Below are positions 1 to 64,000 of a stretch of 64,000 bases of DNA, in pieces. The position numbers were made by a program, and so were the translations under genes. The notes beneath the pieces were generated by a model. It was not told the DNA's origin. It saw nothing but the letters and a program-made list of their open reading frames with translations, and did not search any database. Each line of letters opens with the position of its first letter. The stretch's first letter is position 1. The stretch comes from Chloroherpetonaceae bacterium (lineage in GTDB: Bacteria > Bacteroidota > Chlorobiia > Chlorobiales > Chloroherpetonaceae), in NCBI GenBank assembly GCA_028277445.1, contig JANQGG010000025.1, positions 1 to 64,000 of the forward strand, given 5' to 3'.

Positions 1-40
1 AGAGGATTTAGGTGAGGGCGTTTAAGATGCTGAACAAATG

Positions 41-133
41 ACTAATGACGCATAGTATAGCTGTAACAAGGGGTTGCAACCCCTTGTTTTCGAAGCCACA
101 ACAGCCAGGGTGGAATAAGAACACGTTATTACT
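41..133 (+). repeat. Dispersed repeat family B, copy 1 (contains 24-base palindrome)
   Basis: The unit runs from 'actaatgacgca' through a perfect 24-base palindrome at 65-88 (arms aacaagggg / ccccttgtt around ttgcaa) to 'ggaataagaacacg'. Closely related copies are at 17079-17170 (inverted, same perfect palindrome at 17121-17144) and 62890-62980 (direct, degraded palindrome). It is non-coding and intergenic in all three places. It could be a MITE or REP-like element; no terminal inverted repeats or target duplications were established. Confidence 0.75.
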
Positions 134-160
134 TATTTGTTTATTGCCTAATATGAAAAC

Positions 161-347
161 TTCCAATGACGAATTTATAATTGAGCATATGTCTATGAAG
201 TCATTGCGATAAGCGCAGCGAAGAAGCAATCCAGACGCATTTTTTGGATCGCCGCACGCCTTAAAGGCGTTCGCGATGACCTATTAAAAAGTAGTTCGTC
301 ATTTCTTTTTTGTGTTTTTGGTCAAAAATTTCCGATTACTAATGACA
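161..347 (+). repeat. Dispersed repeat family A, copy 1
   Basis: About 185 bp beginning 'aatgacgaatttataattg' and ending near 'ccgattactaatgac'. A second direct copy at 16427-16645 shares long identical blocks (for example 'agaagcaatccagacgc', 'ggatcgccgcacgcctta', 'ggcgttcgcgatgacct'), with an extra ~25 bp inside the second copy. A partial copy of its 3' end is at 62985-63024. An internal inverted match (gcgatga / tcattgc) suggests a foldable non-coding element. Confidence 0.75.
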
Positions 348-469
348 AAATTTATTTGGCAAGTCGCTCCTGCGAAAGCAGAAGTCTATGGATCAACATA
401 CCGCTCCTCATTACGCTTCCCCGGCTTTAATCACCCTGAATTTCTAAAGCGAGTTATTTCAGATATCGC

Positions 470-1057
470 TCAAGAATTATGAACATGATTCCATTGCTTG
501 CAAACTTCGGCCACCCGCTCGCCAAACAGTTTTGCGGTTTCCAGATCGCCTTTTGGCGGTGCAATATCCGGCGGAGCATCTGAGGGCGATTGAGCCAACA
601 ATCCTGAAAACGCACCTAAATAATTCAGATCATTGCGCTGTGCTTTTGTTGAGTTCGCTGGCATGATACCGGTACCAACCCAGATCATAGAATGTTGCAT
701 CGCCAGCGTAAACATATAGTTGATGGTAGATAGCTTATCGCCATTCATGGATGCCGAATTGGTAAATCCCGCGGCAATTTTATCTTTCCAATCCTGATTA
801 AACCAACGCTTGCTGGAAGTATCGGCAATTTTTTTAAACTGCCAGGCTACAGAGCCCATATAGGTTGGCGATCCAAAAATAATGGCATCGGCCTCATCCA
901 AGCGTTGCCAGTTTTCCTCAGAAATATTGCCTTCATCATCAATGGCAATTAAGTGCGGGGTGGTTTCATGAACGGATTCAACGCCGCTCATCACCGCATT
1001 GGCAAGTTTTTCAGTATGGCCGTACCCACTGTAAAAAATCACCGCAATTTTGACCAT
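470..1057 (-). CDS. Flavodoxin/NAD(P)H:quinone oxidoreductase family protein (WrbA-like)
   Basis: A 195-residue flavodoxin-fold protein expected to bind FMN and act in the cytoplasm as a flavin-dependent quinone reductase or electron carrier. The N-terminus has a beta strand followed by the phosphate-binding loop S10-G-Y-G-H-T15, and the second FMN-contacting segment G62-S-P-T-Y-M-G68 follows 'DAIIF'. Length matches the WrbA/flavodoxin family (~190-200). The start is well supported: the ATG is preceded by a strong purine-rich ribosome site (gaggagg). It is monocistronic and lies next to repeat sequence. The exact substrate cannot be told from sequence, and a general NADPH-dependent FMN reductase is the main alternative. 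Confidence 0.85.
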   Translation of the reverse strand: MVKIAVIFYSGYGHTEKLANAVMSGVESVHETTPHLIAIDDEGNISEENWQRLDEADAIIFGSPTYMGSVAWQFKKIADTSSKRWFNQDWKDKIAAGFTNSASMNGDKLSTINYMFTLAMQHSMIWVGTGIMPANSTKAQRNDLNYLGAFSGLLAQSPSDAPPDIAPPKGDLETAKLFGERVAEVCKQWNHVHNS

Positions 1058-1273
1058 GCTCGTTCCTCCTCGTTTTTTTAGTGTTGAAAATCAAAAAGCT
1101 AAACACGCATTCCAGGCTCAATGTTGTTTTTTCATTTGATTTATATTAACGCAACCTTATTCAATAAAAAAATGCGTTTATATTGAAAAACCAACCCCAT
1201 GCATTACGTTGAACGTTCAAAAATTGCAAATGACGTGGTTTTAATCATTCATTTAAATCATCAAGGTTTTATT

Positions 1274-1711
1274 ATGGCTCGTTTATTGTTAATCGTATGG
1301 GTTTTACTGATAGGTTCGGTAACTCAAGCTTATGCCCAGGATGAAGAACGTGAGTTCCTGTACGATTTTTTAAAGGGGAATTACACGATTGTTGGTCGAT
1401 ATCCCGAATCAAATGTGGCCTATTCAGGAACACTGATCCTTGAACGAACAACGAATGAGCTAAAAATGACACGGATCATTGATGGCAAAAAAATTAGAGG
1501 ACGAGCCTGGATTGCTGAAGTGTTGGCTGATAAAATCAAGGTATTAAAAGCTGAGTTTCATAGCGATGGGCGAACCTATGAAATCACTTATCTCATTGAT
1601 TCCGACCTGGACAATTACGCCAGGCTTTCTGGTTTGGTCTATTTCAAATCCGAAAAAACGCGTCAGCCCGGTTTGGAAGCGCTGTTTATTAAACAGGAGC
1701 CGATGGATTAA
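1274..1711 (+). CDS. Small secreted protein of unknown function
   Basis: About 145 residues from the ATG at 1274. The frame is open upstream to 1199, but the 1274 start puts a clean signal peptide (M-A-R, hydrophobic LLLIVWVLLIG, cleavage near A-Y-A-Q) at the N-terminus and has an 'aagg' element upstream. The mature part is small and rich in beta-type, charged sequence ('YSGTLILERT', 'GRAWIAEVLADKIKVL', 'YEITYLIDSDLDNYARL'), reminiscent of lipocalin-like periplasmic proteins, but I recognise no family. Its last bases overlap the convergent ccmB 3' end by 4 bp. Confidence 0.7.
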   Translation: MARLLLIVWVLLIGSVTQAYAQDEEREFLYDFLKGNYTIVGRYPESNVAYSGTLILERTTNELKMTRIIDGKKIRGRAWIAEVLADKIKVLKAEFHSDGRTYEITYLIDSDLDNYARLSGLVYFKSEKTRQPGLEALFIKQEPMD

Positions 1712-2379
1712 TCCTCCAAAACATAATCAAACAACATCCATCCTAAAACGAGCATAATGGCTGAATAGGCCAGGAGCAGGTTTAAATCAATGCCGGCTTG
1801 TTGCCATTGATTGCCGGTATCTGTTGATAGCCGCGTTGCCCTGACAACCAGCCAAATACAAGGCAAAATTGGTGGAAATGAAAGCACGGCAAACAAGCTT
1901 CCGCGCGATGTTGTTCCGGCCACAATGGCGCTAATAAGCGTTAAGGGAATGGCTGTGGCAAGGCTACCTAAACCCATTGTTAAGGCAAACATACCATAAC
2001 TTTCGACCGATAACTTTAACGCGGCAACGTAAAGCAACGCAACCAGCATGTTTATTCCCAACGCTAACAATAAATTGTAGATCAGCTTCCCAAAAAAAAT
2101 TGCCGTTGGGGGGTAAGAAATTTTTAAAAACAACAATGTTCCCTGCTCGGCTTCACCGACAAAACCCCGTTGCAAGGCTGCCATTGCTGAAAAAAAAATG
2201 GTATTCCACATCAATGTGGCAAGCAAGGTATTTTCGAGGCGCTCTCCGGCAAATGAAAAAACCACCAACGAAACCGAAATTAAAACAAAAAGAAGGATGA
2301 GATTTAAGCCATAGCGGGTACGAAATTCAAGAACAAAGTCTTTTTTAACCACCTGCCATATCGCGTTTATGGTTTCCAT
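1708..2379 (-). CDS. ccmB: Heme exporter protein CcmB
   Basis: A 223-residue polytopic membrane protein matching the CcmB permease of the CcmABC cytochrome c maturation transporter in length and topology. About six hydrophobic segments are visible, and conserved-looking stretches include 'DFVLEFRTRYGLN', 'FVGEAEQGTL' and 'LTLISAIVAGTTSRG'. With CcmA ATPase it supports heme handover to CcmC/CcmE in the inner membrane. It is the last gene of an apparent minus-strand run ilvE-holB-ccmB (15 bp after holB). No ccmA or ccmC is adjacent, so the partners must be elsewhere. The call is firm at family level. Confidence 0.88.
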   Translation of the reverse strand: METINAIWQVVKKDFVLEFRTRYGLNLILLFVLISVSLVVFSFAGERLENTLLATLMWNTIFFSAMAALQRGFVGEAEQGTLLFLKISYPPTAIFFGKLIYNLLLALGINMLVALLYVAALKLSVESYGMFALTMGLGSLATAIPLTLISAIVAGTTSRGSLFAVLSFPPILPCIWLVVRATRLSTDTGNQWQQAGIDLNLLLAYSAIMLVLGWMLFDYVLED

Positions 2380-2394
2380 AGGAAAATGTTTTAT

Positions 2395-3561
2395 CTAGCG
2401 ATTCAATGCAGCTTTTAGTTCATAACTAAGATTGGAAAATAACAAAAGCGGATTGGCATTACGAGTCAGGGCATACTGGGCTTGTTCAACATCGTTTGCT
2501 GCTTTCTGAAAATCCGCAAGCGGGAAATTCATTGCAAATTTTTCAATAACAGGCTCAATATCTGCGTTTAGTAAATCGCTTTTAAGCCCGTTTTTATATC
2601 GAACCACATCCTGAAAAATCAGGAGCATGGCCGTTAGCCATTGGCGCTGATCTTGCCGGGTACGATCTCGTTTTGTGATTGCTTCAATCGCCCGAATTAC
2701 TTCTAAGCCACGATCCGCCGAAAGCAAAACCCGCAAAAAATGCAGCGCTTCATCCCGGCACAATTGCAAATATGGCGGTTCATCTGTTTCCAGACATTGC
2801 TGCGCCATGCTTAACACATGATTCATATTGCCCTGCGCATAGCTGGAAATAAACTTCAATTGCTGATTATCCAATTCGAAACGAGCATCTTTTAAATAAC
2901 CCTGAATTTCCTGGGAGTGAATCTTTGAAAACTTTAACGGTTGGCATCGAGAAACAACCGTTGGAAGGAGCTTTTCGGGTCGCGACGACACTAAAATAAA
3001 GAGAACAAATCCCGGCGGTTCTTCCAATATTTTTAAGAGCTTGTTGGCAGCAGCATCGTTCAAACGATCGGCCTGAGAAATAATAAACACGCGTCGTTTA
3101 TGTTGAAGCGGTTTAAACCCGGCTTTTTCCTGCAACATCAATATCTGATCTTTTAAAATCCCCATCGATTTATCCATACTCATGGTAAAGTACGGATTGC
3201 GTCGTTTTTCATCATAGAGAGATTTTAAACGATCCAGAGCGTCTTCATGGCGGGATTTGTTACTGGAAGACTCAGCGGGTTTTTCAAGCAAAATCTTTTC
3301 AACCGGGAAAATAATTTCAAGATGAGGATGCGAAAGGTCTTGAATTTTCAAACAGCTCTCGCAGGTGTCGCAAGCTTCGGCGTTTTGAACGGCTTTGGGG
3401 TCATCACAATTCAAAACCTTGGCAACTTCAAGCGCGGCACTTTCTTTTCCGATACCTTCGGGCCCTAAAAAAAGATAGGCGTTCGGAAGCCTGTCGTGAG
3501 CAATGGCCTGTTTTAAATTATGAACGGCTTCATCTTGACCGATAATTTGGGCCCAAGCCAT
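2395..3561 (-). CDS. holB: DNA polymerase III delta' subunit
   Basis: A 388-residue AAA+ clamp-loader protein that helps load the beta clamp on DNA. Visible features: 'WAQIIGQDEAVHNL' start typical of DnaX/HolB; a P-loop-like G33-P-E-G-I-G-K-E40 (altered Walker A, as usual for delta'); zinc-module cysteines C52, C64, C67, C70; 'NKLLKILEEPP' and the SRC arginine-finger motif in 'TVVSRCQPL'. A ~45-residue charged insertion ('EKPAESSSNKSRHE...') after the zinc module makes it longer than E. coli HolB (334). It lies 7 bp after ilvE and 15 bp before ccmB, suggesting co-transcription. Confidence 0.9.
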   Translation of the reverse strand: MAWAQIIGQDEAVHNLKQAIAHDRLPNAYLFLGPEGIGKESAALEVAKVLNCDDPKAVQNAEACDTCESCLKIQDLSHPHLEIIFPVEKILLEKPAESSSNKSRHEDALDRLKSLYDEKRRNPYFTMSMDKSMGILKDQILMLQEKAGFKPLQHKRRVFIISQADRLNDAAANKLLKILEEPPGFVLFILVSSRPEKLLPTVVSRCQPLKFSKIHSQEIQGYLKDARFELDNQQLKFISSYAQGNMNHVLSMAQQCLETDEPPYLQLCRDEALHFLRVLLSADRGLEVIRAIEAITKRDRTRQDQRQWLTAMLLIFQDVVRYKNGLKSDLLNADIEPVIEKFAMNFPLADFQKAANDVEQAQYALTRNANPLLLFSNLSYELKAALNR

Positions 3562-3568
3562 AAAAACC

Positions 3569-4546
3569 TCAAGAGGCTGAGTTGGTTGTGATTTTGGATC
3601 CTAAAACACCATCAGTACCATTGGTGCTGGCACCGGAAAGAAACGTCAGCCAACCACGCGAGTTTTCACCATGCTTAATAACATCAAAATAGCTTTGCTG
3701 TAACTTTTTGGTAATCGGCCCGATTTTACCGTCGCCTACGGTGTATTTATCAACGGATCGTACCGGAGTTATTTCAGCGGCTGTTCCGGTCATAAAAATC
3801 TCATCGGCAACGTAGAGCATTTCGCGGTTGATCATCGTTTCTTTAAGAGGAATATCCAAATCTTCGGCTATTGTCATAACCGCACCGCGTGTAATTCCGG
3901 GAAGAATAGATTGAGAAGAAACCGGCGTCATGATCTGCCCATCTCGAATCACAAAAATATTTTCACCACTGCCTTCCGAAACATAACCAAATACATCCAA
4001 AGCAATACCTTCTGCGTAGCCATCCATGACCGCTTCCATCTTAATCAACTGAGAATTGAGATAATTTCCACCTGCTTTCGCTCCTGCTGGAAATGTATTT
4101 GGCGCTTGACGCTGCCAAGTGGAAAATTTAACATCAACGCCTTTTTCCAAAACATCTTCACCCAAATAACTGCCCCATTCCCATGTTGCAATAGCCACTT
4201 CAACGCTCGCGCCTGTCGGATTTACACCAAGAGCGCCGGTTCCGCGATACACAATCGGGCGAATATAACAGGAACGATGTTTATTTTCGCTAACGAGTTC
4301 AACAATCGCTTTTTCAACCTCTTCCTGAGTATAAGGCATCTCTACACGATAAATTTTGGCTGAATCAAACAATCGCCTAACATGTTCTTTTAAAAACAAA
4401 ATGGCCGATCCTTTATCGGTATCATAACATCGGATACCTTCAAACATGGAAGAGCCATAATGAATCGCATGCGATAGAATGTGAATTTTTGCATCCTCAA
4501 AAGGGATGATTTCTCCATTCATCCATATTTTTTCGGTCTTGTTCAT
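3569..4546 (-). CDS. ilvE: Branched-chain amino acid aminotransferase
   Basis: A 325-residue class IV PLP aminotransferase catalysing the last step of Val/Leu/Ile synthesis with glutamate as amino donor. It closely follows bacterial IlvE: '[15 protein letters not shown]' start, 'FEGIRCYDT', PLP lysine K157 in 'AGAKAGGNY', '[11 protein letters not shown]', 'LPGITRGAV' and '[18 protein letters not shown]'. It is somewhat longer than the usual ~305 because of a small Ser/Gly/Thr-rich C-terminal tail after 'GWLTFLSG'. It appears to be the first gene of the run leading into holB and ccmB; upstream is a 255 bp spacer. Confidence 0.93.
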
Positions 4547-4747
4547 AACTCAATCTTGCCTAGAAAAATTAATTAAGCGATAACGCTTAAAACTGAAAGC
4601 CAGTTTGGATTTGTAAAAAGGATGCTACACCACAAGCGAAGAGAACCGTTGAAGAGGCATCGTTTCGTTAAATTCATCTAGGTAATATAAAAATTGATGC
4701 AATTTCAGCAAATGTTTTGAAAAGATTCTCTTGTGTGGGAAATTGTG

Positions 4748-4791
4748 AGAAAAGCTGCCGCCAATTTTGGCAAACCTGCAACAGCTTTTCT
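4748..4791 (-). terminator. Intrinsic terminator downstream of the redoxin gene
   Basis: A perfect 10 bp inverted repeat (agaaaagctg 4748-4757 / cagcttttct 4782-4791) lies directly after the minus-strand redoxin stop and is T-rich at the distal arm when read on the minus strand. It separates the dsbD-redoxin unit from ilvE. Confidence 0.65.
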
Positions 4792-4801
4792 TAAGGGTTA
4801 A

Positions 4802-5458
4802 CTAATATTTAATGCTGCAACCATATGGTCGGGTTAAAGATGTGGATACTGTTTTTCCTGCCAGCAGTTCATCCAGGGCTCTTTGGACATAATTAACTTC
4901 GGCTTTAGTTCCACCATTAGTGCTTCTATCGTCATCTATTGCGCCCTGATAGGCCAGTTTTCCGGTTTTATCAATGATGTACATATGAGGCGTTGTCTTA
5001 GCGCTGTATAGCTTACCAACTTCTCCGGTTTTATCAATCAATTGTGCGGTGTAATCAGCCTTCCACTCCGTATAAATCTCACTTAAACCTTTGGAAGACT
5101 TGTAATCATGATGATCGGGATTTGTTGAATTCATGACCAACCAAACCACGTCTTTTTCTTTATACTTTTTTTGAAGCGATTGCATGTTACCGGTTTTATA
5201 ATGAGCAACCACAAACGGGCATCCCGGATTTGTCCATTCCAATACAACCGGCTTACCTTTAAAATCAGAAAGTGAATGCGAATTTCCCGAAAGATCTGTT
5301 AAGGTGAAATTTGGCGCCATCTCATCAGCAGCAAGTCCGGGCGCTGAAGCGTGAGTAACCGTAACCAAAACGATGCTGAAAAAAAACATCATCGAAAGAA
5401 TTAATACTGAGGCTCTTGCAATAACTTTACGCGTTTTTTGAGGCGATTCCTGGTTCAT
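4802..5458 (-). CDS. Membrane-anchored redoxin (AhpC/TSA-TlpA family)
   Basis: A 218-residue protein with one N-terminal hydrophobic segment (about 15-37; anchor or signal) and a thioredoxin-fold redoxin domain from ~45 ('APNFTLTDLSGNSHSLSDFKGKP'). The active-site region reads W75-T-N-P-G-C80-P-F, so it has a single peroxidatic-type cysteine rather than CxxC. This places it with the AhpC/TSA redoxins exported to the periplasm. A second Cys lies near the C-terminus ('YGCSIKY'). It follows the DsbD-type gene by 17 bp, so it may be reduced by it; that partnership is inferred. Confidence 0.82.
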   Translation of the reverse strand: MNQESPQKTRKVIARASVLILSMMFFFSIVLVTVTHASAPGLAADEMAPNFTLTDLSGNSHSLSDFKGKPVVLEWTNPGCPFVVAHYKTGNMQSLQKKYKEKDVVWLVMNSTNPDHHDYKSSKGLSEIYTEWKADYTAQLIDKTGEVGKLYSAKTTPHMYIIDKTGKLAYQGAIDDDRSTNGGTKAEVNYVQRALDELLAGKTVSTSLTRPYGCSIKY

Positions 5459-5475
5459 AATGATGAGCGTTTAGT

Positions 5476-7647
5476 TTATGGATTATTTAAACTGAGTGTT
5501 TGCGCTCGTGCTTTTTGGAATGCTTCAATCAACATGGTTTGGGTGATAACTTCAGGTAAAACAATCGGTTCGTTCATTTTTCCACCGGGTATTACCACAT
5601 ATAAGGGCACGCCTGAACGTCCAAAACGTTTTAAGAGTTGGGTGATTTCATCATTTCTACTCGTCCAGTCAGCTTTGATCGGCGTTATGCCATACTTTTC
5701 AATTTTTTCTCGTATAAGCGTTGTTTCCAAAACAGTCTGTTCGGTTACCTTACAGGTAAAACACCAATCTGCCGTAAAATCAATGAACACGGGCGATCCG
5801 GAGCTGACAGTTTCCTCTAAAAACGCCGAATCAAAAGCATTCCATTTAATTGTCGAGTGCGTTTGATTCTCTAAAGTTTTTGCGGTGGCATTTCGTTCCC
5901 GAATCGGAAACCAAAGTTCAAACGTTACGATGTAAGAAAACAGGATAATCACGCCCGAAACCATCCACACACTGATGCGTTTGGCTTTTGATGCATTGAA
6001 ATCTAAAAATGAACCAACCATCCACAATGCAAACCCAATACCTAAAAGCAGGGTTAATGTGACAACAATTGCCTGCGAGCCCAATTGACTGCCCAGAACC
6101 GATAGCAGCCAGATGAGGGTTGCAAACAATAAAAATCCCATACCTTGCTTAAATCGATTCATCCATGGGCCGGGTTTGGGTACAAATTTTAACCATTCGG
6201 GATGCCACGAAAGCAACACATATGGCGATGCAAGCCCTAAACCAACCACGCTAAAAACAAGTAAAATGATGAAAAAGGGCTGTGAAAACGCAAAGCCTAA
6301 TGCCGTGCCTAAAAATGGCGCCGTACAAGGCGTTGCAAGCGTTGTAGCGAGCACCCCGTTCATGAATGAACCCAGCCAATCATTTCTTGATAAACTTGAC
6401 CCAACCTGGCCGGTAAGGCTTGGCGTGGAAAACTCAAAAACGCCAACCAGATTCAACCCAAACACAAACACGATAACCGACATGGCAACAACAAATGCCG
6501 GGGATTGAAATTGGAATCCCCACCCTATCTGCTCTCCGGCTTGTTGCAACAGACCCACAACTCCAGCCAGCGACCAAAAAGAAACCAATACGCCCAGCAA
6601 AAATGCAACGCTTAAATTTCGGGTATGCGCTTTATCTTTTTGGGCATGCTCCACAAATCCCAGTACCTTGAGCGACAAAACCGGCAATACGCATGGCATA
6701 ATATTCAGAAGCAACCCACCAACAAATGCAAGCCCTAAAATGGCTATCAAAGAAACCTGCAAACCGGCATCCGTTTCAGGATCAGGAGTGGAAAACGCCT
6801 CCTGAACCTGGCTGAGTTGCGATGAAATAATAACCCCGCCATCGGCCACTTTTAAAACACCTTTGATATCTCGAACGCGACTTGTATCCGAATTGAGTTG
6901 AAGCGGAATATTAATTTTGCCTTGTTCTATTGTTATGCTGTTATAATTAATCACAGCATCGTTGATGGCGTAGGGAAAAAAATCCTTGATTTCTGCCAGA
7001 TTTGATCCCTGGAAAATCAACTGGATTTCAGCGTTACTTTTATCTTGCTTGATCTCGGCATGCTGAAGTCGAATGTCTGATGTATTGATTGTTTGAGGAA
7101 GTTTGGCTTGCCATTTTTCAATCTCTTTTTGTCCTTGCGTTAATTCATTTGCATTTAAGGAGGATACATTAAGCGAGGCTATACCTTCTCCGGGCAAGCA
7201 GGTTTCTTTACAAACCAACCAATTGATATTGGCGGTGATTTCAGGGATATTTTCCGTTATGGTTTTTGGCGGCACAACCGTAGCTAAAAGCATCACTTCA
7301 CGGCTGTAACCAAAACCAACCACACCACTTTCCACAAATTTTACCGGCACAGGATGGAGCAATTCCTGAACCTGATAGCCATCGGGCAATTGCCAGTTAA
7401 TATCAATTGGCAGTCCGGCATCACCGGGATTTATCCAATAGATGTGCCAACCGGGTTCAATCGTAAAATGCACCCCAACCGTAAATGGTTTTGTCAGGTC
7501 TTGATTTCCAACAACCAGTTTTGGCTTAACCAATGAGCTGCCACCCAAAAACTGGCCCTTTACAGCATCAGTATTGCTTATAAGCAACAGAGCAAATATG
7601 GGAAATATGGCAAAGCGTTTGAATAAATGGTGAGCTAAAAACAACAT
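5476..7647 (-). CDS. DsbD-family thiol:disulfide interchange protein
   Basis: A 723-residue inner-membrane protein that would carry reducing power from cytosolic thioredoxin to the periplasm. Order of parts: signal/anchor; N-terminal periplasmic DsbD-alpha-like domain (~30-290, with 'NWLVCKETCLPGEG' containing a cysteine pair); a CcdA/DsbD transmembrane core (~295-585) with the two conserved half-site cysteines in 'NIMPCVLP' and 'ATPCTAPF'; and a C-terminal thioredoxin domain with the redox motif in 'DWCFTCKVTEQ'. Length is longer than E. coli DsbD (565) but typical of the ScsB-like/Bacteroidetes form. The next gene (17 bp downstream) is an exported redoxin, a likely client. Confidence 0.88.
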   Translation of the reverse strand: MLFLAHHLFKRFAIFPIFALLLISNTDAVKGQFLGGSSLVKPKLVVGNQDLTKPFTVGVHFTIEPGWHIYWINPGDAGLPIDINWQLPDGYQVQELLHPVPVKFVESGVVGFGYSREVMLLATVVPPKTITENIPEITANINWLVCKETCLPGEGIASLNVSSLNANELTQGQKEIEKWQAKLPQTINTSDIRLQHAEIKQDKSNAEIQLIFQGSNLAEIKDFFPYAINDAVINYNSITIEQGKINIPLQLNSDTSRVRDIKGVLKVADGGVIISSQLSQVQEAFSTPDPETDAGLQVSLIAILGLAFVGGLLLNIMPCVLPVLSLKVLGFVEHAQKDKAHTRNLSVAFLLGVLVSFWSLAGVVGLLQQAGEQIGWGFQFQSPAFVVAMSVIVFVFGLNLVGVFEFSTPSLTGQVGSSLSRNDWLGSFMNGVLATTLATPCTAPFLGTALGFAFSQPFFIILLVFSVVGLGLASPYVLLSWHPEWLKFVPKPGPWMNRFKQGMGFLLFATLIWLLSVLGSQLGSQAIVVTLTLLLGIGFALWMVGSFLDFNASKAKRISVWMVSGVIILFSYIVTFELWFPIRERNATAKTLENQTHSTIKWNAFDSAFLEETVSSGSPVFIDFTADWCFTCKVTEQTVLETTLIREKIEKYGITPIKADWTSRNDEITQLLKRFGRSGVPLYVVIPGGKMNEPIVLPEVITQTMLIEAFQKARAQTLSLNNP

Positions 7648-7740
7648 GGCATGAACTTAATTTTAAATTTTGAAAACCAAACGGGTGCTATGACGAATAG
7701 TTTCAAAGTAGAGATTTGCCCTGCCTCTTTAAAGATAGCA

Positions 7741-8502
7741 TTATAATCCAAATAATCTTATTGATGTCTTATATACTTCTTGTTGAACATTGCTCAACGA
7801 TATTTTTTTTACTTCGGCAATCTTTTTTGCCACTTCAACCACGTAGGCCGGTTCATTGCGTTTTCCACGGTAAGGAACAGGGGCTAAATATGGGCAGTCG
7901 GTTTCGGTTATCAGATCGTCAAGCGACATTGCTGTAACGACTTCCGGTAATGTACTTTTCTTGAAGGTTACAATCCCAGGAATAGAAATTTTAAATCCGA
8001 GTTTTACCGAATAATTCGCTTCATCCACTCCGCCGGAAAAACAGTGCATCATCCCTCGCAAGCCCGAATGCGACTCTTCTTCCAGAATTTTAAATGTATC
8101 CGGCCAGGCATCGCGCGAGTGGATCACCACCGGCAAATCCAGTTCTTTGGCCAGCTTCAGGGATTCACGAAAGACCATTTGCTGCTTTGCTTTATCAATG
8201 TTCGGATAGTGGTAATCCAAACCGATTTCGCCAATCCCAACCACGTTGTTATCATTGGCTTGAGCGGCTAAATCAGCTATTTGATTGGGTGAGAAATCAT
8301 CAAGATCGCCAGGGTGAAATCCCACATTGGCATAGGCAAACTCATGCTGCCTGGCAAATTCAAGCGCTTCCAGGCTCGTTTGGAGATTTGTTCCGGGGTG
8401 AATCAAAAGACCGACGCCGGCTTGTTGAAGTCGCTTTATAACGTCCTCTCGATCGTCGTCGTATTGCGGAAAACTCAAATGACAATGTGCATCTACAAAC
8501 AT
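7741..8502 (-). CDS. tatD: TatD family metal-dependent hydrolase (DNase)
   Basis: About 253 residues with the complete metal-binding set of the TatD amidohydrolase superfamily: 'DAHCHL' (HxH) at the start, 'GEIGLDYHY', 'VIHSRDAW', 'MHCFSGG' and 'ETDCPYLAP'. These cytosolic enzymes are 3'-5' exonucleases/deoxyribonucleases. Two starts are possible: a GTG at 8520 overlapping the lspA stop, or the ATG at 8502 that directly precedes 'FVDAHCH' and has an 'aaagg' site about 10 bases upstream. I prefer 8502 on that basis and on family N-termini. It is the last gene of the lspA-containing minus-strand run. Confidence 0.9.
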   Translation of the reverse strand: MFVDAHCHLSFPQYDDDREDVIKRLQQAGVGLLIHPGTNLQTSLEALEFARQHEFAYANVGFHPGDLDDFSPNQIADLAAQANDNNVVGIGEIGLDYHYPNIDKAKQQMVFRESLKLAKELDLPVVIHSRDAWPDTFKILEEESHSGLRGMMHCFSGGVDEANYSVKLGFKISIPGIVTFKKSTLPEVVTAMSLDDLITETDCPYLAPVPYRGKRNEPAYVVEVAKKIAEVKKISLSNVQQEVYKTSIRLFGL

Positions 8503-8519
8503 AGCCCGATTGCCTTTCA

Positions 8520-9053
8520 CTAACTGGGTTTGTGCTGTTGCTCCTGAAGGTTTGGTTCTGAAGCCGGCGTTTCTTCAAAAATATGCTGATACCAGATCAG
8601 CATGATTGCCACGCCGATGGTAATGGCCGAATCGGCAATGTTAAATATTGGCCAGAGCGCAATGTACTTTCCGAAGATGTAGCCTTTATAGAGATCAAAA
8701 TGAATAAAATCAATAACCTGACCGTACAAAAACCGGTCGATCAAATTCCCGATTGCGCCGCCAATGATCAACCCAAAAGCAAGGATATAATAGATGTTAT
8801 CTCGTTTGGTTTTATAGAGGTAATAAAAAATACCGATGGTGGCAATCAAAGCAAAAATCGTAATGAACATTGGGCCGGCCAATTCCAAGCCGAACGCAAT
8901 CCCAGGGTTTTCCGTGTATGTAAATTTCAACCAATCACCAATTAAGTCGATTTGGCCAGGACCATAAAAAATAAACTGCTTCGCCAGTTGTTTCGTTATT
9001 TGATCCAATGTGATCACGCCAAAAGCAATCCAGATTATTTTCGATATCATCAC
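8520..9053 (-). CDS. lspA: Lipoprotein signal peptidase (signal peptidase II)
   Basis: A 177-residue four-helix inner-membrane aspartyl protease that removes signal peptides from prolipoproteins. The two catalytic aspartates sit in the diagnostic motifs 'GNLIDRFLYGQVIDFI' and 'FNIADSAITIG', and the N-terminal 'DQITKQLAKQFI' and 'YTENPGIAFG' also match the family. Length is slightly above the usual 160-170 because of a polar C-terminal tail. The stop overlaps the alternative GTG start of tatD; a transglutaminase-like gene lies 37 bp upstream in the same direction. Confidence 0.94.
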   Translation of the reverse strand: MMISKIIWIAFGVITLDQITKQLAKQFIFYGPGQIDLIGDWLKFTYTENPGIAFGLELAGPMFITIFALIATIGIFYYLYKTKRDNIYYILAFGLIIGGAIGNLIDRFLYGQVIDFIHFDLYKGYIFGKYIALWPIFNIADSAITIGVAIMLIWYQHIFEETPASEPNLQEQQHKPS

Positions 9054-9090
9054 TAAACGTGTAATTAGGGTTATTCAAAAAGTTATGAAT

Positions 9091-10296
9091 TTACTTTACG
9101 ATTCTGAGCTTTCCAACGGGTATTAATTTGGGTGAGCTTTTTTTTAGATCGGGTTGAACATATCCAAGCTTTGAGCCAACATACGATGGGTCGGCTTCAC
9201 AATAGAGCCTGTTGTTGTGTTTGTGAATTTTCCCTCTGGGCTCAACATTTGATCCTTTCACCGCAACCGAAACATGATTGGGGTATTCCAAGCCAATCAC
9301 ATCGTAACCTAAAACCCCGCGAACCAACGCAGCAAAAAGCACGCTTTGATCTTCACAATCCGAATATTTAGCCGTTAATGTTTCTTCAACAAAATTGGTA
9401 TGCTCCCCTTGCTTGGTTTCAAGATCATCTTTGTGCTTAAACCCATGATGGTGAAAGGCCATTAAAAACTCCAAAGCCTCTTCTTCAGAAAAGCCATTCT
9501 TCTCAATGATTTTTCTAAGTGGTTTTAAAACTTCTTCATATACGCGATAAGAAACCGGGTAATTAAAATAATGCGTTAGATGAATTTGAGGATAAGTTTT
9601 CAAATACTCAATCAAATACCGGTTGATTGAATATGATAGCTTATATGTATTGTTTTGATAGGTCCATTTCCTGTGCATCTTAAGATCTCGCGAGGGAAAC
9701 GTCGGAAACCGATTCGGCGCCAGTTTCATGGGCATGCACGATTGCTTAAGTTCTTCATTTAAATCAATAAAATATCCTTTTGGATTTTTTAAAGGTTGTC
9801 GTAAAAGAACGCCTTTCTGCAAATCAAAAAGCACAAATTTCTGCTCTTTAAACTCGAACATAACCCCATTATAAATAGGTAGATCGGCTTCTAATCCCAA
9901 CTCGTATCTGGACTCGTTTTTAAACAATTGCGCATTAATACCTATTGAACGCAAAATTAGCGCCATTGCAAATGCCTGATTTTTAGTATTTCCGGGGTAG
10001 AGTCTTTTGCTCACCTTATGAACCAAAACTACTCTAGCCCAGTCTGTATATTGGCGTTTTCTTGCAAAGCGTTCACATTGAAGCGCAATGGCTTGATAGT
10101 CGGGATAGAGTTGCTTCAAACGCAACACATAGTTCTGGGTTGTGATACCTGAAGCCGGATTTTTTGGAAAGTCCAAAGTCTGAATATGCGTAAAGCGCCA
10201 TCCGAAAACAGTGGTTTCTAATCGCGACTTTGCTTCCACCGAATGAGGATGAATGGCAACGCAAAGCATGAAAAATATAACGTTGGCTAATTTCAC
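9091..10296 (-). CDS. Secreted transglutaminase-like cysteine protein
   Basis: A 401-residue protein with an N-terminal signal peptide ('MKLANVIFFMLCVAIHPHSVEA'). The C-terminal third carries a transglutaminase-like catalytic arrangement: Cys in 'AKYSDCEDQSVLFAALVR', His in 'YPNHVSVAV' and an Asp in 'CEADPSYVGSKLGYV'. The N-terminal part has no family I can name, although 'RFARKRQYTDWARVVLVHKVSKRLYP' suggests a second, perhaps inactive, papain-like module. It probably acts in the periplasm as a protease or protein-processing enzyme. It sits between aroE and lspA, all on the minus strand, so co-transcription is possible but functionally uninformative. Confidence 0.72.
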   Translation of the reverse strand: MKLANVIFFMLCVAIHPHSVEAKSRLETTVFGWRFTHIQTLDFPKNPASGITTQNYVLRLKQLYPDYQAIALQCERFARKRQYTDWARVVLVHKVSKRLYPGNTKNQAFAMALILRSIGINAQLFKNESRYELGLEADLPIYNGVMFEFKEQKFVLFDLQKGVLLRQPLKNPKGYFIDLNEELKQSCMPMKLAPNRFPTFPSRDLKMHRKWTYQNNTYKLSYSINRYLIEYLKTYPQIHLTHYFNYPVSYRVYEEVLKPLRKIIEKNGFSEEEALEFLMAFHHHGFKHKDDLETKQGEHTNFVEETLTAKYSDCEDQSVLFAALVRGVLGYDVIGLEYPNHVSVAVKGSNVEPRGKIHKHNNRLYCEADPSYVGSKLGYVQPDLKKSSPKLIPVGKLRIVK

Positions 10297-10368
10297 CTTA
10301 GTTTTAAAATCCGAAATGAGTTGGCCAGAAATGAAAATCAGACTAATAGCTACGTAAAACTGTGTGTG

Positions 10369-11265
10369 TTAAATCAGGTTGTTTTCCAGTCGTTTGATTA
10401 TAGCATGCTTAACATTGAAAAGCGGCATATCGTGCCCTGTCCATAGCTTAAAGGATTGTGAAGCCTGGGCTATGAGCATTCCGATGCCATTGATAACCGT
10501 TGCGCCTTGCTCTCTGGCCTGAATTAAAAATGGCGTATAAAAAGGGTTATATACCAAATCGTAGATAATATGTTGCGGCGTCCATAGTTTCATATCATCG
10601 GGTATCAGTGTTTGAGCGTCAGCCGATGAAGCGCTATGTCCGGTTTTTTTTGTTCCCAACGGGGTTGCATTAACCACTAAGGTACAAGTTTTTAAAAGCT
10701 CAAAGGTCTCCGGGTCTTCTTGCTGATGAACGTCTATTGTTATCCTTGTACTCTGCCTGAGCATATCCTTCTTGAGTTCTTCACCCCGTTGAACTGTTCT
10801 GGATATGATATGAATTGAGGCTGGCTCAAAATAGCTTCTTAAGGCATGGATAGCTGCTCGCGCGGCGCCGCCGTTGCCAAAAATTGCAACATGGCCGCCT
10901 TTGATAAGCTTTTCGTGGGTCTGTAACGGTTCAGAAAACCCGTAGCTATCGGTGTTATGGCCGATCAGCTGCCCGTCCTGATTTAGAATGGTATTGACCG
11001 CTTGAATTTCTGATGCTGCCGGAGAAAGCTGATCAAGATATTTGATCACGCGTTCTTTGTATGGAATCGTAACATTAAATCCGGCAATTCCCATGGCACG
11101 CATACCATTTAAAACATCTTCAAGCTCTTCCGAGGAAGCAATGTTAAAAATGGTGTAATAATAATTTAGGCCTAAATGGTCGATAGCGGTGTTATGAAGA
11201 AGTGGTGAAAGCGAATAATCGACTTGATGGCCCAGTAACCCTAAAATTTTTACAGCTTTGCTCAT
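10369..11265 (-). CDS. aroE: Shikimate dehydrogenase
   Basis: A 298-residue NADP-dependent enzyme reducing 3-dehydroshikimate to shikimate. Conserved elements are the substrate-binding 'DYSLSPLLHN', the catalytic Lys in 'NVTIPYKERV', the Asp of 'GHNTDSYGF', the nucleotide loop 'GNGGAARAAIHAL', 'VVNATPLG' and the C-terminal 'INGIGMLIAQA'. Length is at the upper end for the family (270-290). It follows the TPR gene by 40 bp on the same strand. The aromatic pathway gene trpD is 15 kb away, so there is no aromatic operon here. Confidence 0.94.
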   Translation of the reverse strand: MSKAVKILGLLGHQVDYSLSPLLHNTAIDHLGLNYYYTIFNIASSEELEDVLNGMRAMGIAGFNVTIPYKERVIKYLDQLSPAASEIQAVNTILNQDGQLIGHNTDSYGFSEPLQTHEKLIKGGHVAIFGNGGAARAAIHALRSYFEPASIHIISRTVQRGEELKKDMLRQSTRITIDVHQQEDPETFELLKTCTLVVNATPLGTKKTGHSASSADAQTLIPDDMKLWTPQHIIYDLVYNPFYTPFLIQAREQGATVINGIGMLIAQASQSFKLWTGHDMPLFNVKHAIIKRLENNLI

Positions 11266-11305
11266 GCAAATAAGAAATGATAAAAAGGGGGAACAAAAAA
11301 TTGGA

Positions 11306-12715
11306 TTAAATACCTAACTTTTTAACAACTTTCGGGTCTAAAACCAAATCCGGAAATGCTTCTTTAATCAGTGTTTTCTTTTCCACATCATACTCCAATG
11401 ATTGCTTCAAACATCTTAATGTTTCATTGGTTTTACCTTGGGCATGATAGCCAACGGCCATTTCGAAATACGCATCGGCATGTTTCGGGTTTAGTTCAAT
11501 AACCTTTAAAAATGCTTCAATGGCACGTTGGTAATGGTTGGTTTCTAAAAACAGAGACGCCAAATCGAACCAGGCTTGTGGGCTTAATGGATTGATCTCA
11601 ATAATTTTATTATAGGTTACGATCGACTCGTAAAAATAACCCAAATTGTACTCAATATCTGCTTTGGCCTGAAGGTAATCCAAATTTTCAGGTACAAGCG
11701 TTACCGCCTGCTGTATTGCACCCAATGCTAGCGCGTGAGAATTGATCATATCGTAAGAACACGCTAACGAATACCAGGCGTCGGCAAAACCCTGATCCAA
11801 CGATACCACTTGCTCATAGTAAGTTATCGCAGATTGAAACTCTTCCAATTCTTCATACGCAGAGGCAATATTAAACAATGTATCCAGATCTTCCGGCTCA
11901 AACTCAAGTGTTTTTACATAACTTTCAATAGCCTCGCGCAAATGTCCCATACTAACAAGAACATTACCACGGTTATACCATGCCGATGAAAATTCATCAC
12001 GAATGGCAACTGCCATATCGTAACTATATACGGCATCGTTAAATCGTTTTAACTTGCTTAAAACAATACCACGATTATACCAGGTGTTGCTACTGTAGGG
12101 ATCAATATCTATATGGCGTTCATAAGCCGAAACGCTTTCGTTCAATAAGCCTAACATATCCAGGGTATAACCAAGCTCATACCAGGCTTCCCTGTGGTTA
12201 GGATTGAGTTTTAAACAGCGATCAAATTGAATTTTTGCTTCGGTATATTTTTCAAGATGTTGAAGCGAAAGGGCTTTACTGAAATACAGCTCGTCATCTT
12301 CCGGGGAAAGTGAAATTGCTTGATTTAACGCTTCTATCGCCTTAGAGGAATACCCAACATTTTCATAGGCCATGCCAAGATTCAACAAAATTTCCGTATC
12401 CGTTGGATTTAATGCTATGGCTTTTTCAAACGATTTAATGGATTCTTCGTAATATCCGTTATTATTTAATGAAACGCCTCGTTTAAACCAGCTATCACTA
12501 CTGAATGGCGCTACTTGAATCAAATGCTCGGCTACTTTTAAAGCGTTTTTAATCTCACCTTGATCTAACAGATTAAAAAACAACTCATCCAATACATCCG
12601 TATCATACAGCGTACTCAGGTGATTTTCATTAAATTGAAACGTATTTTTCTTACCTTCACCTTTTGACTCTCGGGGATTATCAGGACCTTCATCAAAAAA
12701 CCCGTAATCATTCAT
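11306..12715 (-). CDS. TPR-repeat protein
   Basis: A 469-residue soluble protein without a signal peptide, built almost wholly of about twelve tetratricopeptide repeats from ~residue 55 onward, with the usual W/L/G/Y/A/F/A/P pattern (e.g. 'AWYELGYTLDMLGLLNESV', 'AWYNRGNVLVSMGHLREAI'). The first ~30 residues are charged and low complexity. Such proteins are scaffolds for complexes; nothing here names the partner. TPR proteins of similar build are common in Chlorobi and Bacteroidetes. It lies just upstream of aroE and is divergent from the tRNA-Arg gene, whose 5' end is 123 bp away. Confidence 0.85.
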   Translation of the reverse strand: MNDYGFFDEGPDNPRESKGEGKKNTFQFNENHLSTLYDTDVLDELFFNLLDQGEIKNALKVAEHLIQVAPFSSDSWFKRGVSLNNNGYYEESIKSFEKAIALNPTDTEILLNLGMAYENVGYSSKAIEALNQAISLSPEDDELYFSKALSLQHLEKYTEAKIQFDRCLKLNPNHREAWYELGYTLDMLGLLNESVSAYERHIDIDPYSSNTWYNRGIVLSKLKRFNDAVYSYDMAVAIRDEFSSAWYNRGNVLVSMGHLREAIESYVKTLEFEPEDLDTLFNIASAYEELEEFQSAITYYEQVVSLDQGFADAWYSLACSYDMINSHALALGAIQQAVTLVPENLDYLQAKADIEYNLGYFYESIVTYNKIIEINPLSPQAWFDLASLFLETNHYQRAIEAFLKVIELNPKHADAYFEMAVGYHAQGKTNETLRCLKQSLEYDVEKKTLIKEAFPDLVLDPKVVKKLGI

Positions 12716-12838
12716 AAAATTAAGACGTGTTTGTGCCGTTTTTGTTCAATGACGCTATAACTTAAAAAATAAATCTCATTTAATAGAAAAAAAACAGGCG
12801 AAAAATCAATCAACTATTTTGTATAATGCCAAATAATT

Positions 12839-12912
12839 GTGCCAGTAGCTCAATTGGATAGAGCGGCAGCCTCCGGAGCTGCAGGTTGTGAGTTCGATCC
12901 TCGCCTGGCACA
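12839..12912 (+). tRNA. tRNA-Arg (anticodon CCG)
   Basis: A complete cloverleaf can be drawn: acceptor stem GTGCCAG/CTGGCAC (12839-12845 with 12905-12911), D arm GCTC...GAGC, anticodon stem GCAGC/GCTGC closing the 7-base loop CTCCGGA (anticodon CCG), T arm GTGAG/CTCGC with TTCGATC loop, discriminator A at 12912. No CCA is encoded. It decodes CGG arginine codons. Confidence 0.95.
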
Positions 12913-12932
12913 CTTTTCATTTCTTAGCCAAA

Positions 12933-13355
12933 CTACTTAAAGAGTTTAACTAAACGTTCTGTTAAATCCTTTGATACTGAGATTAAATTTTTAAAAATAT
13001 TTTTGTATTCGAACGGTTCGCGCTTAATAAATCCATCGTCATTACTTTCAATAAATCGCTCACAATACTCCTTTAAATACATTTGCATTCTTAGCTGAAG
13101 CCTCCGATAGCGCATTTCCCCAAGGTAGTTCATAATAGCGCGTTCATTGGCTTGTTTCATACGAGTGACCGAATCAATATCACAATGTTCATGAACGCGT
13201 TTCATTTCATCAAGACGCGCCATCAAATAATCGGATTCCTGCTTACTGAGTTGTCCTGAGTGAAGGTATAATTCCGGAATTTCTAAAAAATCAAAATTTT
13301 CGAGCTCTACATTTTCCAGAAGTTTCTCATTTTTTTTAGCAATTTTCCCAGTCAT
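12933..13355 (-). CDS. Hypothetical protein, helical
   Basis: A 140-residue charged, soluble, probably all-helical protein with no signal or membrane segment. Short motifs such as 'YLHSGQLSKQESDYLMARLDEMKRVHEHC' and 'MRYRRLQLRMQMYLKEYCERF' suggest coiled-coil or helical hairpins. The ATG has a plausible purine-rich site upstream (aggagg). I do not recognise the family. It lies between the tRNA-Arg gene and uvrC, on the uvrC strand, 145 bp after uvrC. Confidence 0.7.
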   Translation of the reverse strand: MTGKIAKKNEKLLENVELENFDFLEIPELYLHSGQLSKQESDYLMARLDEMKRVHEHCDIDSVTRMKQANERAIMNYLGEMRYRRLQLRMQMYLKEYCERFIESNDDGFIKREPFEYKNIFKNLISVSKDLTERLVKLFK

Positions 13356-13500
13356 AATTTTAAATCCTCCTGACTACTCAACGTATGTTGAATGATATCA
13401 ACTACAATTTTTGAATTTACAAACTTCCTATTAAAGTCAAAAGATTGTTTATCCGGCACTATCAACAATCCTAAAACAGGCGTTTGATCAGGTAAAAAGG

Positions 13501-15459
13501 CTATTTACTATTGTTTTCGTTTGAAATACTTTCCGGTTTGTGAGTTTTATCAAAATATTTTATCACATTTTCAGCGGCTTTTTTTCCGACCACATTTGCA
13601 ATTGCATCAACGGTTTGTGTTTTAACGGCTTTTACCGAACCGAATGTTTTTAAAAGTTGCTTGGCTTTTTCTTCGCCGATCCCTTTTATTTCGGTTAATT
13701 GGGTGTGCAATGTTCGTTTTGAACGTTTTTCACGATGAAAGGTGATTGCAAAGCGATGGGCTTCGTCGCGAATTTGCTGCAATAGTTTTATGGACGATGA
13801 CGTTTTCGGCAAATTATGCGAGTACTGCTCATTTGGGAAAAACACTTCTTCAAATCGTTTTGCCAATCCTATAATGGGAATTGCTTTCTCATGGTCTTTT
13901 AAGACGTGATAAGCTGAAGAAAGCTGCCCTTTACCGCCATCAACCACAATTAAATCGGGCAAAGGCAATTCATTGGAAAGCGAGCCAAAATAACGCCGAT
14001 GAATAATTTCAGCCATTGAAGCAAAATCATCAGGTCCACTCACGGTTTTGATGGTGAATTTCCGGTAATCCGATTTTCTTGGTTTACCATCCACAAAACA
14101 TACCATCGAAGCCACGGCATCTTTCCCCTGGAAGTTGGAATTATCAAAACACTCTATGCGACGAGGCGCTGTTTTCAAACGCAGATCACGCTGCAATGAA
14201 TGGACGCTTCTGGGGATTGCCATAGCTTCGCCACGTTTTTGTTTTTGAAGCTTATACTCAGCTAATAAATGACGGGCATTCGCCATACACATCCCCACCA
14301 ACTTAGCTTTATCGCCTATCTGTGGAACGATCACCTTGATTTTTTTATCTTCGCCGGTTTCTTTAAACCGTTTTTGGGTAAGCGCTTCAATGACTTCCAA
14401 ATCAGAGGGCAACAAAGGCGCAAAAATTTCATCGGGCAGGTTGTCGGTAGTATCGATATAATACTTTTCCATCAGCTTGCTGATCAAATCCTCATCGGCC
14501 TCGTCTTCAATGTTGGAAAAATAATAATGCTGAGAGCCCAATAACTTGCCATCACGGACTTTAAAAATTGTGCCGCAAGCATCATCAGCTTCCCGCGCGA
14601 TGGCAAAAATATCACGGTCGCGTTCATCAACACTCACAACGCGTTGTTTCGAAGAATACCGCTCTATAGCTTCCAACTGGCGTTTAAGTTCGGCGGCATA
14701 CTCAAATTTTAATTCCCTGGCATAGGCTTTCATTCTATGGGTTAATGATTGCACCAAATCACGGGTTTTCCCTTTCAACAACTTTTTAACTTCTTCAATC
14801 ATGGCATCATAGTCCTCTTCGGACTGGTAGCCCACACAAGGTCCTTGACATTTTTTGATGTGGTAATCCAGGCACACTTTGAACTTTCCGGCAGCAATGC
14901 TCTCAGGCGTCATTTTAAAATGGCAGCTTCGAACCTGAAAAATATCCGAGATGGCTTCCAAAACCAGCTTCATTTGCCGCACTTCGGTATAAGGGCCAAA
15001 GTATTTTGAACCGTCGCGTCGTAATGTCCGTGTTGCAAACACTCGCGGGAAGCGTTCATTGGTGATGCAAATGTAGGGAAAGCTTTTATCGTCTTTAAGA
15101 TTGATGTTATATCTGGGCTTAAACTGCTTGATGAGATTGTTTTCCAGGATCAACGCTTCAACTTCCGAACCGGTGATGATCAGCTCAAAATCGGCGATGC
15201 GTTTAACCAACAGCCTTGTTTTGCCATTATGTTCTTTGAGATTTCTAAAGTAAGATAGTACACGCGCGCGAAGGTTTTTTGCTTTGCCAATGTAGATGAT
15301 TTTATCATCTTTATCTTTAAAGTGATAGACACCTGGAGAGGTTGGCAATGTTTCCAACTTTTTTTTAAGCGCTTCGGATAATCGCAAGTCTTGGGATTGA
15401 AGTGGCGGGTTGGTTATTGTCCCGCTTTCTGTGATTTTAGGATCGGATTCTTCCACCAT
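13501..15459 (-). CDS. uvrC: Excinuclease ABC subunit C
   Basis: A 652-residue nucleotide-excision-repair nuclease making the 3' and 5' incisions around UvrB-bound lesions. Domains in order: GIY-YIG nuclease (~35-120, 'GVYHFKDKDDKIIYIGKAKNLRARV'-type motif), Cys-rich stretch 'KVCLDYHIKKCQGPCVG', UVR motif (~210-250), RNase H-like C-terminal nuclease ('RRIECFDNSNFQG', 'DLIVVDGGKGQ') and a double helix-hairpin-helix ('EIKGIGEEKAKQLLKTFGS'). Length fits (600-650). It is divergent from the nitrilase-family gene with only 54 bp between the starts, so the promoters overlap. Confidence 0.95.
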   Translation of the reverse strand: MVEESDPKITESGTITNPPLQSQDLRLSEALKKKLETLPTSPGVYHFKDKDDKIIYIGKAKNLRARVLSYFRNLKEHNGKTRLLVKRIADFELIITGSEVEALILENNLIKQFKPRYNINLKDDKSFPYICITNERFPRVFATRTLRRDGSKYFGPYTEVRQMKLVLEAISDIFQVRSCHFKMTPESIAAGKFKVCLDYHIKKCQGPCVGYQSEEDYDAMIEEVKKLLKGKTRDLVQSLTHRMKAYARELKFEYAAELKRQLEAIERYSSKQRVVSVDERDRDIFAIAREADDACGTIFKVRDGKLLGSQHYYFSNIEDEADEDLISKLMEKYYIDTTDNLPDEIFAPLLPSDLEVIEALTQKRFKETGEDKKIKVIVPQIGDKAKLVGMCMANARHLLAEYKLQKQKRGEAMAIPRSVHSLQRDLRLKTAPRRIECFDNSNFQGKDAVASMVCFVDGKPRKSDYRKFTIKTVSGPDDFASMAEIIHRRYFGSLSNELPLPDLIVVDGGKGQLSSAYHVLKDHEKAIPIIGLAKRFEEVFFPNEQYSHNLPKTSSSIKLLQQIRDEAHRFAITFHREKRSKRTLHTQLTEIKGIGEEKAKQLLKTFGSVKAVKTQTVDAIANVVGKKAAENVIKYFDKTHKPESISNENNSK

Positions 15460-15513
15460 AATTGCTTACAATGTCTAAAGTAATACTGCATCTGAATAAA
15501 CAACATTTAAGGT

Positions 15514-16317
15514 ATGAAAACCAAGCTTAAACTTGCTGTCGTTCAGTTTTCACCCGAACACTCCATGCAAGAAAAAAACATGGCGCAACTTTCAGCGCTT
15601 ATAGAAAACCATTCCGCTGATGTGTTTGTCTTGCCTGAGCTTTGCCTTACCGGTTATTTTTTTTCTTCGTCTGATCAGGCCGCTCAATTGGCTGAAACCA
15701 AAAATGGCCCAAGTCTGTCATTTTTTCAACAACTGGCTCAAGAAAAAAATGCCTTGGTTGTTGGCGGATTTATAGAAAAGTCTGCCGATAAGCTCTATAA
15801 TTCAGTCGCCTTAACGATTCCTGAGCAATCCGAGCCAGTCATCTATCAAAAAACGCATTTGTTCTACCAAGAGCCAAGCACGTTCTCACAAGGTAATACC
15901 GGTTTTTTTAGCTTTTACGATTCTGTGCGCGATGTTTCAATCGGGATGATGATTTGTTATGACTGGCGGTTTCCCGAAGTTACCCGCTTATTAGCCCTGC
16001 AAGGCGCCGATTTGATCGTCTGCCCGTCTAACCTGATCACCAACATCTGGCAAAAAGTGTTGCCGGCGCGCGCCATTGAAAATAAAGTTTATATTGCCGT
16101 TGCCAACCGTTGCGGGCAAGAGGAGGCAACACACGAAACGTTAACCTTCACCGGCCACTCAGCCATTTATAAGTATAACGGGGATGAACTGGCCAAAGCG
16201 CCGCATAATGAGGATTGCGTGATCGTTACCGATTTTTACCCGAAAGAAACCCGCAATAAATCAATTGGCGACTACAACGATATGTTCCGCGACAGATCGC
16301 CTCAATTTTATTCATAA
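15514..16317 (+). CDS. Nitrilase-superfamily carbon-nitrogen hydrolase
   Basis: A 267-residue cytosolic amidase of the nitrilase superfamily. The Glu-Lys-Cys catalytic triad is visible: Glu in 'VLPELCLTGYF', Lys in 'IYQKTHLFYQEP' and Cys in 'MMICYDWRFPE'. Members include omega-amidase, carbamoylputrescine amidase and deaminated glutathione amidase; sequence alone does not settle the substrate. The translation start is close to uvrC's, in divergent orientation. Downstream there is about 870 bp of repeat-rich, gene-free DNA. Confidence 0.85.
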   Translation: MKTKLKLAVVQFSPEHSMQEKNMAQLSALIENHSADVFVLPELCLTGYFFSSSDQAAQLAETKNGPSLSFFQQLAQEKNALVVGGFIEKSADKLYNSVALTIPEQSEPVIYQKTHLFYQEPSTFSQGNTGFFSFYDSVRDVSIGMMICYDWRFPEVTRLLALQGADLIVCPSNLITNIWQKVLPARAIENKVYIAVANRCGQEEATHETLTFTGHSAIYKYNGDELAKAPHNEDCVIVTDFYPKETRNKSIGDYNDMFRDRSPQFYS

Positions 16318-16426
16318 CTTACGAAAACTCCAACAGAGCGATATTCAGAGTTGACTGTTTGAACCGGCCAAAAATAAATGGATAAGGGTAAAAATTGTCT
16401 TTTTGGAACCCGCCAAAATTTTGTCT

Positions 16427-16645
16427 TCCGATGACGAATTTATAATTGAGCATATGTCTTATGAAGTCATTGCAATGAGTGCTTCGGCGCGGCTCAGCAT
16501 AAACTCCGCGAAGAAGCAATCCAGACGCATTTTCTGGATCGCCGCACGCCTTACAGGCGTTCGCGATGACCTGTTAAAAAATAATTCGTCATTTCTTTTT
16601 TGTGTTTTTGGCTATTCACACCAAAAATTTCCGATTGCTAATGAC
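16427..16645 (+). repeat. Dispersed repeat family A, copy 2
   Basis: A direct copy of the element at 161-347. It keeps the same start ('atgacgaatttataattg') and end ('ccgattgctaatgac') but has an additional segment ('gcttcggcgcggctcagc' region) in the middle. The matching blocks are nearly identical, so the copies are related by recent duplication or movement. Confidence 0.75.
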
Positions 16646-16656
16646 TTGTTTAGAAA

Positions 16657-16775
16657 CTAATGATTAAAAAGTCTCCACCCTTGTCATGCCCCGATTTAGT
16701 CAGGGCATCCAGTAGCTGTAGTATTTTTTTGCCATCGTTATGGATCACCCGGATAAACCGGGTGATCACATTAAG
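16657..16775 (-). repeat. Dispersed repeat family C, copy 1 (inverted relative to 30.5 kb copy)
   Basis: About 120 bp running from 'ctaatgattaaaaag' to 'gggtgatcacattaa', containing two nested hairpins (ccccgattta...agtcagggc-type and acccggataaaccgggt). The reverse complement recurs at 30456-30575 with only scattered differences. Confidence 0.8.
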
Positions 16776-17078
16776 GCAAGTGAAATGATTTTTCACTTAA
16801 GAAAATATCATGTTTTTCAAACCAGCTTATTATTAATCCGGTGTTTTTATAATCGTATTACTTTCTTTCCTGAATTGGTTACCAGGCAGCTTGCTGATTG
16901 CCTTCCGAAGCGCTGCTGAAAAACTAACGAAGGGGGATACAAACTGCAAAATCGGCATTTCGGCTCCGCTCAATGACCGATTTTTTATCATTAGAGATTT
17001 GCGTTTTTGGTTTTATCATCATTACCAATTTATCTTTTTGCGAGTCTGGCATTTTGAAAGATACAAACACAACTAAGT

Positions 17079-17170
17079 TAATGACGTGCTCTTATCCCAC
17101 GCAGCAGTGATGGTTTCGAAAACAAGGGGTTGCAACCCCTTGTTATAGCTAATAATAACGCGTCATTGGA
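17079..17170 (-). repeat. Dispersed repeat family B, copy 2 (palindrome intact)
   Basis: Inverted copy of the 41-133 element, including the identical perfect 24-base palindrome at 17121-17144 and flanking 'cttatcccac' / 'aataacgcgtcattgga'. It ends about 20 bp before the Crp/Fnr start codon, so it may overlap that gene's promoter. Confidence 0.78.
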
Positions 17171-17191
17171 AGGTGCAATAAATTTCCACAC

Positions 17192-17848
17192 ATGATACCT
17201 TTTATTGATCGATTACCGGAAGACGTGCAAAACGCATTATTGAACTCCGGGCGTTTAAAAGAATACCAAAAAAATGAAATCGTTTTTGAGGAGCATGCCT
17301 TCCCGGCTTTTTTTCCCATTATCCTAAATGGGCAGGTTAAAATTGTCAAGTATTTGGATGATGGGAAAGAAACCATTATTAATATTTTCGGCCCGAACGA
17401 TGTAATGCTCATCCCCCCGTTAATCGATAATCACCCTTTTCCTGCCACCTGCATCGCGCTGGCTTCTTCCAAGATCCTGCGAATTACGCGCGAACAGTTT
17501 TTAACGTTTTTACACGATGAACCCGAATTTTCAATGGCCATCATAGCTGAACTGTGCAAGTTGTTGCGTGAAAAAAATACCGTCATTCGGGGGCTGGCCA
17601 CAAAATCACCCGAACACCGCATCATTGTTACGCTGATTCGATTGTTTAAAAAAGTAAGCGTTCCTTCAACTGCCAGCACAATGATCCCCATTAAACGCCG
17701 CGATGTTGCCGATATGGCCGGACTAACCACCGAAACCACCATTCGTGTTATCCGGCAACTGGCCAAAGACGGATTCATTCGAATTGAAAAAGGGAAAATT
17801 TATATCGATAATCTTAAGGGACTTCAAGAACGGCTTAAATTGCTCTAA
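17192..17848 (+). CDS. Crp/Fnr family transcriptional regulator
   Basis: A 218-residue regulator with an N-terminal cyclic-nucleotide-binding-type beta barrel (~10-125, 'GQVKIVKYLDDGKETIINIFGPND') and a C-terminal winged helix (~150-215) whose recognition region reads 'RRDVADMAGLTTETTIRVIRQL'. It lacks the N-terminal cysteine cluster of Fnr, so it is not an iron-sulfur O2 sensor of that kind. It is convergent with hcp, the target typically controlled by DNR/NnrR-like Crp/Fnr regulators responding to nitric oxide. That link is an inference from position. Repeat B copy 2 lies directly upstream. Confidence 0.88.
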   Translation: MIPFIDRLPEDVQNALLNSGRLKEYQKNEIVFEEHAFPAFFPIILNGQVKIVKYLDDGKETIINIFGPNDVMLIPPLIDNHPFPATCIALASSKILRITREQFLTFLHDEPEFSMAIIAELCKLLREKNTVIRGLATKSPEHRIIVTLIRLFKKVSVPSTASTMIPIKRRDVADMAGLTTETTIRVIRQLAKDGFIRIEKGKIYIDNLKGLQERLKLL

Positions 17849-17856
17849 AAAAAGAA

Positions 17857-17888
17857 AGGATAAAAACCCATCCCGGATTTTTATCCTT
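17857..17888. terminator. Bidirectional hairpin between the Crp/Fnr gene and hcp
   Basis: A perfect 11 bp stem (aaggataaaaa / tttttatcctt) with a 10-base loop lies 9 bp after the Crp/Fnr stop. On the minus strand it is followed by a T-rich run (ctttctttttttag), as expected for hcp termination; it can serve both convergent genes. Confidence 0.75.
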
Positions 17889-17902
17889 ACCAAATGAACT
17901 AT

Positions 17903-17945
17903 CCCCACAAGCTGTGGGGTATTGAACCCTAAAACAAAATCAAAT
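17903..17945 (+). repeat. Short hairpin plus shared motif
   Basis: A 7 bp stem (ccccaca / tgtgggg) is followed by 'attgaaccctaaaacaaaat'. The same motif with few changes ('attgaaccctaaagcagaat') occurs at 59663-59684, in another gene-poor place. It may be the remnant of an element end. Confidence 0.4.
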
Positions 17946-17959
17946 TACTAAGCTAAGCT

Positions 17960-19606
17960 TTAATTCATAAAGAGTTCAACATCCTCTTTCGGATCGCCAA
18001 TTCCGGCTATTCCGAATTTTTCAACCAAAATCGATGCTACATTTGGTGAAAGAAACGCCGGCAAGGTTGGCCCCAAATGAATGTTTTTAACGCCCAGATA
18101 CAGCAATGCCAGCAATACGATGACTGCTTTCTGTTCATACCAGGCAATATTGTAAGAAATCGGCAAATCGTTAATGTCTTCCAACTCAAATACTTCCTTG
18201 AGTTTTAAAGCAATGACCGCCAACGAATAGGAATCGTTGCATTGTCCGGCATCCAAAACCCTGGGTATTCCGACAATATCGCCAAGCGGCAGCTTGTTGT
18301 AACGGAACTTGGCACAGCCTGCCGTTAAAATAACCGTATCATTAGGCAGTTCGTTAGCAAAATCGGTGTAATATTGTCGGCTTGGCATGCGGCCATCGCA
18401 ACCGGCCATCACAAAAAATCGTTTGATGGCGCCATTTTTAACCGCATCAACCACTTTGTCGGCAAGCTGTAAAACCTGATTGTGAGCAAACCCGCCAACC
18501 AACTCTCCGGTTTCCAGCGCTTTAGGCGGCTGGCATTGTTTAGCCTGCGCAATGATTTCTGAAAAATCTTTTTTTCCATCCTTGTTTTCTAAAATGTGCT
18601 TGAACCCGGGATATCCTACCGTACCCGTGGTATAAACTTTATCTGCATATCCGGCTCTTTCAGATGGCGGAACTAAACAGTTGGTGGTAAAAAGAATCGG
18701 CCCGTTAAACTGTTCGAACTCTTCGCGTTGCTGCCACCACGCATTGCCATAATTGCCTACAAAATGACTGTATTTCTTAAATGCCGGGTAATAATTCGCA
18801 GGCAACATCTCGCAATGGGTGTAAATATCAACGCCGCTACCTTCCGATTGCTCAAGCAATTGCTCCAAATCTTTCAGATCGTGACCCGAAACTAAAATGC
18901 CAGGATTGTTTTGCACCCCAAGATTTACGGTAGTCAGTTCAGGATGCCCATAGGTTTGGGTATTGGCTTTATCGAGCAGAGCCATGGCATCAACGCCGTA
19001 CTTTCCTGTTTCCATTACTAACCCGAGCAACTCATCAGCAGACACGCCGGGCTGGAGAGTTGTTGCCAAAGCTTTTTGCATAAAGGCATAAAGCTCATCA
19101 TTTTCAAATGCCAAATTCGCCGCATGCTTTACATACGCCGCCATGCCTTTTACGCCATAGATAATCAATTCTTTTAATGAGATGATATCTTCAGGGTCAT
19201 TTTGAAGTCGCAATTCATCGGCATGCGCTGTAATTATTAAATTCTGATCCGAATCCGGCGACCAATTTGCAGTGAGGTTATCGTGCACGTCCGCCTCAAC
19301 GCCTTTGGATTTAAGTTCATCACGATAGGCCACACAATCTTTAATGGCCTTAATAAAACGCTGATCATCAAAATTGACATTGGAAATTGTCATAAATAAT
19401 CCATCGTTGATAAATGTATCGATGGCTTTCGATGATTTTCCTAATTTTCTGGCCTCGTGATGATAGGCCGAAAGTCCTTTCAACATATGGATTAATAAAT
19501 CCTGAAGGTTACTGGTTTGAGGGGTTTTGCCACATACGCTAATGCTGGCGCAGCCATTGCCATGCATAGCCTCTTGGCATTGATTGCAAAACATAGTCAT
19601 AAGCAT
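17960..19606 (-). CDS. hcp: Hydroxylamine reductase / hybrid-cluster protein
   Basis: A 548-residue cytosolic protein with an N-terminal iron-sulfur motif of the class I type: C-N-Q-C, 8 residues, C, 5 residues, C within the first 30 residues. Hybrid-cluster ligands are in the body: '[13 protein letters not shown]', 'FTTNCLVPP', '[13 protein letters not shown]', 'AGCAKFRYN', 'DAGQCNDSY'. It reduces hydroxylamine in vitro and is a nitric-oxide reductase/nitrosylase in enterobacteria. The start could be the ATG at 19594, just before 'FCNQC', as in the Desulfovibrio proteins. A Crp/Fnr regulator is convergent with it. Confidence 0.94.
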
Positions 19607-19715
19607 TACTTGAATTTGATTGAAAAAAAATGTTCCTCAACAGGCGTTCAATCTAAATTCAAGGATATTCCTAAAAAATGATTACAATCATAAATCACAA
19701 AAATTAATAGCTACT

Positions 19716-20672
19716 TCATTCGGGCTTGATTTCAGGATGCTGATCCAAAAAAGATTCGATATTCGCCATAATGCCATTGAGCAACCGATGTCGCGCTTCA
19801 ATGCTTGTCCATGCCATGTGAGGGGTTAATGACAACCGCTCCTGGTGCTTGGTCGATAGCAATGGATGATCGGGGTTAATGGGCTCTTCGGAAAGCACAT
19901 CCAAACCGACAAACAATCGTCGCTCATCCAAAGCTTCCGAAAGATCATTTTCATTGATGATCCCGCCTCGCCCCATATTGACAAGAATGCTGCCTTCCTG
20001 GATAATTCGAAGTTTATCGGAATCAATTAATCCAATGGTTTTATCGTTTAGCGGCGCATGAATGGTAATAATCCGGCTGGTACTCAAAAGCTCTTCAAGC
20101 GAGAGCTGCTCAGCTTCTTCGGATTTGTTTTTCCCGGAAGTTGAGTAATACACCACCTTTGCACCAAAAGCTCCAGCCACTTCTGCAACCCTTCTGCCGA
20201 TAGCGCCAAATCCGATGATTCCCCATTGTTTATCGGTCAGTTCATAAAAGGTTGGGCCGATATGCGTAAATAATGCACTTTTTTGCCAATCGTGCTTGGC
20301 ATAGTAATCATAATAGGCCTGTTGGTTCAACAGATATAACACATGCGTAAATGTGGCTTGCACCACACTTTCGGTTGAATAACCCGCAACATTTTTAACC
20401 GCAATGTTTAGGGCTCTGGCCGCTTCAATATCAACATTATTCATTCCGGTTGCGGCAATGCAAATCAGTTTAAGCTTTTGAGCCTTTTGCAGTATAGCTT
20501 CTGAGAGAACCACTTTATTGGTAATCACAATATCGGCTCGCTCAATGCGCTGAAGCGTTTCATCAGGAAGGGTTTGAGCATGCACATCAACCGTACCATA
20601 CGTTTTAAACTCTTCAAAGCTGATATCGGCGCCTAGTGTTGCCGCATCTAAAATGCTGAGTGAAAGAGCCAT
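19716..20672 (-). CDS. D-isomer-specific 2-hydroxyacid dehydrogenase
   Basis: About 318 residues with an NAD-binding Rossmann domain in the middle ('GFGAIGRRVAEVAGAFGAKV'), the Arg/Glu region 'NMGRGGIINENDL', and the catalytic His in 'LSLTPHMAW'. It would interconvert a 2-hydroxyacid and its keto acid, with hydroxypyruvate/glycerate most likely. The upstream in-frame ATG at 20705 lies inside a terminator hairpin and adds eleven unlike residues. I therefore choose the ATG at 20672 ('MALSLSILDAATLG'). Confidence 0.87.
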   Translation of the reverse strand: MALSLSILDAATLGADISFEEFKTYGTVDVHAQTLPDETLQRIERADIVITNKVVLSEAILQKAQKLKLICIAATGMNNVDIEAARALNIAVKNVAGYSTESVVQATFTHVLYLLNQQAYYDYYAKHDWQKSALFTHIGPTFYELTDKQWGIIGFGAIGRRVAEVAGAFGAKVVYYSTSGKNKSEEAEQLSLEELLSTSRIITIHAPLNDKTIGLIDSDKLRIIQEGSILVNMGRGGIINENDLSEALDERRLFVGLDVLSEEPINPDHPLLSTKHQERLSLTPHMAWTSIEARHRLLNGIMANIESFLDQHPEIKPE

Positions 20673-20698
20673 AACACGCTTATTTAATTTAATAAAAA

Positions 20699-20735
20699 AA
20701 CCCATCGGCGTTCCTGGATTATGTTCCGATGGGTT
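20699..20735 (-). terminator. Intrinsic terminator of the OmpA-family gene
   Basis: A 10 bp perfect stem (aacccatcgg / ccgatgggtt) with a 17-base loop is followed on the minus strand by TTTTTTT. It lies 27 bp after the OmpA-family stop and decides against the upstream start of the next gene. Confidence 0.85.
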
Positions 20736-20761
20736 ATGACTTCAGAAAGTTAAAACCGATG

Positions 20762-21970
20762 TTAAATTTTTACAAATTCAACCCGACGATTATTTGCTTT
20801 TCCTTCCGGCGTGCCGTTGGTATCGATAGGTTTGCTTTCGCCCCATCCTTTATGTTTCAAACGGCGTTTATCAATGCCCATTTCCACCAGTTTATCGACC
20901 ACGGCTTTGGCGCGCGCCTTCGATAAGGTCTTATTTGAACCCGTTTGCCCGTCGCTATCAGTATGCCCTTCCACGCTGAACCTAACATCGGCGTGCTTCT
21001 TTAACAGCTTATAAATTCTGTTGATCGGGCCCATCGATTCGGGACGCAGGGTAGCTTTACCAACATCGAACCGAATACCATTGACCACTATTTTACCTTC
21101 CGATAAAAACCGGTCGTAATACTTTACGCCGCCTTTGGCAATGCGAACATTTTTCACATAAAACAATTTATCATTCCTGGCGCCATAGCATTGAAGGGTA
21201 AATCCTTTCGGATCAAAATCGAGCCTGGGAATATTTATGAGGCGTACATCATCAAAATAAGCTTTTAGCTTGCCTTTGGTGTAAGCAATGGAAACATGCG
21301 TCCATTTGCCTTTTTTGCGATCAATTTTCTTGGGATACTTACTGCTGAATGCGCCACATTGAATATCCTGATGACCAATTGAAATGTGTGTTTCTTTTTT
21401 TTGTCGTTTTTGATTTTTGCGATCATATAAATACACATATATCCTGCTGCCATCCGGCGGCCTGTAATAGTCGAACTCAATGGTAAAGATTTCCGGCAAG
21501 TAGTCTTTATTAGCGTTTTTGAGATATGGGATGATTTCGGGTCGGCCATCTCTAAACATGATAACTTTTTGGCCATCTGCTTCGGCAATTTCTACATTTC
21601 CTTTTTTTAAATCCCATCGCGAAGGAAACTCGCCATTTTCTTCATCCTGGCTTGGCGCGTCTTCAAAGATCACCTGATCGCCTGGAACAAAGTCGAATTT
21701 CGCCCAGTTTAAGCTCGGTTTTGTTTCGTCTTCAGTCGTTTCTCCTGACTTTTTTTTGGCGCTTGATTTGGGCTTTTCTTCTTTACCAGATTCATTTTTG
21801 TTGCCAAATATTGATTTTACGGTTTCCTCGGTGCCGGTTTCCACAGCTTCCTCCGTGGCCTTATCGGCTTTTTTCTTGATGTAATCAAAAAATTGAGCAT
21901 CGAGGGTTTTTGGGTGAATACTGCATAATCCCAAAATAAATAGAGTTAAGATGAGTTTTTTCATGGTCAT
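20762..21970 (-). CDS. OmpA-family outer-membrane/periplasmic protein with LamG-like domain
   Basis: A 402-residue exported protein. Order: signal peptide ('LILTLFILGLCSIHPKTLDAQ'), a Lys/Glu-rich linker (~35-85), a central concanavalin/LamG-like beta domain (~90-280, 'GKWTHVSIAYTKGKLKAYFDD'), and a C-terminal OmpA peptidoglycan-binding domain (~290-402, 'IRFDVGKATLRPES', 'VEGHTDSDG', 'SKARAKAVVDKL', 'NRRVEFVKI'). It probably links outer envelope components to peptidoglycan. The likely start is the second ATG (21964). The combination of a LamG-like domain and OmpA is seen in Bacteroidetes/Chlorobi proteins. Confidence 0.85.
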   Translation of the reverse strand: MTMKKLILTLFILGLCSIHPKTLDAQFFDYIKKKADKATEEAVETGTEETVKSIFGNKNESGKEEKPKSSAKKKSGETTEDETKPSLNWAKFDFVPGDQVIFEDAPSQDEENGEFPSRWDLKKGNVEIAEADGQKVIMFRDGRPEIIPYLKNANKDYLPEIFTIEFDYYRPPDGSRIYVYLYDRKNQKRQKKETHISIGHQDIQCGAFSSKYPKKIDRKKGKWTHVSIAYTKGKLKAYFDDVRLINIPRLDFDPKGFTLQCYGARNDKLFYVKNVRIAKGGVKYYDRFLSEGKIVVNGIRFDVGKATLRPESMGPINRIYKLLKKHADVRFSVEGHTDSDGQTGSNKTLSKARAKAVVDKLVEMGIDKRRLKHKGWGESKPIDTNGTPEGKANNRRVEFVKI

Positions 21971-22008
21971 CGCTATTTGATTTATGGAAAATTATACAAA
22001 AGGAACGG

Positions 22009-22038
22009 AAAAGGAGTGACTTGTCTTTCACTCCTTTT
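22009..22038 (-). terminator. Intrinsic terminator of the DUF4412 gene
   Basis: A perfect 11 bp stem (aaaaggagtga / tcactcctttt) with an 8-base loop lies just after the minus-strand DUF4412-type gene. Confidence 0.8.
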
Positions 22039-22045
22039 TGCAATA

Positions 22046-22789
22046 CTAATTTCCAGGAAACTTGTTTTTCATGCGTTTCATCATGTCTTCCATTTGCTTG
22101 CGTTGCTCCGGCGACATGCCACCCATGCCAGGCATTGATGTTTTTTGGTAGCCTTTTGGCACTGAAAACTTACTTGAAGGCACGCGTTGTTTTTTGACTT
22201 TTGTCACCTGCCATACCATGCCGGAGGTTTTGTCCTTCATTTTTAGCGGGAATCCTTTAATACCCGAACTGCCGATCATCTTCATCATGCCTTGATTTTG
22301 CGACTTATCCTGCTTGTTCATGGCTTCAAACATATCGAACCCTAAAATATCTTTCGTGACCCACAAATCGGTTTCTCGATCTTCGGAAATAATCCGAACA
22401 TGATCGCAGTTGTAACCCAGCACCTTTTTCTTGCCAAGCTTTTTGATTTTCACCTTATCCTTTATCGCGTCATTTTCATCATCAGATCCCATTTGCATCA
22501 TCGGCATCTCCTTGAGATTAATTTCCGAATAAGTTTTATTCTGCTCATCAAGGGTAACAATAAGATCGGGATTGCTGGCCTTAAATATGGTAACCATTTT
22601 TTTAACGCCCATGCCGGGGATATTAACCGACGTTTCACTCCGCACATTGCCTTTGGAAAAATATTGCCGGGCTGTGCTTTGCATATTCTGAGCGCTTACT
22701 TTAATATCGAGATAGCCTTGAAATTGTGCGGAAGCGGTTGTGGAAAGCAGCAGAGATAAAATAATAAAGGAGAAGATTCTTTGGATCAT
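22046..22789 (-). CDS. Exported DUF4412-type protein
   Basis: A 247-residue protein with a signal peptide ('IFSFIILSLLLSTTASAQ') and a body resembling DUF4412: 'KVSAQNMQSTARQYFSKGNVRSET', 'NPDLIVTLDEQNKTYSEI', 'GYNCDHVRI', and a Met/Lys-rich C-terminus ('EQRKQMEDMMKRMKNKF'). The function is unknown; the fold suggests an LolA-like beta baulk in the periplasm. A Met-rich tail and scattered Met could bind metal, but that is a guess. The following OmpA-family gene is on the same strand, separated by a terminator. Confidence 0.78.
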   Translation of the reverse strand: MIQRIFSFIILSLLLSTTASAQFQGYLDIKVSAQNMQSTARQYFSKGNVRSETSVNIPGMGVKKMVTIFKASNPDLIVTLDEQNKTYSEINLKEMPMMQMGSDDENDAIKDKVKIKKLGKKKVLGYNCDHVRIISEDRETDLWVTKDILGFDMFEAMNKQDKSQNQGMMKMIGSSGIKGFPLKMKDKTSGMVWQVTKVKKQRVPSSKFSVPKGYQKTSMPGMGGMSPEQRKQMEDMMKRMKNKFPGN

Positions 22790-22900
22790 ATCGCCTAAAA
22801 GATTAAATGTTTGCGTTTAATAAGGGACAAAAATTAACGAATGCAATATACGCTTTTTTGACTCATGATGATCAAAAAAAACCATATCCATTTCAACCGA

Positions 22901-23491
22901 TCATTCGGAAGGTGGGGAAAAATAAGCCCGGTTTCGAGCTTCGTATTTGTCGGTATGGCCAACATCAATTAGCCTATCGCCCGAAACAATCCGCTGCGTT
23001 CTGGATGCGGGCAATCCCGATTTCATACAAATAGCCAACGTTTTGGTCACATAATCGGCAATGCATAGCAAATTTGGCATCGGGCCAAATGGCTTGCCAC
23101 GATAATCCAAATCCAATCCGGCTATAATTACCCTTTTGTTTTGTTGGGCTAATTGTTCAACCACATCAACAAGTCCGTCGTCAAAAAATTGAGCCTCATC
23201 AATACCAACCACATGAGCGTCTTTTGCAAGCACAATTATATTGCCCGAATCTTTTACAACAATTGAGTCAATTCTGTTTTCGCAATGCGATACAATTTCC
23301 TGGCGACTGTAACGGGTATCAATTTGAGGTTTGAAAATTTCAACCTTAAGCTTGGCGATTTGAGCGCGACGAAGCCGGCGAATCAATTCTTCGGTTTTGC
23401 CGCTAAACATGCACCCTGCTATCACTTCAACACTGCCAAAATGCAAATGCTCCGAAGGCAACTCTGCATTGAACGGATCATTTGGATGCAC
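22901..23491 (-). CDS. tdk: Thymidine kinase (type II)
   Basis: A 196-residue cytosolic kinase phosphorylating thymidine with ATP. Visible are the P-loop in 'GCMFSGKTEELIRRLRRA', the Walker-B-like 'VVGIDEAQFFDDG', 'AGLDLDYRGKPFGPMP' and the lasso end 'KYEARNRAY'. The usual zinc site (two Cys pairs) is degraded: 'AICMKSG' keeps one Cys and 'ARNRAYF' keeps none, as in other TKs of this bacterial group. It overlaps the preceding cytidine deaminase gene by 14 bp, so they are translationally coupled in pyrimidine salvage. Confidence 0.92.
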   Translation of the reverse strand: MHPNDPFNAELPSEHLHFGSVEVIAGCMFSGKTEELIRRLRRAQIAKLKVEIFKPQIDTRYSRQEIVSHCENRIDSIVVKDSGNIIVLAKDAHVVGIDEAQFFDDGLVDVVEQLAQQNKRVIIAGLDLDYRGKPFGPMPNLLCIADYVTKTLAICMKSGLPASRTQRIVSGDRLIDVGHTDKYEARNRAYFSPPSE

Positions 23492-24134
23492 TTTTTCGTT
23501 TGAGATTTGATTTTGAAAACGCGTTTGGTAAGAGCTTTTCTATTTTAAACGATTTCTGCTCGCCATGTTTGTTGAGCAATGTCACCTTTATGTTCGGTGC
23601 AAAATCCATTAAACTTTGCCGGCATGCGCCACACGGAAAACAAAAATCTTCCGAATTTGAAGTAATGACAATTTCCTTAAACTCCCGACTACCTTCGCTC
23701 AACGCTTTAAACAAAGCCACACGCTCAGCGCAAATTGTTAAACTGTAGGAAGGCGATTCAATATTATGACCCGTGTAGACTTCGCCGGATCGGCAGACCA
23801 ACGCTGCCCCGACTTTAAATTTTGAATATGGCGCAATGGCCTCTTTCATTGCTTTTTTGGCTAACGCGATTGGATCTTGAGTTTTAGACAATCTTTTTTT
23901 TCCTGACTCCGAGGCGTTGAGATTTCCAAGCCGGCTTTCATTTTGCAATCGCTGAACCAAGTCTTCACGAAACATAATGGCTTTTTTCAACGCCTGTTCT
24001 TTTCCGCCAAAAATTGAATCACTAAATAATTTCGAAGTTGTTTTCCCGGATTTATATGCCCGTACAAACCAGCCATGTGTATCATGAGAATCGATGCGGG
24101 AGATTCCCCGATATTTTTTTTCCTGCTTTTTCAT
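23478..24134 (-). CDS. Cytidine deaminase with N-terminal AP2-like DNA-binding domain
   Basis: A 218-residue fusion. Residues ~8-65 ('YRGISRIDSHDTHGWFVRAYKSGKT...SKLFSDSIFGGKEQALKKAIMFRE') match the AP2/ERF-type fold: an initial Y-R-G-I, W-F-V-R strands, then an alanine-containing helix. After a Ser/Lys linker, residues ~90-200 are a complete cytidine deaminase with the three-Cys zinc site of the homotetrameric type: 'TICAERVALFKAL' and 'FPCGACRQSL'. It deaminates cytidine/deoxycytidine to uridine and probably also binds DNA. The stop overlaps tdk by 14 bp. The fusion is unusual; see findings. Confidence 0.82.
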   Translation of the reverse strand: MKKQEKKYRGISRIDSHDTHGWFVRAYKSGKTTSKLFSDSIFGGKEQALKKAIMFREDLVQRLQNESRLGNLNASESGKKRLSKTQDPIALAKKAMKEAIAPYSKFKVGAALVCRSGEVYTGHNIESPSYSLTICAERVALFKALSEGSREFKEIVITSNSEDFCFPCGACRQSLMDFAPNIKVTLLNKHGEQKSFKIEKLLPNAFSKSNLKRKSASK

Positions 24135-24211
24135 AATTGCCTCGCCTAAAAAATGAACCTATCAAAATATCGCTAATGGAAGTCTTGCCAACTAATTTAA
24201 CCAGATAATTT

Positions 24212-25306
24212 TTAAAGTTCAATAAGCTTTTTTGGGCTTTTTTGCAAGGGTTCACTATATCCTTCATGGATAACAACCATATCTTCGATCCTTACGCCAA
24301 ATTTTCCCGGAATATAAACGCCGGGCTCCACGGTTACCACATTCATCGGCATCAGCGGTTTTTCATTTCGTTTGCTTAACACCGGTTTTTCATGAACCTG
24401 CAATCCAACACCATGACCTAAAGCGTGCCCGAAATACTTTCCATAGCCTTTTTCATCTAAAAACGTACGAACCTTTTCATCGACATCTTTACCGCTAATC
24501 CCAGCCTGAGCCGTTTCAATACCTAGCAATTGCGACTCCAAAACCGCGTTATAAACCGATTTGGCTTCATTTGAAATTTTTCCCAATGCAACGGTTCGCG
24601 TTTGATCGGAAGCATAACCATTGAAAACACACCCCATATCAATAACAATCAAATTGTTGGGTTGTAGTTTTTGATAGCTTGGCCTGGCATGCGGTAAAGC
24701 GCCATTGGGCCCGCTTGCCACAATCGGATCAAAAGAATCTTTATCTGCGCCGAATTTTTTGTTCCAGTACGATATTTCTGCAGCAATATCGAGCTCGGTA
24801 GCTGAGGGTGTGATAAGCGGCAATAGTTTATCAAAAACCTTGTCGCTAATCTCAACAGCTTTGCGCATCGATTCAATTTCAGCCGGTTCTTTGATCATCA
24901 CAAATTCATCGCACAACGCCGTGAGTGGTATCCACTCATGGTTCGGCATTTGTTCTTTATAGGTTTGAACTGTGGAATACGAGAGCTTATCGGCCTGAAA
25001 ACCAATTTTAGCTCCAAAATTATAAGTTGGCGATTTTAGCTCCTCTTCGAGTGTGTTTTTTACAATTACCGGCGTTGCACCTTGAACTTCACGTTTAACC
25101 TGCTCTTCATAGCGAAAATCAGTAAACAACCATGCGTGCTGTTTTGTTATAACGACCGTGGCGCTTGAACCACTGAATTTTGTGAGCCACCGGATGTCGT
25201 ACAAATCCGAGATAAAAAACGCATCCACACCCGATTGAAAAAGCTTCTCTTTTAACATATGAATGCGCTGATTTTCCAGCGCCGTTTGGGTTTCTTCTAA
25301 AGCCAT
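24212..25306 (-). CDS. Xaa-Pro aminopeptidase/prolidase (M24 family)
   Basis: About 364 residues. An N-terminal creatinase-like domain (~1-130) precedes a pita-bread peptidase domain with all five metal ligands: 'VIDMGCVFNGYASDQTRT', 'GHALGHGVGLQVHE', 'TVEPGVYIPGKFG' and 'RIEDMVVI'. It cleaves X-Pro bonds at peptide N-termini in the cytoplasm. The frame is open to 25369, but the ATG at 25306 ('MALEETQT') starts at the usual family position; the upstream residues are polar and unlike. It lies 77 bp upstream of the cytidine deaminase gene on the same strand. Confidence 0.9.
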   Translation of the reverse strand: MALEETQTALENQRIHMLKEKLFQSGVDAFFISDLYDIRWLTKFSGSSATVVITKQHAWLFTDFRYEEQVKREVQGATPVIVKNTLEEELKSPTYNFGAKIGFQADKLSYSTVQTYKEQMPNHEWIPLTALCDEFVMIKEPAEIESMRKAVEISDKVFDKLLPLITPSATELDIAAEISYWNKKFGADKDSFDPIVASGPNGALPHARPSYQKLQPNNLIVIDMGCVFNGYASDQTRTVALGKISNEAKSVYNAVLESQLLGIETAQAGISGKDVDEKVRTFLDEKGYGKYFGHALGHGVGLQVHEKPVLSKRNEKPLMPMNVVTVEPGVYIPGKFGVRIEDMVVIHEGYSEPLQKSPKKLIEL

Positions 25307-25437
25307 AATTGTTTTAACCTGTTGATTTTGTTTTCTTTGATAACACCAATTGCCGTTTATATCATTCAACCGGGGTATATTGGAAATGCTTCAAATCAGC
25401 TCATTAGCGCTTAACCGTATCGTTTAACCAGTTTTCT

Positions 25438-26604
25438 ATGTGCGCATTAACGCCATCCGAAATTCAGCGAACCGAAAGCTATCGCACCATTTTTCCGCAT
25501 ACCTCAGAGGGTTTAATCTACCTTAACCATTCTGCGGTTTCACCGCTTTCAACACAAGTCCTGGAAGCCATTCAACACCATTTAACCCAGCGCAATCGCA
25601 GCAACATTGAAAACTATTTTCCGACGCTTCAACCGACTTTACACTCAGCCCGTGAATGTATTTCCAAATTTATAGGCTGCCAAAAAGAGTCGTTGGGATT
25701 TGTTCCAAACACGAGCTATGGCCTTAATTTACTTGCTCAGGGCTTAACCTGGAAAACCGGCGATCGAATTTTACTTTACGATAGGGAATTTCCTTCAAAC
25801 ATCTATCCGTTCTTACATCTTAAAAAACAGGGCGTTATTGTTGATTTTTTCAGCGACCGCAACGGCGAAATCCATCTTGAAGATATTGTTGAAAAAATCA
25901 CCCCGCAAACCCGGTTGCTCTCCATCAGTTATGTCCAGTTCTTATCGGGTTACCGGGTTAATCTAAACGAAATCGGCAAGATTTGCCACGCCCATCACGT
26001 GATTTTTGCCGTCGATGCCATTCAGGGACTGGGAGCAATGCCGATTCATTTTGAACATGACGGCATCGATTTTCTAGCTTCAGGCGGCCACAAATGGGCC
26101 ATGTCGCCAATGGGAAGCGGCATTGTTGCTATCAAGCCCTCGCTTATGGATAAGCTCGATCCGGTTTTGGTCGGCTGGCTTAGCGTTGAAAACGCCTGGA
26201 ATATGCTCGACTACGACTTGACCCTTCAACCCACCGCCCAGCGTTACGAGATCGGCACACCGAATTGGATAGGCATTATTGGACTTAATGCTGCCTTTCG
26301 TATATTTTCCGAGATTGGGATTGAAACAATCTCTCGCAAAATTTTACTTTTAACCGATCATCTCAAAACGCAGCTTTTATCTGAAGGATTTGAGCCCTAT
26401 CTTAATACGGATTTAGATCATGCATCCGGCATTTTATCTATAAGGGGCTTGCATAATGTTTCGGTTATTGCTGCACGGTTGGCTGATGAAAACATTGTGG
26501 TAGCGCCAAGAGACCAATTGATTCGCGTAGCGCCGCATTTTTACAATACCATTGATGAAATCACACAATTTGTCCAAGTTCTCAAAAAAGTCACTAAACC
26601 ATGA
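25438..26604 (+). CDS. Aminotransferase class V family protein (cysteine-desulfurase-like)
   Basis: A 388-residue PLP enzyme of the NifS/CsdB superfamily. Features: 'YLNHSAVSPLSTQV', 'VPNTSYGLNLLAQGL', the PLP-binding 'VFAVDAIQGLGAMP' and the lysine in 'FLASGGHKWAMSPMG'. The active-site cysteine loop of cysteine desulfurases is not evident, so it may be an isopenicillin-N-epimerase-like or other aminotransferase. It overlaps trpD by 4 bp (ATGA), so the two are translationally coupled. Whether this means a role in tryptophan metabolism, such as a kynureninase-like reaction, is open. It is divergent from the prolidase. Confidence 0.82.
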   Translation: MCALTPSEIQRTESYRTIFPHTSEGLIYLNHSAVSPLSTQVLEAIQHHLTQRNRSNIENYFPTLQPTLHSARECISKFIGCQKESLGFVPNTSYGLNLLAQGLTWKTGDRILLYDREFPSNIYPFLHLKKQGVIVDFFSDRNGEIHLEDIVEKITPQTRLLSISYVQFLSGYRVNLNEIGKICHAHHVIFAVDAIQGLGAMPIHFEHDGIDFLASGGHKWAMSPMGSGIVAIKPSLMDKLDPVLVGWLSVENAWNMLDYDLTLQPTAQRYEIGTPNWIGIIGLNAAFRIFSEIGIETISRKILLLTDHLKTQLLSEGFEPYLNTDLDHASGILSIRGLHNVSVIAARLADENIVVAPRDQLIRVAPHFYNTIDEITQFVQVLKKVTKP

Positions 26605-27623
26605 CCACTGAAGATGCCATTTTAGCGCTCCTGGATGGACAAGCCCTCACCGATACCGAAATGGAGTACATCATGAACGAAATTATGGACGGTTCGGTAT
26701 CTCCGGTTAAAATCAGTGCGTTTCTTGTGTTACTTCGACAAAAAGGCGAAGAAGTGGAAGAAATATTCGGGGCATGCAAATCCATTTTATCCAAATCCAT
26801 TCGACCGGAACTAGGCTCGGATTTTATTGACACCTGCGGAACAGGCGGCGACCGGTCAAATACTTTCAACATATCAACAGCCGGATCGTTACTGGCACAT
26901 GCATGCGGCGTGAAAATTGCCAAACACGGCAACCGTTCGGTCAGCAGCAAATGCGGCAGCGCCGATGTGCTTGAACGCATGGGCTTTAAAATCAATCTTC
27001 AAAAAGAAAATGCTGAAAAGCTTTTTGAAGAAACCGGGTTTGTGTTTTTGTTTGCGCCGATTTTTCACAGCGCTATGAAAGTTGTTGCCCCGGTGCGCAA
27101 AGAACTTGGGCTTCGTACCATTTTTAACATGCTTGGCCCGCTTTTAAACCCTGCCCGCGCTAAAAGACAAGTTATCGGCGTCTATAGCAAAGAACTCACT
27201 GGTATTTTCACGCAAGTTCTTCGTCAGCTCGAAGCCGACCATTGTTTGATTTTACACGGACAGACCGATCAAGGGCATTTGCTGGATGAGCCTAGCGTTT
27301 GCGGCCCGACATTTATTTCCGAATTAAAGGACGGCATTGTTAGAAATTATACCGTACTCCCTGAAAATTTTGGTTTGGATCGCCATAGCCTGGAAGAACT
27401 GGAGGGTGGCGATGTTGAACATAATCATCAAATTATCTGGCAAATATTGGATAGACAGGCCGGACGGCCAAAAGAAGATGCCACCATTTTTGCATCGGGC
27501 TTGGCTTGTTATGTATCGGGAACCACACCAAGTATCCAGGAAGGCATTGAAAAATCCAAGCAGATTTTACATTCGGGAGAAGCTAAAAAGTCAGTTGAAA
27601 ACCTGCTTTTAAAACACCAGTAA
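26601..27623 (+). CDS. trpD: Anthranilate phosphoribosyltransferase
   Basis: A 340-residue enzyme of tryptophan synthesis transferring phosphoribose to anthranilate. Diagnostic motifs: 'DTCGTGGDRSNTFNIST', 'KIAKHGNRSVSSKCGSADVLE', 'NMLGPLLNPA' and 'LLDEPS'. Length is normal for the family (330-345). The ATG overlaps the preceding aminotransferase stop (ATGA). No other trp gene is next to it in the window, so the trp genes are dispersed in this genome. Confidence 0.95.
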   Translation: MTTEDAILALLDGQALTDTEMEYIMNEIMDGSVSPVKISAFLVLLRQKGEEVEEIFGACKSILSKSIRPELGSDFIDTCGTGGDRSNTFNISTAGSLLAHACGVKIAKHGNRSVSSKCGSADVLERMGFKINLQKENAEKLFEETGFVFLFAPIFHSAMKVVAPVRKELGLRTIFNMLGPLLNPARAKRQVIGVYSKELTGIFTQVLRQLEADHCLILHGQTDQGHLLDEPSVCGPTFISELKDGIVRNYTVLPENFGLDRHSLEELEGGDVEHNHQIIWQILDRQAGRPKEDATIFASGLACYVSGTTPSIQEGIEKSKQILHSGEAKKSVENLLLKHQ

Positions 27624-27747
27624 AGTCGTTCTATCATAAATTGGGGTTGCTAAATTTTAGTTTTCCCAAGAAAAACCAAAAAAAAACTTATTTTGTACCT
27701 TTAAAGTTATTTTGTGAAAATCATTTGAATTAAACCTTCTGATCGAT

Positions 27748-28764
27748 TTGCAAAGCACTGCACACAAACATGAGGTTGTTGAACAAGATGTTCAAGCCAA
27801 CATTCTGAACTTGCTCAATGAGCAAGTCAACAACTCCCAAATTACCGACACAAAGAGAGATCAAATTTTAAAGGCTATCGAAAATGTAAATCGCCCCGGA
27901 TTTGTGTTGAAGCCTGCCGCCATACCTCAGCTTATGAAACCGGTTACATGGTTTCCACCGATGTGGGCATTTACATGCGGTGTGGTTTCAACCGGCGAAA
28001 GCATTGTGGAACATTGGTCGGTATTGCTTCGCGGGCTCATTTTAGCCGGGCCGCTTTTATGTGCAATGTCGCAAACGATGAACGACTATTTTGATCGGGA
28101 AGTCGATGCCATAAACGAACCAACACGCCCAATTCCTTTAGGATTAATTTCCAAACAAGCCAGCTGGCTTGTTACATTTTCATTAATCATTATTGGTTTT
28201 ATTGTTGCCTGGTCTATTCATCCCTACGTGATGTACATTTCGTTTGTCGGCGTATTAATGTCGCATGCTTATTCCGGCCCACCGCTCAGAGCCAAGAAAA
28301 ACGGCTGGTTTGGCAATTTAATTGTGGGCTTTGCTTATGAAGGCGTGGCATGGCTTACCGGAAGCTTTGCCATAACTCAAGGAGTGCCTTCCGGAGAAAC
28401 TATTGCTATGGCGATCATCTTTTCATTAGGGGCTCATGGCATCATGACATTAAACGATTTTAAATCAGTCATTGGCGATACCATCAAAGGCGTTAAATCA
28501 ATCCCGGTACAATTGGGCGAAAAAAAGGCCGCTATTTTAGCCGCTCTTATTATGAACCTGGCACAAATGAGCGCAATCGCCATTTTAATTGTAAAATCCG
28601 AATGGATCTTTGCAATAGCAGCCGGCACGTTACTTGCCATTCAATTACCCATGCAACGTGTCCTGGTAAAAGACCCTCATGGCAAAGCCATTTGGTATAA
28701 TTCGTTCGGGACGTTGCTTTATGTCTTATCTATGATGATTTGTGCTTTTGGCATCAGGCCATAG
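27748..28764 (+). CDS. bchG: Bacteriochlorophyll synthase (prenyltransferase)
   Basis: A 338-residue polytopic UbiA-superfamily enzyme that esterifies bacteriochlorophyllide a with phytol/geranylgeraniol in the membrane. Both prenyl-binding Asp motifs are seen: 'NDYFDREVDAINEPTRPIPLG' type (first Asp-rich motif) and 'LNDFKSVIGDTIKGVKSIP' (second), among eight to nine hydrophobic helices. A ~60-residue polar N-terminal extension precedes 'KPVTWFPPMWAF'. The start is a TTG; it is the only reasonable initiator giving this extension, although a shorter start at the Met near 27937 is not excluded. It marks the organism as a chlorophototroph. Confidence 0.92.
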   Translation: MQSTAHKHEVVEQDVQANILNLLNEQVNNSQITDTKRDQILKAIENVNRPGFVLKPAAIPQLMKPVTWFPPMWAFTCGVVSTGESIVEHWSVLLRGLILAGPLLCAMSQTMNDYFDREVDAINEPTRPIPLGLISKQASWLVTFSLIIIGFIVAWSIHPYVMYISFVGVLMSHAYSGPPLRAKKNGWFGNLIVGFAYEGVAWLTGSFAITQGVPSGETIAMAIIFSLGAHGIMTLNDFKSVIGDTIKGVKSIPVQLGEKKAAILAALIMNLAQMSAIAILIVKSEWIFAIAAGTLLAIQLPMQRVLVKDPHGKAIWYNSFGTLLYVLSMMICAFGIRP

Positions 28765-28796
28765 CAGTACGAACTATTTTTGACAACACATAAAAC

Positions 28797-30287
28797 ATGG
28801 TTTTTATGAATAAACCTGTTCAATTTAAACTGCTGTTTTTTATTGTCTTAGTACTGGTTGTGCCAAAATTTTCATTGGCTCAAGTTATTATCAACAATGT
28901 TCAGACATCTTCACTAGCCGGTTCAGGTAGCGCTTATTTATCCGGATTGCCGGCCCAGGATATCAATGTTGCCCGGTTGCATGCCTTTGAATACCCCAAT
29001 TATCCAATGGCCGTTACCGTTAGCGCCTTCCCTTTTGGCTTCACGGTTGATAATAATTCGGTTAATATTGATCTCTATAACGAACTGTTTGGCAAGGATT
29101 CGCGAAAGCTCCTTCCCGGCGGCGAAAAAACGTTTTGGAGTGAAAGCGACAAAACCAAGCTAATTAACAGTGTAGAAGATGTTTTTGAATTGAACAGCAA
29201 CATCAGTTACACCTTACTTGGCGTTTCATATTATTATGAAGGTATCAGTAGTACGCTGGCTTTTAATATCACCGATAAATCCGGCACAAGCGGCACGTTA
29301 AATCGGGATTTAATCGTGTTGGGTCTAAATGGCAATGAGGAGTTTTTCAATAACACCATTTCATTGAACGACACCAAGTTTTCAGCGTGGTGGTATCGAG
29401 AGTACGCGCTTTCCATTGCTACCGATATTACCGATAATGTCCCGTTAAGTATACGTCGATTTGCCCATCTTTACGATATTTTGGGTGGGGCAACGCTTAA
29501 GTTAATTACCCCTTATGGCTATACCGATGGCGATGGCACAGGCACAGACCTGTATTTTTCAACAAATGGCGATAGCATCGCCGGTAGCGGCAAATATTTA
29601 TTCAGGCAATCCTACAACTCCGCACTGGATGATTCCGAAAACGACGGTTCGTTTTTTCCATTTCCTTCCTCTTCAGGATTTGGTTATGGAATCAGTTTTG
29701 GTATATCTGGCAAAATTAACGAAAACATCAATGTATCTTTGGCATTAAATGATTTTGGGGTAATTAGCTTCAGCGAAAATGCCGAAATACGCTCACGGGA
29801 TGGCCAAATCAACTTTGGCGGATTTGATGAAATTCTTGACAGCGATCGCGTTGAAGCGCAAGCCGATAGTTTGGAAGATATATTTAATGAATCTATCAAG
29901 AAAGAAAGCTTCAGTGTTTGGTTGCCCACACATTTACGTGCCGGTGGCGCAGTTAAATTTTCCGCACCATTCTCATATGTTATTCTTTTAGATTGGATCC
30001 AAGGGTTCAACGACAATTTCGGCAATACCAGCATCCCAATTCTGGGTTTAGGCGCCGAAGTGCGTTATTTTGAAACCATTCCCTTTAGAACCGGTTTCCG
30101 GGTAGGCGGAAAAGATGGTTTTGGATGGTCGTTGGGTTTAGGATTGGATTCACCAAATTTTTCAGCAGAATTTGGATTTAGGAACTTCAGTTATGTTCTT
30201 TCTCCGGGAAGCTCAAAATCTATTTCATTCAGTTTTAATCTCAGGGCCAGGTTCATGCCCGTTGTCAATCAGCTAACCGAGCTTTAA
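28797..30287 (+). CDS. Outer-membrane protein (possible DUF5723-like beta barrel)
   Basis: A 496-residue exported protein with a signal peptide ('FKLLFFIVLVLVVPKFSLAQ') and a body rich in alternating beta strands, Gly, Asn and aromatics, ending in 'FRNFSYVLSPGSSKSISFSFNLRARF'. That pattern is typical of integral outer-membrane barrels of Bacteroidetes/Chlorobi and resembles DUF5723 proteins, but no named function. It starts 32 bp after bchG on the same strand; a link to photosynthesis is not shown by this. Start 28797 (ATG, with a second Met at position 4). Confidence 0.72.
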   Translation: MVFMNKPVQFKLLFFIVLVLVVPKFSLAQVIINNVQTSSLAGSGSAYLSGLPAQDINVARLHAFEYPNYPMAVTVSAFPFGFTVDNNSVNIDLYNELFGKDSRKLLPGGEKTFWSESDKTKLINSVEDVFELNSNISYTLLGVSYYYEGISSTLAFNITDKSGTSGTLNRDLIVLGLNGNEEFFNNTISLNDTKFSAWWYREYALSIATDITDNVPLSIRRFAHLYDILGGATLKLITPYGYTDGDGTGTDLYFSTNGDSIAGSGKYLFRQSYNSALDDSENDGSFFPFPSSSGFGYGISFGISGKINENINVSLALNDFGVISFSENAEIRSRDGQINFGGFDEILDSDRVEAQADSLEDIFNESIKKESFSVWLPTHLRAGGAVKFSAPFSYVILLDWIQGFNDNFGNTSIPILGLGAEVRYFETIPFRTGFRVGGKDGFGWSLGLGLDSPNFSAEFGFRNFSYVLSPGSSKSISFSFNLRARFMPVVNQLTEL

Positions 30288-30838
30288 GATTTAACCTGAG
30301 ACGAAACCCTTTAATTTATCACTCTATTTTAGTTATATCGTTCTAAAAATGTGTATCCTGAGCGCTTGCTGAGAGGTGTGCTTAGTGGAGCCGAAGCACG
30401 ATTTTGCCTATAGTTTTCCTTTCGTTGACGTTTCGGCATGCCCCTTTTTGTCTACCTTAATGTCATCACACGGTTTATCCGGGTGATCCATAACGATGGC
30501 AAAAAAATACTACAGCTACTGGATGCCCTGACTAAATCGGGGCATGACCAAGGTAGAGCCTTTTTAATCATTAGTTTATAACAATCCATAAAAATGATCA
30601 TATTCTCACCGAATGGATCAGTGCGAGCTCAAATATTTGACAATAAACAAACAGAAAATGACACTCATTTTCTAGTCATGCTAACTTGTTTTCAGCATCT
30701 CAACCAAATTGGCATTTTCTGAGACCCTGAAATTAATTCAGGGTGACCAATAACGTAAATGCGTCATTGGAAGTTAATATTGATCCGGTGTGTAATGATA
30801 TTACAAAAACACCGGACTGATTAATAGCATGTTTTTAG
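30288..30838. other. Repeat-rich gene-free stretch
   Basis: 550 bp between the outer-membrane protein gene and the ABC permease (convergent). No gene is visible. It holds repeat C copy 2 and a second element whose end ('ggtgtgtaatgatatt'... 'accggactgattaatagc') mirrors 16.83-16.86 kb. A short palindromic piece ('gaccctgaaattaattcagggtga') also occurs here. Confidence 0.65.
30456..30575 (+). repeat. Dispersed repeat family C, copy 2
   Basis: Reverse complement of 16657-16775: shared blocks include 'ggtttatccgggtgatcc', 'taacgatggcaaaaaaatac', 'tacagctactggatgccctg' and 'actaaatcggggcatgac'. The two copies face each other and enclose about 13.7 kb. Confidence 0.82.
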
Positions 30839-32110
30839 TTAAGCCACTTCCCCTCTTAAAACCCGAACTGGTAGAAGCTTAGCAGCTCTCCGTGCAGGCC
30901 CCATTGCTGAGAGCACCGTAACCACAATAGCAAACACCACCACAATAAGATGCGCTTCCGGGCTTTCTACAATATTTACCCGATCGCTTCTGACAACGCC
31001 GGCATTACTTGCCGTAAAACGTATGTTTTTAACCAGGTCGCAAATCACATGCCCCAACCCGCTTCCAAAGATTGCGCCAACCACGCCAATAAAAATGCCT
31101 TCAACCATAAATATCAGTGAAATAGCCATGCGGCTTACCCCAAACGAACGCATAATGGCAATATCTTTGGTTTTTTGCAGTACAACCGTTGTCATAACGG
31201 AACTAACACCCAAACCGGCTACCACAAAGACAAAACCGACCAAAACCAGGGTTACGGTATTGTTTCGAGTAATAAAATCCAGAACATTTTTATTGGTCTC
31301 ATCCCAGCTTTCGGCTTTATATCCCGAAAGATTTTCCAAAAGCTTTGCCAGCGAAAGCGATTGCGAAATATCGTTGGTATTGATGCCGATACCACTAACC
31401 GTGCTGGCTGAAATCCCCTCTATACGTTGAGCCAATCGTAAATTGACATAACCGATGGTTCGGTCAAATTCAGAGAAACCACTTTGAAACGTTCCCAGAA
31501 CAATAACTGGAAAAATTTCACCCTTTTCGGTAACCAGGTCCATCCTGGAACGGTATTTCACCCGTAAATCTTTGGCTAACAAATCCCCAAGAATAATCCC
31601 ATTTGGCGTAAAAGAAAGCTCTTCTAACGATCCGGTTTTAACGATCTTTTCCAAATTGGCAACATTGGCTTCGCGTTCAGGAATAATCCCCTTAGCCAAA
31701 CAGGATTTAAACCGTGTTTTATTTCGAGCAATGAGTTTGGTATTTACAAAAGGGGCAACTTCTTCAATATCATTGATTGATTCGGCAATGGAGACAATTT
31801 CGGTGTAAGCTTTGATGACCTGTTTATCTTTATTGATAACATTTTTATCAACAACAGCCAATTGATGCCTCGTGGTATCGCGGATCAGATTTTCGGGAAT
31901 GCGGGCTTCAACCAGTTTTGGAAATACGGTCACATGCGGCGATGTATCAATGATCTTTTCCCGGATATTGGCCGATGAGCCGGAAGCTACCGCAATGGTT
32001 GTAATAAGCATGGCGCTGCCAATCGCCACCCCCAGCGCAGTTAATAGCGTTTGGCGCTTGCGCTCGGTTAAATGCAAAAAAGCAACCCGAATAATCTCAA
32101 AAAAATTCAA
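30839..32110 (-). CDS. ABC transporter permease, LolC/LolE-MacB type
   Basis: A 423-residue FtsX-like permease: one N-terminal membrane helix ('KRQTLLTALGVAIGSAMLITTIAVASG'), a large periplasmic domain (~50-285), then three C-terminal helices ('VTLVLVGFVFVVAGLGVSSVM', 'MVEGIFIGVVGAIFGSGLG', 'EAHLIVVVFAIVVTVLSA'). The sequence 'TKDIAIMRSFGVSRMAISLIF' is the typical coupling region. It works with an ABC ATPase and, in LolCE members, extracts lipoproteins. No ATPase gene is adjacent in the window, so the exact role (lipoprotein release or macrolide/peptide export) is unresolved. Confidence 0.85.
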   Translation of the reverse strand: MNFFEIIRVAFLHLTERKRQTLLTALGVAIGSAMLITTIAVASGSSANIREKIIDTSPHVTVFPKLVEARIPENLIRDTTRHQLAVVDKNVINKDKQVIKAYTEIVSIAESINDIEEVAPFVNTKLIARNKTRFKSCLAKGIIPEREANVANLEKIVKTGSLEELSFTPNGIILGDLLAKDLRVKYRSRMDLVTEKGEIFPVIVLGTFQSGFSEFDRTIGYVNLRLAQRIEGISASTVSGIGINTNDISQSLSLAKLLENLSGYKAESWDETNKNVLDFITRNNTVTLVLVGFVFVVAGLGVSSVMTTVVLQKTKDIAIMRSFGVSRMAISLIFMVEGIFIGVVGAIFGSGLGHVICDLVKNIRFTASNAGVVRSDRVNIVESPEAHLIVVVFAIVVTVLSAMGPARRAAKLLPVRVLRGEVA

Positions 32111-32232
32111 CGCGCAATTAAAACTAAATGGTTAAAGAAAGTTTTAAAATAACATCTTTGCGTCGAAAAGTATCCGCAATTTTTTATTTACCTTATCCGG
32201 CATCGGTAATTTTAGTTTAAGGATAACCAAGC

Positions 32233-33156
32233 ATGTTTAACTTCCTTTCCAGGCAAGCCAAACCCAAATGGCAATTTCAAAAACCAGGCAACCTTTGGCG
32301 AATGCTATTTTTAAACCATCAAAGAGTGATTGTTGAACATCGCTCCAACCAGGAAAAACTTACCTCGTATGTGTTGCTTGATCAAAATAGCGGACAACCG
32401 TTGTGGGATAATTTCACCCTAAAACATACCAAAGGTGAAAAATCCGGCCAACCGGTTGGCGATGGCTGGTGGGTTGGACTTGAATATGTCCGCAACAACA
32501 CCGTATACTTTCATAGCTATAGCGATCCGAACAACCCCGAACATTTAGGCATTTGGGCGATGGATACATCAACCCAAACCATCATTTGGGAGCACCCGGA
32601 GCTATCGTTCATTTGCGCTAAAAACCAGGATGAATTTTTATGTTACCTTGAAACCAATTCGGGTGGATTTGCCGAACGATCATTTTTCATCATTGATGCT
32701 AAAACCGGAGCGGATATAGAAAACCTGGGATTTGATGTTGAAAAAGCCAATGCGATACGACATTCGTCCCAAACCCTGGAAGAACTGCAACGCGTGCAAC
32801 TTCCTTATGCATTCACCCCCGAATCTCAACAATTCCGTGAACTCCTCTCAAAAAACTCACTAAACGTAAAACCTGAGCGGCTTATTTCAGGCGTTGATGT
32901 TATTATAAGCGACGCCTATGAGATCATCGGCTATCATGAGCAAACCGATCTTATGGTGAATACTGCCGCCGGCCTTCCTATCCAGGCATTGAATTATGCA
33001 ATAACAATAATAAAAAACAACAAAACGGTTTATAACGATTTTTTAGGCAAAGCCATGAGCGGTATGATCATGGACGGGTTTTTCCTGAGAGAAAATAACC
33101 TGTTCTATGTTAGAGAACGCGATACCTTGATATGCCTTGATCTAGAACGCCTGTAA
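32233..33156 (+). CDS. DUF4905-like protein
   Basis: A 307-residue soluble protein without a signal peptide, resembling DUF4905: 'KWQFQKPGNLWRMLFLNHQRVIVEHR', 'YVLLDQNSGQPLWDNF', 'GDGWWVGLEYVRNNTVYFHSY', 'LGIWAMDTSTQTIIWEHPEL'. The repeating 'display value / reference' strand pattern suggests a beta-propeller-like fold. The function is unknown. The gene is divergent from the ABC permease, with 122 bp between them, and is followed by PhzF. The start ATG is preceded by 'aaggataacc'. Confidence 0.7.
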   Translation: MFNFLSRQAKPKWQFQKPGNLWRMLFLNHQRVIVEHRSNQEKLTSYVLLDQNSGQPLWDNFTLKHTKGEKSGQPVGDGWWVGLEYVRNNTVYFHSYSDPNNPEHLGIWAMDTSTQTIIWEHPELSFICAKNQDEFLCYLETNSGGFAERSFFIIDAKTGADIENLGFDVEKANAIRHSSQTLEELQRVQLPYAFTPESQQFRELLSKNSLNVKPERLISGVDVIISDAYEIIGYHEQTDLMVNTAAGLPIQALNYAITIIKNNKTVYNDFLGKAMSGMIMDGFFLRENNLFYVRERDTLICLDLERL

Positions 33157-33278
33157 ATTTTGTTTTCTTTTCTAATGTTAAATTATTGCAAAGCTTAGTC
33201 ATTTGAGCTATACTTTAAGTATCGTTATTCAAGACGATCTTTGTTATTTAGTTTTTTCAAACTTTTCTAACTTGCTCC

Positions 33279-34187
33279 ATGAAAACATACAAAATCAAGC
33301 AAGTTGATGCTTTCACAGACCGCGCCTTTACTGGTAATCCTGCCGCAGTAATCACAGAAGCTGATGGTTTAAGCGACGACGAAATGCAGGCCATCGCCCG
33401 TGAAATGAATTTATCCGAAACCGCATTTGTTTTTAAGTCAACTGATTCGGATCATGATCTTTTGTTACGTTGGAAAACACCGCAAACCGAAGTTGATCTT
33501 TGCGGACACGCTACGATTGCTGCTATCCATGCCATTTATGAAGAAAAACTATACGGATTGAATGGTGAAAATCAATCAATTTTTTCATTAAACGTCAAAA
33601 CCCGATCAGGTATTTTACCGGTTGAAATTAACCTCGAAACTAAAAGGCCGATGTATAGTTTTGGCGTTCCTCTACCAAAGTTTGAAGAATATGTAGGCCA
33701 GCGTTATGAACTGTTCAACGCACTTGGCATCTCCTGGGATCATTTGGATACATCGCTCCCAATCTGGTTTTCAGATCTCCATTATGTGTATATCCCGTTT
33801 CTATCGCAAGATTCTTTGATCGGGATGAAACCATGCTTCGAAGATCTGAAGAACTTATCGCATCGATCAAAAATTGACGGCTTTTGTGTTTTCACGACCG
33901 AAACCAAGCACCCAACCAGCGCCGCACATCTGCGCTTTTTTGCGCCCAAATTAGGCATCGATGAAGACCCTGTAACCGGCTCAGCCATTGGCCCGCTCAC
34001 CTGTTATTTATATCGCAACAATCGCTTAAAAGGCACAGGCAAAATTTGCGCAACAATTGAGCAAGGTTATGAAATCCATCGCGGTGGTAGGGTTTGGACG
34101 GAGTTGGAGATCAATGGTGAAGATGTCATTGATATCAAAATCAGCGGTTACGCTAAAACAGTTCTCAATGGCGAAATCTATGTTTAA
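33279..34187 (+). CDS. PhzF-family isomerase/epimerase
   Basis: A 302-residue cytosolic enzyme of the PhzF/DapF-like fold with characteristic motifs 'VDAFTDRAFTGNPAAV', 'LSETAFVF', 'DLCGHATIAAIHA' and 'PKLGIDEDPVTGSAIGPLTCYL'. The active-site Glu is in 'LSETAF'. Members catalyse isomerisation or trans-dihydro reactions on diverse acids; the phenazine pathway itself is not expected here, so the substrate is unknown. It precedes xerC by 18 bp on the same strand. The start has 'MKTYKIKQVDAFT', typical of the family. Confidence 0.88.
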   Translation: MKTYKIKQVDAFTDRAFTGNPAAVITEADGLSDDEMQAIAREMNLSETAFVFKSTDSDHDLLLRWKTPQTEVDLCGHATIAAIHAIYEEKLYGLNGENQSIFSLNVKTRSGILPVEINLETKRPMYSFGVPLPKFEEYVGQRYELFNALGISWDHLDTSLPIWFSDLHYVYIPFLSQDSLIGMKPCFEDLKNLSHRSKIDGFCVFTTETKHPTSAAHLRFFAPKLGIDEDPVTGSAIGPLTCYLYRNNRLKGTGKICATIEQGYEIHRGGRVWTELEINGEDVIDIKISGYAKTVLNGEIYV

Positions 34188-34205
34188 TTCGTTTTAAGAA
34201 TTACA

Positions 34206-35186
34206 ATGATTGATTATCAAAAATCATTTCTGGACATGCTTGAAGCCGAACGTCACTTTTCGGCTCATACGCTGCAAGCCTATGAAACCGACCTCAAGCA
34301 ATTCATGATTTTTTTAATGCGCTATTACGAATTAAAAAATTCCCGCGACATTGATATCAGCTTTATAGAACCGCTTACCATTCGTGTCTTTTTAGGCGAA
34401 TTGCATGAAAAAGGCCTATCCATGAAATCTGTTTCCAGAAAATTGGCCACCCTGAAAAGCTTTTTCAAATATTTAATGACAATTCGGGTTATTGAAAACT
34501 CGCCGGCCGCACTGGTTCAATCGCCTAAATTGGATAAACGCTTACCGACATTTTTAAACGAAAATCAATCCGAGCAACTTTTCGAAGAGATTCTCAAGAA
34601 TTTTGATGCGTCTTTTTATCGGGACTTTCGTAAAAAAAATAATAGAAAATCCGATCGACTTGAAAAATTCCTATACAACCGCGATAAAGCTTTAATGGAA
34701 ATCCTATACAGTTGTGGTTTGCGTCTTTCCGAAGTAGTTAATCTAAATGCCGTAGATGTTGATTTAAATGTCGGTCTCATCAAAGTATTAGGAAAAGGAA
34801 AAAAACACAGAATTGTACCATTAGGCTCTAAAGCTCGCGAAAATTTATCACGATATATTGAAACCAAAGAAACCTTTTTATTAGCAAACAGGTCTGAAGA
34901 TATGGATCGGCGCGCTGTTTTTGTTACTGAAAAAGGAAAACGTATTTACCCGGTTTTGGTTCAACGAATGGTAAAAAAGTATTTAACGGCTGTAACCGAA
35001 AGCAAGAAAAAAAGTCCTCATGTACTGCGCCATACTTTTGCCACACATTTGTTAAACAACGGCGCAGATTTAAGAAGTGTAAGTGAAATGCTCGGTCATA
35101 GTAATTTAACGACAACGGAAATTTATACTCATGTCTCGTTCCAACGATTAAAAAAAATTTACGAGCAAGCTCATCCAAAAGCTTAA
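34206..35186 (+). CDS. xerC: Tyrosine recombinase XerC/XerD type
   Basis: A 326-residue site-specific recombinase that resolves chromosome dimers at dif. An N-terminal SAM-like domain ('FLDMLEAERHFSAHTLQAYETDLKQF') is followed by a catalytic domain with the R-K-H-x-x-R-H-Y set: Arg in 'CGLRLSEVVNL', Lys in 'VLGKGKKHRIVPLG', 'HVLRHTFATHLL', 'MLGHSNLTTTEIYTHV'. It is longer than the typical 298-305 because of a charged insert ('FRKKNNRKSDRLEKFLYN'). It lies directly before hpf and hprK, an arrangement also seen in Bacteroidetes (xerC-hpf). The distinction between XerC and XerD cannot be made from this alone. Confidence 0.9.
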   Translation: MIDYQKSFLDMLEAERHFSAHTLQAYETDLKQFMIFLMRYYELKNSRDIDISFIEPLTIRVFLGELHEKGLSMKSVSRKLATLKSFFKYLMTIRVIENSPAALVQSPKLDKRLPTFLNENQSEQLFEEILKNFDASFYRDFRKKNNRKSDRLEKFLYNRDKALMEILYSCGLRLSEVVNLNAVDVDLNVGLIKVLGKGKKHRIVPLGSKARENLSRYIETKETFLLANRSEDMDRRAVFVTEKGKRIYPVLVQRMVKKYLTAVTESKKKSPHVLRHTFATHLLNNGADLRSVSEMLGHSNLTTTEIYTHVSFQRLKKIYEQAHPKA

Positions 35187-35245
35187 TAGTTGTTTTCAGT
35201 CTCTTATAGTATTTAAGAGGTTAGTTTTGTTCACTTAAATCATCG

Positions 35246-35253
35246 AAAGGAGA
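35246..35253 (+). promoter_or_regulatory. Strong ribosome binding site of hpf
   Basis: The sequence 'aaaggaga' lies 5 bases before the ATG at 35259, a near-perfect Shine-Dalgarno match that fixes the start of the short hpf gene. Confidence 0.7.
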
Positions 35254-35258
35254 AAGAT

Positions 35259-35588
35259 ATGCGCAACACACCCATTGAAGAAAAAGAGATTCCATTACAA
35301 TTCACGTTGCGACACTCCTCAAATCACGCCAGCATTAAAGATTATGCAAAAAGTGCAGTTCATATCTTTAATAAATTTCATAATAAAATTATTGATTGCC
35401 AGGTGGTGCTGGACCATCAAAAGAATGATAAGGTAAAAAATAAGTTTGCTGAAATTACGGCGCGTGTACCCAGTCATTACTTTATTTCAAAAGGACATGC
35501 TGAAACGTATGAAAAAGCTATTGACAGTTGCGTTGAAAATATTTGTAAACAATTACAGAAGCATAAAGAAAAAACACGAGGAATTTAA
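35259..35588 (+). CDS. hpf: Ribosome hibernation promoting factor (HPF/RaiA, short form)
   Basis: A 109-residue HPF/RaiA-domain protein that binds the 30S decoding region and holds ribosomes in an inactive state during stress. The family outline is visible: 'FTLRHSSNHASIKDYAKSAVHIFNKF', 'CQVVLDHQKN', 'FAEITARVPSHYFISKGHAETYEKAIDSCVENI'. No long-form C-terminal dimerisation domain is present. It is flanked by xerC upstream and hprK downstream, with a strong terminator after it. Confidence 0.88.
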   Translation: MRNTPIEEKEIPLQFTLRHSSNHASIKDYAKSAVHIFNKFHNKIIDCQVVLDHQKNDKVKNKFAEITARVPSHYFISKGHAETYEKAIDSCVENICKQLQKHKEKTRGI

Positions 35589-35609
35589 TCAGAACTTTTC
35601 TAAATTTTT

Positions 35610-35636
35610 TAGGGGCGTAACGCCCCTATTTTTTTT
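35610..35636 (+). terminator. Intrinsic terminator after hpf
   Basis: Stem taggggcg / cgccccta with a 3-base loop is followed by eight T residues. It lies about 21 bp after the hpf stop and separates hpf from hprK. Confidence 0.93.
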
Positions 35637-35663
35637 ATTGGTTGTCCAAAACTTGCGTGTAAT

Positions 35664-36689
35664 ATGGATTTTAAAAAGAAACCTCTTAAAAAGCGCTCCA
35701 TTACCGTAGCCTATTTTTATGACCATCTGAGTTCCCGGTTAAGCATTAAATTAAAAAAGCTAAACCAGGTTGATGAAGAAAAACGCAAAATCTATGAGCG
35801 CGATATTCATCGCCCCGGCCTTGCCCTGGCAGGTTTTACCAACCTTTTTACTTACAGACGTGTCCAGGTGTTTGGCAATACAGAAATTTGGTTTTTGAAC
35901 CATCTCAAACCCAATGAGCGCTTATCGGCCTTTAGCAACATTACCCGGTATAAAGTGCCATGCATTATTGTAACCAATAACAATAAATTGGATGATGCAT
36001 TGATTGATATGGCCACTGAAGCCGGTATTCCCATTTACCGCACGTCCCAAACAACCACCAAGTTTATATACATGATCACCGATTTTCTGGATGATCAGTT
36101 TGCGCAGTATCAACATTTTCACGGATCAATGGTTGATGTGTATGGTGTTGGTATGTTTATTACCGGACGAAGCGGCATCGGGAAATCGGAAGTCGCATTG
36201 GATTTGATTGAACGCGGCCATCGGCTGGTCGCCGACGATTTGGTGGTGGTTACGCGTAAAGGCGAATCGGTGCTTATTGCTTCGGGCACCGAACTGGTTC
36301 GTCACTTCATGGAAATTCGAGGCTTAGGCATTATTGATATTGAAGCCATGTTTGGCATTCGCGCCATACGTCACCAAAAAAGGCTGGAAGTGGTGGTAGA
36401 ACTCTTGGAATGGGATCCGGCACAGGAATACGACAGAACCGGACTTGCTAGCAAAACCACCGATATTCTTGGCGTTGAAGTGCCGCTTATCCAATTGCCG
36501 ATTTATCCGGGTAAAAACATCACGGTTATTGCCGAAGTGGTTGCCCTGAATTACCTCTTAAAACATTACGGATACGATGCTGCCGAAGAATTTGATAAAC
36601 GTATTCAGCAACAAATTTCTGCACGTGCCGAAGCTTCAGGAAATATTGGCCGCCGTGCTATTGAGTATTTTGAACACGATTTCGAATAA
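35664..36689 (+). CDS. hprK: HPr(Ser) kinase/phosphorylase
   Basis: A 341-residue bifunctional enzyme that phosphorylates or dephosphorylates HPr on serine. The N-terminal domain (~1-130) is variable; the catalytic C-terminal domain carries Walker A 'GRSGIGKSEVALDLIERGHRLVADD' and the HPrK signature 'IRGLGIIDIEAMFGI'. Length is above the ~310 norm because of the N-terminal extension. It lies after the hpf terminator. Green sulfur bacteria are not known for a full sugar PTS, so its partner may be a stand-alone HPr-like protein; that cannot be seen here. Confidence 0.92.
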   Translation: MDFKKKPLKKRSITVAYFYDHLSSRLSIKLKKLNQVDEEKRKIYERDIHRPGLALAGFTNLFTYRRVQVFGNTEIWFLNHLKPNERLSAFSNITRYKVPCIIVTNNNKLDDALIDMATEAGIPIYRTSQTTTKFIYMITDFLDDQFAQYQHFHGSMVDVYGVGMFITGRSGIGKSEVALDLIERGHRLVADDLVVVTRKGESVLIASGTELVRHFMEIRGLGIIDIEAMFGIRAIRHQKRLEVVVELLEWDPAQEYDRTGLASKTTDILGVEVPLIQLPIYPGKNITVIAEVVALNYLLKHYGYDAAEEFDKRIQQQISARAEASGNIGRRAIEYFEHDFE

Positions 36690-36724
36690 TTTCTAATCTA
36701 CAACCATCTGTCATCCAATTTGTT

Positions 36725-38485
36725 ATGATCAACCCACGTCTATTTTTTCCCGGATTCTTAATTTTAGGTATCTCTGTTTTGTTTTCTTTTTCCGGGTGCG
36801 GAAAAAAAACATCTCAATCAATTTCAGCCAAAGATACAACGGTTGTCCTTGCCATATTAGCCGATGTGGATTACTTAAATCCTGTCATTAGCGCTTCCAG
36901 CATTTCCAGCAATGTCTATGGCACAATGTATCCCGGTTTGCTCATGTCCGAATTTGATACCACCATTGGTATATTAAAACATAAAGCCTACACCCCATCG
37001 GCATCATCTTCGGAGCTAAATGAAACGCAAAGCGCACTGGCTAAATCATGGGAATTATCGAAAGACCATAAAACACTGACGTACATTCTGAGGGATGATG
37101 CCACATGGAACGACGGCAAAAAAATCACATCGGCTGATTTTAAGTTTTCTTATAAGAAATACGCAGACCCAACTATTGCCAGTGCCAGGCAACAATATCT
37201 GGACGGGCTTATAAAAAACCCGGATGGCTCCACCAATTTTGAAAAAGCCATCTTAACCCCGGACGATACTACCCTGATTTTCAAATTCAGAAAGCCGGTA
37301 TCGGAAAACCTGGCCTTGTTTCACACCGGCTTAGCTGCCATTCCTAAACATGTCTGGCAGGATGTTTCATCGGAAGAATTTCGCTCGCACCCGCTTAATT
37401 TTGAACCTTTAGGTTGCGGGCCTTATAAACTTCATAAATGGGAAAAACAGCAACAAATCAGTCTTGTTCCAAACCCTAACTGTGTGCTACCCGCTCCCGG
37501 CTCATTACCTAAAATTGTATTCCGTATTATCCCGGACTATACCGTACGTGTCACTCAGCTTCAAACCAATGCCGTTGATGTGGTGCAAACGTTAAAACCG
37601 GAAGATTTATCGGCGCTGACTCAAAAAAACCCTAATGTTGAGATTAAAACCGTTGGACTTCGTGTGTTTGATTATGTCGGTTGGATGACCATTGATCAAA
37701 GCGCTTACAACACATCCAAAACACTTAAACCCCATCCGTTATTCGGATCAAAAATTGTTCGCCGGGCAATGACGCATGCCATTGATCGCCAAGGCATTAT
37801 TGATGGGTTCCTTGGAAAATACGGAACACTCGCCACATCGGATATTTCACCCAGCTTTAAATGGGCAACGAATAAAGATATCAAGCCTTACCTGTACGAC
37901 CCGAAAAAAGCCGTGGCGTTATTGGAATCGGAAGGTTGGAAAATTGGCTCTGATGGAATCCGAGAAAAAAATGGCAAAAAATTCAGTTTTACGCTGACAA
38001 CAAATGCCGGCAACAATCGCCGCAATTATGCTTCGACCATCATTCAGCAAAATCTCAAAGAAATCGGTATCGATTGTAAATTAGAATCCCAGGAATCAAA
38101 TGTGTTTTTTAAAAATCTGCGCCAACGAAAATACGATGCGTTCATGGCGGGATGGTCTGTGGGGCTTGAGATTGATCCGCTCGATCAATGGGGCTCAAAC
38201 CTGGAAAAAAGCCGTTTTAATTTCACCGGGTTTCAAGAACCAAGAATTGACAAACTCTGTGAAATGGCCAAAGATGAACTTGAACCTTTGAATACCGCGC
38301 CATATTGGAAAGAGTATCAGCAAATCCTTCATGAAGGCCAGCCCTACACATTTTTGTATTGGATCAAAGAAACCCATGGGTTTAATGCGCGAATTGAAGG
38401 TGAAGAAATAAACATCTTAAGCCCGTTTTATAATATGAACGAATGGCAACTGGCAACCGACCCAAAACGTCAGCTTACCCCATAA
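36725..38485 (+). CDS. Peptide/oligopeptide ABC transporter substrate-binding lipoprotein
   Basis: A 586-residue extracellular solute-binding protein of family 5 (OppA/DppA). A lipobox (FSGC near residue 26) follows a hydrophobic signal, so it is a lipoprotein. Family marks: 'LAKSWELSKDHKTLTYILRDDATWNDGKKITSADFKFSYKKY'-type segment, 'GCGPYKLHKWEKQQ', and 'KIVRRAMTHAIDRQGIIDGFLGKYG'. It captures peptides for import. The likely permease partner lies 2.7 kb downstream, past an AT-rich accessory insert, so the operon seems to have been split. No ATPase or second permease is in the window. Confidence 0.88.
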   Translation: MINPRLFFPGFLILGISVLFSFSGCGKKTSQSISAKDTTVVLAILADVDYLNPVISASSISSNVYGTMYPGLLMSEFDTTIGILKHKAYTPSASSSELNETQSALAKSWELSKDHKTLTYILRDDATWNDGKKITSADFKFSYKKYADPTIASARQQYLDGLIKNPDGSTNFEKAILTPDDTTLIFKFRKPVSENLALFHTGLAAIPKHVWQDVSSEEFRSHPLNFEPLGCGPYKLHKWEKQQQISLVPNPNCVLPAPGSLPKIVFRIIPDYTVRVTQLQTNAVDVVQTLKPEDLSALTQKNPNVEIKTVGLRVFDYVGWMTIDQSAYNTSKTLKPHPLFGSKIVRRAMTHAIDRQGIIDGFLGKYGTLATSDISPSFKWATNKDIKPYLYDPKKAVALLESEGWKIGSDGIREKNGKKFSFTLTTNAGNNRRNYASTIIQQNLKEIGIDCKLESQESNVFFKNLRQRKYDAFMAGWSVGLEIDPLDQWGSNLEKSRFNFTGFQEPRIDKLCEMAKDELEPLNTAPYWKEYQQILHEGQPYTFLYWIKETHGFNARIEGEEINILSPFYNMNEWQLATDPKRQLTP

Positions 38486-38639
38486 TCGAATGTTTGTAAA
38501 AAATTTTGATTTCAAAATATTGGTGGTATAACAACAATTGTTCTTATACCACTAATTTTGTAGAATAAGAGCAATAGAATATATACGCCAGTGACACAAA
38601 CCCGAAGAATTAAGTATAAACTATAAAACAAACATTATC

Positions 38640-39554
38640 ATGAAAACAAGAATTTTAGCAACTCTTTTTATTCTTATAAGCATAAACATAAAAGCACAGG
38701 AAAAGAATTTTGAATGGAATAAACATGCTCCAACTTTTGCTAACGGATTAAGTAATCAAGTGGCTTATATCAACTTTGGTAGTAACAGAGTTTGGGGTTG
38801 GGTAGAAGTAACACTTACTTCTGGATATTCTTATCAACTAGCTACAGGAAAATACACAAAACGTTTTAGCATAGGTAGGAATGTTGGAACTGGAGCCTAC
38901 TTTTATCAAGAATCTGAAGTTCCAACTGCTTTTGGACCTGTTGCTAATCAATGGAAATTAGGTGAATTTCAAATAAATTCAAATGGAGATTTAGTACTAC
39001 CAATTTATCATCTTGTTTCTAAAGGTAACACCCTACTTGTTAATATTAAAGGAAGCTCGACTATTGCAGTTAATACAAATTTAATTTCTATCATAAATCC
39101 TACTACTATAGAAAACACAGAAATAAAGGATAAAATATGTTTCAAAAATGATTTGACTCTCCAAGGTAATGTAGGAATCGGAACTGCTAATACCTTTGGG
39201 TACAAATTGGCTGTAAATGGGACTATTGGTTCTACTGAAGTAAAAGTCGAAAATACAAGTTCTTGGCCAGATTTTGTATTTGATAATGATTATGAACTTC
39301 CAACTCTTGAAGAAGTAGAGCAACACATCGCTGAAAATGGTCATCTACCTGAAATCCCAGGTGAAGCTGAAGTGGCAGAGAATGGGATCAACCTGGGAGA
39401 GATGAATGCTAAACTGCTTCAGAAAATAGAGGAACTGACGCTTTATATGATCGAACAGAACAAACAAAATCAAGCTCAACAAAAAGAACTTGAGGCTCAG
39501 TCAGCCTTAATCGAGCAACTGAAAAACGAGGTTTCCGCCTTGAAAAGCGAATAA
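38640..39554 (+). CDS. Exported structural protein with C-terminal coiled-coil tail
   Basis: A 304-residue protein with a signal peptide ('LATLFILISINIKAQ'), a beta-rich middle ('YINFGSNRVWGWVEVTLTSGYSYQL'), a motif 'NVGIGTANTFGYKLAVNGTIG' and a C-terminal Glu/Gln/Lys coiled coil (~235-304, 'PTLEEVEQHIAENGHLPEIPG' then 'LLQKIEELTLYMIEQ'). This C-terminal block is common in Bacteroidetes surface proteins and in tail-fibre-like proteins. The base composition is markedly more AT-rich than the flanking opp genes, consistent with acquisition. It begins the accessory insert. Confidence 0.78.
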   Translation: MKTRILATLFILISINIKAQEKNFEWNKHAPTFANGLSNQVAYINFGSNRVWGWVEVTLTSGYSYQLATGKYTKRFSIGRNVGTGAYFYQESEVPTAFGPVANQWKLGEFQINSNGDLVLPIYHLVSKGNTLLVNIKGSSTIAVNTNLISIINPTTIENTEIKDKICFKNDLTLQGNVGIGTANTFGYKLAVNGTIGSTEVKVENTSSWPDFVFDNDYELPTLEEVEQHIAENGHLPEIPGEAEVAENGINLGEMNAKLLQKIEELTLYMIEQNKQNQAQQKELEAQSALIEQLKNEVSALKSE

Positions 39555-39864
39555 AAGATCATAATCGAGTAGACTGTTGACGGACGAATGACCACCAGTA
39601 CGCCTCTCAAAGCGCCGTACATTCGGGTCTCGAATACGGCGGTTCATTAAATCTATCGGCAAGGTGTTTTCTGCCACCATCAGCGCCCGGCCTGCTTACT
39701 TTCCGGCCCATTCCAAGACTTCATCGGTTTTGGATTTCAACTTTTTGGGCACACAAGCTTATCGCTTGGCGTTAGTCTGAATTTGGAACAATCTTAATTA
39801 TCTCTATGTAAAAAAACATATATTGCTATCATTAAGAATTTAACCAAAATCGTTAGCTGTAAGT
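39555..39864. other. Gene-free stretch with group II intron-like remnant
   Basis: About 310 bp without a gene. Its first 240 bp are more GC-rich than both neighbours and, read on the minus strand, look like the 3' part of a group II intron or its reverse-transcriptase element (see next entry). The last 60 bp, upstream of the winged-helix gene, are AT-rich. Confidence 0.55.
39611..39644 (-). other. Group II intron domain V-like hairpin (remnant)
   Basis: On the minus strand the sequence gaaccgccgtattcg... folds into a 7 bp lower stem (CGCCGTA / TACGGCG), a 2-base bulge on the 3' side, and a 4 bp upper stem closed by a 5-base loop. That is the architecture of domain V of bacterial group II introns, which are typically followed by a 'gagagg' run as here (39597-39606 in minus orientation). 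The surrounding 39.56-39.80 kb resembles the intron's 3' flank, but there is no intact reverse transcriptase. I infer a decayed intron. Confidence 0.5.
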
Positions 39865-40119
39865 ATGAATACAGATGTAAATTATATAAAGCTCATAGCG
39901 AATCCGGAAATGATGGGGCTATTTAAAAAAATTCTCAATGCAAGAATTCTTTCCAGATTTGAGCTTGCTAAAGAACAAATAGATGAATCATCATTAAATA
40001 AATCTCTTCAGGAACTCCAGGCTCTTGGCTATATCAGTGAAAAAAAATCGTCATTTCACGATTTTGATAAATACTACCCTACAAAACAAGGTCTTGAAAT
40101 TGAAAAAATGGTAAAATGA
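39865..40119 (+). CDS. Small winged-helix DNA-binding-like protein
   Basis: An 84-residue protein with a winged helix-turn-helix pattern: helix 'PEMMGLFKKILNARILSRFELA', a turn 'KEQIDESSLNKSLQELQALGYISEKKSS', and a wing with 'YYPTKQGLEIEKMVK'. It resembles MarR/PadR-type or TrmB-like mini-regulators. The stop is 4 bp before the start of the next gene, a membrane protein, so the two are coupled. The AT-rich composition is unlike the flanking opp genes. The function is unknown. Confidence 0.65.
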   Translation: MNTDVNYIKLIANPEMMGLFKKILNARILSRFELAKEQIDESSLNKSLQELQALGYISEKKSSFHDFDKYYPTKQGLEIEKMVK

Positions 40120-40123
40120 TATA

Positions 40124-40753
40124 ATGAATGACGCTTCCCTCGCAGTTATTTCAAGTACAATACTATCCTTTCTTCTTGCAATAATTCAAATTTCAGGAGA
40201 CGCTAAAACAAGAGACTTACGGGGAGTTTTTACCTTATCGCTCATGTTTTACATTTTAATCATGATAATCGGTAATGTCATTACTACTCTTGCTGCTGCG
40301 AGCATAATTGATAACTACCTGAAAAATATTGATGAAGCCAATAGTACTAATCAACTATTCCTCGTTGGACCAATTTGGCTTTGGTATTGTTTTTTCGGGG
40401 TTTTCGGTTTTGAAGCAATCATCCAAAAAATAAATATTACATTTTTTGATCAAGGCGTTCTCTCAATAAATGATTGGCTCACGAAAGCCAAAAAATCGGC
40501 AACTGCCGCCACCCTGGATAAAATTGTAAATTTAGATTTTCAGGATACACAGAAACTTGCTCATCTTTTAATAAAAAATAAGGATACTAAAACGATTCAC
40601 ACCTTTGCTTCCATTAAATTTGGGCCCGAACAATATCAAAACATTATTGCTTCTATAAATAACAATACAAACATCGACCAAGATCAGTATCTCTCTTACC
40701 TGCTTTCCGAACAATTTCCAAAGGAAGTGCGCGCAGAGATTAAAGCAAAATAA
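40124..40753 (+). CDS. Membrane protein of unknown function
   Basis: A 209-residue protein with three predicted membrane helices (about 7-24, 36-60 and 80-100) and a cytosolic C-terminal half (~110-209) rich in Lys, Asp and Gln ('LDFQDTQKLAHLLIKNKDTKTIHTFASIKFGPEQYQNII'). It follows the winged-helix gene by 4 bp. A small DNA-binding protein plus a membrane effector is a layout found in regulatory and defence cassettes, but nothing here proves a role. Confidence 0.6.
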   Translation: MNDASLAVISSTILSFLLAIIQISGDAKTRDLRGVFTLSLMFYILIMIIGNVITTLAAASIIDNYLKNIDEANSTNQLFLVGPIWLWYCFFGVFGFEAIIQKINITFFDQGVLSINDWLTKAKKSATAATLDKIVNLDFQDTQKLAHLLIKNKDTKTIHTFASIKFGPEQYQNIIASINNNTNIDQDQYLSYLLSEQFPKEVRAEIKAK

Positions 40754-40892
40754 ATTGCCGCTTGCCATACTACCAACCGTTACTGGAAAACTAACCTTCC
40801 AAACAATTCTTCTCTTAAAAAAACAAAGTTTAATAGATTTTTAGTTATCTCAATGGTAAATTCAACTCTGGAGTATTTAAAAAAAGTTTAAT

Positions 40893-41096
40893 ATGATCAT
40901 AGAACGAACAAATAAAGAAGTCATTATAAGACTACCTGCCAACATAGACACTTCATACCTCGAAGAAATGGTTGATTATATCAGATTTAGGGAAATCACA
41001 TCAAAATCCCAGGCCACACAAAGCCAAGTAGATTCTTTGGTTAAAGAAATAAAGAAAGGTCAATGGAAAAAAAACAAAAAAAAGATGACTTGGTAA
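40893..41096 (+). CDS. Small antitoxin-like protein
   Basis: A 67-residue protein: 'MIIERTNKEVIIRLPANIDTSYLEEMVDYIRFREIT' followed by a Lys-rich tail. The start ('IIERTNKEVIIRLP') resembles AbrB/RelB/DUF2281-type antitoxin N-termini. One base after its stop begins a 30-codon open frame (41097-41189, 'MRQIVETTNAFSGL...') that may be the stump of a toxin gene. AT-rich composition. The antitoxin call is tentative. Confidence 0.5.
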   Translation: MIIERTNKEVIIRLPANIDTSYLEEMVDYIRFREITSKSQATQSQVDSLVKEIKKGQWKKNKKKMTW

Positions 41097-41189
41097 ATGA
41101 GACAAATCGTTGAGACAACCAATGCTTTTAGTGGACTAATACTCAAACTTGATAGATTTGAAAAAATAGCGCCGCACAATCAGCCTTAA
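41097..41189 (+). pseudogene. Possible truncated toxin partner
   Basis: A 30-codon open frame beginning at the ATG right after the small antitoxin-like gene's stop. Its first residues (M-R-Q-I-V-E-T-T-N-A-F) look like the beginning of a PIN-type toxin with the usual Asp lost, then it runs into a stop before the oppB-like gene. If real, the toxin was cut by the event that formed this junction. Very weak evidence. Confidence 0.2.
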
Positions 41190-41213
41190 CACATATATTC
41201 CCATTAAAAACAC

Positions 41214-42179
41214 ATGTTCAGCTACATTCTTCGGAGAATTCTAATTGCGATTCCTTTAATTTTCGGGGTGCTAACCATTACGTTTTTTATTATTCGACTG
41301 GCTCCGGGCGATCCGGCGTCGTTCTTTATCCAACCTGGTATAAGCCCCAATGTTGCCGAGCAAATGCGCGAGCAATACGGCCTGAACGATTCACTGCCTA
41401 TCCAGTATGTCAAATGGCTGGGCAATATTTTGCAAGGCGACTTCGGACGAAGTTTCAGCCGCCATCAGCCGGTTTTTGATGTTATCATTCAAGCCGTGCC
41501 TATAACGGTTTCTATTGCGGTTTTAGCGTTATTCTTTAATTTTTTCTTTGGCCTCATTATCGGGATTATTTCTGCCGTTAAACAAAATTCCAAACTTGAT
41601 CGTGGGCTTACTATCGGTGCATTGTTTTTTTACTCCATGCCGGAATTTTGGCTTGCATTGATGTTGATCATCATCTTTGCGCTGCATTTGCAAATTTTGC
41701 CGGCAAGCAATCTTAATGAAATCGGCGCCGACGCCCTACCGCCGTTTGAGTATTTTTTGGATCGGCTCACCCATTTGATCTTACCAGTAAGCGTTTTAAG
41801 CATTAACGGTTCGGCCGGCATTGCAAGGTATGTTCGCGGCAGCATGTTGGAGGTGATTCGCCAAGACTACATTCGCACCGCGCGCGCCAAAGGGCTTAAA
41901 GAATCGGTAATTATTTTAAAACACGCATTAAGAAATGCGCTTTTGCCGGTGGTTACTATTTTAGGGGGTTCGTTGCCGTTTATTTTAAGTGGCGCTTTAT
42001 TTATTGAGGTGATTTTTGCACTGCCCGGCATGGGACGCATCACGGTTGATGCCATTTTTGCCAGGGACTACCCCTTAATCATTGCCAACACATTTCTTTC
42101 AGGCACGCTTATTATTTTAGGCAACCTGCTTGCCGATGTGCTTTACGCCATTGTTGATCCCCGAATCAAATTAGATTAG
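41214..42179 (+). CDS. ABC transporter permease for peptides (DppB/OppB type)
   Basis: A 321-residue inner-membrane permease of the binding-protein-dependent DppB family: 'RRILIAIPLIFGVLTITFFIIRLAPGDPA' start, six membrane helices, and the EAA-type coupling loop in 'YIRTARAKGLKESVIILKHALRNALLPVV'. With its partner it moves peptides captured by the family 5 lipoprotein at 36.7 kb. The partner OppC and the ATPases are not in the window. Its separation from the binding protein by an accessory insert is notable. Confidence 0.88.
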   Translation: MFSYILRRILIAIPLIFGVLTITFFIIRLAPGDPASFFIQPGISPNVAEQMREQYGLNDSLPIQYVKWLGNILQGDFGRSFSRHQPVFDVIIQAVPITVSIAVLALFFNFFFGLIIGIISAVKQNSKLDRGLTIGALFFYSMPEFWLALMLIIIFALHLQILPASNLNEIGADALPPFEYFLDRLTHLILPVSVLSINGSAGIARYVRGSMLEVIRQDYIRTARAKGLKESVIILKHALRNALLPVVTILGGSLPFILSGALFIEVIFALPGMGRITVDAIFARDYPLIIANTFLSGTLIILGNLLADVLYAIVDPRIKLD

Positions 42180-42219
42180 TGTTGAATCGCAATCCAGAAT
42201 TTGCTAATATGAGCCTTAA

Positions 42220-43275
42220 TTGCTCATCAAATCGTTAGTTGTTGTGAAAAATCCTGATTTGTCAAATAGCGCAGCTTCTCAAGAAATTAAAGTCGAAGAG
42301 CAGCTTCGGCCTTACCATTTCAAAGAGTTTACCGGCCAAAAAAAAATTGTTGATAACTTATCCATTTTTATTAAAGCTGCCCGGCAACGAAAGGATGCAT
42401 TGGATCATGTATTGCTTTCAGGCCCTCCGGGATTGGGGAAAACCACTTTGGCTCACATTATTGCTCATGAAATGGGCGTTGGGATTAAAACCACATCCGG
42501 CCCGGTTATCGATAAACCCGGCGATCTGGCCGGCCTTTTAACCAGTCTTGAAACCGGCGATGTTTTGTTTATTGATGAAATCCACCGGTTAAATACCGCT
42601 GTTGAAGAATACCTGTATTCCGCAATGGAAGATTACAAACTGGATATCATGCTCGATAGCGGCCCGGCTTCGCGATGCGTTCAGATTGCCATTTCTCCAT
42701 TCACGCTTATTGGCGCTACAACACGTTCGGGGCTTTTAAGCGATCCTCTTCGGGCCAGGTTCGGCATCAGTTTCAGACTGGATTACTACTCATCGGAGTT
42801 GCTGCAAAAAATCGTACTCCGCTCTGCTAAGCTTTTAGGGATTGGCATCGAGCAAACCGGCGCGGAAGAAATTGCTCGCCGGTCGCGTGGCACCCCACGT
42901 ATTGCCAACCGTTTATTACGCCGGGCACGTGATTTTGCCCAGGTTGGAGGTTCAAATTCAATCAGTCAGGAAATTGCACATTCCACCCTACTGGCGTTGG
43001 AAATTGATGAATACGGTTTGGATGATATGGATAAGCGCTTGATTTCAACCTTGATAGAAAAGTATAAAGGCGGGCCGGTTGGCATTTCAAATCTTTCGGT
43101 GGCCATTGGCGAAGAACAGGATACCATCCAGGAAGTCTATGAGCCATACTTAATTCAGGAAGGTTACATTTTCAGAACGCCACGCGGCAGAATGGCCACT
43201 GATCTGGCTTACGAACGTTTTGGGTTTGTTAAATCGCCTAAAAACGATGAATCAAATTTATTCAATCAACCCTGA
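42220..43275 (+). CDS. ruvB: Holliday junction DNA helicase RuvB
   Basis: A 351-residue AAA+ motor for branch migration with RuvA. Domains and motifs: Walker A '[13 protein letters not shown]', Walker B 'LFIDEIHRL', sensor 1 '[19 protein letters not shown]', arginine finger region, and a C-terminal winged helix ('[28 protein letters not shown]'). Start: a TTG at 42220, or a GTG at 42244 that gives ~343 residues and better matches family length. I keep the longer frame but think 42244 is at least as likely. It lies 40 bp after the permease gene. Confidence 0.95.
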
Positions 43276-43398
43276 ATTTTAGCTTTTGTTACCGGATAAA
43301 TTTTTTTAGTTTTTTTCATGTTAGGGTTATGGTTATTTTTTTAATGCCAAAAGTTTTGACAACATTACTTAGTGCGTATCACGATTAAACGGGCTAAC

Positions 43399-45123
43399 AT
43401 GGTTAAGCTTAGCTATTTCTATCTATTATTAGTCATAGGTTTTGGGTTTAATACACCTCTTAATGCACAATCAACTGATCCAACGCCTGCAGAGCAAAAA
43501 AAAGCCACCCAACATTTGGTAAATGGCGCTTTGTTTGAGGCAAAAGATCAATTTTCTCAAGCCATACTGGAATATGAGGAAGCGTTGAAATATGTGCCAA
43601 ATGCTGCTGCTATTCATTTTTCAATCGCCAAATCGTATCGAAACTTAGATCAAACTAAAACAGCTATTGCGCCTGCAATCAGAGCGGTCGAATTGGATTC
43701 AACCAACAAATGGTATTTGGAGCTTTTAGGAAGACTTTATTTTGAAGAGCGCGACTTCGAAAACGCAGCGATCCAGTTTAATCGCATATGGCATTTGTTT
43801 CCCGGAAATTATAACGCGCTATACTATATGGCCGCGTCTTATGCCGCTTCAAATAAACCCGAGCGTGCGTTACCTGTTTATCAGCAAATGATAAATCAAT
43901 TTGGTTTTGATTTTGATGTCTTATCCCAAAAATTTATTGTCCATGTTCAGCTTAAGCAATACCACGCGGCAATCAGTACATTGGAAGATATGATTATTAT
44001 GTCGCCAAATAATGTTGAGCTCTATCGAACATTGGGTGACATGCGAATTAAGGTTAAGCGTTATAAAGATGCCATCAGGGCTTACCGGGATGCCTTATCT
44101 ATTGATCCTAACGATTTAAAATCGCAACTTTCGCTGGCCGAAGCTTATTTAAAATTCAATGATATTCCCAAATTCAGGCAAGCTATTTTAGCATTGTTTG
44201 AAAACAAAACTCTTGAAGTGGATGATAAAATCGGCATAGCGGAGCTTTATTTTAGGCGTATTGGTTCGGATAGCACCATGATCAAACCCACCATGGTGAT
44301 TTTAAATGAAATCCAAAAAAACTATCCCAAAGAATGGAAAATTCACCTTTTCAAAGGCATTATTCACCTCGGCCAGCAGCAACACATCAAAGCTATTGAA
44401 GACTTTAAAAATGTCACCCAACTGGCGCCTGAAAATGATTTCGGATGGGAAAATTTAGCTGTAGGGTACCTGAGCGTTGAAAACTACAAATCGGCTGCAA
44501 AAACATTAAAGACAGCGTTAACCCACATTAAAGAACCAAAGTTCAGGCTGTTGCTTTTGCTCGGCATTGCACTAAATCAAAACCTGAACGACTCCGAAGC
44601 CATTTATTACCTTGAAAAAGCATTGGCTTCCGATACCCTGAATACTTTGGATGTCACTTCAAAAATTCAGGCGCTAAGCACGTTGGCCATTTCTTACGAT
44701 CGCCAAAAACGCTATACCGAAAGTATTAACAGTTATGAGCAAGCGCTTATCCTTGCGCCAAATAACCCGCTTATTTTAAATAACCTGGCTTATAGTTTAT
44801 CCGAACAAAATCTTCAGCTTGAACGCTGCCTGGAAATGGCCAAATCAGCCGTTGAACAAGAGCCTGATAATGGCGCATATCTTGATACTATGGGTTGGAT
44901 CTATTACAAACTTGGAAAATATGAAGAAGCCCGCATTTGGATTCAAAAAGCGTTATCGGTTGGCCGTATCAGTCCGGTAGTCGAGGAGCACCTTGGGGAT
45001 GTCTATTTTAAACTGGGCGATATGGAAAAAGCCAAGTACCATTGGACAAATGCCCTAAAGAGAGATCAAAACAACATTTCGCTTCAGCAAAAGGTTAATG
45101 AATACTTCCCCGAAACCAAGTAG
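43399..45123 (+). CDS. Exported TPR-repeat protein
   Basis: About 574 residues from the ATG at 43399. The GTG at 43372 is a possible alternative, but the 43399 start begins a clean signal peptide ('LSYFYLLLVIGFGFNTPLNAQ'). The mature part is a long array of tetratricopeptide repeats (~60-570; e.g. 'FSQAILEYEEALKYVPN', 'YLDTMGWIYYKLGKYEEARIWIQKAL'). It is probably periplasmic or outer-membrane-attached and works as a scaffold. It is followed by a convergent M1 peptidase gene with only 5 bp between stops. Confidence 0.85.
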   Translation: MVKLSYFYLLLVIGFGFNTPLNAQSTDPTPAEQKKATQHLVNGALFEAKDQFSQAILEYEEALKYVPNAAAIHFSIAKSYRNLDQTKTAIAPAIRAVELDSTNKWYLELLGRLYFEERDFENAAIQFNRIWHLFPGNYNALYYMAASYAASNKPERALPVYQQMINQFGFDFDVLSQKFIVHVQLKQYHAAISTLEDMIIMSPNNVELYRTLGDMRIKVKRYKDAIRAYRDALSIDPNDLKSQLSLAEAYLKFNDIPKFRQAILALFENKTLEVDDKIGIAELYFRRIGSDSTMIKPTMVILNEIQKNYPKEWKIHLFKGIIHLGQQQHIKAIEDFKNVTQLAPENDFGWENLAVGYLSVENYKSAAKTLKTALTHIKEPKFRLLLLLGIALNQNLNDSEAIYYLEKALASDTLNTLDVTSKIQALSTLAISYDRQKRYTESINSYEQALILAPNNPLILNNLAYSLSEQNLQLERCLEMAKSAVEQEPDNGAYLDTMGWIYYKLGKYEEARIWIQKALSVGRISPVVEEHLGDVYFKLGDMEKAKYHWTNALKRDQNNISLQQKVNEYFPETK

Positions 45124-45128
45124 TGTTT

Positions 45129-47420
45129 TCAAAATCCCTTTTGAATTTCTTCCTGATCGCAAAGCACGCTATTTAAATAATTAAAGGTTAAATGCTTTGG
45201 TCTTAAGGGTAGATTGTTAATCTCTATCACCGTTTCCGGGTCTTTGATCCAGCTTCTAAATCGTAAGAACTGGTTGTTGCCAAAACTGATCTGCATTGGC
45301 ACCATCATTTTAAACGCTTTGTTGCCTTGAGTCTTTTGAACCACCACAATCTTTAAGTCGTAGGTGTTTTCAAGGCCTTTACGGTAGGTGTAATAATACT
45401 GGTATTTGGGTATGTCCGTACCGACAACCCATTGATCAAAAAACCAATCCAAATCCTGTTTGGTGTAGGTTTCAACAAATTCCTGAAAATTCAAAGTACT
45501 AACCTCTTTGCCTTGGTAGGTTTTATAGTATGCCTTAAGCATATTTTGAAACCGACTATCGTCCAGATTTTCCAAATCTTTCATCATGTTTCGAAGCATA
45601 TGTAACACCCATGCCCCCTTTTTATAGACAATCAACTCAAAATCCTCCCGATTGTGCACTTCAGCCAACCTGTTGCCTAACCACAATGATTTTAACGTTT
45701 TGTTAGATTTAATCAACCGTTGCTCTTCTTTAATAAGCTGATCTTTCCATGATATTAATATTTGATCAGTTGCTTCAGGATCTTTTTCAATAGTTTCCAG
45801 ATACATTAGAGCGGAATACTCGGCAAACGATTCAGCCAACCAGCGATCATGATAGGTTTTGTATTTTAAACCAACACCCCACCACAAATGCGCTATTTCA
45901 TGAGCGATAAAAATTTCATTCCAGGGGTGTTTGTAGTCATCAAAAACTTTTGTTGTTAGGTTGATATGGCCATCGTACGTTTCACCGTGCAAAAACGGGA
46001 TTTCAGTCACCCAAAGTTTATCGTATGAAAGCTTTCCAAAAATGGTTTGAAACAACAAATAACTCTGAGCAACATCTTTTCCAACATTTTGAATTTTCTT
46101 GCCCGAGTGTGTTGCATGGTATTGCCAGATATGGAAATCCGGTAATCGCTCGTCCTGGATATGAAGTTCTCTGAAATCCCCTAAACTAAAATAAATTTTA
46201 TTCGATGGCTGTTCCGATACCCATCGGGTTTTGTGCATACCATTCACCAGAGCATCCTCAACCTTAGTCCCTATTGAAGAAAGCCTTAGATCCCTCGGTG
46301 AAAAGAATGTTAAATCGTAACGGACATTATCATTGCCATCCAATTGAGGATACCATATCGATTCGGGATTCAAAACCAACCGACCAGCAATTTCTATAAG
46401 GGGTGAACCCGAATACTCAATGTCGTACTCCAAAAGCTCGCCGGGTTTGGCATAATCATCGCAATGAATCCACAAGTACGGGGTTCCTTCAGGTTTGATA
46501 AAATTCACCGGGCCATATCCTTTGCGTTCAACGTGGAAAACTTTAAATGACTTATCAAGTTTTATGTAAATCCAATGTTGAGGATGCTTAATTTTCATGC
46601 CAACCGTTGAACTGGCAATAAACTCATTATCCCAATCTATCTTAGCTGTAAGTTTTATCTGATGAATTTCATTTTTTGAAGTCTGTAGCCTTAAGAGTTT
46701 TTCAGAAGAATTTTCAAGTGATGACTCGGATATAATTTGTTTTGTGTTATTGTTTTTGATTCTGAAAAGTTTAACCTGTTCTTTTTCAAAAGGATTGAGC
46801 TCATAGACCACCCTGCCAAAATTATGGGTATTGATCTGTGCGCAGAACAAACCGTTATTATGGCCTTCCAATAACGTTTTAATAATATCTACGCCTAAGT
46901 ATTGGCCTTCTTCATCAAGAATGTATTCCAGAAAATCATGGATATATCTATTGACATAATTCGGGGTGAAATTTTTTTCAAGATGAATACCTTGATCTCT
47001 TAGTTCCTCCAATAACTCATCAGCAAATATTACAAACGCGATGTTAAAGGTGTCGTAGAAAATTGTGGAATCAAACTCATGCCTGAGTTGATTTTTTTCC
47101 AGCTCAGCTTTTGGCGAAAAGGTTACGTTTCCATTTCCAATAAATAATGCCGCTGAAAGCTTATTGTGAATGGGCTGGCAAAAATAAAAATACCCATCTT
47201 TGAATGTTAAAACCGTTGAAGGGCGTTTTAACTCAAAATAGTCTACATATGCATTTTTGGATTTATCGGGCTGGAGATTAATCAAGCGATTATACACTTG
47301 ATTGATTGTTGCCGGACTGCTAAGATCAGTAGCTAGAGCGCTTTTAGTACTCATTAACTGCAATGAGCATAACATGTATAAGCAGCAGAATCTTGATAGT
47401 GAAGCGACTCGTACAGACAT
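45129..47420 (-). CDS. M1 family zinc metallopeptidase
   Basis: A 763-residue exported protein (N-terminal hydrophobic segment ~8-30) with an M1-type catalytic core: 'HEIAHLWWGVG' (HEXXH zinc motif) and the third ligand Glu 18 residues on in 'RWLAESFAEYSAL'. The N-terminal ~350 residues are a beta-rich region ('YWYPQLDGNDNVRYDLTFFSPRD'). It is related to the aminopeptidase N/leukotriene hydrolase fold, but the exopeptidase GxMEN motif is not evident (the region reads 'FLHGETYDGHINL'), so substrate choice is unclear. A single-gene unit. Confidence 0.85.
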   Translation of the reverse strand: MSVRVASLSRFCCLYMLCSLQLMSTKSALATDLSSPATINQVYNRLINLQPDKSKNAYVDYFELKRPSTVLTFKDGYFYFCQPIHNKLSAALFIGNGNVTFSPKAELEKNQLRHEFDSTIFYDTFNIAFVIFADELLEELRDQGIHLEKNFTPNYVNRYIHDFLEYILDEEGQYLGVDIIKTLLEGHNNGLFCAQINTHNFGRVVYELNPFEKEQVKLFRIKNNNTKQIISESSLENSSEKLLRLQTSKNEIHQIKLTAKIDWDNEFIASSTVGMKIKHPQHWIYIKLDKSFKVFHVERKGYGPVNFIKPEGTPYLWIHCDDYAKPGELLEYDIEYSGSPLIEIAGRLVLNPESIWYPQLDGNDNVRYDLTFFSPRDLRLSSIGTKVEDALVNGMHKTRWVSEQPSNKIYFSLGDFRELHIQDERLPDFHIWQYHATHSGKKIQNVGKDVAQSYLLFQTIFGKLSYDKLWVTEIPFLHGETYDGHINLTTKVFDDYKHPWNEIFIAHEIAHLWWGVGLKYKTYHDRWLAESFAEYSALMYLETIEKDPEATDQILISWKDQLIKEEQRLIKSNKTLKSLWLGNRLAEVHNREDFELIVYKKGAWVLHMLRNMMKDLENLDDSRFQNMLKAYYKTYQGKEVSTLNFQEFVETYTKQDLDWFFDQWVVGTDIPKYQYYYTYRKGLENTYDLKIVVVQKTQGNKAFKMMVPMQISFGNNQFLRFRSWIKDPETVIEINNLPLRPKHLTFNYLNSVLCDQEEIQKGF

Positions 47421-47709
47421 GCTTTCATGGTTTTTAGGTTACCGATCAAGACCTTTCAAGTCAATTTAACAATAATGTAATATAGAACGAATTTAACAAA
47501 TATTTGATTCTGTAAATATCGATTTTATTTGAAGTTAATCGAAAGTTTATCGGTGTTTATCGCATCCAACCTTAATGGGTTTATAACAATCCTGGGGTTG
47601 TTCAGCTTTATTTCTGAAATAAACGCTAAAAAAATGTGCGACGTTTTTTAAGTCGTTGTGGAATTTTTAGGCGAAACATTTTGCATCCAAAACTCAAGTC
47701 TGATTGGTT

Positions 47710-48078
47710 TTACAATTTCTGAGCATGCCTTTCTTTGAAATAGTCTAAGGCTTTAAGCACAAAACGCGAATAAGCGCCCGCTTGCCCGCCACCCATTTCA
47801 ATGGCAACATCGATGGTTTCATATATCTCTTCATCGCTTGCGCCGGCTTTGATAGCTTGGCCCAAATGCCACTCCATACATGGTTCGCATTTTGTGACTA
47901 TTGAAATCGAAAGCGCCATAAGCTCTTTTGTTTTTTTGGTTAACGCGCCATCCTGAAACGCTTTTTCTTCCAAATCCAGAAACGACCGATATGTCTTCAC
48001 ATTTTCCAAAAAACGTTTATGTAATTTTTTCCTGTCCTCAATACTTTGATCAATTTTTTTGACATTCAAATCGTCCAT
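47710..48078 (-). CDS. Carboxymuconolactone decarboxylase-family protein (AhpD-like)
   Basis: A 122-residue helical protein with the AhpD-like core 'KTKELMALSISIVTKCEPCMEWHLGQAIKAGASDEEIYETIDVAIEMGGGQA'-type pattern; the redox motif C-E-P-C and the conserved His in 'WHLG' are intact. Such proteins are small alkylhydroperoxidases or thiol-disulfide enzymes. A strong ribosome site (ggagg) precedes the ATG. Neighbours do not reveal a pathway. Confidence 0.88.
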   Translation of the reverse strand: MDDLNVKKIDQSIEDRKKLHKRFLENVKTYRSFLDLEEKAFQDGALTKKTKELMALSISIVTKCEPCMEWHLGQAIKAGASDEEIYETIDVAIEMGGGQAGAYSRFVLKALDYFKERHAQKL

Positions 48079-48401
48079 TGTTTTCCTCCGATCGTTTTAT
48101 TCTTTTTTTGCCGTTATGGTTTTTCAACAATATATGCTTTGGCAATAAAAAATTTTCCTATAGCCTATCCATAGAGACCTGAACTCATAATAATGAGATG
48201 GTCACATATTATGGCAGCTGGCAAATTTCAATCCGAATATAATTTCAGGGGGTGATTCCAACCGGAGTCTTCAGCTTGAATGTCGTAATGGCCATTGCAC
48301 TCGACGCATACCTATGAAGGTGATAATCAATATAAATGAAAAAAGCCCACGAAATCTTCGCGGGCTTCTTTTAAATCCGATGTTTGCAGGAAATGTACCG
48401 A
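48079..48401. other. Gene-free spacer with a terminator
   Basis: 323 bp between the AhpD-like gene and the dihydroorotate-dehydrogenase-like gene. Apart from the terminator listed separately, and a probable promoter region for the AhpD-like gene, I see no gene or repeat here. Confidence 0.6.
48339..48370 (-). terminator. Intrinsic terminator after the DHOD-like gene
   Basis: Stem gaagcccgcgaa / ttcgtgggcttt with a 3-base loop, followed on the minus strand by TTTT. It ends the nifJ-DHOD-like transcription unit. Confidence 0.9.
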
Positions 48402-49400
48402 TCAAACCTGAGGCTTGTAACTGCGCAAAGCCTTCATGTACTGAGCGCGTTCAAAAGCGCTTGGATCGGCAACGTTTCTTTGGCTCATGCTTCCACGCAT
48501 TTGCTGAACGGACTCATATTCATGCACTTCCATCCATTCTTTCATTTCTTGCTCAATAAATTTAATGTGGCCTATGCCGTTTCGTAAAAGCGCAGAGCAC
48601 AGCATGGTTACATTAGCGCCGGCCATGAGCATTTTTAGCACATCCGAGGCTTGATGAATACCGCTGGTTGCCGCCAAATCGGCCTCAACCCGACTATATA
48701 ATATAGCCACCCAACGCAACGGCAAACGACGTGCATGCGAAGTGCTTAAAACTACATTCGGAACAACTTCCAATTCTTCAAGGTCAATATCCGGTTGATA
48801 AAAACGGTTAAATAACACCAATCCGTTAGCACCTGCATCAACCAAATGGTTTGCAAAATTAGCCAGATTACTGAAATACGGACTTAACTTAATGGCAACC
48901 GGTACTTTAACTGTAGATTTCAAACATTTTAAAATATTGATGTAATTGCGCTCAATATCTGTTGATGACGTATCTAACTCAGTTGGTATGGAATAAATAT
49001 TAAGTTCAATGGCATCAGCGCCGGCTTCTTCCATGAGCTTGGCGTAATTGATCCAGTCACCAACATCTGAACCATTGATACTGGCAATCACAGGAATATC
49101 TACCGCTTCCTTTGCATTTCGGATATGATTTAAATATTCATTTGGACCAAGGTGAAATTCAGAAGGCTCGGGAAAATAGGTGATGGATTCGGCATAGCTT
49201 TCTGTGCCTTGCGTTAAATGGTGATGAAGCTCTTGCTGTTCATTACGAATTTGCTCTTCAAAAAGCGAATAAAGCACGACAGCTGATGCCCCGGAATCTT
49301 CCATACGTTTGATATTGGAGATTTCTTCAGATAAAGGCGATGCGGAAACAACCAGAGGTGATTTCAAGTCAAGCCCAAGATAGCTTGTGCTGAGATTCAT
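48402..49400 (-). CDS. Dihydroorotate dehydrogenase-like protein
   Basis: A 332-residue TIM-barrel flavoprotein of the DHOD superfamily: 'MNLSTSYLGLDLKSPLVVSASPLSE' start, 'PVIASINGSDVGDWINYAKLMEEAGADAIELNIY' and 'VKVPVAIKLSPYFSNLANFA'. It lacks the usual pyrimidine-operon context and instead follows nifJ on the same strand (125 bp), as seen in several anaerobes and cyanobacteria. It may be an Fd- or flavin-linked oxidoreductase serving pyruvate metabolism; the true reaction is not shown by sequence. Confidence 0.88.
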   Translation of the reverse strand: MNLSTSYLGLDLKSPLVVSASPLSEEISNIKRMEDSGASAVVLYSLFEEQIRNEQQELHHHLTQGTESYAESITYFPEPSEFHLGPNEYLNHIRNAKEAVDIPVIASINGSDVGDWINYAKLMEEAGADAIELNIYSIPTELDTSSTDIERNYINILKCLKSTVKVPVAIKLSPYFSNLANFANHLVDAGANGLVLFNRFYQPDIDLEELEVVPNVVLSTSHARRLPLRWVAILYSRVEADLAATSGIHQASDVLKMLMAGANVTMLCSALLRNGIGHIKFIEQEMKEWMEVHEYESVQQMRGSMSQRNVADPSAFERAQYMKALRSYKPQV

Positions 49401-49525
49401 GATTTAATTCCTTTCAAAAAATTACAGAATTACATATTTCAATCGAGCTTGAAAAATTCTAGCGCCACTCGCTAACAAATGGCGCCAGATTTACAAGCTA
49501 AAACTTCATTTTGCTTAACTAAAGA

Positions 49526-52500
49526 TTACTTGTTTTTAGAAAGCGCTTCTTTTAAATCAACCTCGCTGTTTGCCGTGCCATTCAATTCGTAATGGCGATC
49601 AGCCAGGTACTTGTAAGTTTGATATCGTCGAATTGCATCCTGCTGTGCTTTTGCATACAAAAACTTCGCTTCTTCAGGATGTGTATTCTTTAACATTTTG
49701 AATCGATTTTCCATATCCAGATAGTGAGAAACCGGAATCTTTGGCGCTTTTGAATCCAACTGCAATGGATTTTCACCTCTCAGCAATCGATCAGGATTGT
49801 AACGATAAAGCATCCATTGGGCGGATTCAACGGCGGCTTTCTGATTCTTCATACCCGTTGTCATATTAATTCCGTGCGCCACGCAATGGCTGTAAGCAAT
49901 AATTAACGATGGGCCGTCAAACGCTTCAGCTTCAATAATGGCTTTTAACGTTTGCTCGTCTCTAGCTCCCATAGCCACGCTTGCCACATAACAAGTGCCA
50001 TATGTCATTGCGATTAGCCCTAAATCCTTCTTTTCCACAGGCCGTCCTGCGGCTGCAAATTTAGCGACAGCTCCCAACGGTGTCGCTTTAGAAGCCTGAC
50101 CACCCGTATTTGAATAGACTTCGGTATCTAAAACCAATAAATTGACATTTCTACCGCTAGCCACAACGTGATCAACGCCGCTATAACCGATATCATACGC
50201 CCAGCCATCGCCTCCAAATCCCCAAACGCTCTTTTTAGCAAGCATATCGGCAACCATTTCCAGAGAGCGGGCTTCCTGAGAATGAATATGTTTAAGTTTC
50301 TCTTTTAATATTTCAATGCGTTCGCGCTGATCAAAAATATCGGGTTCGGTGTGTTGTTCAGCGTTAATGATTGCCGACGCCAGATCATCCCCAATATCTC
50401 CCGCTAATTTCTTAACCAGTTCAGCGGCATATTCTTGTTGCTTATCGATGGACACTCTAAACCCTAAAGCAAATTCCGCTGTGTCTTCAAAAAGCGAGTT
50501 CGACCATGTTGGCCCTCTTCCTTCCGGATTTACCGCAAAAGGCGTTGTTGGAAGATTTCCGCCAAAGATTGAAGAACAACCCGTTGCATTTCCAATCACC
50601 AACCGATCGCCGAACAACTGAGAGACCATTTTCACATATGGTGTTTCTCCGCATCCTGAACAAGCGCCGGAGAACTCAAATAGCGGTTGTTGAATTTGTT
50701 GATGCTTAATAGAATCAATTTTTATTTTGCGACGATCGTACTCAGGAAGCGACAAGAAGAACTTCCAATTTTCTTTTTCTTGCGCATGAATGGGTTTTAC
50801 CTCTTCCATATTGATCGCTTTCAACCGGGTTTCCTGCTTATTTTTGGCCGGGCACATATCCACGCATATCTCGCATCCGGTGCAATCTTCAACCGATACC
50901 TGAATGGTAAAGTTATGATTGTCCGCTTTCCATGATTTATCTTTTCCTTCAATGGATTTGAACGTTTCCGGCGCATCTTTCAGCAACTCTTTATCATAAA
51001 CTTTAACCCGAATGACACCGTGAGGACAAACCATTGCGCACTTGCCACACTGAATGCATACATCGGGATCCCAAACCGGAACCGTTTCAGAAAGGTTGCG
51101 TTTCTCATACTGTGCGGTTGCCGTTGGATAAGTTCCATCGTCAGGTAAAACGCTTACCGGAAGATCATCGCCCTGACCGGCAATAATCGTTCCTAACACA
51201 TTGCGAACAAACTCAGGCGCATCCCCAGAAATCAATGGGTTTAGCTCAATTGTGCTTGTAACTTTTTCAGGAATTTTAACTTCTTGTAGGTGCGAAAGTG
51301 CATTTTCAACCGCCTTGATGTTCATATTAACAATCTCATCGCCTTTTTTTCCATAGGTTTCTCGGATTGAATCTTTAATTTTTTCAATGGCTTCATCTCG
51401 CGGCAACACACCCGATATTCCAAAGAAACATACCTGCATCACAGTGTTGATACGACGTCCCATGCCGCTGGCTGTAGCCACTTCATAGCCGTCTATAACA
51501 TACATTTTCACTTTTTTCTTAATCAGGTTTTCCTGCGCCACTCGCGGTAAATTATCCCAAACCTTATCGGCTGAGTAGTGGGTATTTACCAAAAATGTCC
51601 CACCCTCTTTTATGTTTTTAAGAATATCGAAGTTCTGCAAAAAGAGCCACTGATGACAGCCAATAAAGTTAGCTTCCGATACAAGATAGGTAGAGCGAAT
51701 TGGCTCAGGCCCAAATCTAAGGTGAGATGCCGTCATTTTGCCGGCTTTCTTTGAATCATAAACAAAGTATCCCTGAGCAAAGTTATCGGTGTTTTCGCCG
51801 ATAATTTTAATCGAGTTCTTATTGGCGCCAACCGTGCCATCAGAACCGAGTCCATAGAAGAGACCGCGGAATACATGCTCAGGCTCAATAGAAAAGCTTG
51901 GATCAAAGTCCAAACTGGTGTGGCTTAAGTCGTCGTGAATGCCTATTGTAAAATGAGTTTTTGGATTTTCTTTGGAAAGATTATCAAAAACAGCTTTTAC
52001 CATTGACGGCGTAAATTCTTTTGAAGACAGGCCATATCTACCGCCAATTACTTTTGGCATGCTTTTAAACTTGCCAAAACCGTTTGCAATCGCCTCATTC
52101 AAGGCCGTTACGCAATCTACGTAAAGCGGCTCTCCGGTGCTGCCCGGCTCTTTAAGACGATCCAAAACAGCAATTTCTTTAACGGTTTCCGGAAACGCTT
52201 CCGCGAAAAACTTTGCGCTAAATGGACGGTACATTCTAACCTTTAAAACGCCGACTTTTTCATTCTGAGCATTGAGGTAATCAACGGTTTCAACGGTTGT
52301 TTCTACGCCGGAACCCATTTGCACAATAACTCGCTCTGCATCGGGAGCGCCATAATATTCATACAAGCTGTATTTACGACCGGTTAATTCGGCAAATTTA
52401 TCAAACAAGCGTTGCGTAATAACCGGACAGGCTTCATAATACGGATTTACCGTTTCACGAGCCTGGAAATACACATCCGGGTTTTGTGAAGTTCCGCGCA

Positions 52501-53143
52501 AGACCGGACTATCAGGTGTCATGCGGCGAGCACGATGAGCCCTTACTTGGTTTTCATCAATCATGGCTCGGATTTCTTCATCCGTTAGCACTTCTATTTT
52601 AGAAACCTCATGAGAGGTTCGGAATCCATCAAAAAAGTGTAGGAAAGGAATACGAGATTCTAACGTGGCCGCTTGTGAAATTAATGCAAAGTCCATTGCT
52701 TCTTGCACGGAGCATGAACCTAGAAGGGCGAAACCAGTTGAGCGAACGCTCATCACATCGCTATGGTCGCCAAAAATAGACAATCCCTGCGCGGCAAGCG
52801 ATCTGGCCGACACGTGAATAACGGTTGGCGAAAGCTCGCCAGCCAGTTTGTACATAGTTGGTATCATTAGCAACAAACCCTGAGAAGCGGTAAAAGTTGT
52901 TGTCAATGCGCCAGTTTGAGCCGCGCCATGCAACGTAGCTGCCGCTCCGCCTTCGTGCTGAAGCTCAATAATAGATGGAATGCTTCCCCAAATATTTGGT
53001 TTGCTTTCGGCAGCCCAGCTATCTGAAATTTCACCCATCGGTGAAGCAGGAGTAATCGGGTAAATTGCAATCACCTCATTTGTTCGATATGCAACATGAG
53101 TTACTGCATCATTACCATCCATTGTTTTATATAAACGTTTCAT
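49526..53143 (-). CDS. nifJ: Pyruvate:ferredoxin (flavodoxin) oxidoreductase / pyruvate synthase
   Basis: About 1205 residues, the full homodimeric single-chain enzyme. Domain order: TPP-pyrimidine domain ('AIYPITPASPMGE'), transketolase C-like and gamma domains, a ferredoxin domain with two 4Fe-4S motifs ('CIQCGKCAMVCPHGV' and 'CTGCEICVDMCPAKNK'), and the TPP-pyrophosphate domain ('GCSGCGETPYVKM', 'GDGWAYDIGYSG'). In green sulfur bacteria it carboxylates acetyl-CoA to pyruvate using reduced ferredoxin. The frame is open to 53200, but the ATG at 53143 ('MKRLYKTMDGN') has a strong site (ggaagggaag) and fits the family start. Confidence 0.95.
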   Translation of the reverse strand: MKRLYKTMDGNDAVTHVAYRTNEVIAIYPITPASPMGEISDSWAAESKPNIWGSIPSIIELQHEGGAAATLHGAAQTGALTTTFTASQGLLLMIPTMYKLAGELSPTVIHVSARSLAAQGLSIFGDHSDVMSVRSTGFALLGSCSVQEAMDFALISQAATLESRIPFLHFFDGFRTSHEVSKIEVLTDEEIRAMIDENQVRAHRARRMTPDSPVLRGTSQNPDVYFQARETVNPYYEACPVITQRLFDKFAELTGRKYSLYEYYGAPDAERVIVQMGSGVETTVETVDYLNAQNEKVGVLKVRMYRPFSAKFFAEAFPETVKEIAVLDRLKEPGSTGEPLYVDCVTALNEAIANGFGKFKSMPKVIGGRYGLSSKEFTPSMVKAVFDNLSKENPKTHFTIGIHDDLSHTSLDFDPSFSIEPEHVFRGLFYGLGSDGTVGANKNSIKIIGENTDNFAQGYFVYDSKKAGKMTASHLRFGPEPIRSTYLVSEANFIGCHQWLFLQNFDILKNIKEGGTFLVNTHYSADKVWDNLPRVAQENLIKKKVKMYVIDGYEVATASGMGRRINTVMQVCFFGISGVLPRDEAIEKIKDSIRETYGKKGDEIVNMNIKAVENALSHLQEVKIPEKVTSTIELNPLISGDAPEFVRNVLGTIIAGQGDDLPVSVLPDDGTYPTATAQYEKRNLSETVPVWDPDVCIQCGKCAMVCPHGVIRVKVYDKELLKDAPETFKSIEGKDKSWKADNHNFTIQVSVEDCTGCEICVDMCPAKNKQETRLKAINMEEVKPIHAQEKENWKFFLSLPEYDRRKIKIDSIKHQQIQQPLFEFSGACSGCGETPYVKMVSQLFGDRLVIGNATGCSSIFGGNLPTTPFAVNPEGRGPTWSNSLFEDTAEFALGFRVSIDKQQEYAAELVKKLAGDIGDDLASAIINAEQHTEPDIFDQRERIEILKEKLKHIHSQEARSLEMVADMLAKKSVWGFGGDGWAYDIGYSGVDHVVASGRNVNLLVLDTEVYSNTGGQASKATPLGAVAKFAAAGRPVEKKDLGLIAMTYGTCYVASVAMGARDEQTLKAIIEAEAFDGPSLIIAYSHCVAHGINMTTGMKNQKAAVESAQWMLYRYNPDRLLRGENPLQLDSKAPKIPVSHYLDMENRFKMLKNTHPEEAKFLYAKAQQDAIRRYQTYKYLADRHYELNGTANSEVDLKEALSKNK

Positions 53144-53200
53144 ATATGATACTTCCCTTCCACTAATTGTTAAAAAAAAACACATTTGACAAGAAATCAA

Positions 53201-53567
53201 ACGTGCCTTTGATTTACCTTTGTTGAAAATAAATGAATTAAAAGTCTATACCGATCAAAAAACAGAGATTCGTTAAAATCGCTTTGATATACTTCAATGA
53301 GAAGGATTATGTCAAAAAATATGCTGTAATTGAGGATTTCTCTACATCAGCCATAAAACCACCTATCAAAATGTCCCAATACATACTAACCTAGAAATGC
53401 TAAATTTGGTGTTTTCGTTAAGCTAAATCATACCATTTGTGACCAAATAGTACGTTAAGATAATATAACTTGTTTAATTTAATAAACTTTTTTAGTCGAG
53501 AATTTTACACATAATGCAATGAAAAAAAAAGCATTTAGAGATTTTTTTTGAAGTTTTCCGAATGATT
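53201..53567. other. Spacer upstream of nifJ
   Basis: About 370 bp between queE's 3' end and nifJ. It is AT-rich, has no credible gene or repeat, and probably carries the nifJ promoter. A poly-A/poly-T pairing at 53521-53553 could form a weak hairpin ending queE. Confidence 0.5.
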
Positions 53568-54248
53568 TTAAACCCCGCGCTGAGCGTTTGGCCAAAGCGC
53601 TCTATGAAGTTGTATTTGTAACTTCACATCAAGACCGTCTTTTAATATCCATTCGGCTAGTTTTCGCGGCGAAAGTTTTGGACTGGCCGGCGAAAAAAAT
53701 ACAGGCAATTGTGAAGTTAAACGGTGCTTTTCGATAAATGCTTTAGCCCACTCATAATCTTCCCTCGAGCATAAAACAATTTTAAACTCGGTTTTGCATT
53801 GTCCTTTTTTTGCCTCCGATAAAGCCAGTTCAATATTTTGGAGGTCATTATGCTCTGCCATTCCCGAATTGGGCGTCTTTATATCAATGATTTTATGAAC
53901 CCGGCGATCAACCCTGCGAACATTAACCTGTCCGCCAGTTTCCAGCATCACGTCGTAGCTTTTGTCACAAAGCTTGGTCATAAAGGCGAAGATCGGTTCT
54001 TGAAGAAGTGGCTCTCCACCCGTAATTTCAACCAATTGGCATGGGTATTGTTTGATCTCGGTTAAAATGTCCGTGAGGGATTTGGCCGTACCTTCGTCAA
54101 AGGCATAATCGGTATCGCAATATGAGCACCGCAAGTCGCATCCCGTTAATCGAATGAATATGCACGGTTTCCCTGCCCTTGAGCCTTCACCCTGAATGGA
54201 GTAAAATATTTCGTTGACGGTTAAATAACGCGCTTCTTTTTCTGACAT
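53568..54248 (-). CDS. queE: 7-carboxy-7-deazaguanine synthase (radical SAM)
   Basis: A 226-residue radical SAM enzyme of queuosine/deazaguanine synthesis. The CxxxCxxC cluster is at 'GCDLRCSYCDTDYAF', with 'NEIFYSIQGEGSRAGKPCIFIRLTGC' before it and the SAM-binding 'VEITGGEPLLQ' after. Length is normal. It catalyses ring contraction of 6-carboxy-tetrahydropterin. No other que gene is adjacent; the product feeds queuosine tRNA modification (or DNA deazaguanine systems, for which there is no sign here). Confidence 0.93.
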   Translation of the reverse strand: MSEKEARYLTVNEIFYSIQGEGSRAGKPCIFIRLTGCDLRCSYCDTDYAFDEGTAKSLTDILTEIKQYPCQLVEITGGEPLLQEPIFAFMTKLCDKSYDVMLETGGQVNVRRVDRRVHKIIDIKTPNSGMAEHNDLQNIELALSEAKKGQCKTEFKIVLCSREDYEWAKAFIEKHRLTSQLPVFFSPASPKLSPRKLAEWILKDGLDVKLQIQLHRALWPNAQRGV

Positions 54249-54750
54249 AACAGAGCAATAAGTAACTTAAGGTTTTAGCACATGTGTATTGCAAACCCCA
54301 TTATTTAATTAAATTTTCGAAGAATTCAGTCCGGTTAGTTAGAAATTGTATTGAGATGGGGTGATTTTATGAGTCTAAGACTTCTACGTTACTGCCTCAC
54401 AAGCTTATTTTACTTTTCTGAAAAGAAACACTAAATTATGCGATTGTTACCCCTAATTACAACCTTTAACCCTCAATTCATTGTTTGGATGATCCTGGAG
54501 TTTCGCAATATCAAAGACCAGTTGTGGGTCATACGAATGCTTTAAAGATGGAATGTACGACATTCGTATACCCATTAGTTATGACTACGCCTCACACTTC
54601 ACAACCGCGTTCAAAAGACGATTTGGAATCACCCCCAAAGCATTTAAGAAAAAGAGTTAACATTTCAATCCTTCAAAATCACTTTTATTTTCCCACTTGA
54701 TTTTCACATATTCACTACTCATGATACCTTAGATTCTAGCCACTGCTCTT
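54249..54750. other. Gene-poor stretch with a decayed AraC fragment
   Basis: 500 bp without an intact gene. A short piece at 54495-54660 encodes the end of an AraC-type regulator (listed separately). The rest is AT-rich, unassigned sequence. Confidence 0.55.
54495..54660 (+). pseudogene. 3' remnant of an AraC-family regulator
   Basis: In one frame, open from about 54495 to the stop at 54658-54660, the last 25 codons read 'YDYASHFTTAFKRRFGITPKAF' and end in K-K-K-S. This is the second helix-turn-helix and conserved end of AraC-family DNA-binding domains. Upstream in the same frame the match is lost, and no start or sensor domain exists. A gene truncated by rearrangement is the simplest reading. 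Confidence 0.65.
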
Positions 54751-55782
54751 ATGTTCTACATTGTTGTAGCCCTTTTATCAGCCATGTTTTTTGGCGCGTC
54801 CACGCCACTCTGCAAAAGCCTTCTGGATAGTATTCCTCCGTTTAAGCTGGCTGGCTTACTCTACCTTGGCGCCTCGCTCGCCACCCTACCGTTTATGCTG
54901 CGGGAAAGCTCCGGCGTTGATCTGCACCGCATGGGCAAAATAAACAGTTCGCGCTTGCTGGGCGCAATTGCATTCGGCGGCATTTTTGGCCCGGTACTGC
55001 TTCTTATGGGATTGGAAAAAGCTTCGGCAGCCTCCGTTTCGCTCTGGCTTAATCTGGAACTGGTAGCTACCGCGCTATTGGGGGTTTTGTTTTTTAAAGA
55101 TCATCTTGGCCGGTATGGCTGGATCGGCGTAGTTGGCGCACTCTTGGCTTCGCTCCTGCTTACCTGGCATGAAGGCACCATTGGCGTTGTGGCATTGATT
55201 TTTATTGGACTGGCCTGCATAGCATGGGGATTGGACAACCACCTCACTGCGCTCATCGATGGCATTACCCCTACCCAAAGCACCTTCTGGAAAGGCCTCA
55301 TTGCCGGCAGCACCAATTTCTTAATTGGTATGATTTTAGAACCGGGCATTGAAGCGCCCTATACCATAGGTTTAGCCTTGATTGTGGGAGTGTTTTCGTA
55401 TGGGTTGAGCATTACCCTGTATATCACAGCGGCTCAAAACATCGGCGCTACGCGAAGCCAGATGATTTTTGGCAGTGCCCCGTTTTTTGGCGTAGCTCTC
55501 TCATCACTGTTTCTGGGTGAATCGCTCTCCCCGGCCCAGTTCATTGCCAGCACTCTGCTTATCGCTTCATTGGTGGTGCTTTTTATGGAACAGCACATGC
55601 ATGAGCACACCCACGAAACACTTTCACACAAACACCTGCACAACCACGATGCGCATCACAAACATAGCCACGATCAGGGCAAGGTATCCGAAACCGTCCA
55701 TAGTCATTGGCATACCCATGATGAAGCGAGGCACACGCATCCGCATTGGCCCGATATTCATCACCGGCACACGCATTCCTAA
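54751..55782 (+). CDS. EamA/DMT-family transporter with histidine-rich C-terminal tail
   Basis: A 343-residue inner-membrane transporter of the drug/metabolite transporter superfamily: ten hydrophobic segments (~1-280) in two EamA halves ('VVALLSAMFFGASTPLCKSLL' ... 'GVFSYGLSITLYITAAQNIGATR'). The last ~62 residues are a hydrophilic tail with about 25 His (e.g. 'HMHEHTHETLSHKHLH', 'HSHWHTHDEARHTHPHW'). Such tails bind Zn, Ni or Co. EamA proteins with His-rich tails occur in other bacteria. Metal export or import is a reasonable but unproven role. A CDF-like protein is 1.4 kb downstream. Confidence 0.85.
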   Translation: MFYIVVALLSAMFFGASTPLCKSLLDSIPPFKLAGLLYLGASLATLPFMLRESSGVDLHRMGKINSSRLLGAIAFGGIFGPVLLLMGLEKASAASVSLWLNLELVATALLGVLFFKDHLGRYGWIGVVGALLASLLLTWHEGTIGVVALIFIGLACIAWGLDNHLTALIDGITPTQSTFWKGLIAGSTNFLIGMILEPGIEAPYTIGLALIVGVFSYGLSITLYITAAQNIGATRSQMIFGSAPFFGVALSSLFLGESLSPAQFIASTLLIASLVVLFMEQHMHEHTHETLSHKHLHNHDAHHKHSHDQGKVSETVHSHWHTHDEARHTHPHWPDIHHRHTHS

Positions 55783-56024
55783 GCAAATATTGAATAAGTT
55801 ATGCCGGGTCTGATCCGACATCCAAAAACAAACATGTTATTCTTTAAGGATTGCATTCTGCTACGGAATAACAATTTATATCAAGCTAATGGGCATTGAG
55901 TCCAAAAACTGATATAATTATTACGCATACTTTACTACATTAAAAGACATTAAATTGAGTAACTCGCATTAGTAACAATCATGACTTGCAGATTGGAGTA
56001 GTAAATGAATAATCTTTAATCTTC

Positions 56025-57056
56025 ATGACGATGAACAAAACCCTTATCTCATGTTTGTTTTTACTGCTGATAGTCATTTCTCGCCCGTTATATTCCCAAT
56101 CACTTTATAACCTTGGTTTTGAACTTCAGGGTGAAACGAAATTCAACTGGTGGTTTAATAGTGATGATGACGATAGCGAGGAATACACAGGCCATGCCAT
56201 TGATTACCACAGCGAAGGTCTGCAAACATGGCAAGTTTCCGGCGCCATCACCTGGGATGAAGACCCATTATTTGGCGGCAGTATCGAGCGCCCGTTTGAT
56301 GATTCACCCGAGCAACGTGAGATCATAAAAAAAACCACAGAGTCCCAATTTTCGCTGAACCGGTATTTGATTTTTCTTCAACTTCCCTTTTTGCGCGACT
56401 TCTCAGATGCACCACTGATTAGATTTTTATCTCAAGTCAGGGTAGATTATACCCGACGCCAGTTTTATGGCCGGGGTGAAGCTGTGGAATCGGCGGTATA
56501 TGTTCCACGAGAAGGCGAGGCTTTGTTACTTTCGGCGCAAGATGAATTCAGTTATAAAACCACGTTTCAGGATTGGACGATTTCTTTGCTCAAAACCGGC
56601 CACTTCAGGTTTGGGGTTTACCGATCTCAAATCAATAAGCCGTTTGAGACAAACTCCGAGGTTCCCTTCGAAGGAACAGGCCTCAATGCCTTGGTTATGG
56701 AAACCAAATTAACATCCTATGGCCTGTTTGCAGATGTTAAAAGCCGCACCATACACTCTATGATAAAACTGGGCACGGTTGATTTTGAATCCATGGCCTC
56801 AACCAAAGAATACGATCCGGCCATTTTCAATGAATCCGGCATTGATCTTCAGATTTTTTTGAACATCACTACGCCTTTTACCGTGTTTCGGGGTCCAAGC
56901 CTTCCACAAAACGGTTTCTTTATTACCCCACATTTTGGGTTTGAGTTCCGGGCTGATTTTATCGATAAAACGGATGAGAAAGGAAATGATATTGGCGAAC
57001 TCTCGATGGACATCATCCTGATGACAGGGCTCAACGTGGAATGGTATTTTCATTGA
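56025..57056 (+). CDS. Exported beta-rich protein of unknown function
   Basis: A 343-residue protein with a signal peptide ('LISCLFLLLIVISRPLYSQ') and a beta-strand-rich body ('VRVDYTRRQFYGRGEAV', 'FQDWTISLLKTGHFRFGVYRSQI', 'FFITPHFGFEFRADF') ending in an aromatic-His residue pair, suggesting an outer-membrane barrel or a periplasmic domain. An acidic stretch (NSDDDDSEE) lies after the signal. No family recognised. It lies between the two transporters, all on the plus strand, so it may belong to the same metal-related group. Confidence 0.6.
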   Translation: MTMNKTLISCLFLLLIVISRPLYSQSLYNLGFELQGETKFNWWFNSDDDDSEEYTGHAIDYHSEGLQTWQVSGAITWDEDPLFGGSIERPFDDSPEQREIIKKTTESQFSLNRYLIFLQLPFLRDFSDAPLIRFLSQVRVDYTRRQFYGRGEAVESAVYVPREGEALLLSAQDEFSYKTTFQDWTISLLKTGHFRFGVYRSQINKPFETNSEVPFEGTGLNALVMETKLTSYGLFADVKSRTIHSMIKLGTVDFESMASTKEYDPAIFNESGIDLQIFLNITTPFTVFRGPSLPQNGFFITPHFGFEFRADFIDKTDEKGNDIGELSMDIILMTGLNVEWYFH

Positions 57057-57202
57057 ACCAAACGCTCATGACCTTTTTGGTCTTAACCTTCCCAAAGTCA
57101 CATCGGATCATTGTAAAAGATAAACCGCTACGTTTTTTATTTCTTCAATGATGATTTACTTTGTGGATACTGATAACTGGAAATGTGTAAACAACCTGTA
57201 GT

Positions 57203-57850
57203 ATGCCTGCAGTTAATACGAAAAAGCTCTACACCATTGCCTTTGCCCTGGCACTCTTTACCATTATCTATAATCTTGCCGAAGGCATGATTTCCACCTA
57301 TTTCGGTTTTGAAGACGAAAGCCTGGCTTTGTTTGGCTTTGGCACGGATAGCTTTATTGAAGTGATCTCTGGCCTTGGTATTGCTCATATGGTTATCCGT
57401 ATCCAGAAAAATCCCGGCAGTCCCAAAGACCGGTTTGAGCGCACTGCCCTGCGCATTACTGGCGTGGCTTTCTATGCCTTGGTTATCGGGCTTGTTTCTA
57501 CCGGTATTTTTAATATTTGGATCGGGCACAAACCTGTAACCACATTTTGGGGCATTGTGGTTTCTGTGATCTCAATTCTCGTGATGTGGCTGTTGGTGTT
57601 ATGGAAACGAAAGGTAGGGCGCTCACTCAATTCCGACCCCATACTGGCCGATGCCAATTGCACGATGGTGTGCGTGTACATGTCGGTGATTTTGCTCCTT
57701 AGCAGTTCCATTTACGAACTCACTGAGCTGGCTTACATTGATAGCATTGGCTCCATTGGCCTCGGTTACTTTGCGTTTAGCGAAGGCCGGGAATGTTTTG
57801 AAAAAGCCAATAGTGACAAATACTGCTGTTCCTGTGAATGCGCATCGTAA
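57203..57850 (+). CDS. CDF-like membrane protein
   Basis: A 215-residue protein with about five to six membrane helices resembling the transmembrane part of cation diffusion facilitators: 'ESLALFGFGTDSFIEVISGLGIAHMVIRI' is similar to the CDF helix 2 region, and 'DPILADANCTMVCVYMSVILLLSS' to helix 5, but the canonical metal-site residues (D/H) are partly replaced, and the C-terminal cytosolic domain is missing. The end is Cys-rich ('YCCSCECAS'). It may transport metal or act as a sensor. It follows the His-tailed DMT and an exported protein on the same strand. Confidence 0.7.
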   Translation: MPAVNTKKLYTIAFALALFTIIYNLAEGMISTYFGFEDESLALFGFGTDSFIEVISGLGIAHMVIRIQKNPGSPKDRFERTALRITGVAFYALVIGLVSTGIFNIWIGHKPVTTFWGIVVSVISILVMWLLVLWKRKVGRSLNSDPILADANCTMVCVYMSVILLLSSSIYELTELAYIDSIGSIGLGYFAFSEGRECFEKANSDKYCCSCECAS

Positions 57851-58085
57851 TTTTTAGGGATTAATTTTTTCCCAAATCTTTCAGGATTTTTGCCATGAAG
57901 GATCACTTATTGATCAAATAAAAATTTCAAAATTATTTGATTTTTAATAAATTCTAAAGTATTCCCTAACTTTTCCATAGCAGTACGATTATTAGTTTCT
58001 TTTACATTTGTAATCATATCTCCAACAATAAAAATCCCCCTTTAAAGTAAACTTCACTTTATGGGTATATGAAAGGGCATTTATC

Positions 58086-58475
58086 ATGAGTCAACTTCTT
58101 GTTGTTTTTCTGAATAACACAAATGGCGCTATTTCTTTTGTAAACCAAGAAACCGAAAGTGATAATCAAAATTTAGATCCTTCAGAGATGTTCAGGACTC
58201 AAAATCATTTTAACATACCTGACTGCTCAAGTCAAAAGTACTTTGCAGAACATCACATGGAAGTACGTGATGGAGCTGGCAACGTTTTATTTAGTTTTTG
58301 GGATAATGATCATGAAGACTACAAATTAATGTGCTGTATTAAAAACGATTATACGGCTGCAAAAGATATGCTAGGGTACAATGACGGCGGAAATAACGCA
58401 ACGGTTGGAATTGTTGTATCCGGTAGTCCTGGGAACTATTCGATTATGTCTCATAAAGTATTAAATAATGTGTAG
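58086..58475 (+). CDS. Hypothetical protein
   Basis: A 129-residue soluble protein, no signal or membrane segment, with an 'aaaggg' site about 9 bases before its ATG. The sequence has a 'AEHHMEVRDGAGNVLFSFWDNDHEDYKLMCCI' stretch that suggests a small beta-sandwich, and a Gly-rich 'YNDGGNNATVGIVVSGSPGNY'. No family recognised. AT-rich, within the accessory region. It is followed by a strong hairpin, consistent with a single-gene unit. Confidence 0.55.
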   Translation: MSQLLVVFLNNTNGAISFVNQETESDNQNLDPSEMFRTQNHFNIPDCSSQKYFAEHHMEVRDGAGNVLFSFWDNDHEDYKLMCCIKNDYTAAKDMLGYNDGGNNATVGIVVSGSPGNYSIMSHKVLNNV

Positions 58476-58524
58476 CGTCTTATATCCAACATCGTAATTT
58501 CCAGGCTTACTTTTAAAATGAGAG

Positions 58525-58565
58525 GCCGTCTCAAAAGAGTATTTTTTGAGGCGGCTGTTTTATTT
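58525..58565 (+). terminator. Hairpin terminator after the hypothetical gene
   Basis: Stem gccgtctcaaaa / ttttgaggcggc (one wobble) with a short loop, followed by tgttttatttg. This hairpin type with 'tctcaaaa' arms is also seen next to mobile-element ends in related genomes, so either role is possible. Confidence 0.6.
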
Positions 58566-58727
58566 GTATCGCGGTGTTAGATTAAACATGGTGATTTTGA
58601 TTTAAAGCCTTTTCTCTAAGTTTACTTCTAAAATTTGCTGCTTGATTTGCCTTGTTGCTATTTCAGGATTTTGGCGCAACAAATTACTGAAACGACCGCT
58701 GCGCTATCCTCACCTTCCCGCATTAAT

Positions 58728-58910
58728 ATGACTCAATTCAAGAGTTCTTCGGGTAATCTTGCTCAAGTTTATGAGACACCATACTTTATGCTTGAATATG
58801 AAGCGCTGGAATACGGAGATTAGCATCTTTTAATAATGGAATTAGGCCATGACTATGCATATACAACTGGTGTATGAATGATCATTAAAGTTTCTTTGCT
58901 TTCCAGAACA
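58728..58910 (+). pseudogene. Decayed 5' copy of the spermidine-synthase-like methyltransferase
   Basis: A 5' segment matching the intact gene at 60744: 'MTQFKSSSGNLAQVYETPYFMLEYEALEYGD' corresponds to 'MNQSKSSSGNFAAFYKTKYFMPDYKPGEYGD', and the next block 'MELGHDYAYTTGV' to 'MGLGHDYGYTTGV'. Two Trp codons have become stops (tgg to tag at ~58821 and tgg to tga at ~58877), and the rest of the gene is missing. The similarity is strong in DNA as well. A partial duplication that has decayed. Confidence 0.8.
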
Positions 58911-58950
58911 TTATAGCGTATAATATTACGTACTAAAAACGATACAATTA

Positions 58951-59244
58951 ATGGGCAATAAAATGAAACAAATTGATTTTGAAAATGATATCAAACCCCT
59001 ATCTGAATTTAGAGCTAATGCCGCCAACCTTGTAAAGCAAATCAAAGACACAAAACGCCCTTTGATTCTTACTCAACATGGTAAGAGCGCCGCAGTTTTA
59101 GTCGATGTTGCTGCTTATCAGGCATTAGTTGACAAACTAGAACTTTTAGAGGAAGTACAGTTAGCAGAAAGGCAAATATCTGAAGGAAAATTCTGGTCAG
59201 ATGACGACGTAAAAAAACGATTAGAGGACAGATATAAAAATTGA
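58951..59244 (+). CDS. Type II antitoxin, Phd/YefM family
   Basis: A 97-residue antitoxin with the Phd-type N-terminal DNA-binding fold ('PLSEFRANAANLVKQIKDTKRPLILTQHGKSAAVLVDVAAYQAL') and a C-terminal acidic tail that would wrap the toxin ('AERQISEGKFWSDDDVKKRLED'). It overlaps the toxin start by 4 bp (TTGA). It neutralises and autoregulates the pair. Confidence 0.88.
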   Translation: MGNKMKQIDFENDIKPLSEFRANAANLVKQIKDTKRPLILTQHGKSAAVLVDVAAYQALVDKLELLEEVQLAERQISEGKFWSDDDVKKRLEDRYKN

Positions 59245-59534
59245 AATTAATCTGGACAGAATTGGCAGTGGCAAAGCTGGAAGAATTTGCCGACTATATT
59301 GCATTAGATAAACCAATGGCTGCATTGAATTGGGTAGAAACAATGCAAAACTCAGTTAACAAATTAAAAAAATTCCCAAAGTCAGGGCGTCAAGTTCCTG
59401 AAATTAATAGGGTAGATATTAGAGAGTTAATCGAAGGAAATTATCGAATCATTTATCGCACAGAATCGAATCGTATTTCCATTCTTACTATCAGACATAC
59501 TAAGCAGCCTTTAACTCCATCAGATGTGTTTTAA
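59241..59534 (+). CDS. Type II toxin, RelE/ParE family
   Basis: A 97-residue toxin of the RelE/ParE superfamily: 'LIWTELAVAKLEEFADYIALDKPMAALNWVETMQ' and the core 'RELIEGNYRIIYRTESNRISILTIRHTKQPL'. It uses a TTG start overlapping the antitoxin stop. Whether it is an mRNA-cleaving RelE or a gyrase-poisoning ParE is not decided by sequence; the 'YRIIYR' and 'RHTKQPL' ends favour the ParE branch. The pair sits in a region of decayed duplicates, as mobile TA modules often do. Confidence 0.87.
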   Translation: MKLIWTELAVAKLEEFADYIALDKPMAALNWVETMQNSVNKLKKFPKSGRQVPEINRVDIRELIEGNYRIIYRTESNRISILTIRHTKQPLTPSDVF

Positions 59535-59955
59535 AAAGAAATGAACCCCGTTTCAAACAAGGGTATCAGATGGACCCGATCTGGTATCCAGAAGCATAAT
59601 TATTAGACCATTCAGAGGATAAGGCCTGCACAGGAACGACAATTCGTAGCAACCTTATGGGCATTGAACCCTAAAGCAGAATCAATGTTAAGAGATTGTG
59701 AAACTGATTTAAATCCCTTGTTGAGGTTATCGTGAGCTCTAAAGATAGGACTCACAGTGCATTGAAGTTTTTTTTTAGCATGGCTGTATATGATTGGGAA
59801 GAATTTGAAATACAGCAAGCGGTAGAAACTCCTTTTTGAATTTTAACCAATGCTTCTTAAAATGAAGCGTTCGCTTTTTTGGAGCTAACCCTAATTCATA
59901 AAAATTATAAATGTCACCTCCAACCTTCCCTTAGAAATTAAAAAAGAGATTTATT
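59535..59955. other. Gene-poor stretch with shared short motif
   Basis: 420 bp without an accepted gene; a minus-strand frame at 59612-59818 has no supporting features. The segment 59659-59689 repeats the 'attgaaccctaaa' motif found at 17921 next to hcp. It may be the decayed edge of a mobile element. Confidence 0.5.
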
Positions 59956-60616
59956 ATGAAAAATTCAATTTACTATTACTGTTCTGTTCTGTTTTTAGCT
60001 TTTATTTTTTCAAACAGTTCTTTTGCACAAGAAAATACATCTCAAATACAATATAGTATATACGGTGGGGCTGCATTACCGCAAGGTGATTTTAGTAGTA
60101 CTTCTGTAAAAAAAGCTGGATTTGCAAATACTGGTTTTTGTGCAATGATAGAAAGTTCAAATATTTTGAGCGAAAGTATGAACTGGATTTCATCTTTTTC
60201 CTTAGCAGTCAATAGTGTAGATGAAGTTTCTATGGAAAATCAATTATCAGGAATTACTGTCACAACAGGTAATTATCTTACATCATGGATAATGACTGGA
60301 ATAGGATTCCAAACAATTGCGTCACCAACCGTAAAAATTTATAGTTTGGGGCAAATAGGATTATTATTATCAAAACTTCCAGACATAACCTTTTCTTCTG
60401 GCGGTCAATCAATAACTCAAACTACAAATACTGGAACAGCATTTGCCTATGGTTTTGGCGCTGGTGTTATTACTAAATAAAATGAATTTAGGCATCAGGT
60501 ATTATAGCGGCGAACCAGAATATGAGCAGACAGCACAGTATATGGGAGTTACTGGTACAGCAAAAGTTAAATTGCCTGCAACAATTTTACAATTGATGTT
60601 TGGTATTAATTTATAG
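59956..60616 (+). pseudogene. Outer-membrane beta-barrel protein, frameshifted
   Basis: Two frames make one gene. Frame 1 (59956-60480, 174 codons) starts with a signal peptide ('YYYCSVLFLAFIFSNSSFAQ') and a barrel-like body ('YSIYGGAALPQGDFSSTS', 'LYSLGQIGLLLSKLPD'-type strands) and stops just after 'YGFGAGVITK'. Frame 2 (60482-60616) continues with 'MNLGIRYYSGEPEYEQTAQYM' and ends in 'TILQLMFGINL', the expected terminal strand. The break is in an A-rich run (aaataaaatg), so a one-base indel explains it. The combined length (~220) is normal for small barrel proteins. Whether it is a real mutation or a reading error is open. Confidence 0.7.
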
Positions 60617-60743
60617 AAATTTAACCATATCTGTTTGCTAACAAATAGAACCACCTGACCGCAATTGTGTTGTTGCTCTAAAATGAACTGGTTAAGCTGA
60701 TAGTTATACGACAAATCCTTCACCACCTACAAAATCATTTCAT

Positions 60744-61526
60744 ATGAATCAATCCAAGAGTTCTTCGGGTAATTTTGCTGCATTTTATAAGACCAAGTAC
60801 TTTATGCCTGACTATAAACCGGGGGAATACGGAGATTGGCGTCTTTCAATAATGGGATTAGGCCATGACTATGGATATACAACTGGTGTATGGATGGTTG
60901 TTAATGTGCCAATTCTTTCGAGACGAAATAAGAACCTTAAGCATAAGTGGGAGAGTTGGATGTCTCTAACCCCTCATGAAATAGAAAGCCAGGAGCTGGG
61001 CGTAAAATATGGTTTTGGTCATGTTGTTGTTATGGGGCTTGGGCTTGGATGGCTTGCGGCAAATGCTGCCTTGAATCCTAAAGTTACCAAGGTGACTATT
61101 ATTGAACTTGATCCTTCTGTTATAGAGCTGTTCAATAACTTGGGTTCTCTTAAAGGGCTTTCAGATGATATAAGAAACAAAATTACAATCGTTTGTGCAG
61201 ATGCTCTAAAATGGAAGTCTGATATAAAAGTGGATTTCCTTTATGTTGATATATGGAAAAATCTGAATGAACAATCTGCTTTAAATGATGTGCGTATTAT
61301 TCAAAACAATCTTAATGCGACTGTAATTTACTATTGGGGCCAAGAATTGACAATTTACGACGAAGTGAAAAATCACAATGACATCAAAAAGATTTCTTAT
61401 AAGACGATTGACCATATCGTAAATAAAAAATTTAATCTGCCGTTACTCATCCCTAAAGACATGGATTATCCTGAAATGATTGAAAAAGTTGTTGAGAATC
61501 GCAAGAAGAGAGGATTAAAAACCTAA
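60744..61526 (+). CDS. Spermidine-synthase-like / class I methyltransferase-fold protein
   Basis: A 260-residue cytosolic protein with a SAM-type Rossmann domain: motif I 'VVVMGLGLGWLAANAALNP', acidic end 'VTIIELDPSVIELFNNLG' and 'ITIVCADALKWKSDIKVDFLYVDIW'. It resembles the catalytic half of polyamine aminopropyltransferases and related spermidine-synthase-like proteins, but a polyamine site is not apparent. A decayed partial copy lies 2 kb upstream. The intact start is MNQSKSSSGNF. Function unknown. Confidence 0.72.
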   Translation: MNQSKSSSGNFAAFYKTKYFMPDYKPGEYGDWRLSIMGLGHDYGYTTGVWMVVNVPILSRRNKNLKHKWESWMSLTPHEIESQELGVKYGFGHVVVMGLGLGWLAANAALNPKVTKVTIIELDPSVIELFNNLGSLKGLSDDIRNKITIVCADALKWKSDIKVDFLYVDIWKNLNEQSALNDVRIIQNNLNATVIYYWGQELTIYDEVKNHNDIKKISYKTIDHIVNKKFNLPLLIPKDMDYPEMIEKVVENRKKRGLKT

Positions 61527-61634
61527 AATTGCATAAAAAAGCATTGAATAGGAATAGGAATAGGATGAACCTATTGCCGTGCCTCTCAAGCTGAGCGTTA
61601 AATCTGCAGTCCCCAATGATTTACCAAAAAACTC

Positions 61635-61742
61635 ATGCGCAACAAAGAAGCTCGTGAAGTGATTTTGCAGATGAAAGCCGTATTCAGAAAACACCGTGCA
61701 AATTTAAGCGGCATCTCCATCATTGCTAAAAAACCGCAATAA
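61635..61742 (+). pseudogene. Short C-terminal gene fragment
   Basis: A 36-codon open frame ('MRNKEAREVILQMKAVFRKHRANLSG...') reading like a basic, helical protein end. No full gene contains it nearby, so it is probably a leftover. It lies right after a 'ggaata' triplicate (61551-61564) downstream of the spermidine-synthase-like gene. Low weight. Confidence 0.25.
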
Positions 61743-61773
61743 GTTACTATGCTGATCCGAGGCCTTGGCATAT

Positions 61774-62493
61774 TTAGTCATTTGATTTCCTGAATACATA
61801 AACCGCACCGGAATTGACTTCTTTTTTAAACACGGTCTTTTGGAAATCAGCATACATGCCTTGCAACTGAAATCCATACCGGTGATGATAAGCCAAATAC
61901 TCTTCAGCGGTTACCGGATAAAGCTCAAACGCTTCTTCAAATATCACATCTTTTTTGGATGTCATACTCATATGAAATACCGTGCACTTTTTTGAGAGCG
62001 TCTCGTAGCGTCGATGAAAAGAGAATTTCGCATTAGAAAGCTTTTTTTCAGGAAAAGCATAGTGGTTAAAATTCAGGAGATAGTCCCAGTTGACGACCTG
62101 AAATATCCAGTACCCGTTTGGCGCAAGTTTCGAATGGATGGCAGAGATTAAACGATCAAGGCTATGCTTGGGAATGTGCGCCATCACATTGCCGATGGAA
62201 TAAATCAGATTAAAACTTTCTGTTTGATCTTGCAGATCAAGGATATCCTGGCAGGAAAAAATGATGCCGGGATAGCGTTTCCGGGCGGCTTCAATCATGG
62301 CCTGATCCAAATCAATCCCAAAAGCCTGAAAACCCTCCTGCTGGAACCGATGGCAATAATGGCCGGGCCCGCACCCCAAATCAAGCACACTGGTGTTTTT
62401 CTGCTTAACATAGGATTTAAGAAACCCAAAAAACTCTTCTCTCATTGGAAAGGTTTCTTCGTAATACTTTGAAAACCTTGCGTAGAAACTCAT
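61774..62493 (-). CDS. Class I SAM-dependent methyltransferase
   Basis: About 239 residues with a methyltransferase domain: motif I 'VLDLGCGPGHYCHRFQQEG', acidic residue in 'AFGIDLDQAMIEAARKRYPG', 'FSCQDILDLQDQTESFNLIYSIGNVMAHI'. The remaining ~110 residues fold onto the core. The substrate is unknown. The frame is open to 62538, but I prefer the ATG at 62493 ('MSFYARFSKYYEETFP'), which starts like related proteins. It is the only minus-strand gene in this part. Confidence 0.83.
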   Translation of the reverse strand: MSFYARFSKYYEETFPMREEFFGFLKSYVKQKNTSVLDLGCGPGHYCHRFQQEGFQAFGIDLDQAMIEAARKRYPGIIFSCQDILDLQDQTESFNLIYSIGNVMAHIPKHSLDRLISAIHSKLAPNGYWIFQVVNWDYLLNFNHYAFPEKKLSNAKFSFHRRYETLSKKCTVFHMSMTSKKDVIFEEAFELYPVTAEEYLAYHHRYGFQLQGMYADFQKTVFKKEVNSGAVYVFRKSND

Positions 62494-62538
62494 CTTTTTT
62501 TCGTTTTGTCTTTTTAGAGAACCTCTTTCAAACATCAA

Positions 62539-63053
62539 CTTTTAAGGTTGAACAAACAATTTTTTTGGGTTATTTTAGCCGCAATGTCAATGGGTTTATT
62601 TGCATGCAATCAGGATATGTAACCATGAAATATGTCTATCAACCGGTGGAACGAATATATTTACAGAATAATAAAAATAATAAATACAATGGGCTGCATA
62701 TGTTTCAATACTTGTGCTGTCTAACGTTTTAAATCCCATCTGATTGAACTTCGAATGACGAAAAAAAAGTATAATGCTTTGCTATTGCAATCACCCTGAA
62801 CATTTTGTTAAACTTGGTTTCAGTATTGTTTCAAAGTCTCAGACAAACGAGAGTTGTTAGAGATGCTGAATCAAATTCAGCATGACTAGATATGTAACGC
62901 AGCACAGCTAATAACAAGCTGTTGCTCCCCCTTGTAATCGAAGCCTCCACTGCTAGCGTGGGATAAGAACTCGTCATTAACCAATTGTGTTTTGAATTTC
63001 AAAATTCGGGATTACTAATGATATTGAATTAAGATTAACCAAAAAGCTTTCAC
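62539..63053. other. Repeat-rich gene-free stretch
   Basis: About 515 bp with no gene. It contains repeat B copy 3 at 62890-62980 followed by the 3' end of repeat A (62985-63024). A palindromic piece (gagatgctgaatcaaattcagcatgac-type) at 62860-62887 resembles the 5' start of the repeat set at position 28. Confidence 0.65.
62890..62980 (+). repeat. Dispersed repeat family B, copy 3
   Basis: A degraded direct copy of the 41-133 element: 'cagctaataacaagctgttgctcccccttgtaatcgaagcc' region followed by 'gcgtgggataagaactcgtcatta'. The palindrome is broken but recognisable. It is followed, as at the left edge of the window, by repeat A sequence, here only the 3' portion. Confidence 0.7.
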
Positions 63054-64000
63054 ATGGTCAAATTTTTTAGGAAATACCACAAATGGCTTGGCATTGGAAT
63101 TACGGTGTTCATTTTACTGTTTGCTCTGTCCGGAATTGTTCTGAATCATCGTGATTGGTTTTCAGGGGTGAATGTACCGCGTTCGCTCCTGCCTGAAGAA
63201 TATCATTACAAAAATTGGAATAATGGCGCTGTTAGAGGAACTTTAACCATTGGCCCTGATAGCGTGCTTGTCTATGGCAATATCGGCATCTGGCTTACCG
63301 ATTCCACCGCCAGCCGATTTAAAGATTTTAACCGGGGATTTCCCAATGGCATTGACCACAGGAAAATATCAACGATCTATAAAACCTCAAGCGGCTCTCT
63401 TTTTGCCGGATCGTTGTTCGGGTTGTATCAATTCAATACTAGTAGTCAGGAATGGCAGCGTATTGAACTCCCGATCCATGAACCGCGTATCTGTGATATT
63501 ACTGAAAAACAGGACACATTGCTTGTTCTGGGCCGATCTTACCTCCTAAGCTCGGTGGATCATCGGAATTTTTCCGTACTCCAGTTGCCCAAATCCGAAG
63601 ATTATTACAGCACCGTTGGATTGTTTAAAACGCTTTGGGTGATTCATAGTGGTGAAATACTCGGCATTGTCGGAAAGCTTTTGGTAGATATGCTGGGTAT
63701 TGTCTTTATATTTCTTAGCATTACAGGACTGATCTATTTTATTAATCCCTATCTGATCAAACGCTACCTGAAACGGAATCGGGACATTCAGCCCATTTTA
63801 AAATCCAGCCGATGGAATTTAAAATGGCACAATAACGTCGGTTGGATTGCCGTATTTTTTTTACTGATCACTACCCTCACCGGTATGTTCCTGCGTCCAC
63901 CTCTCCTGATAGCCATTGCCACCTCCAAAGTAGCAAAAATACCCTATACCATATTGGATTCGCCTAATCCCTGGTTCGACAAACTCCGACGCATTGATTA
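63054..64000 (+). CDS. PepSY-associated membrane protein (truncated by window end)
   Basis: An open frame from the ATG at 63054 that runs past the window edge, at least 315 codons. The start 'MVKFFRKYHKWLGIGITVFILLFALSGIVLNH' is the classic N-terminus of PepSY-TM proteins. A long non-membrane domain follows (~40-205), then helices 'MLGIVFIFLSITGLIYFI' and 'NNVGWIAVFFLLITTLTGMFLRPP'. These proteins sit in the inner membrane and are often linked to iron-siderophore uptake or periplasmic heme/iron reduction. The 3' end is missing. Confidence 0.82.
   Translation, partial: MVKFFRKYHKWLGIGITVFILLFALSGIVLNHRDWFSGVNVPRSLLPEEYHYKNWNNGAVRGTLTIGPDSVLVYGNIGIWLTDSTASRFKDFNRGFPNGIDHRKISTIYKTSSGSLFAGSLFGLYQFNTSSQEWQRIELPIHEPRICDITEKQDTLLVLGRSYLLSSVDHRNFSVLQLPKSEDYYSTVGLFKTLWVIHSGEILGIVGKLLVDMLGIVFIFLSITGLIYFINPYLIKRYLKRNRDIQPILKSSRWNLKWHNNVGWIAVFFLLITTLTGMFLRPPLLIAIATSKVAKIPYTILDSPNPWFDKLRRID

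Follow-up and report, generated by a model that had tools for sequence, protein, structure and literature searches.

Two nearby metal-transporter homologues that do not form a conserved system in a Chloroherpetonaceae genome, one of them a CDF core without its C-terminal domain

Do three neighboring genes that appear to share a metal theme belong to one transport system, or do they only lie side by side? The question arises at a locus of the window (i.e. the whole 64,000-nucleotide stretch of Chloroherpetonaceae DNA analyzed), where the original prediction combined an EamA transporter with a histidine-rich tail (ORF1), an exported, beta-rich protein with an acidic patch (ORF2), and a protein resembling the CDF transmembrane core (ORF3) into an uncharacterised metal transport system. 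The answer we consider probable is that these are 3 independent genes, 2 of them metal exporters (ORF1 and ORF3) and the other an exported orphan (ORF2).

Arrangement of the three genes

The 3 consecutive plus-strand ORFs are present as predicted (Table 1), with intergenic gaps of 242 bp (ORF1–ORF2) and 146 bp (ORF2–ORF3), i.e. without the tight spacing of an obvious operon. Scanning the region reveals 8 promoter-like sites, which is chance level given a shuffled expectation of 7.9, and 6 terminator-like sites compared with 3.8 expected (sd 1.9), none of them within the 2 gaps.

The surroundings hold further coding sequence. Upstream of ORF1, a 36-residue fragment resembles the C-terminus of an AraC-type HTH regulator (window 54550-54660; HTH_18 match 8e-06, below cut-off) and is probably a remnant. 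Directly 3' of ORF3 is an ORF of 129 aa with no Pfam or NCBIfam matches (window 58086-58475), and overlapping Phd/YefM antitoxin and ParE toxin genes are located just 3' of the gene group (window 58951-59534).

Table 1. Features of the locus, with positions in the window
Feature	Position	Strand	Basis
ORF1: CnrT-type DMT (EamA) transporter, 343 aa	54751..55782	+	Pfam EamA, CnrT alignment
ORF1 His-rich C-terminal tail, residues 282-343, 23 His	55594..55779	+	Tail alignment
ORF2: exported orphan, 343 aa, acidic patch	56025..57056	+	No Pfam match, own genome only
ORF3: 215-aa CDF transmembrane core lacking the C-terminal domain	57203..57850	+	PF01545, AlphaFold2, YiiP match
ORF3 predicted transport site, TM2 part: D49, E53 (DxxxE)	57347..57361	+	YiiP alignment
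ORF3 predicted transport site, TM5 part: C153, C157 (CxxxC replacing HxxxD)	57659..57673	+	YiiP alignment
ORF3 cysteine-rich C-terminal tail CCSCEC, residues 208-213	57824..57841	+	Tail conservation

ORF1 is a homologue of CnrT

ORF1 matches EamA (PF00892) in 2 stretches of the protein, with a Pfam score of 108.3 bits against a cut-off of 28.2. A tblastn search of a plasmid collection with ORF1 returns 61 records, including CnrT from pMOL28 of Cupriavidus metallidurans (37.7%, 96% query coverage) and 2 cyanobacterial genes (52–53%). Without its tail, the ORF1 core shares 36% identity with CnrT of pMOL28 across 246 alignment columns (1.4e-30), and 53–54% over 277 with the 2 cyanobacterial plasmid homologues; as such, its closest plasmid relatives are cyanobacterial proteins, not CnrT itself. 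The histidine-rich tail also stands, with its content revised from "about 25" to 23 histidines in the last 62 residues, compared with 4 in the first 281. This tail aligns end to end with those of CnrT and of the Stanieria, Chondrocystis, and Novosphingobium proteins, and each of the 5 aligned proteins has 23–24 histidines in its last 62 residues.

CnrT is described as an inner-membrane exporter of Ni(II) in the accessible text of one paper (PMC11647595), and is placed in the DMT family in that of another (PMC7019866). Given its CnrT-like core, its tail that aligns with that of CnrT, and this description of CnrT, ORF1 is, judged from sequence, a homologue of the CnrT-type nickel exporters, and hence of an already-known kind; "uncharacterised" is not a term that fits it. 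If it acts like CnrT, ORF1 would be a DMT-fold carrier of the inner membrane that moves out cytoplasmic Ni(II), and perhaps Co(II), with a tail that gathers metal. The homology itself is directly visible in the alignments, while substrate, direction, and tail function are what we infer from CnrT. The 2 proteins are alike in their core and tail but differ in setting: the cnr nickel RND operon ends with cnrT, whereas ORF1 is not beside such an operon in the window. Specifically, no RND-type long ORF was found beside ORF1 in the listed window flank; RND genes are present on other contigs of the same genome. The cyanobacterial plasmid homologues are near zinc P-type ATPase, ArsR/SmtB-type, and CzcA/Nrs-type RND genes.

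ORF1 matches at E ≤ 0.001 are present in 5 of 101 relatives, with strong ones only in G000 and G001, and matches at 1e-30 in 3 of 296 genomes of the phylum. The ORF1 orthologue of the nearest relative, G001 (locus L111), meets a TAG inside the His tail, and it is adjoined by FmdE-like and TonB-dependent-receptor-like proteins, both named by eye.

ORF2 and the linkage of the three genes

A hydrophobic, signal-like stretch at the N-terminus of ORF2 and an acidic patch (6 D/E among residues 45–54) agree with the predicted exported protein. No Pfam family matches it at E up to 1, homologues are found only in the window's own genome (1/101 relatives and 1/296 genomes of the phylum), and a single-sequence structure model, the basis for judging the proposed beta-rich character, is unusable (pLDDT 31.9). 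ORF2 is an exported orphan, possibly located in the outer membrane or periplasm; the acidic patch is the sole hint of a link to metals, and a metal role is unsupported.

A distance of 789,978 bp separates the ORF1 (70%) and ORF3 (55%) orthologues in the nearest relative. Likewise, homologues of ORF1 or ORF2 are absent near ORF3 homologues in all 79 named loci (up to 10 kb on each side) and in all 54 sampled loci (up to ~6 kb on each side). The conserved co-occurrence on which the prediction of a three-gene system depended is therefore not found in the 101 relatives or the phylum samples. With no linkage in the relative or phylum searches, and with ORF2 an orphan, we reject a conserved three-gene metal system, which corrects a tempting reading of this locus. 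ORF1 and ORF3 are unrelated metal-transporter genes that happen to be close together, although a metal theme does persist in part of the group, 2 of the 3 ORFs being metal-transporter homologues.

The histories of the 2 genes also differ. ORF1 is common to the window's genome and its nearest relative. ORF3 is found in 28 of the 101 relatives, and in its tree the window gene belongs to a 26-row, mostly Flavobacteriaceae set (99/96; bootstrap not fully settled), while G001 groups separately with 5 rows of its order (99/93); L026, a distant row from that order, falls outside this group. Horizontal acquisition is the simplest reading of this tree, and ORF3 most likely came from Flavobacteriaceae.

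Could the group still be a young, lineage-specific metal-export cassette, in which ORF1 and ORF3 export to the periplasm and ORF2, as a protein of the outer membrane or periplasm, binds the metal or passes it on? The 3 consecutive same-strand genes, with 2 metal-transporter homologues within 3.1 kb, and the acidic patch of ORF2 would be consistent with this, but the intergenic gaps, the lack of linkage in any relative examined, the orphan status of ORF2, and the different histories of ORF1 and ORF3 make it distinctly unlikely. What speaks against the independence that we favor is that 3 genes in a row on one strand could be co-transcribed.

ORF3 as a CDF core without a C-terminal domain

ORF3 matches Cation_efflux (PF01545) with 42 bits against a curated cut-off of 26.6, and reaches 34.4 bits, under the 82.35 cut-off, with the NCBIfam CDF superfamily model. 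An AlphaFold2 model built with 54 sequences (pLDDT 91.5) contains 6 helices, the last of which ends at residue 203, leaving only a short tail and no C-terminal domain in a protein of 215 aa. Foldseek searches of this model against the PDB return YiiP chains as best matches (E 5.9e-06, TM 0.79 by query length), and VIA-align superposes it on YiiP with Z 21.9 (203 aligned residues, rmsd 3.4), followed by SLC30A10 and other ZnTs; the first non-CDF row appears at Z 10.6. The structure-based search, by which a non-metal family would have counted against the prediction, thus assigns ORF3 to CDF, and the expected CDF core devoid of its C-terminal domain is borne out: by model and family match, ORF3 is a genuine one. 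The CCSCEC motif is also present, not at the very end as predicted but followed by 2 more residues (...KYCCSCECAS).

ORF3 and YiiP/FieF have in common the six-helix transmembrane fold, but their identity is 13% and ORF3 has no C-terminal domain. Two ordinary CDFs encoded in the same genome carry HxxxD in both TM2 and TM5, and their C-terminal part is longer. Short CDFs have precedents. MmCDF3 of Maricaulis maris is reportedly one of the short bacterial CDFs of Kolaj-Robin 2015. In its accessible text, PMC7926707 presents CDF proteins with a short C-terminal region as already known, and credits the bacterial cases to Kolaj-Robin 2015. TMEM163, a further protein for comparison, keeps DxxxD in TM2, unlike the DxxxE of ORF3, and the same portion of PMC7926707 does not describe the CxxxC of ORF3 TM5 for short CDFs or TMEM163.

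A predicted transport site with two cysteines

Site A of YiiP is composed of D45, D49, H153, and D157, as given in the accessible part of PMC6440370. Profile alignment places 'vDsfie' of ORF3 on 'VDSLVD' of YiiP and 'aDaeCtkvC' on 'ADMLHYQSD', so that D49, E53, C153, and C157 of ORF3 correspond to these 4 residues. The E-values are modest (best 0.0016) and the TM2 end is less certain, while the TM5 block is ungapped. The predicted site of ORF3 is thus D49-E53 / C153-C157, i.e. D-E / C-C instead of the D-D / H-D of YiiP.

We assessed conservation of this site in sets of different origin. Peptide patterns that include CTMVCVYM and EGRECFEK served to collect the 79 named loci, which are therefore biased for C153/C157 and the tail, so these features were recounted on pattern-free sets of 23 and 54 proteins. 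The larger set consists of G001 and 53 genomes from outside the window's order; of the 54 matches there, one fragment (G134) was omitted. Here, D49, E53, E27, and C157 are each present in 54/54 members and C153 in 50/54, the remaining 4 having E, Q, or D at position 153. Within the window's order, D49, E53, and C157 are found in all 23 proteins and C153 in 22. The tail cysteines C208 and C211 are each conserved in 23/23 proteins of that order and in 67/71 of a contig-derived set; position 208 was not used in the 54-protein alignment, where it falls in a gapped stretch (41/54 gaps). One conservation count took 95 of 109 ORFs, the 14 outside 195–262 aa being dropped.

Overall, the clade is present in 80 of 394 genomes of the phylum (E up to 1e-20) and in 44 of 170 genera. 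It apparently represents a widespread, little-studied group of CDFs without a C-terminal domain and with a predicted thiolate-containing site. Carried by about a fifth of the sampled genomes, with two cysteines brought in and the C-terminal domain lost, the clade offers a natural experiment on the requirements of CDF selectivity and regulation.

The site is presumed to be the main determinant of metal choice in CDFs, and those described are DD-HD, HD-HD, ND-HD, or all-Asp (accessible parts of PMC1868760 and PMC6440370). According to Montanini 2007, which discarded truncated sequences, TM5 has HxxxD in every Zn- and Fe/Zn-CDF and DxxxD in the Mn-CDFs, and there are 2 odd clusters (PMC1868760, accessible part). 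The TM5 motifs of these Zn, Fe/Zn, and Mn groups are not those of the clade, most members of which have CxxxC. The modified TM2–TM3 signature in the same part of PMC1868760 matches 0/55 and 0/109 clade proteins, yet it is too insensitive to settle whether the clade belongs to these groups, being found in just 1 of 3 canonical control CDFs. In the open-access literature, we found no description of a CxxxC transport site in a CDF, of a DE-CC site, or of the ORF3 clade.

ORF3 is a CDF carrier cut to its six-helix core. Homology with YiiP would make it a proton-coupled exporter that binds its metal between TM2 (D49, E53) and TM5 (C153, C157), with a short Cys tail on the cytosolic side in place of the C-terminal domain. 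Zn, Cd, Fe, or Co would fit two thiolates and two carboxylates better than Mn would. A CDF fold does not by itself fix the substrate, however: MceT, also a CDF, moves Na+, and changes in the site can alter the cation (PMC6440370, accessible part). This precedent and the replacement of HxxxD in TM5 raise the prospect that the ORF3 clade no longer exports metal, transporting another cation instead or serving as a sensor. We regard this as very improbable, given that the 4 site positions remain potential metal ligands in nearly all members, that the tail is rich in Cys, and that several lineages have metal-gene neighbors.

Gene neighbors of the ORF3 clade

Among the named loci, FeoAB adjoins the CDF gene on the same strand in 4 of 79 (≤91 bp or overlapping) and a DtxR-type repressor is found 7–8 bp downstream in 3, i.e. 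7 of 79 together. A scan of 110 adjacent ORFs of 58 CDF genes, near-identical ones being dropped, also lists FeoA (6), FeoB (3), and Fe-dependent repressor (3) among the 25 most frequent of 134 adjacent families. These links could indicate that the clade is iron-specific, a ferrous-iron exporter balancing Feo uptake under a DtxR-type repressor. The link, good in the named loci, falls to 1 of 54 in the pattern-free sample, and the ArsR/SmtB, Cad, and HMA contexts would indicate other metals. In addition, L079/L082 and L087-L089 are close relatives, so there are few independent Feo/DtxR linkage events. An iron-specific role is thus unlikely, and we rejected it as an explanation based on this linkage. 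In L079 and L082, there is an 8-base overlap between the minimal-CDF ORF and the end of a fused feoAB gene.

In the pattern-free sample, we scanned 103 adjacent ORFs within 400 bp of the 54 loci. The 25 most frequent of 125 adjacent families include DUF5362 (11), canonical CDF (3), and HMA (3); the minimal-CDF gene is followed at 9–16 bp by a canonical CDF in 3 of the 54 loci and has HMA-domain proteins beside it in 3. Plasmid relatives of ORF3 amount to 69 records, and in 4 of 5 examined an ArsR/SmtB gene is directly upstream, in one case with a Cad transporter gene following. The actinobacterial-plasmid 'cation transporter' proteins encoded behind ArsR/SmtB resemble ORF3 (29–33% identity) in being short and in keeping C157, but the 5 aligned have E or Q at position 153 and their tails mostly do not have the CxC ending.

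Since the Feo/DtxR link is weak in the pattern-free sample and most clade neighbors are not metal genes, the metal nature of ORF3 rests mainly on its fold and family. The neighbors support transition-metal work without fixing the metal. A bolder proposal, which we put forward tentatively and hold to be somewhat doubtful, is that the clade represents a widespread further kind of metal CDF, with no C-terminal domain, a DE-CC carboxylate-thiolate site for soft or borderline metals, a short Cys tail that replaces the missing domain in recruiting and sensing metal, and a function retuned by context. If true, the Feo, DtxR, ArsR, or second-CDF links seen in different genomes would reflect such retuning.

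DUF5362, a term for which we found no paper in the open-access literature, is the commonest of the pattern-free neighbors named above, and its 11 loci all belong to one family, f10 (L190, L206, L197, L184, L189, L194, L196, L188, L185, L198, and L192). In each, the gene for this membrane protein lies -22 to 54 bp upstream of the ORF3 homologue on the same strand, and the DUF5362 protein is a possible partner of the minimal CDF in that family.
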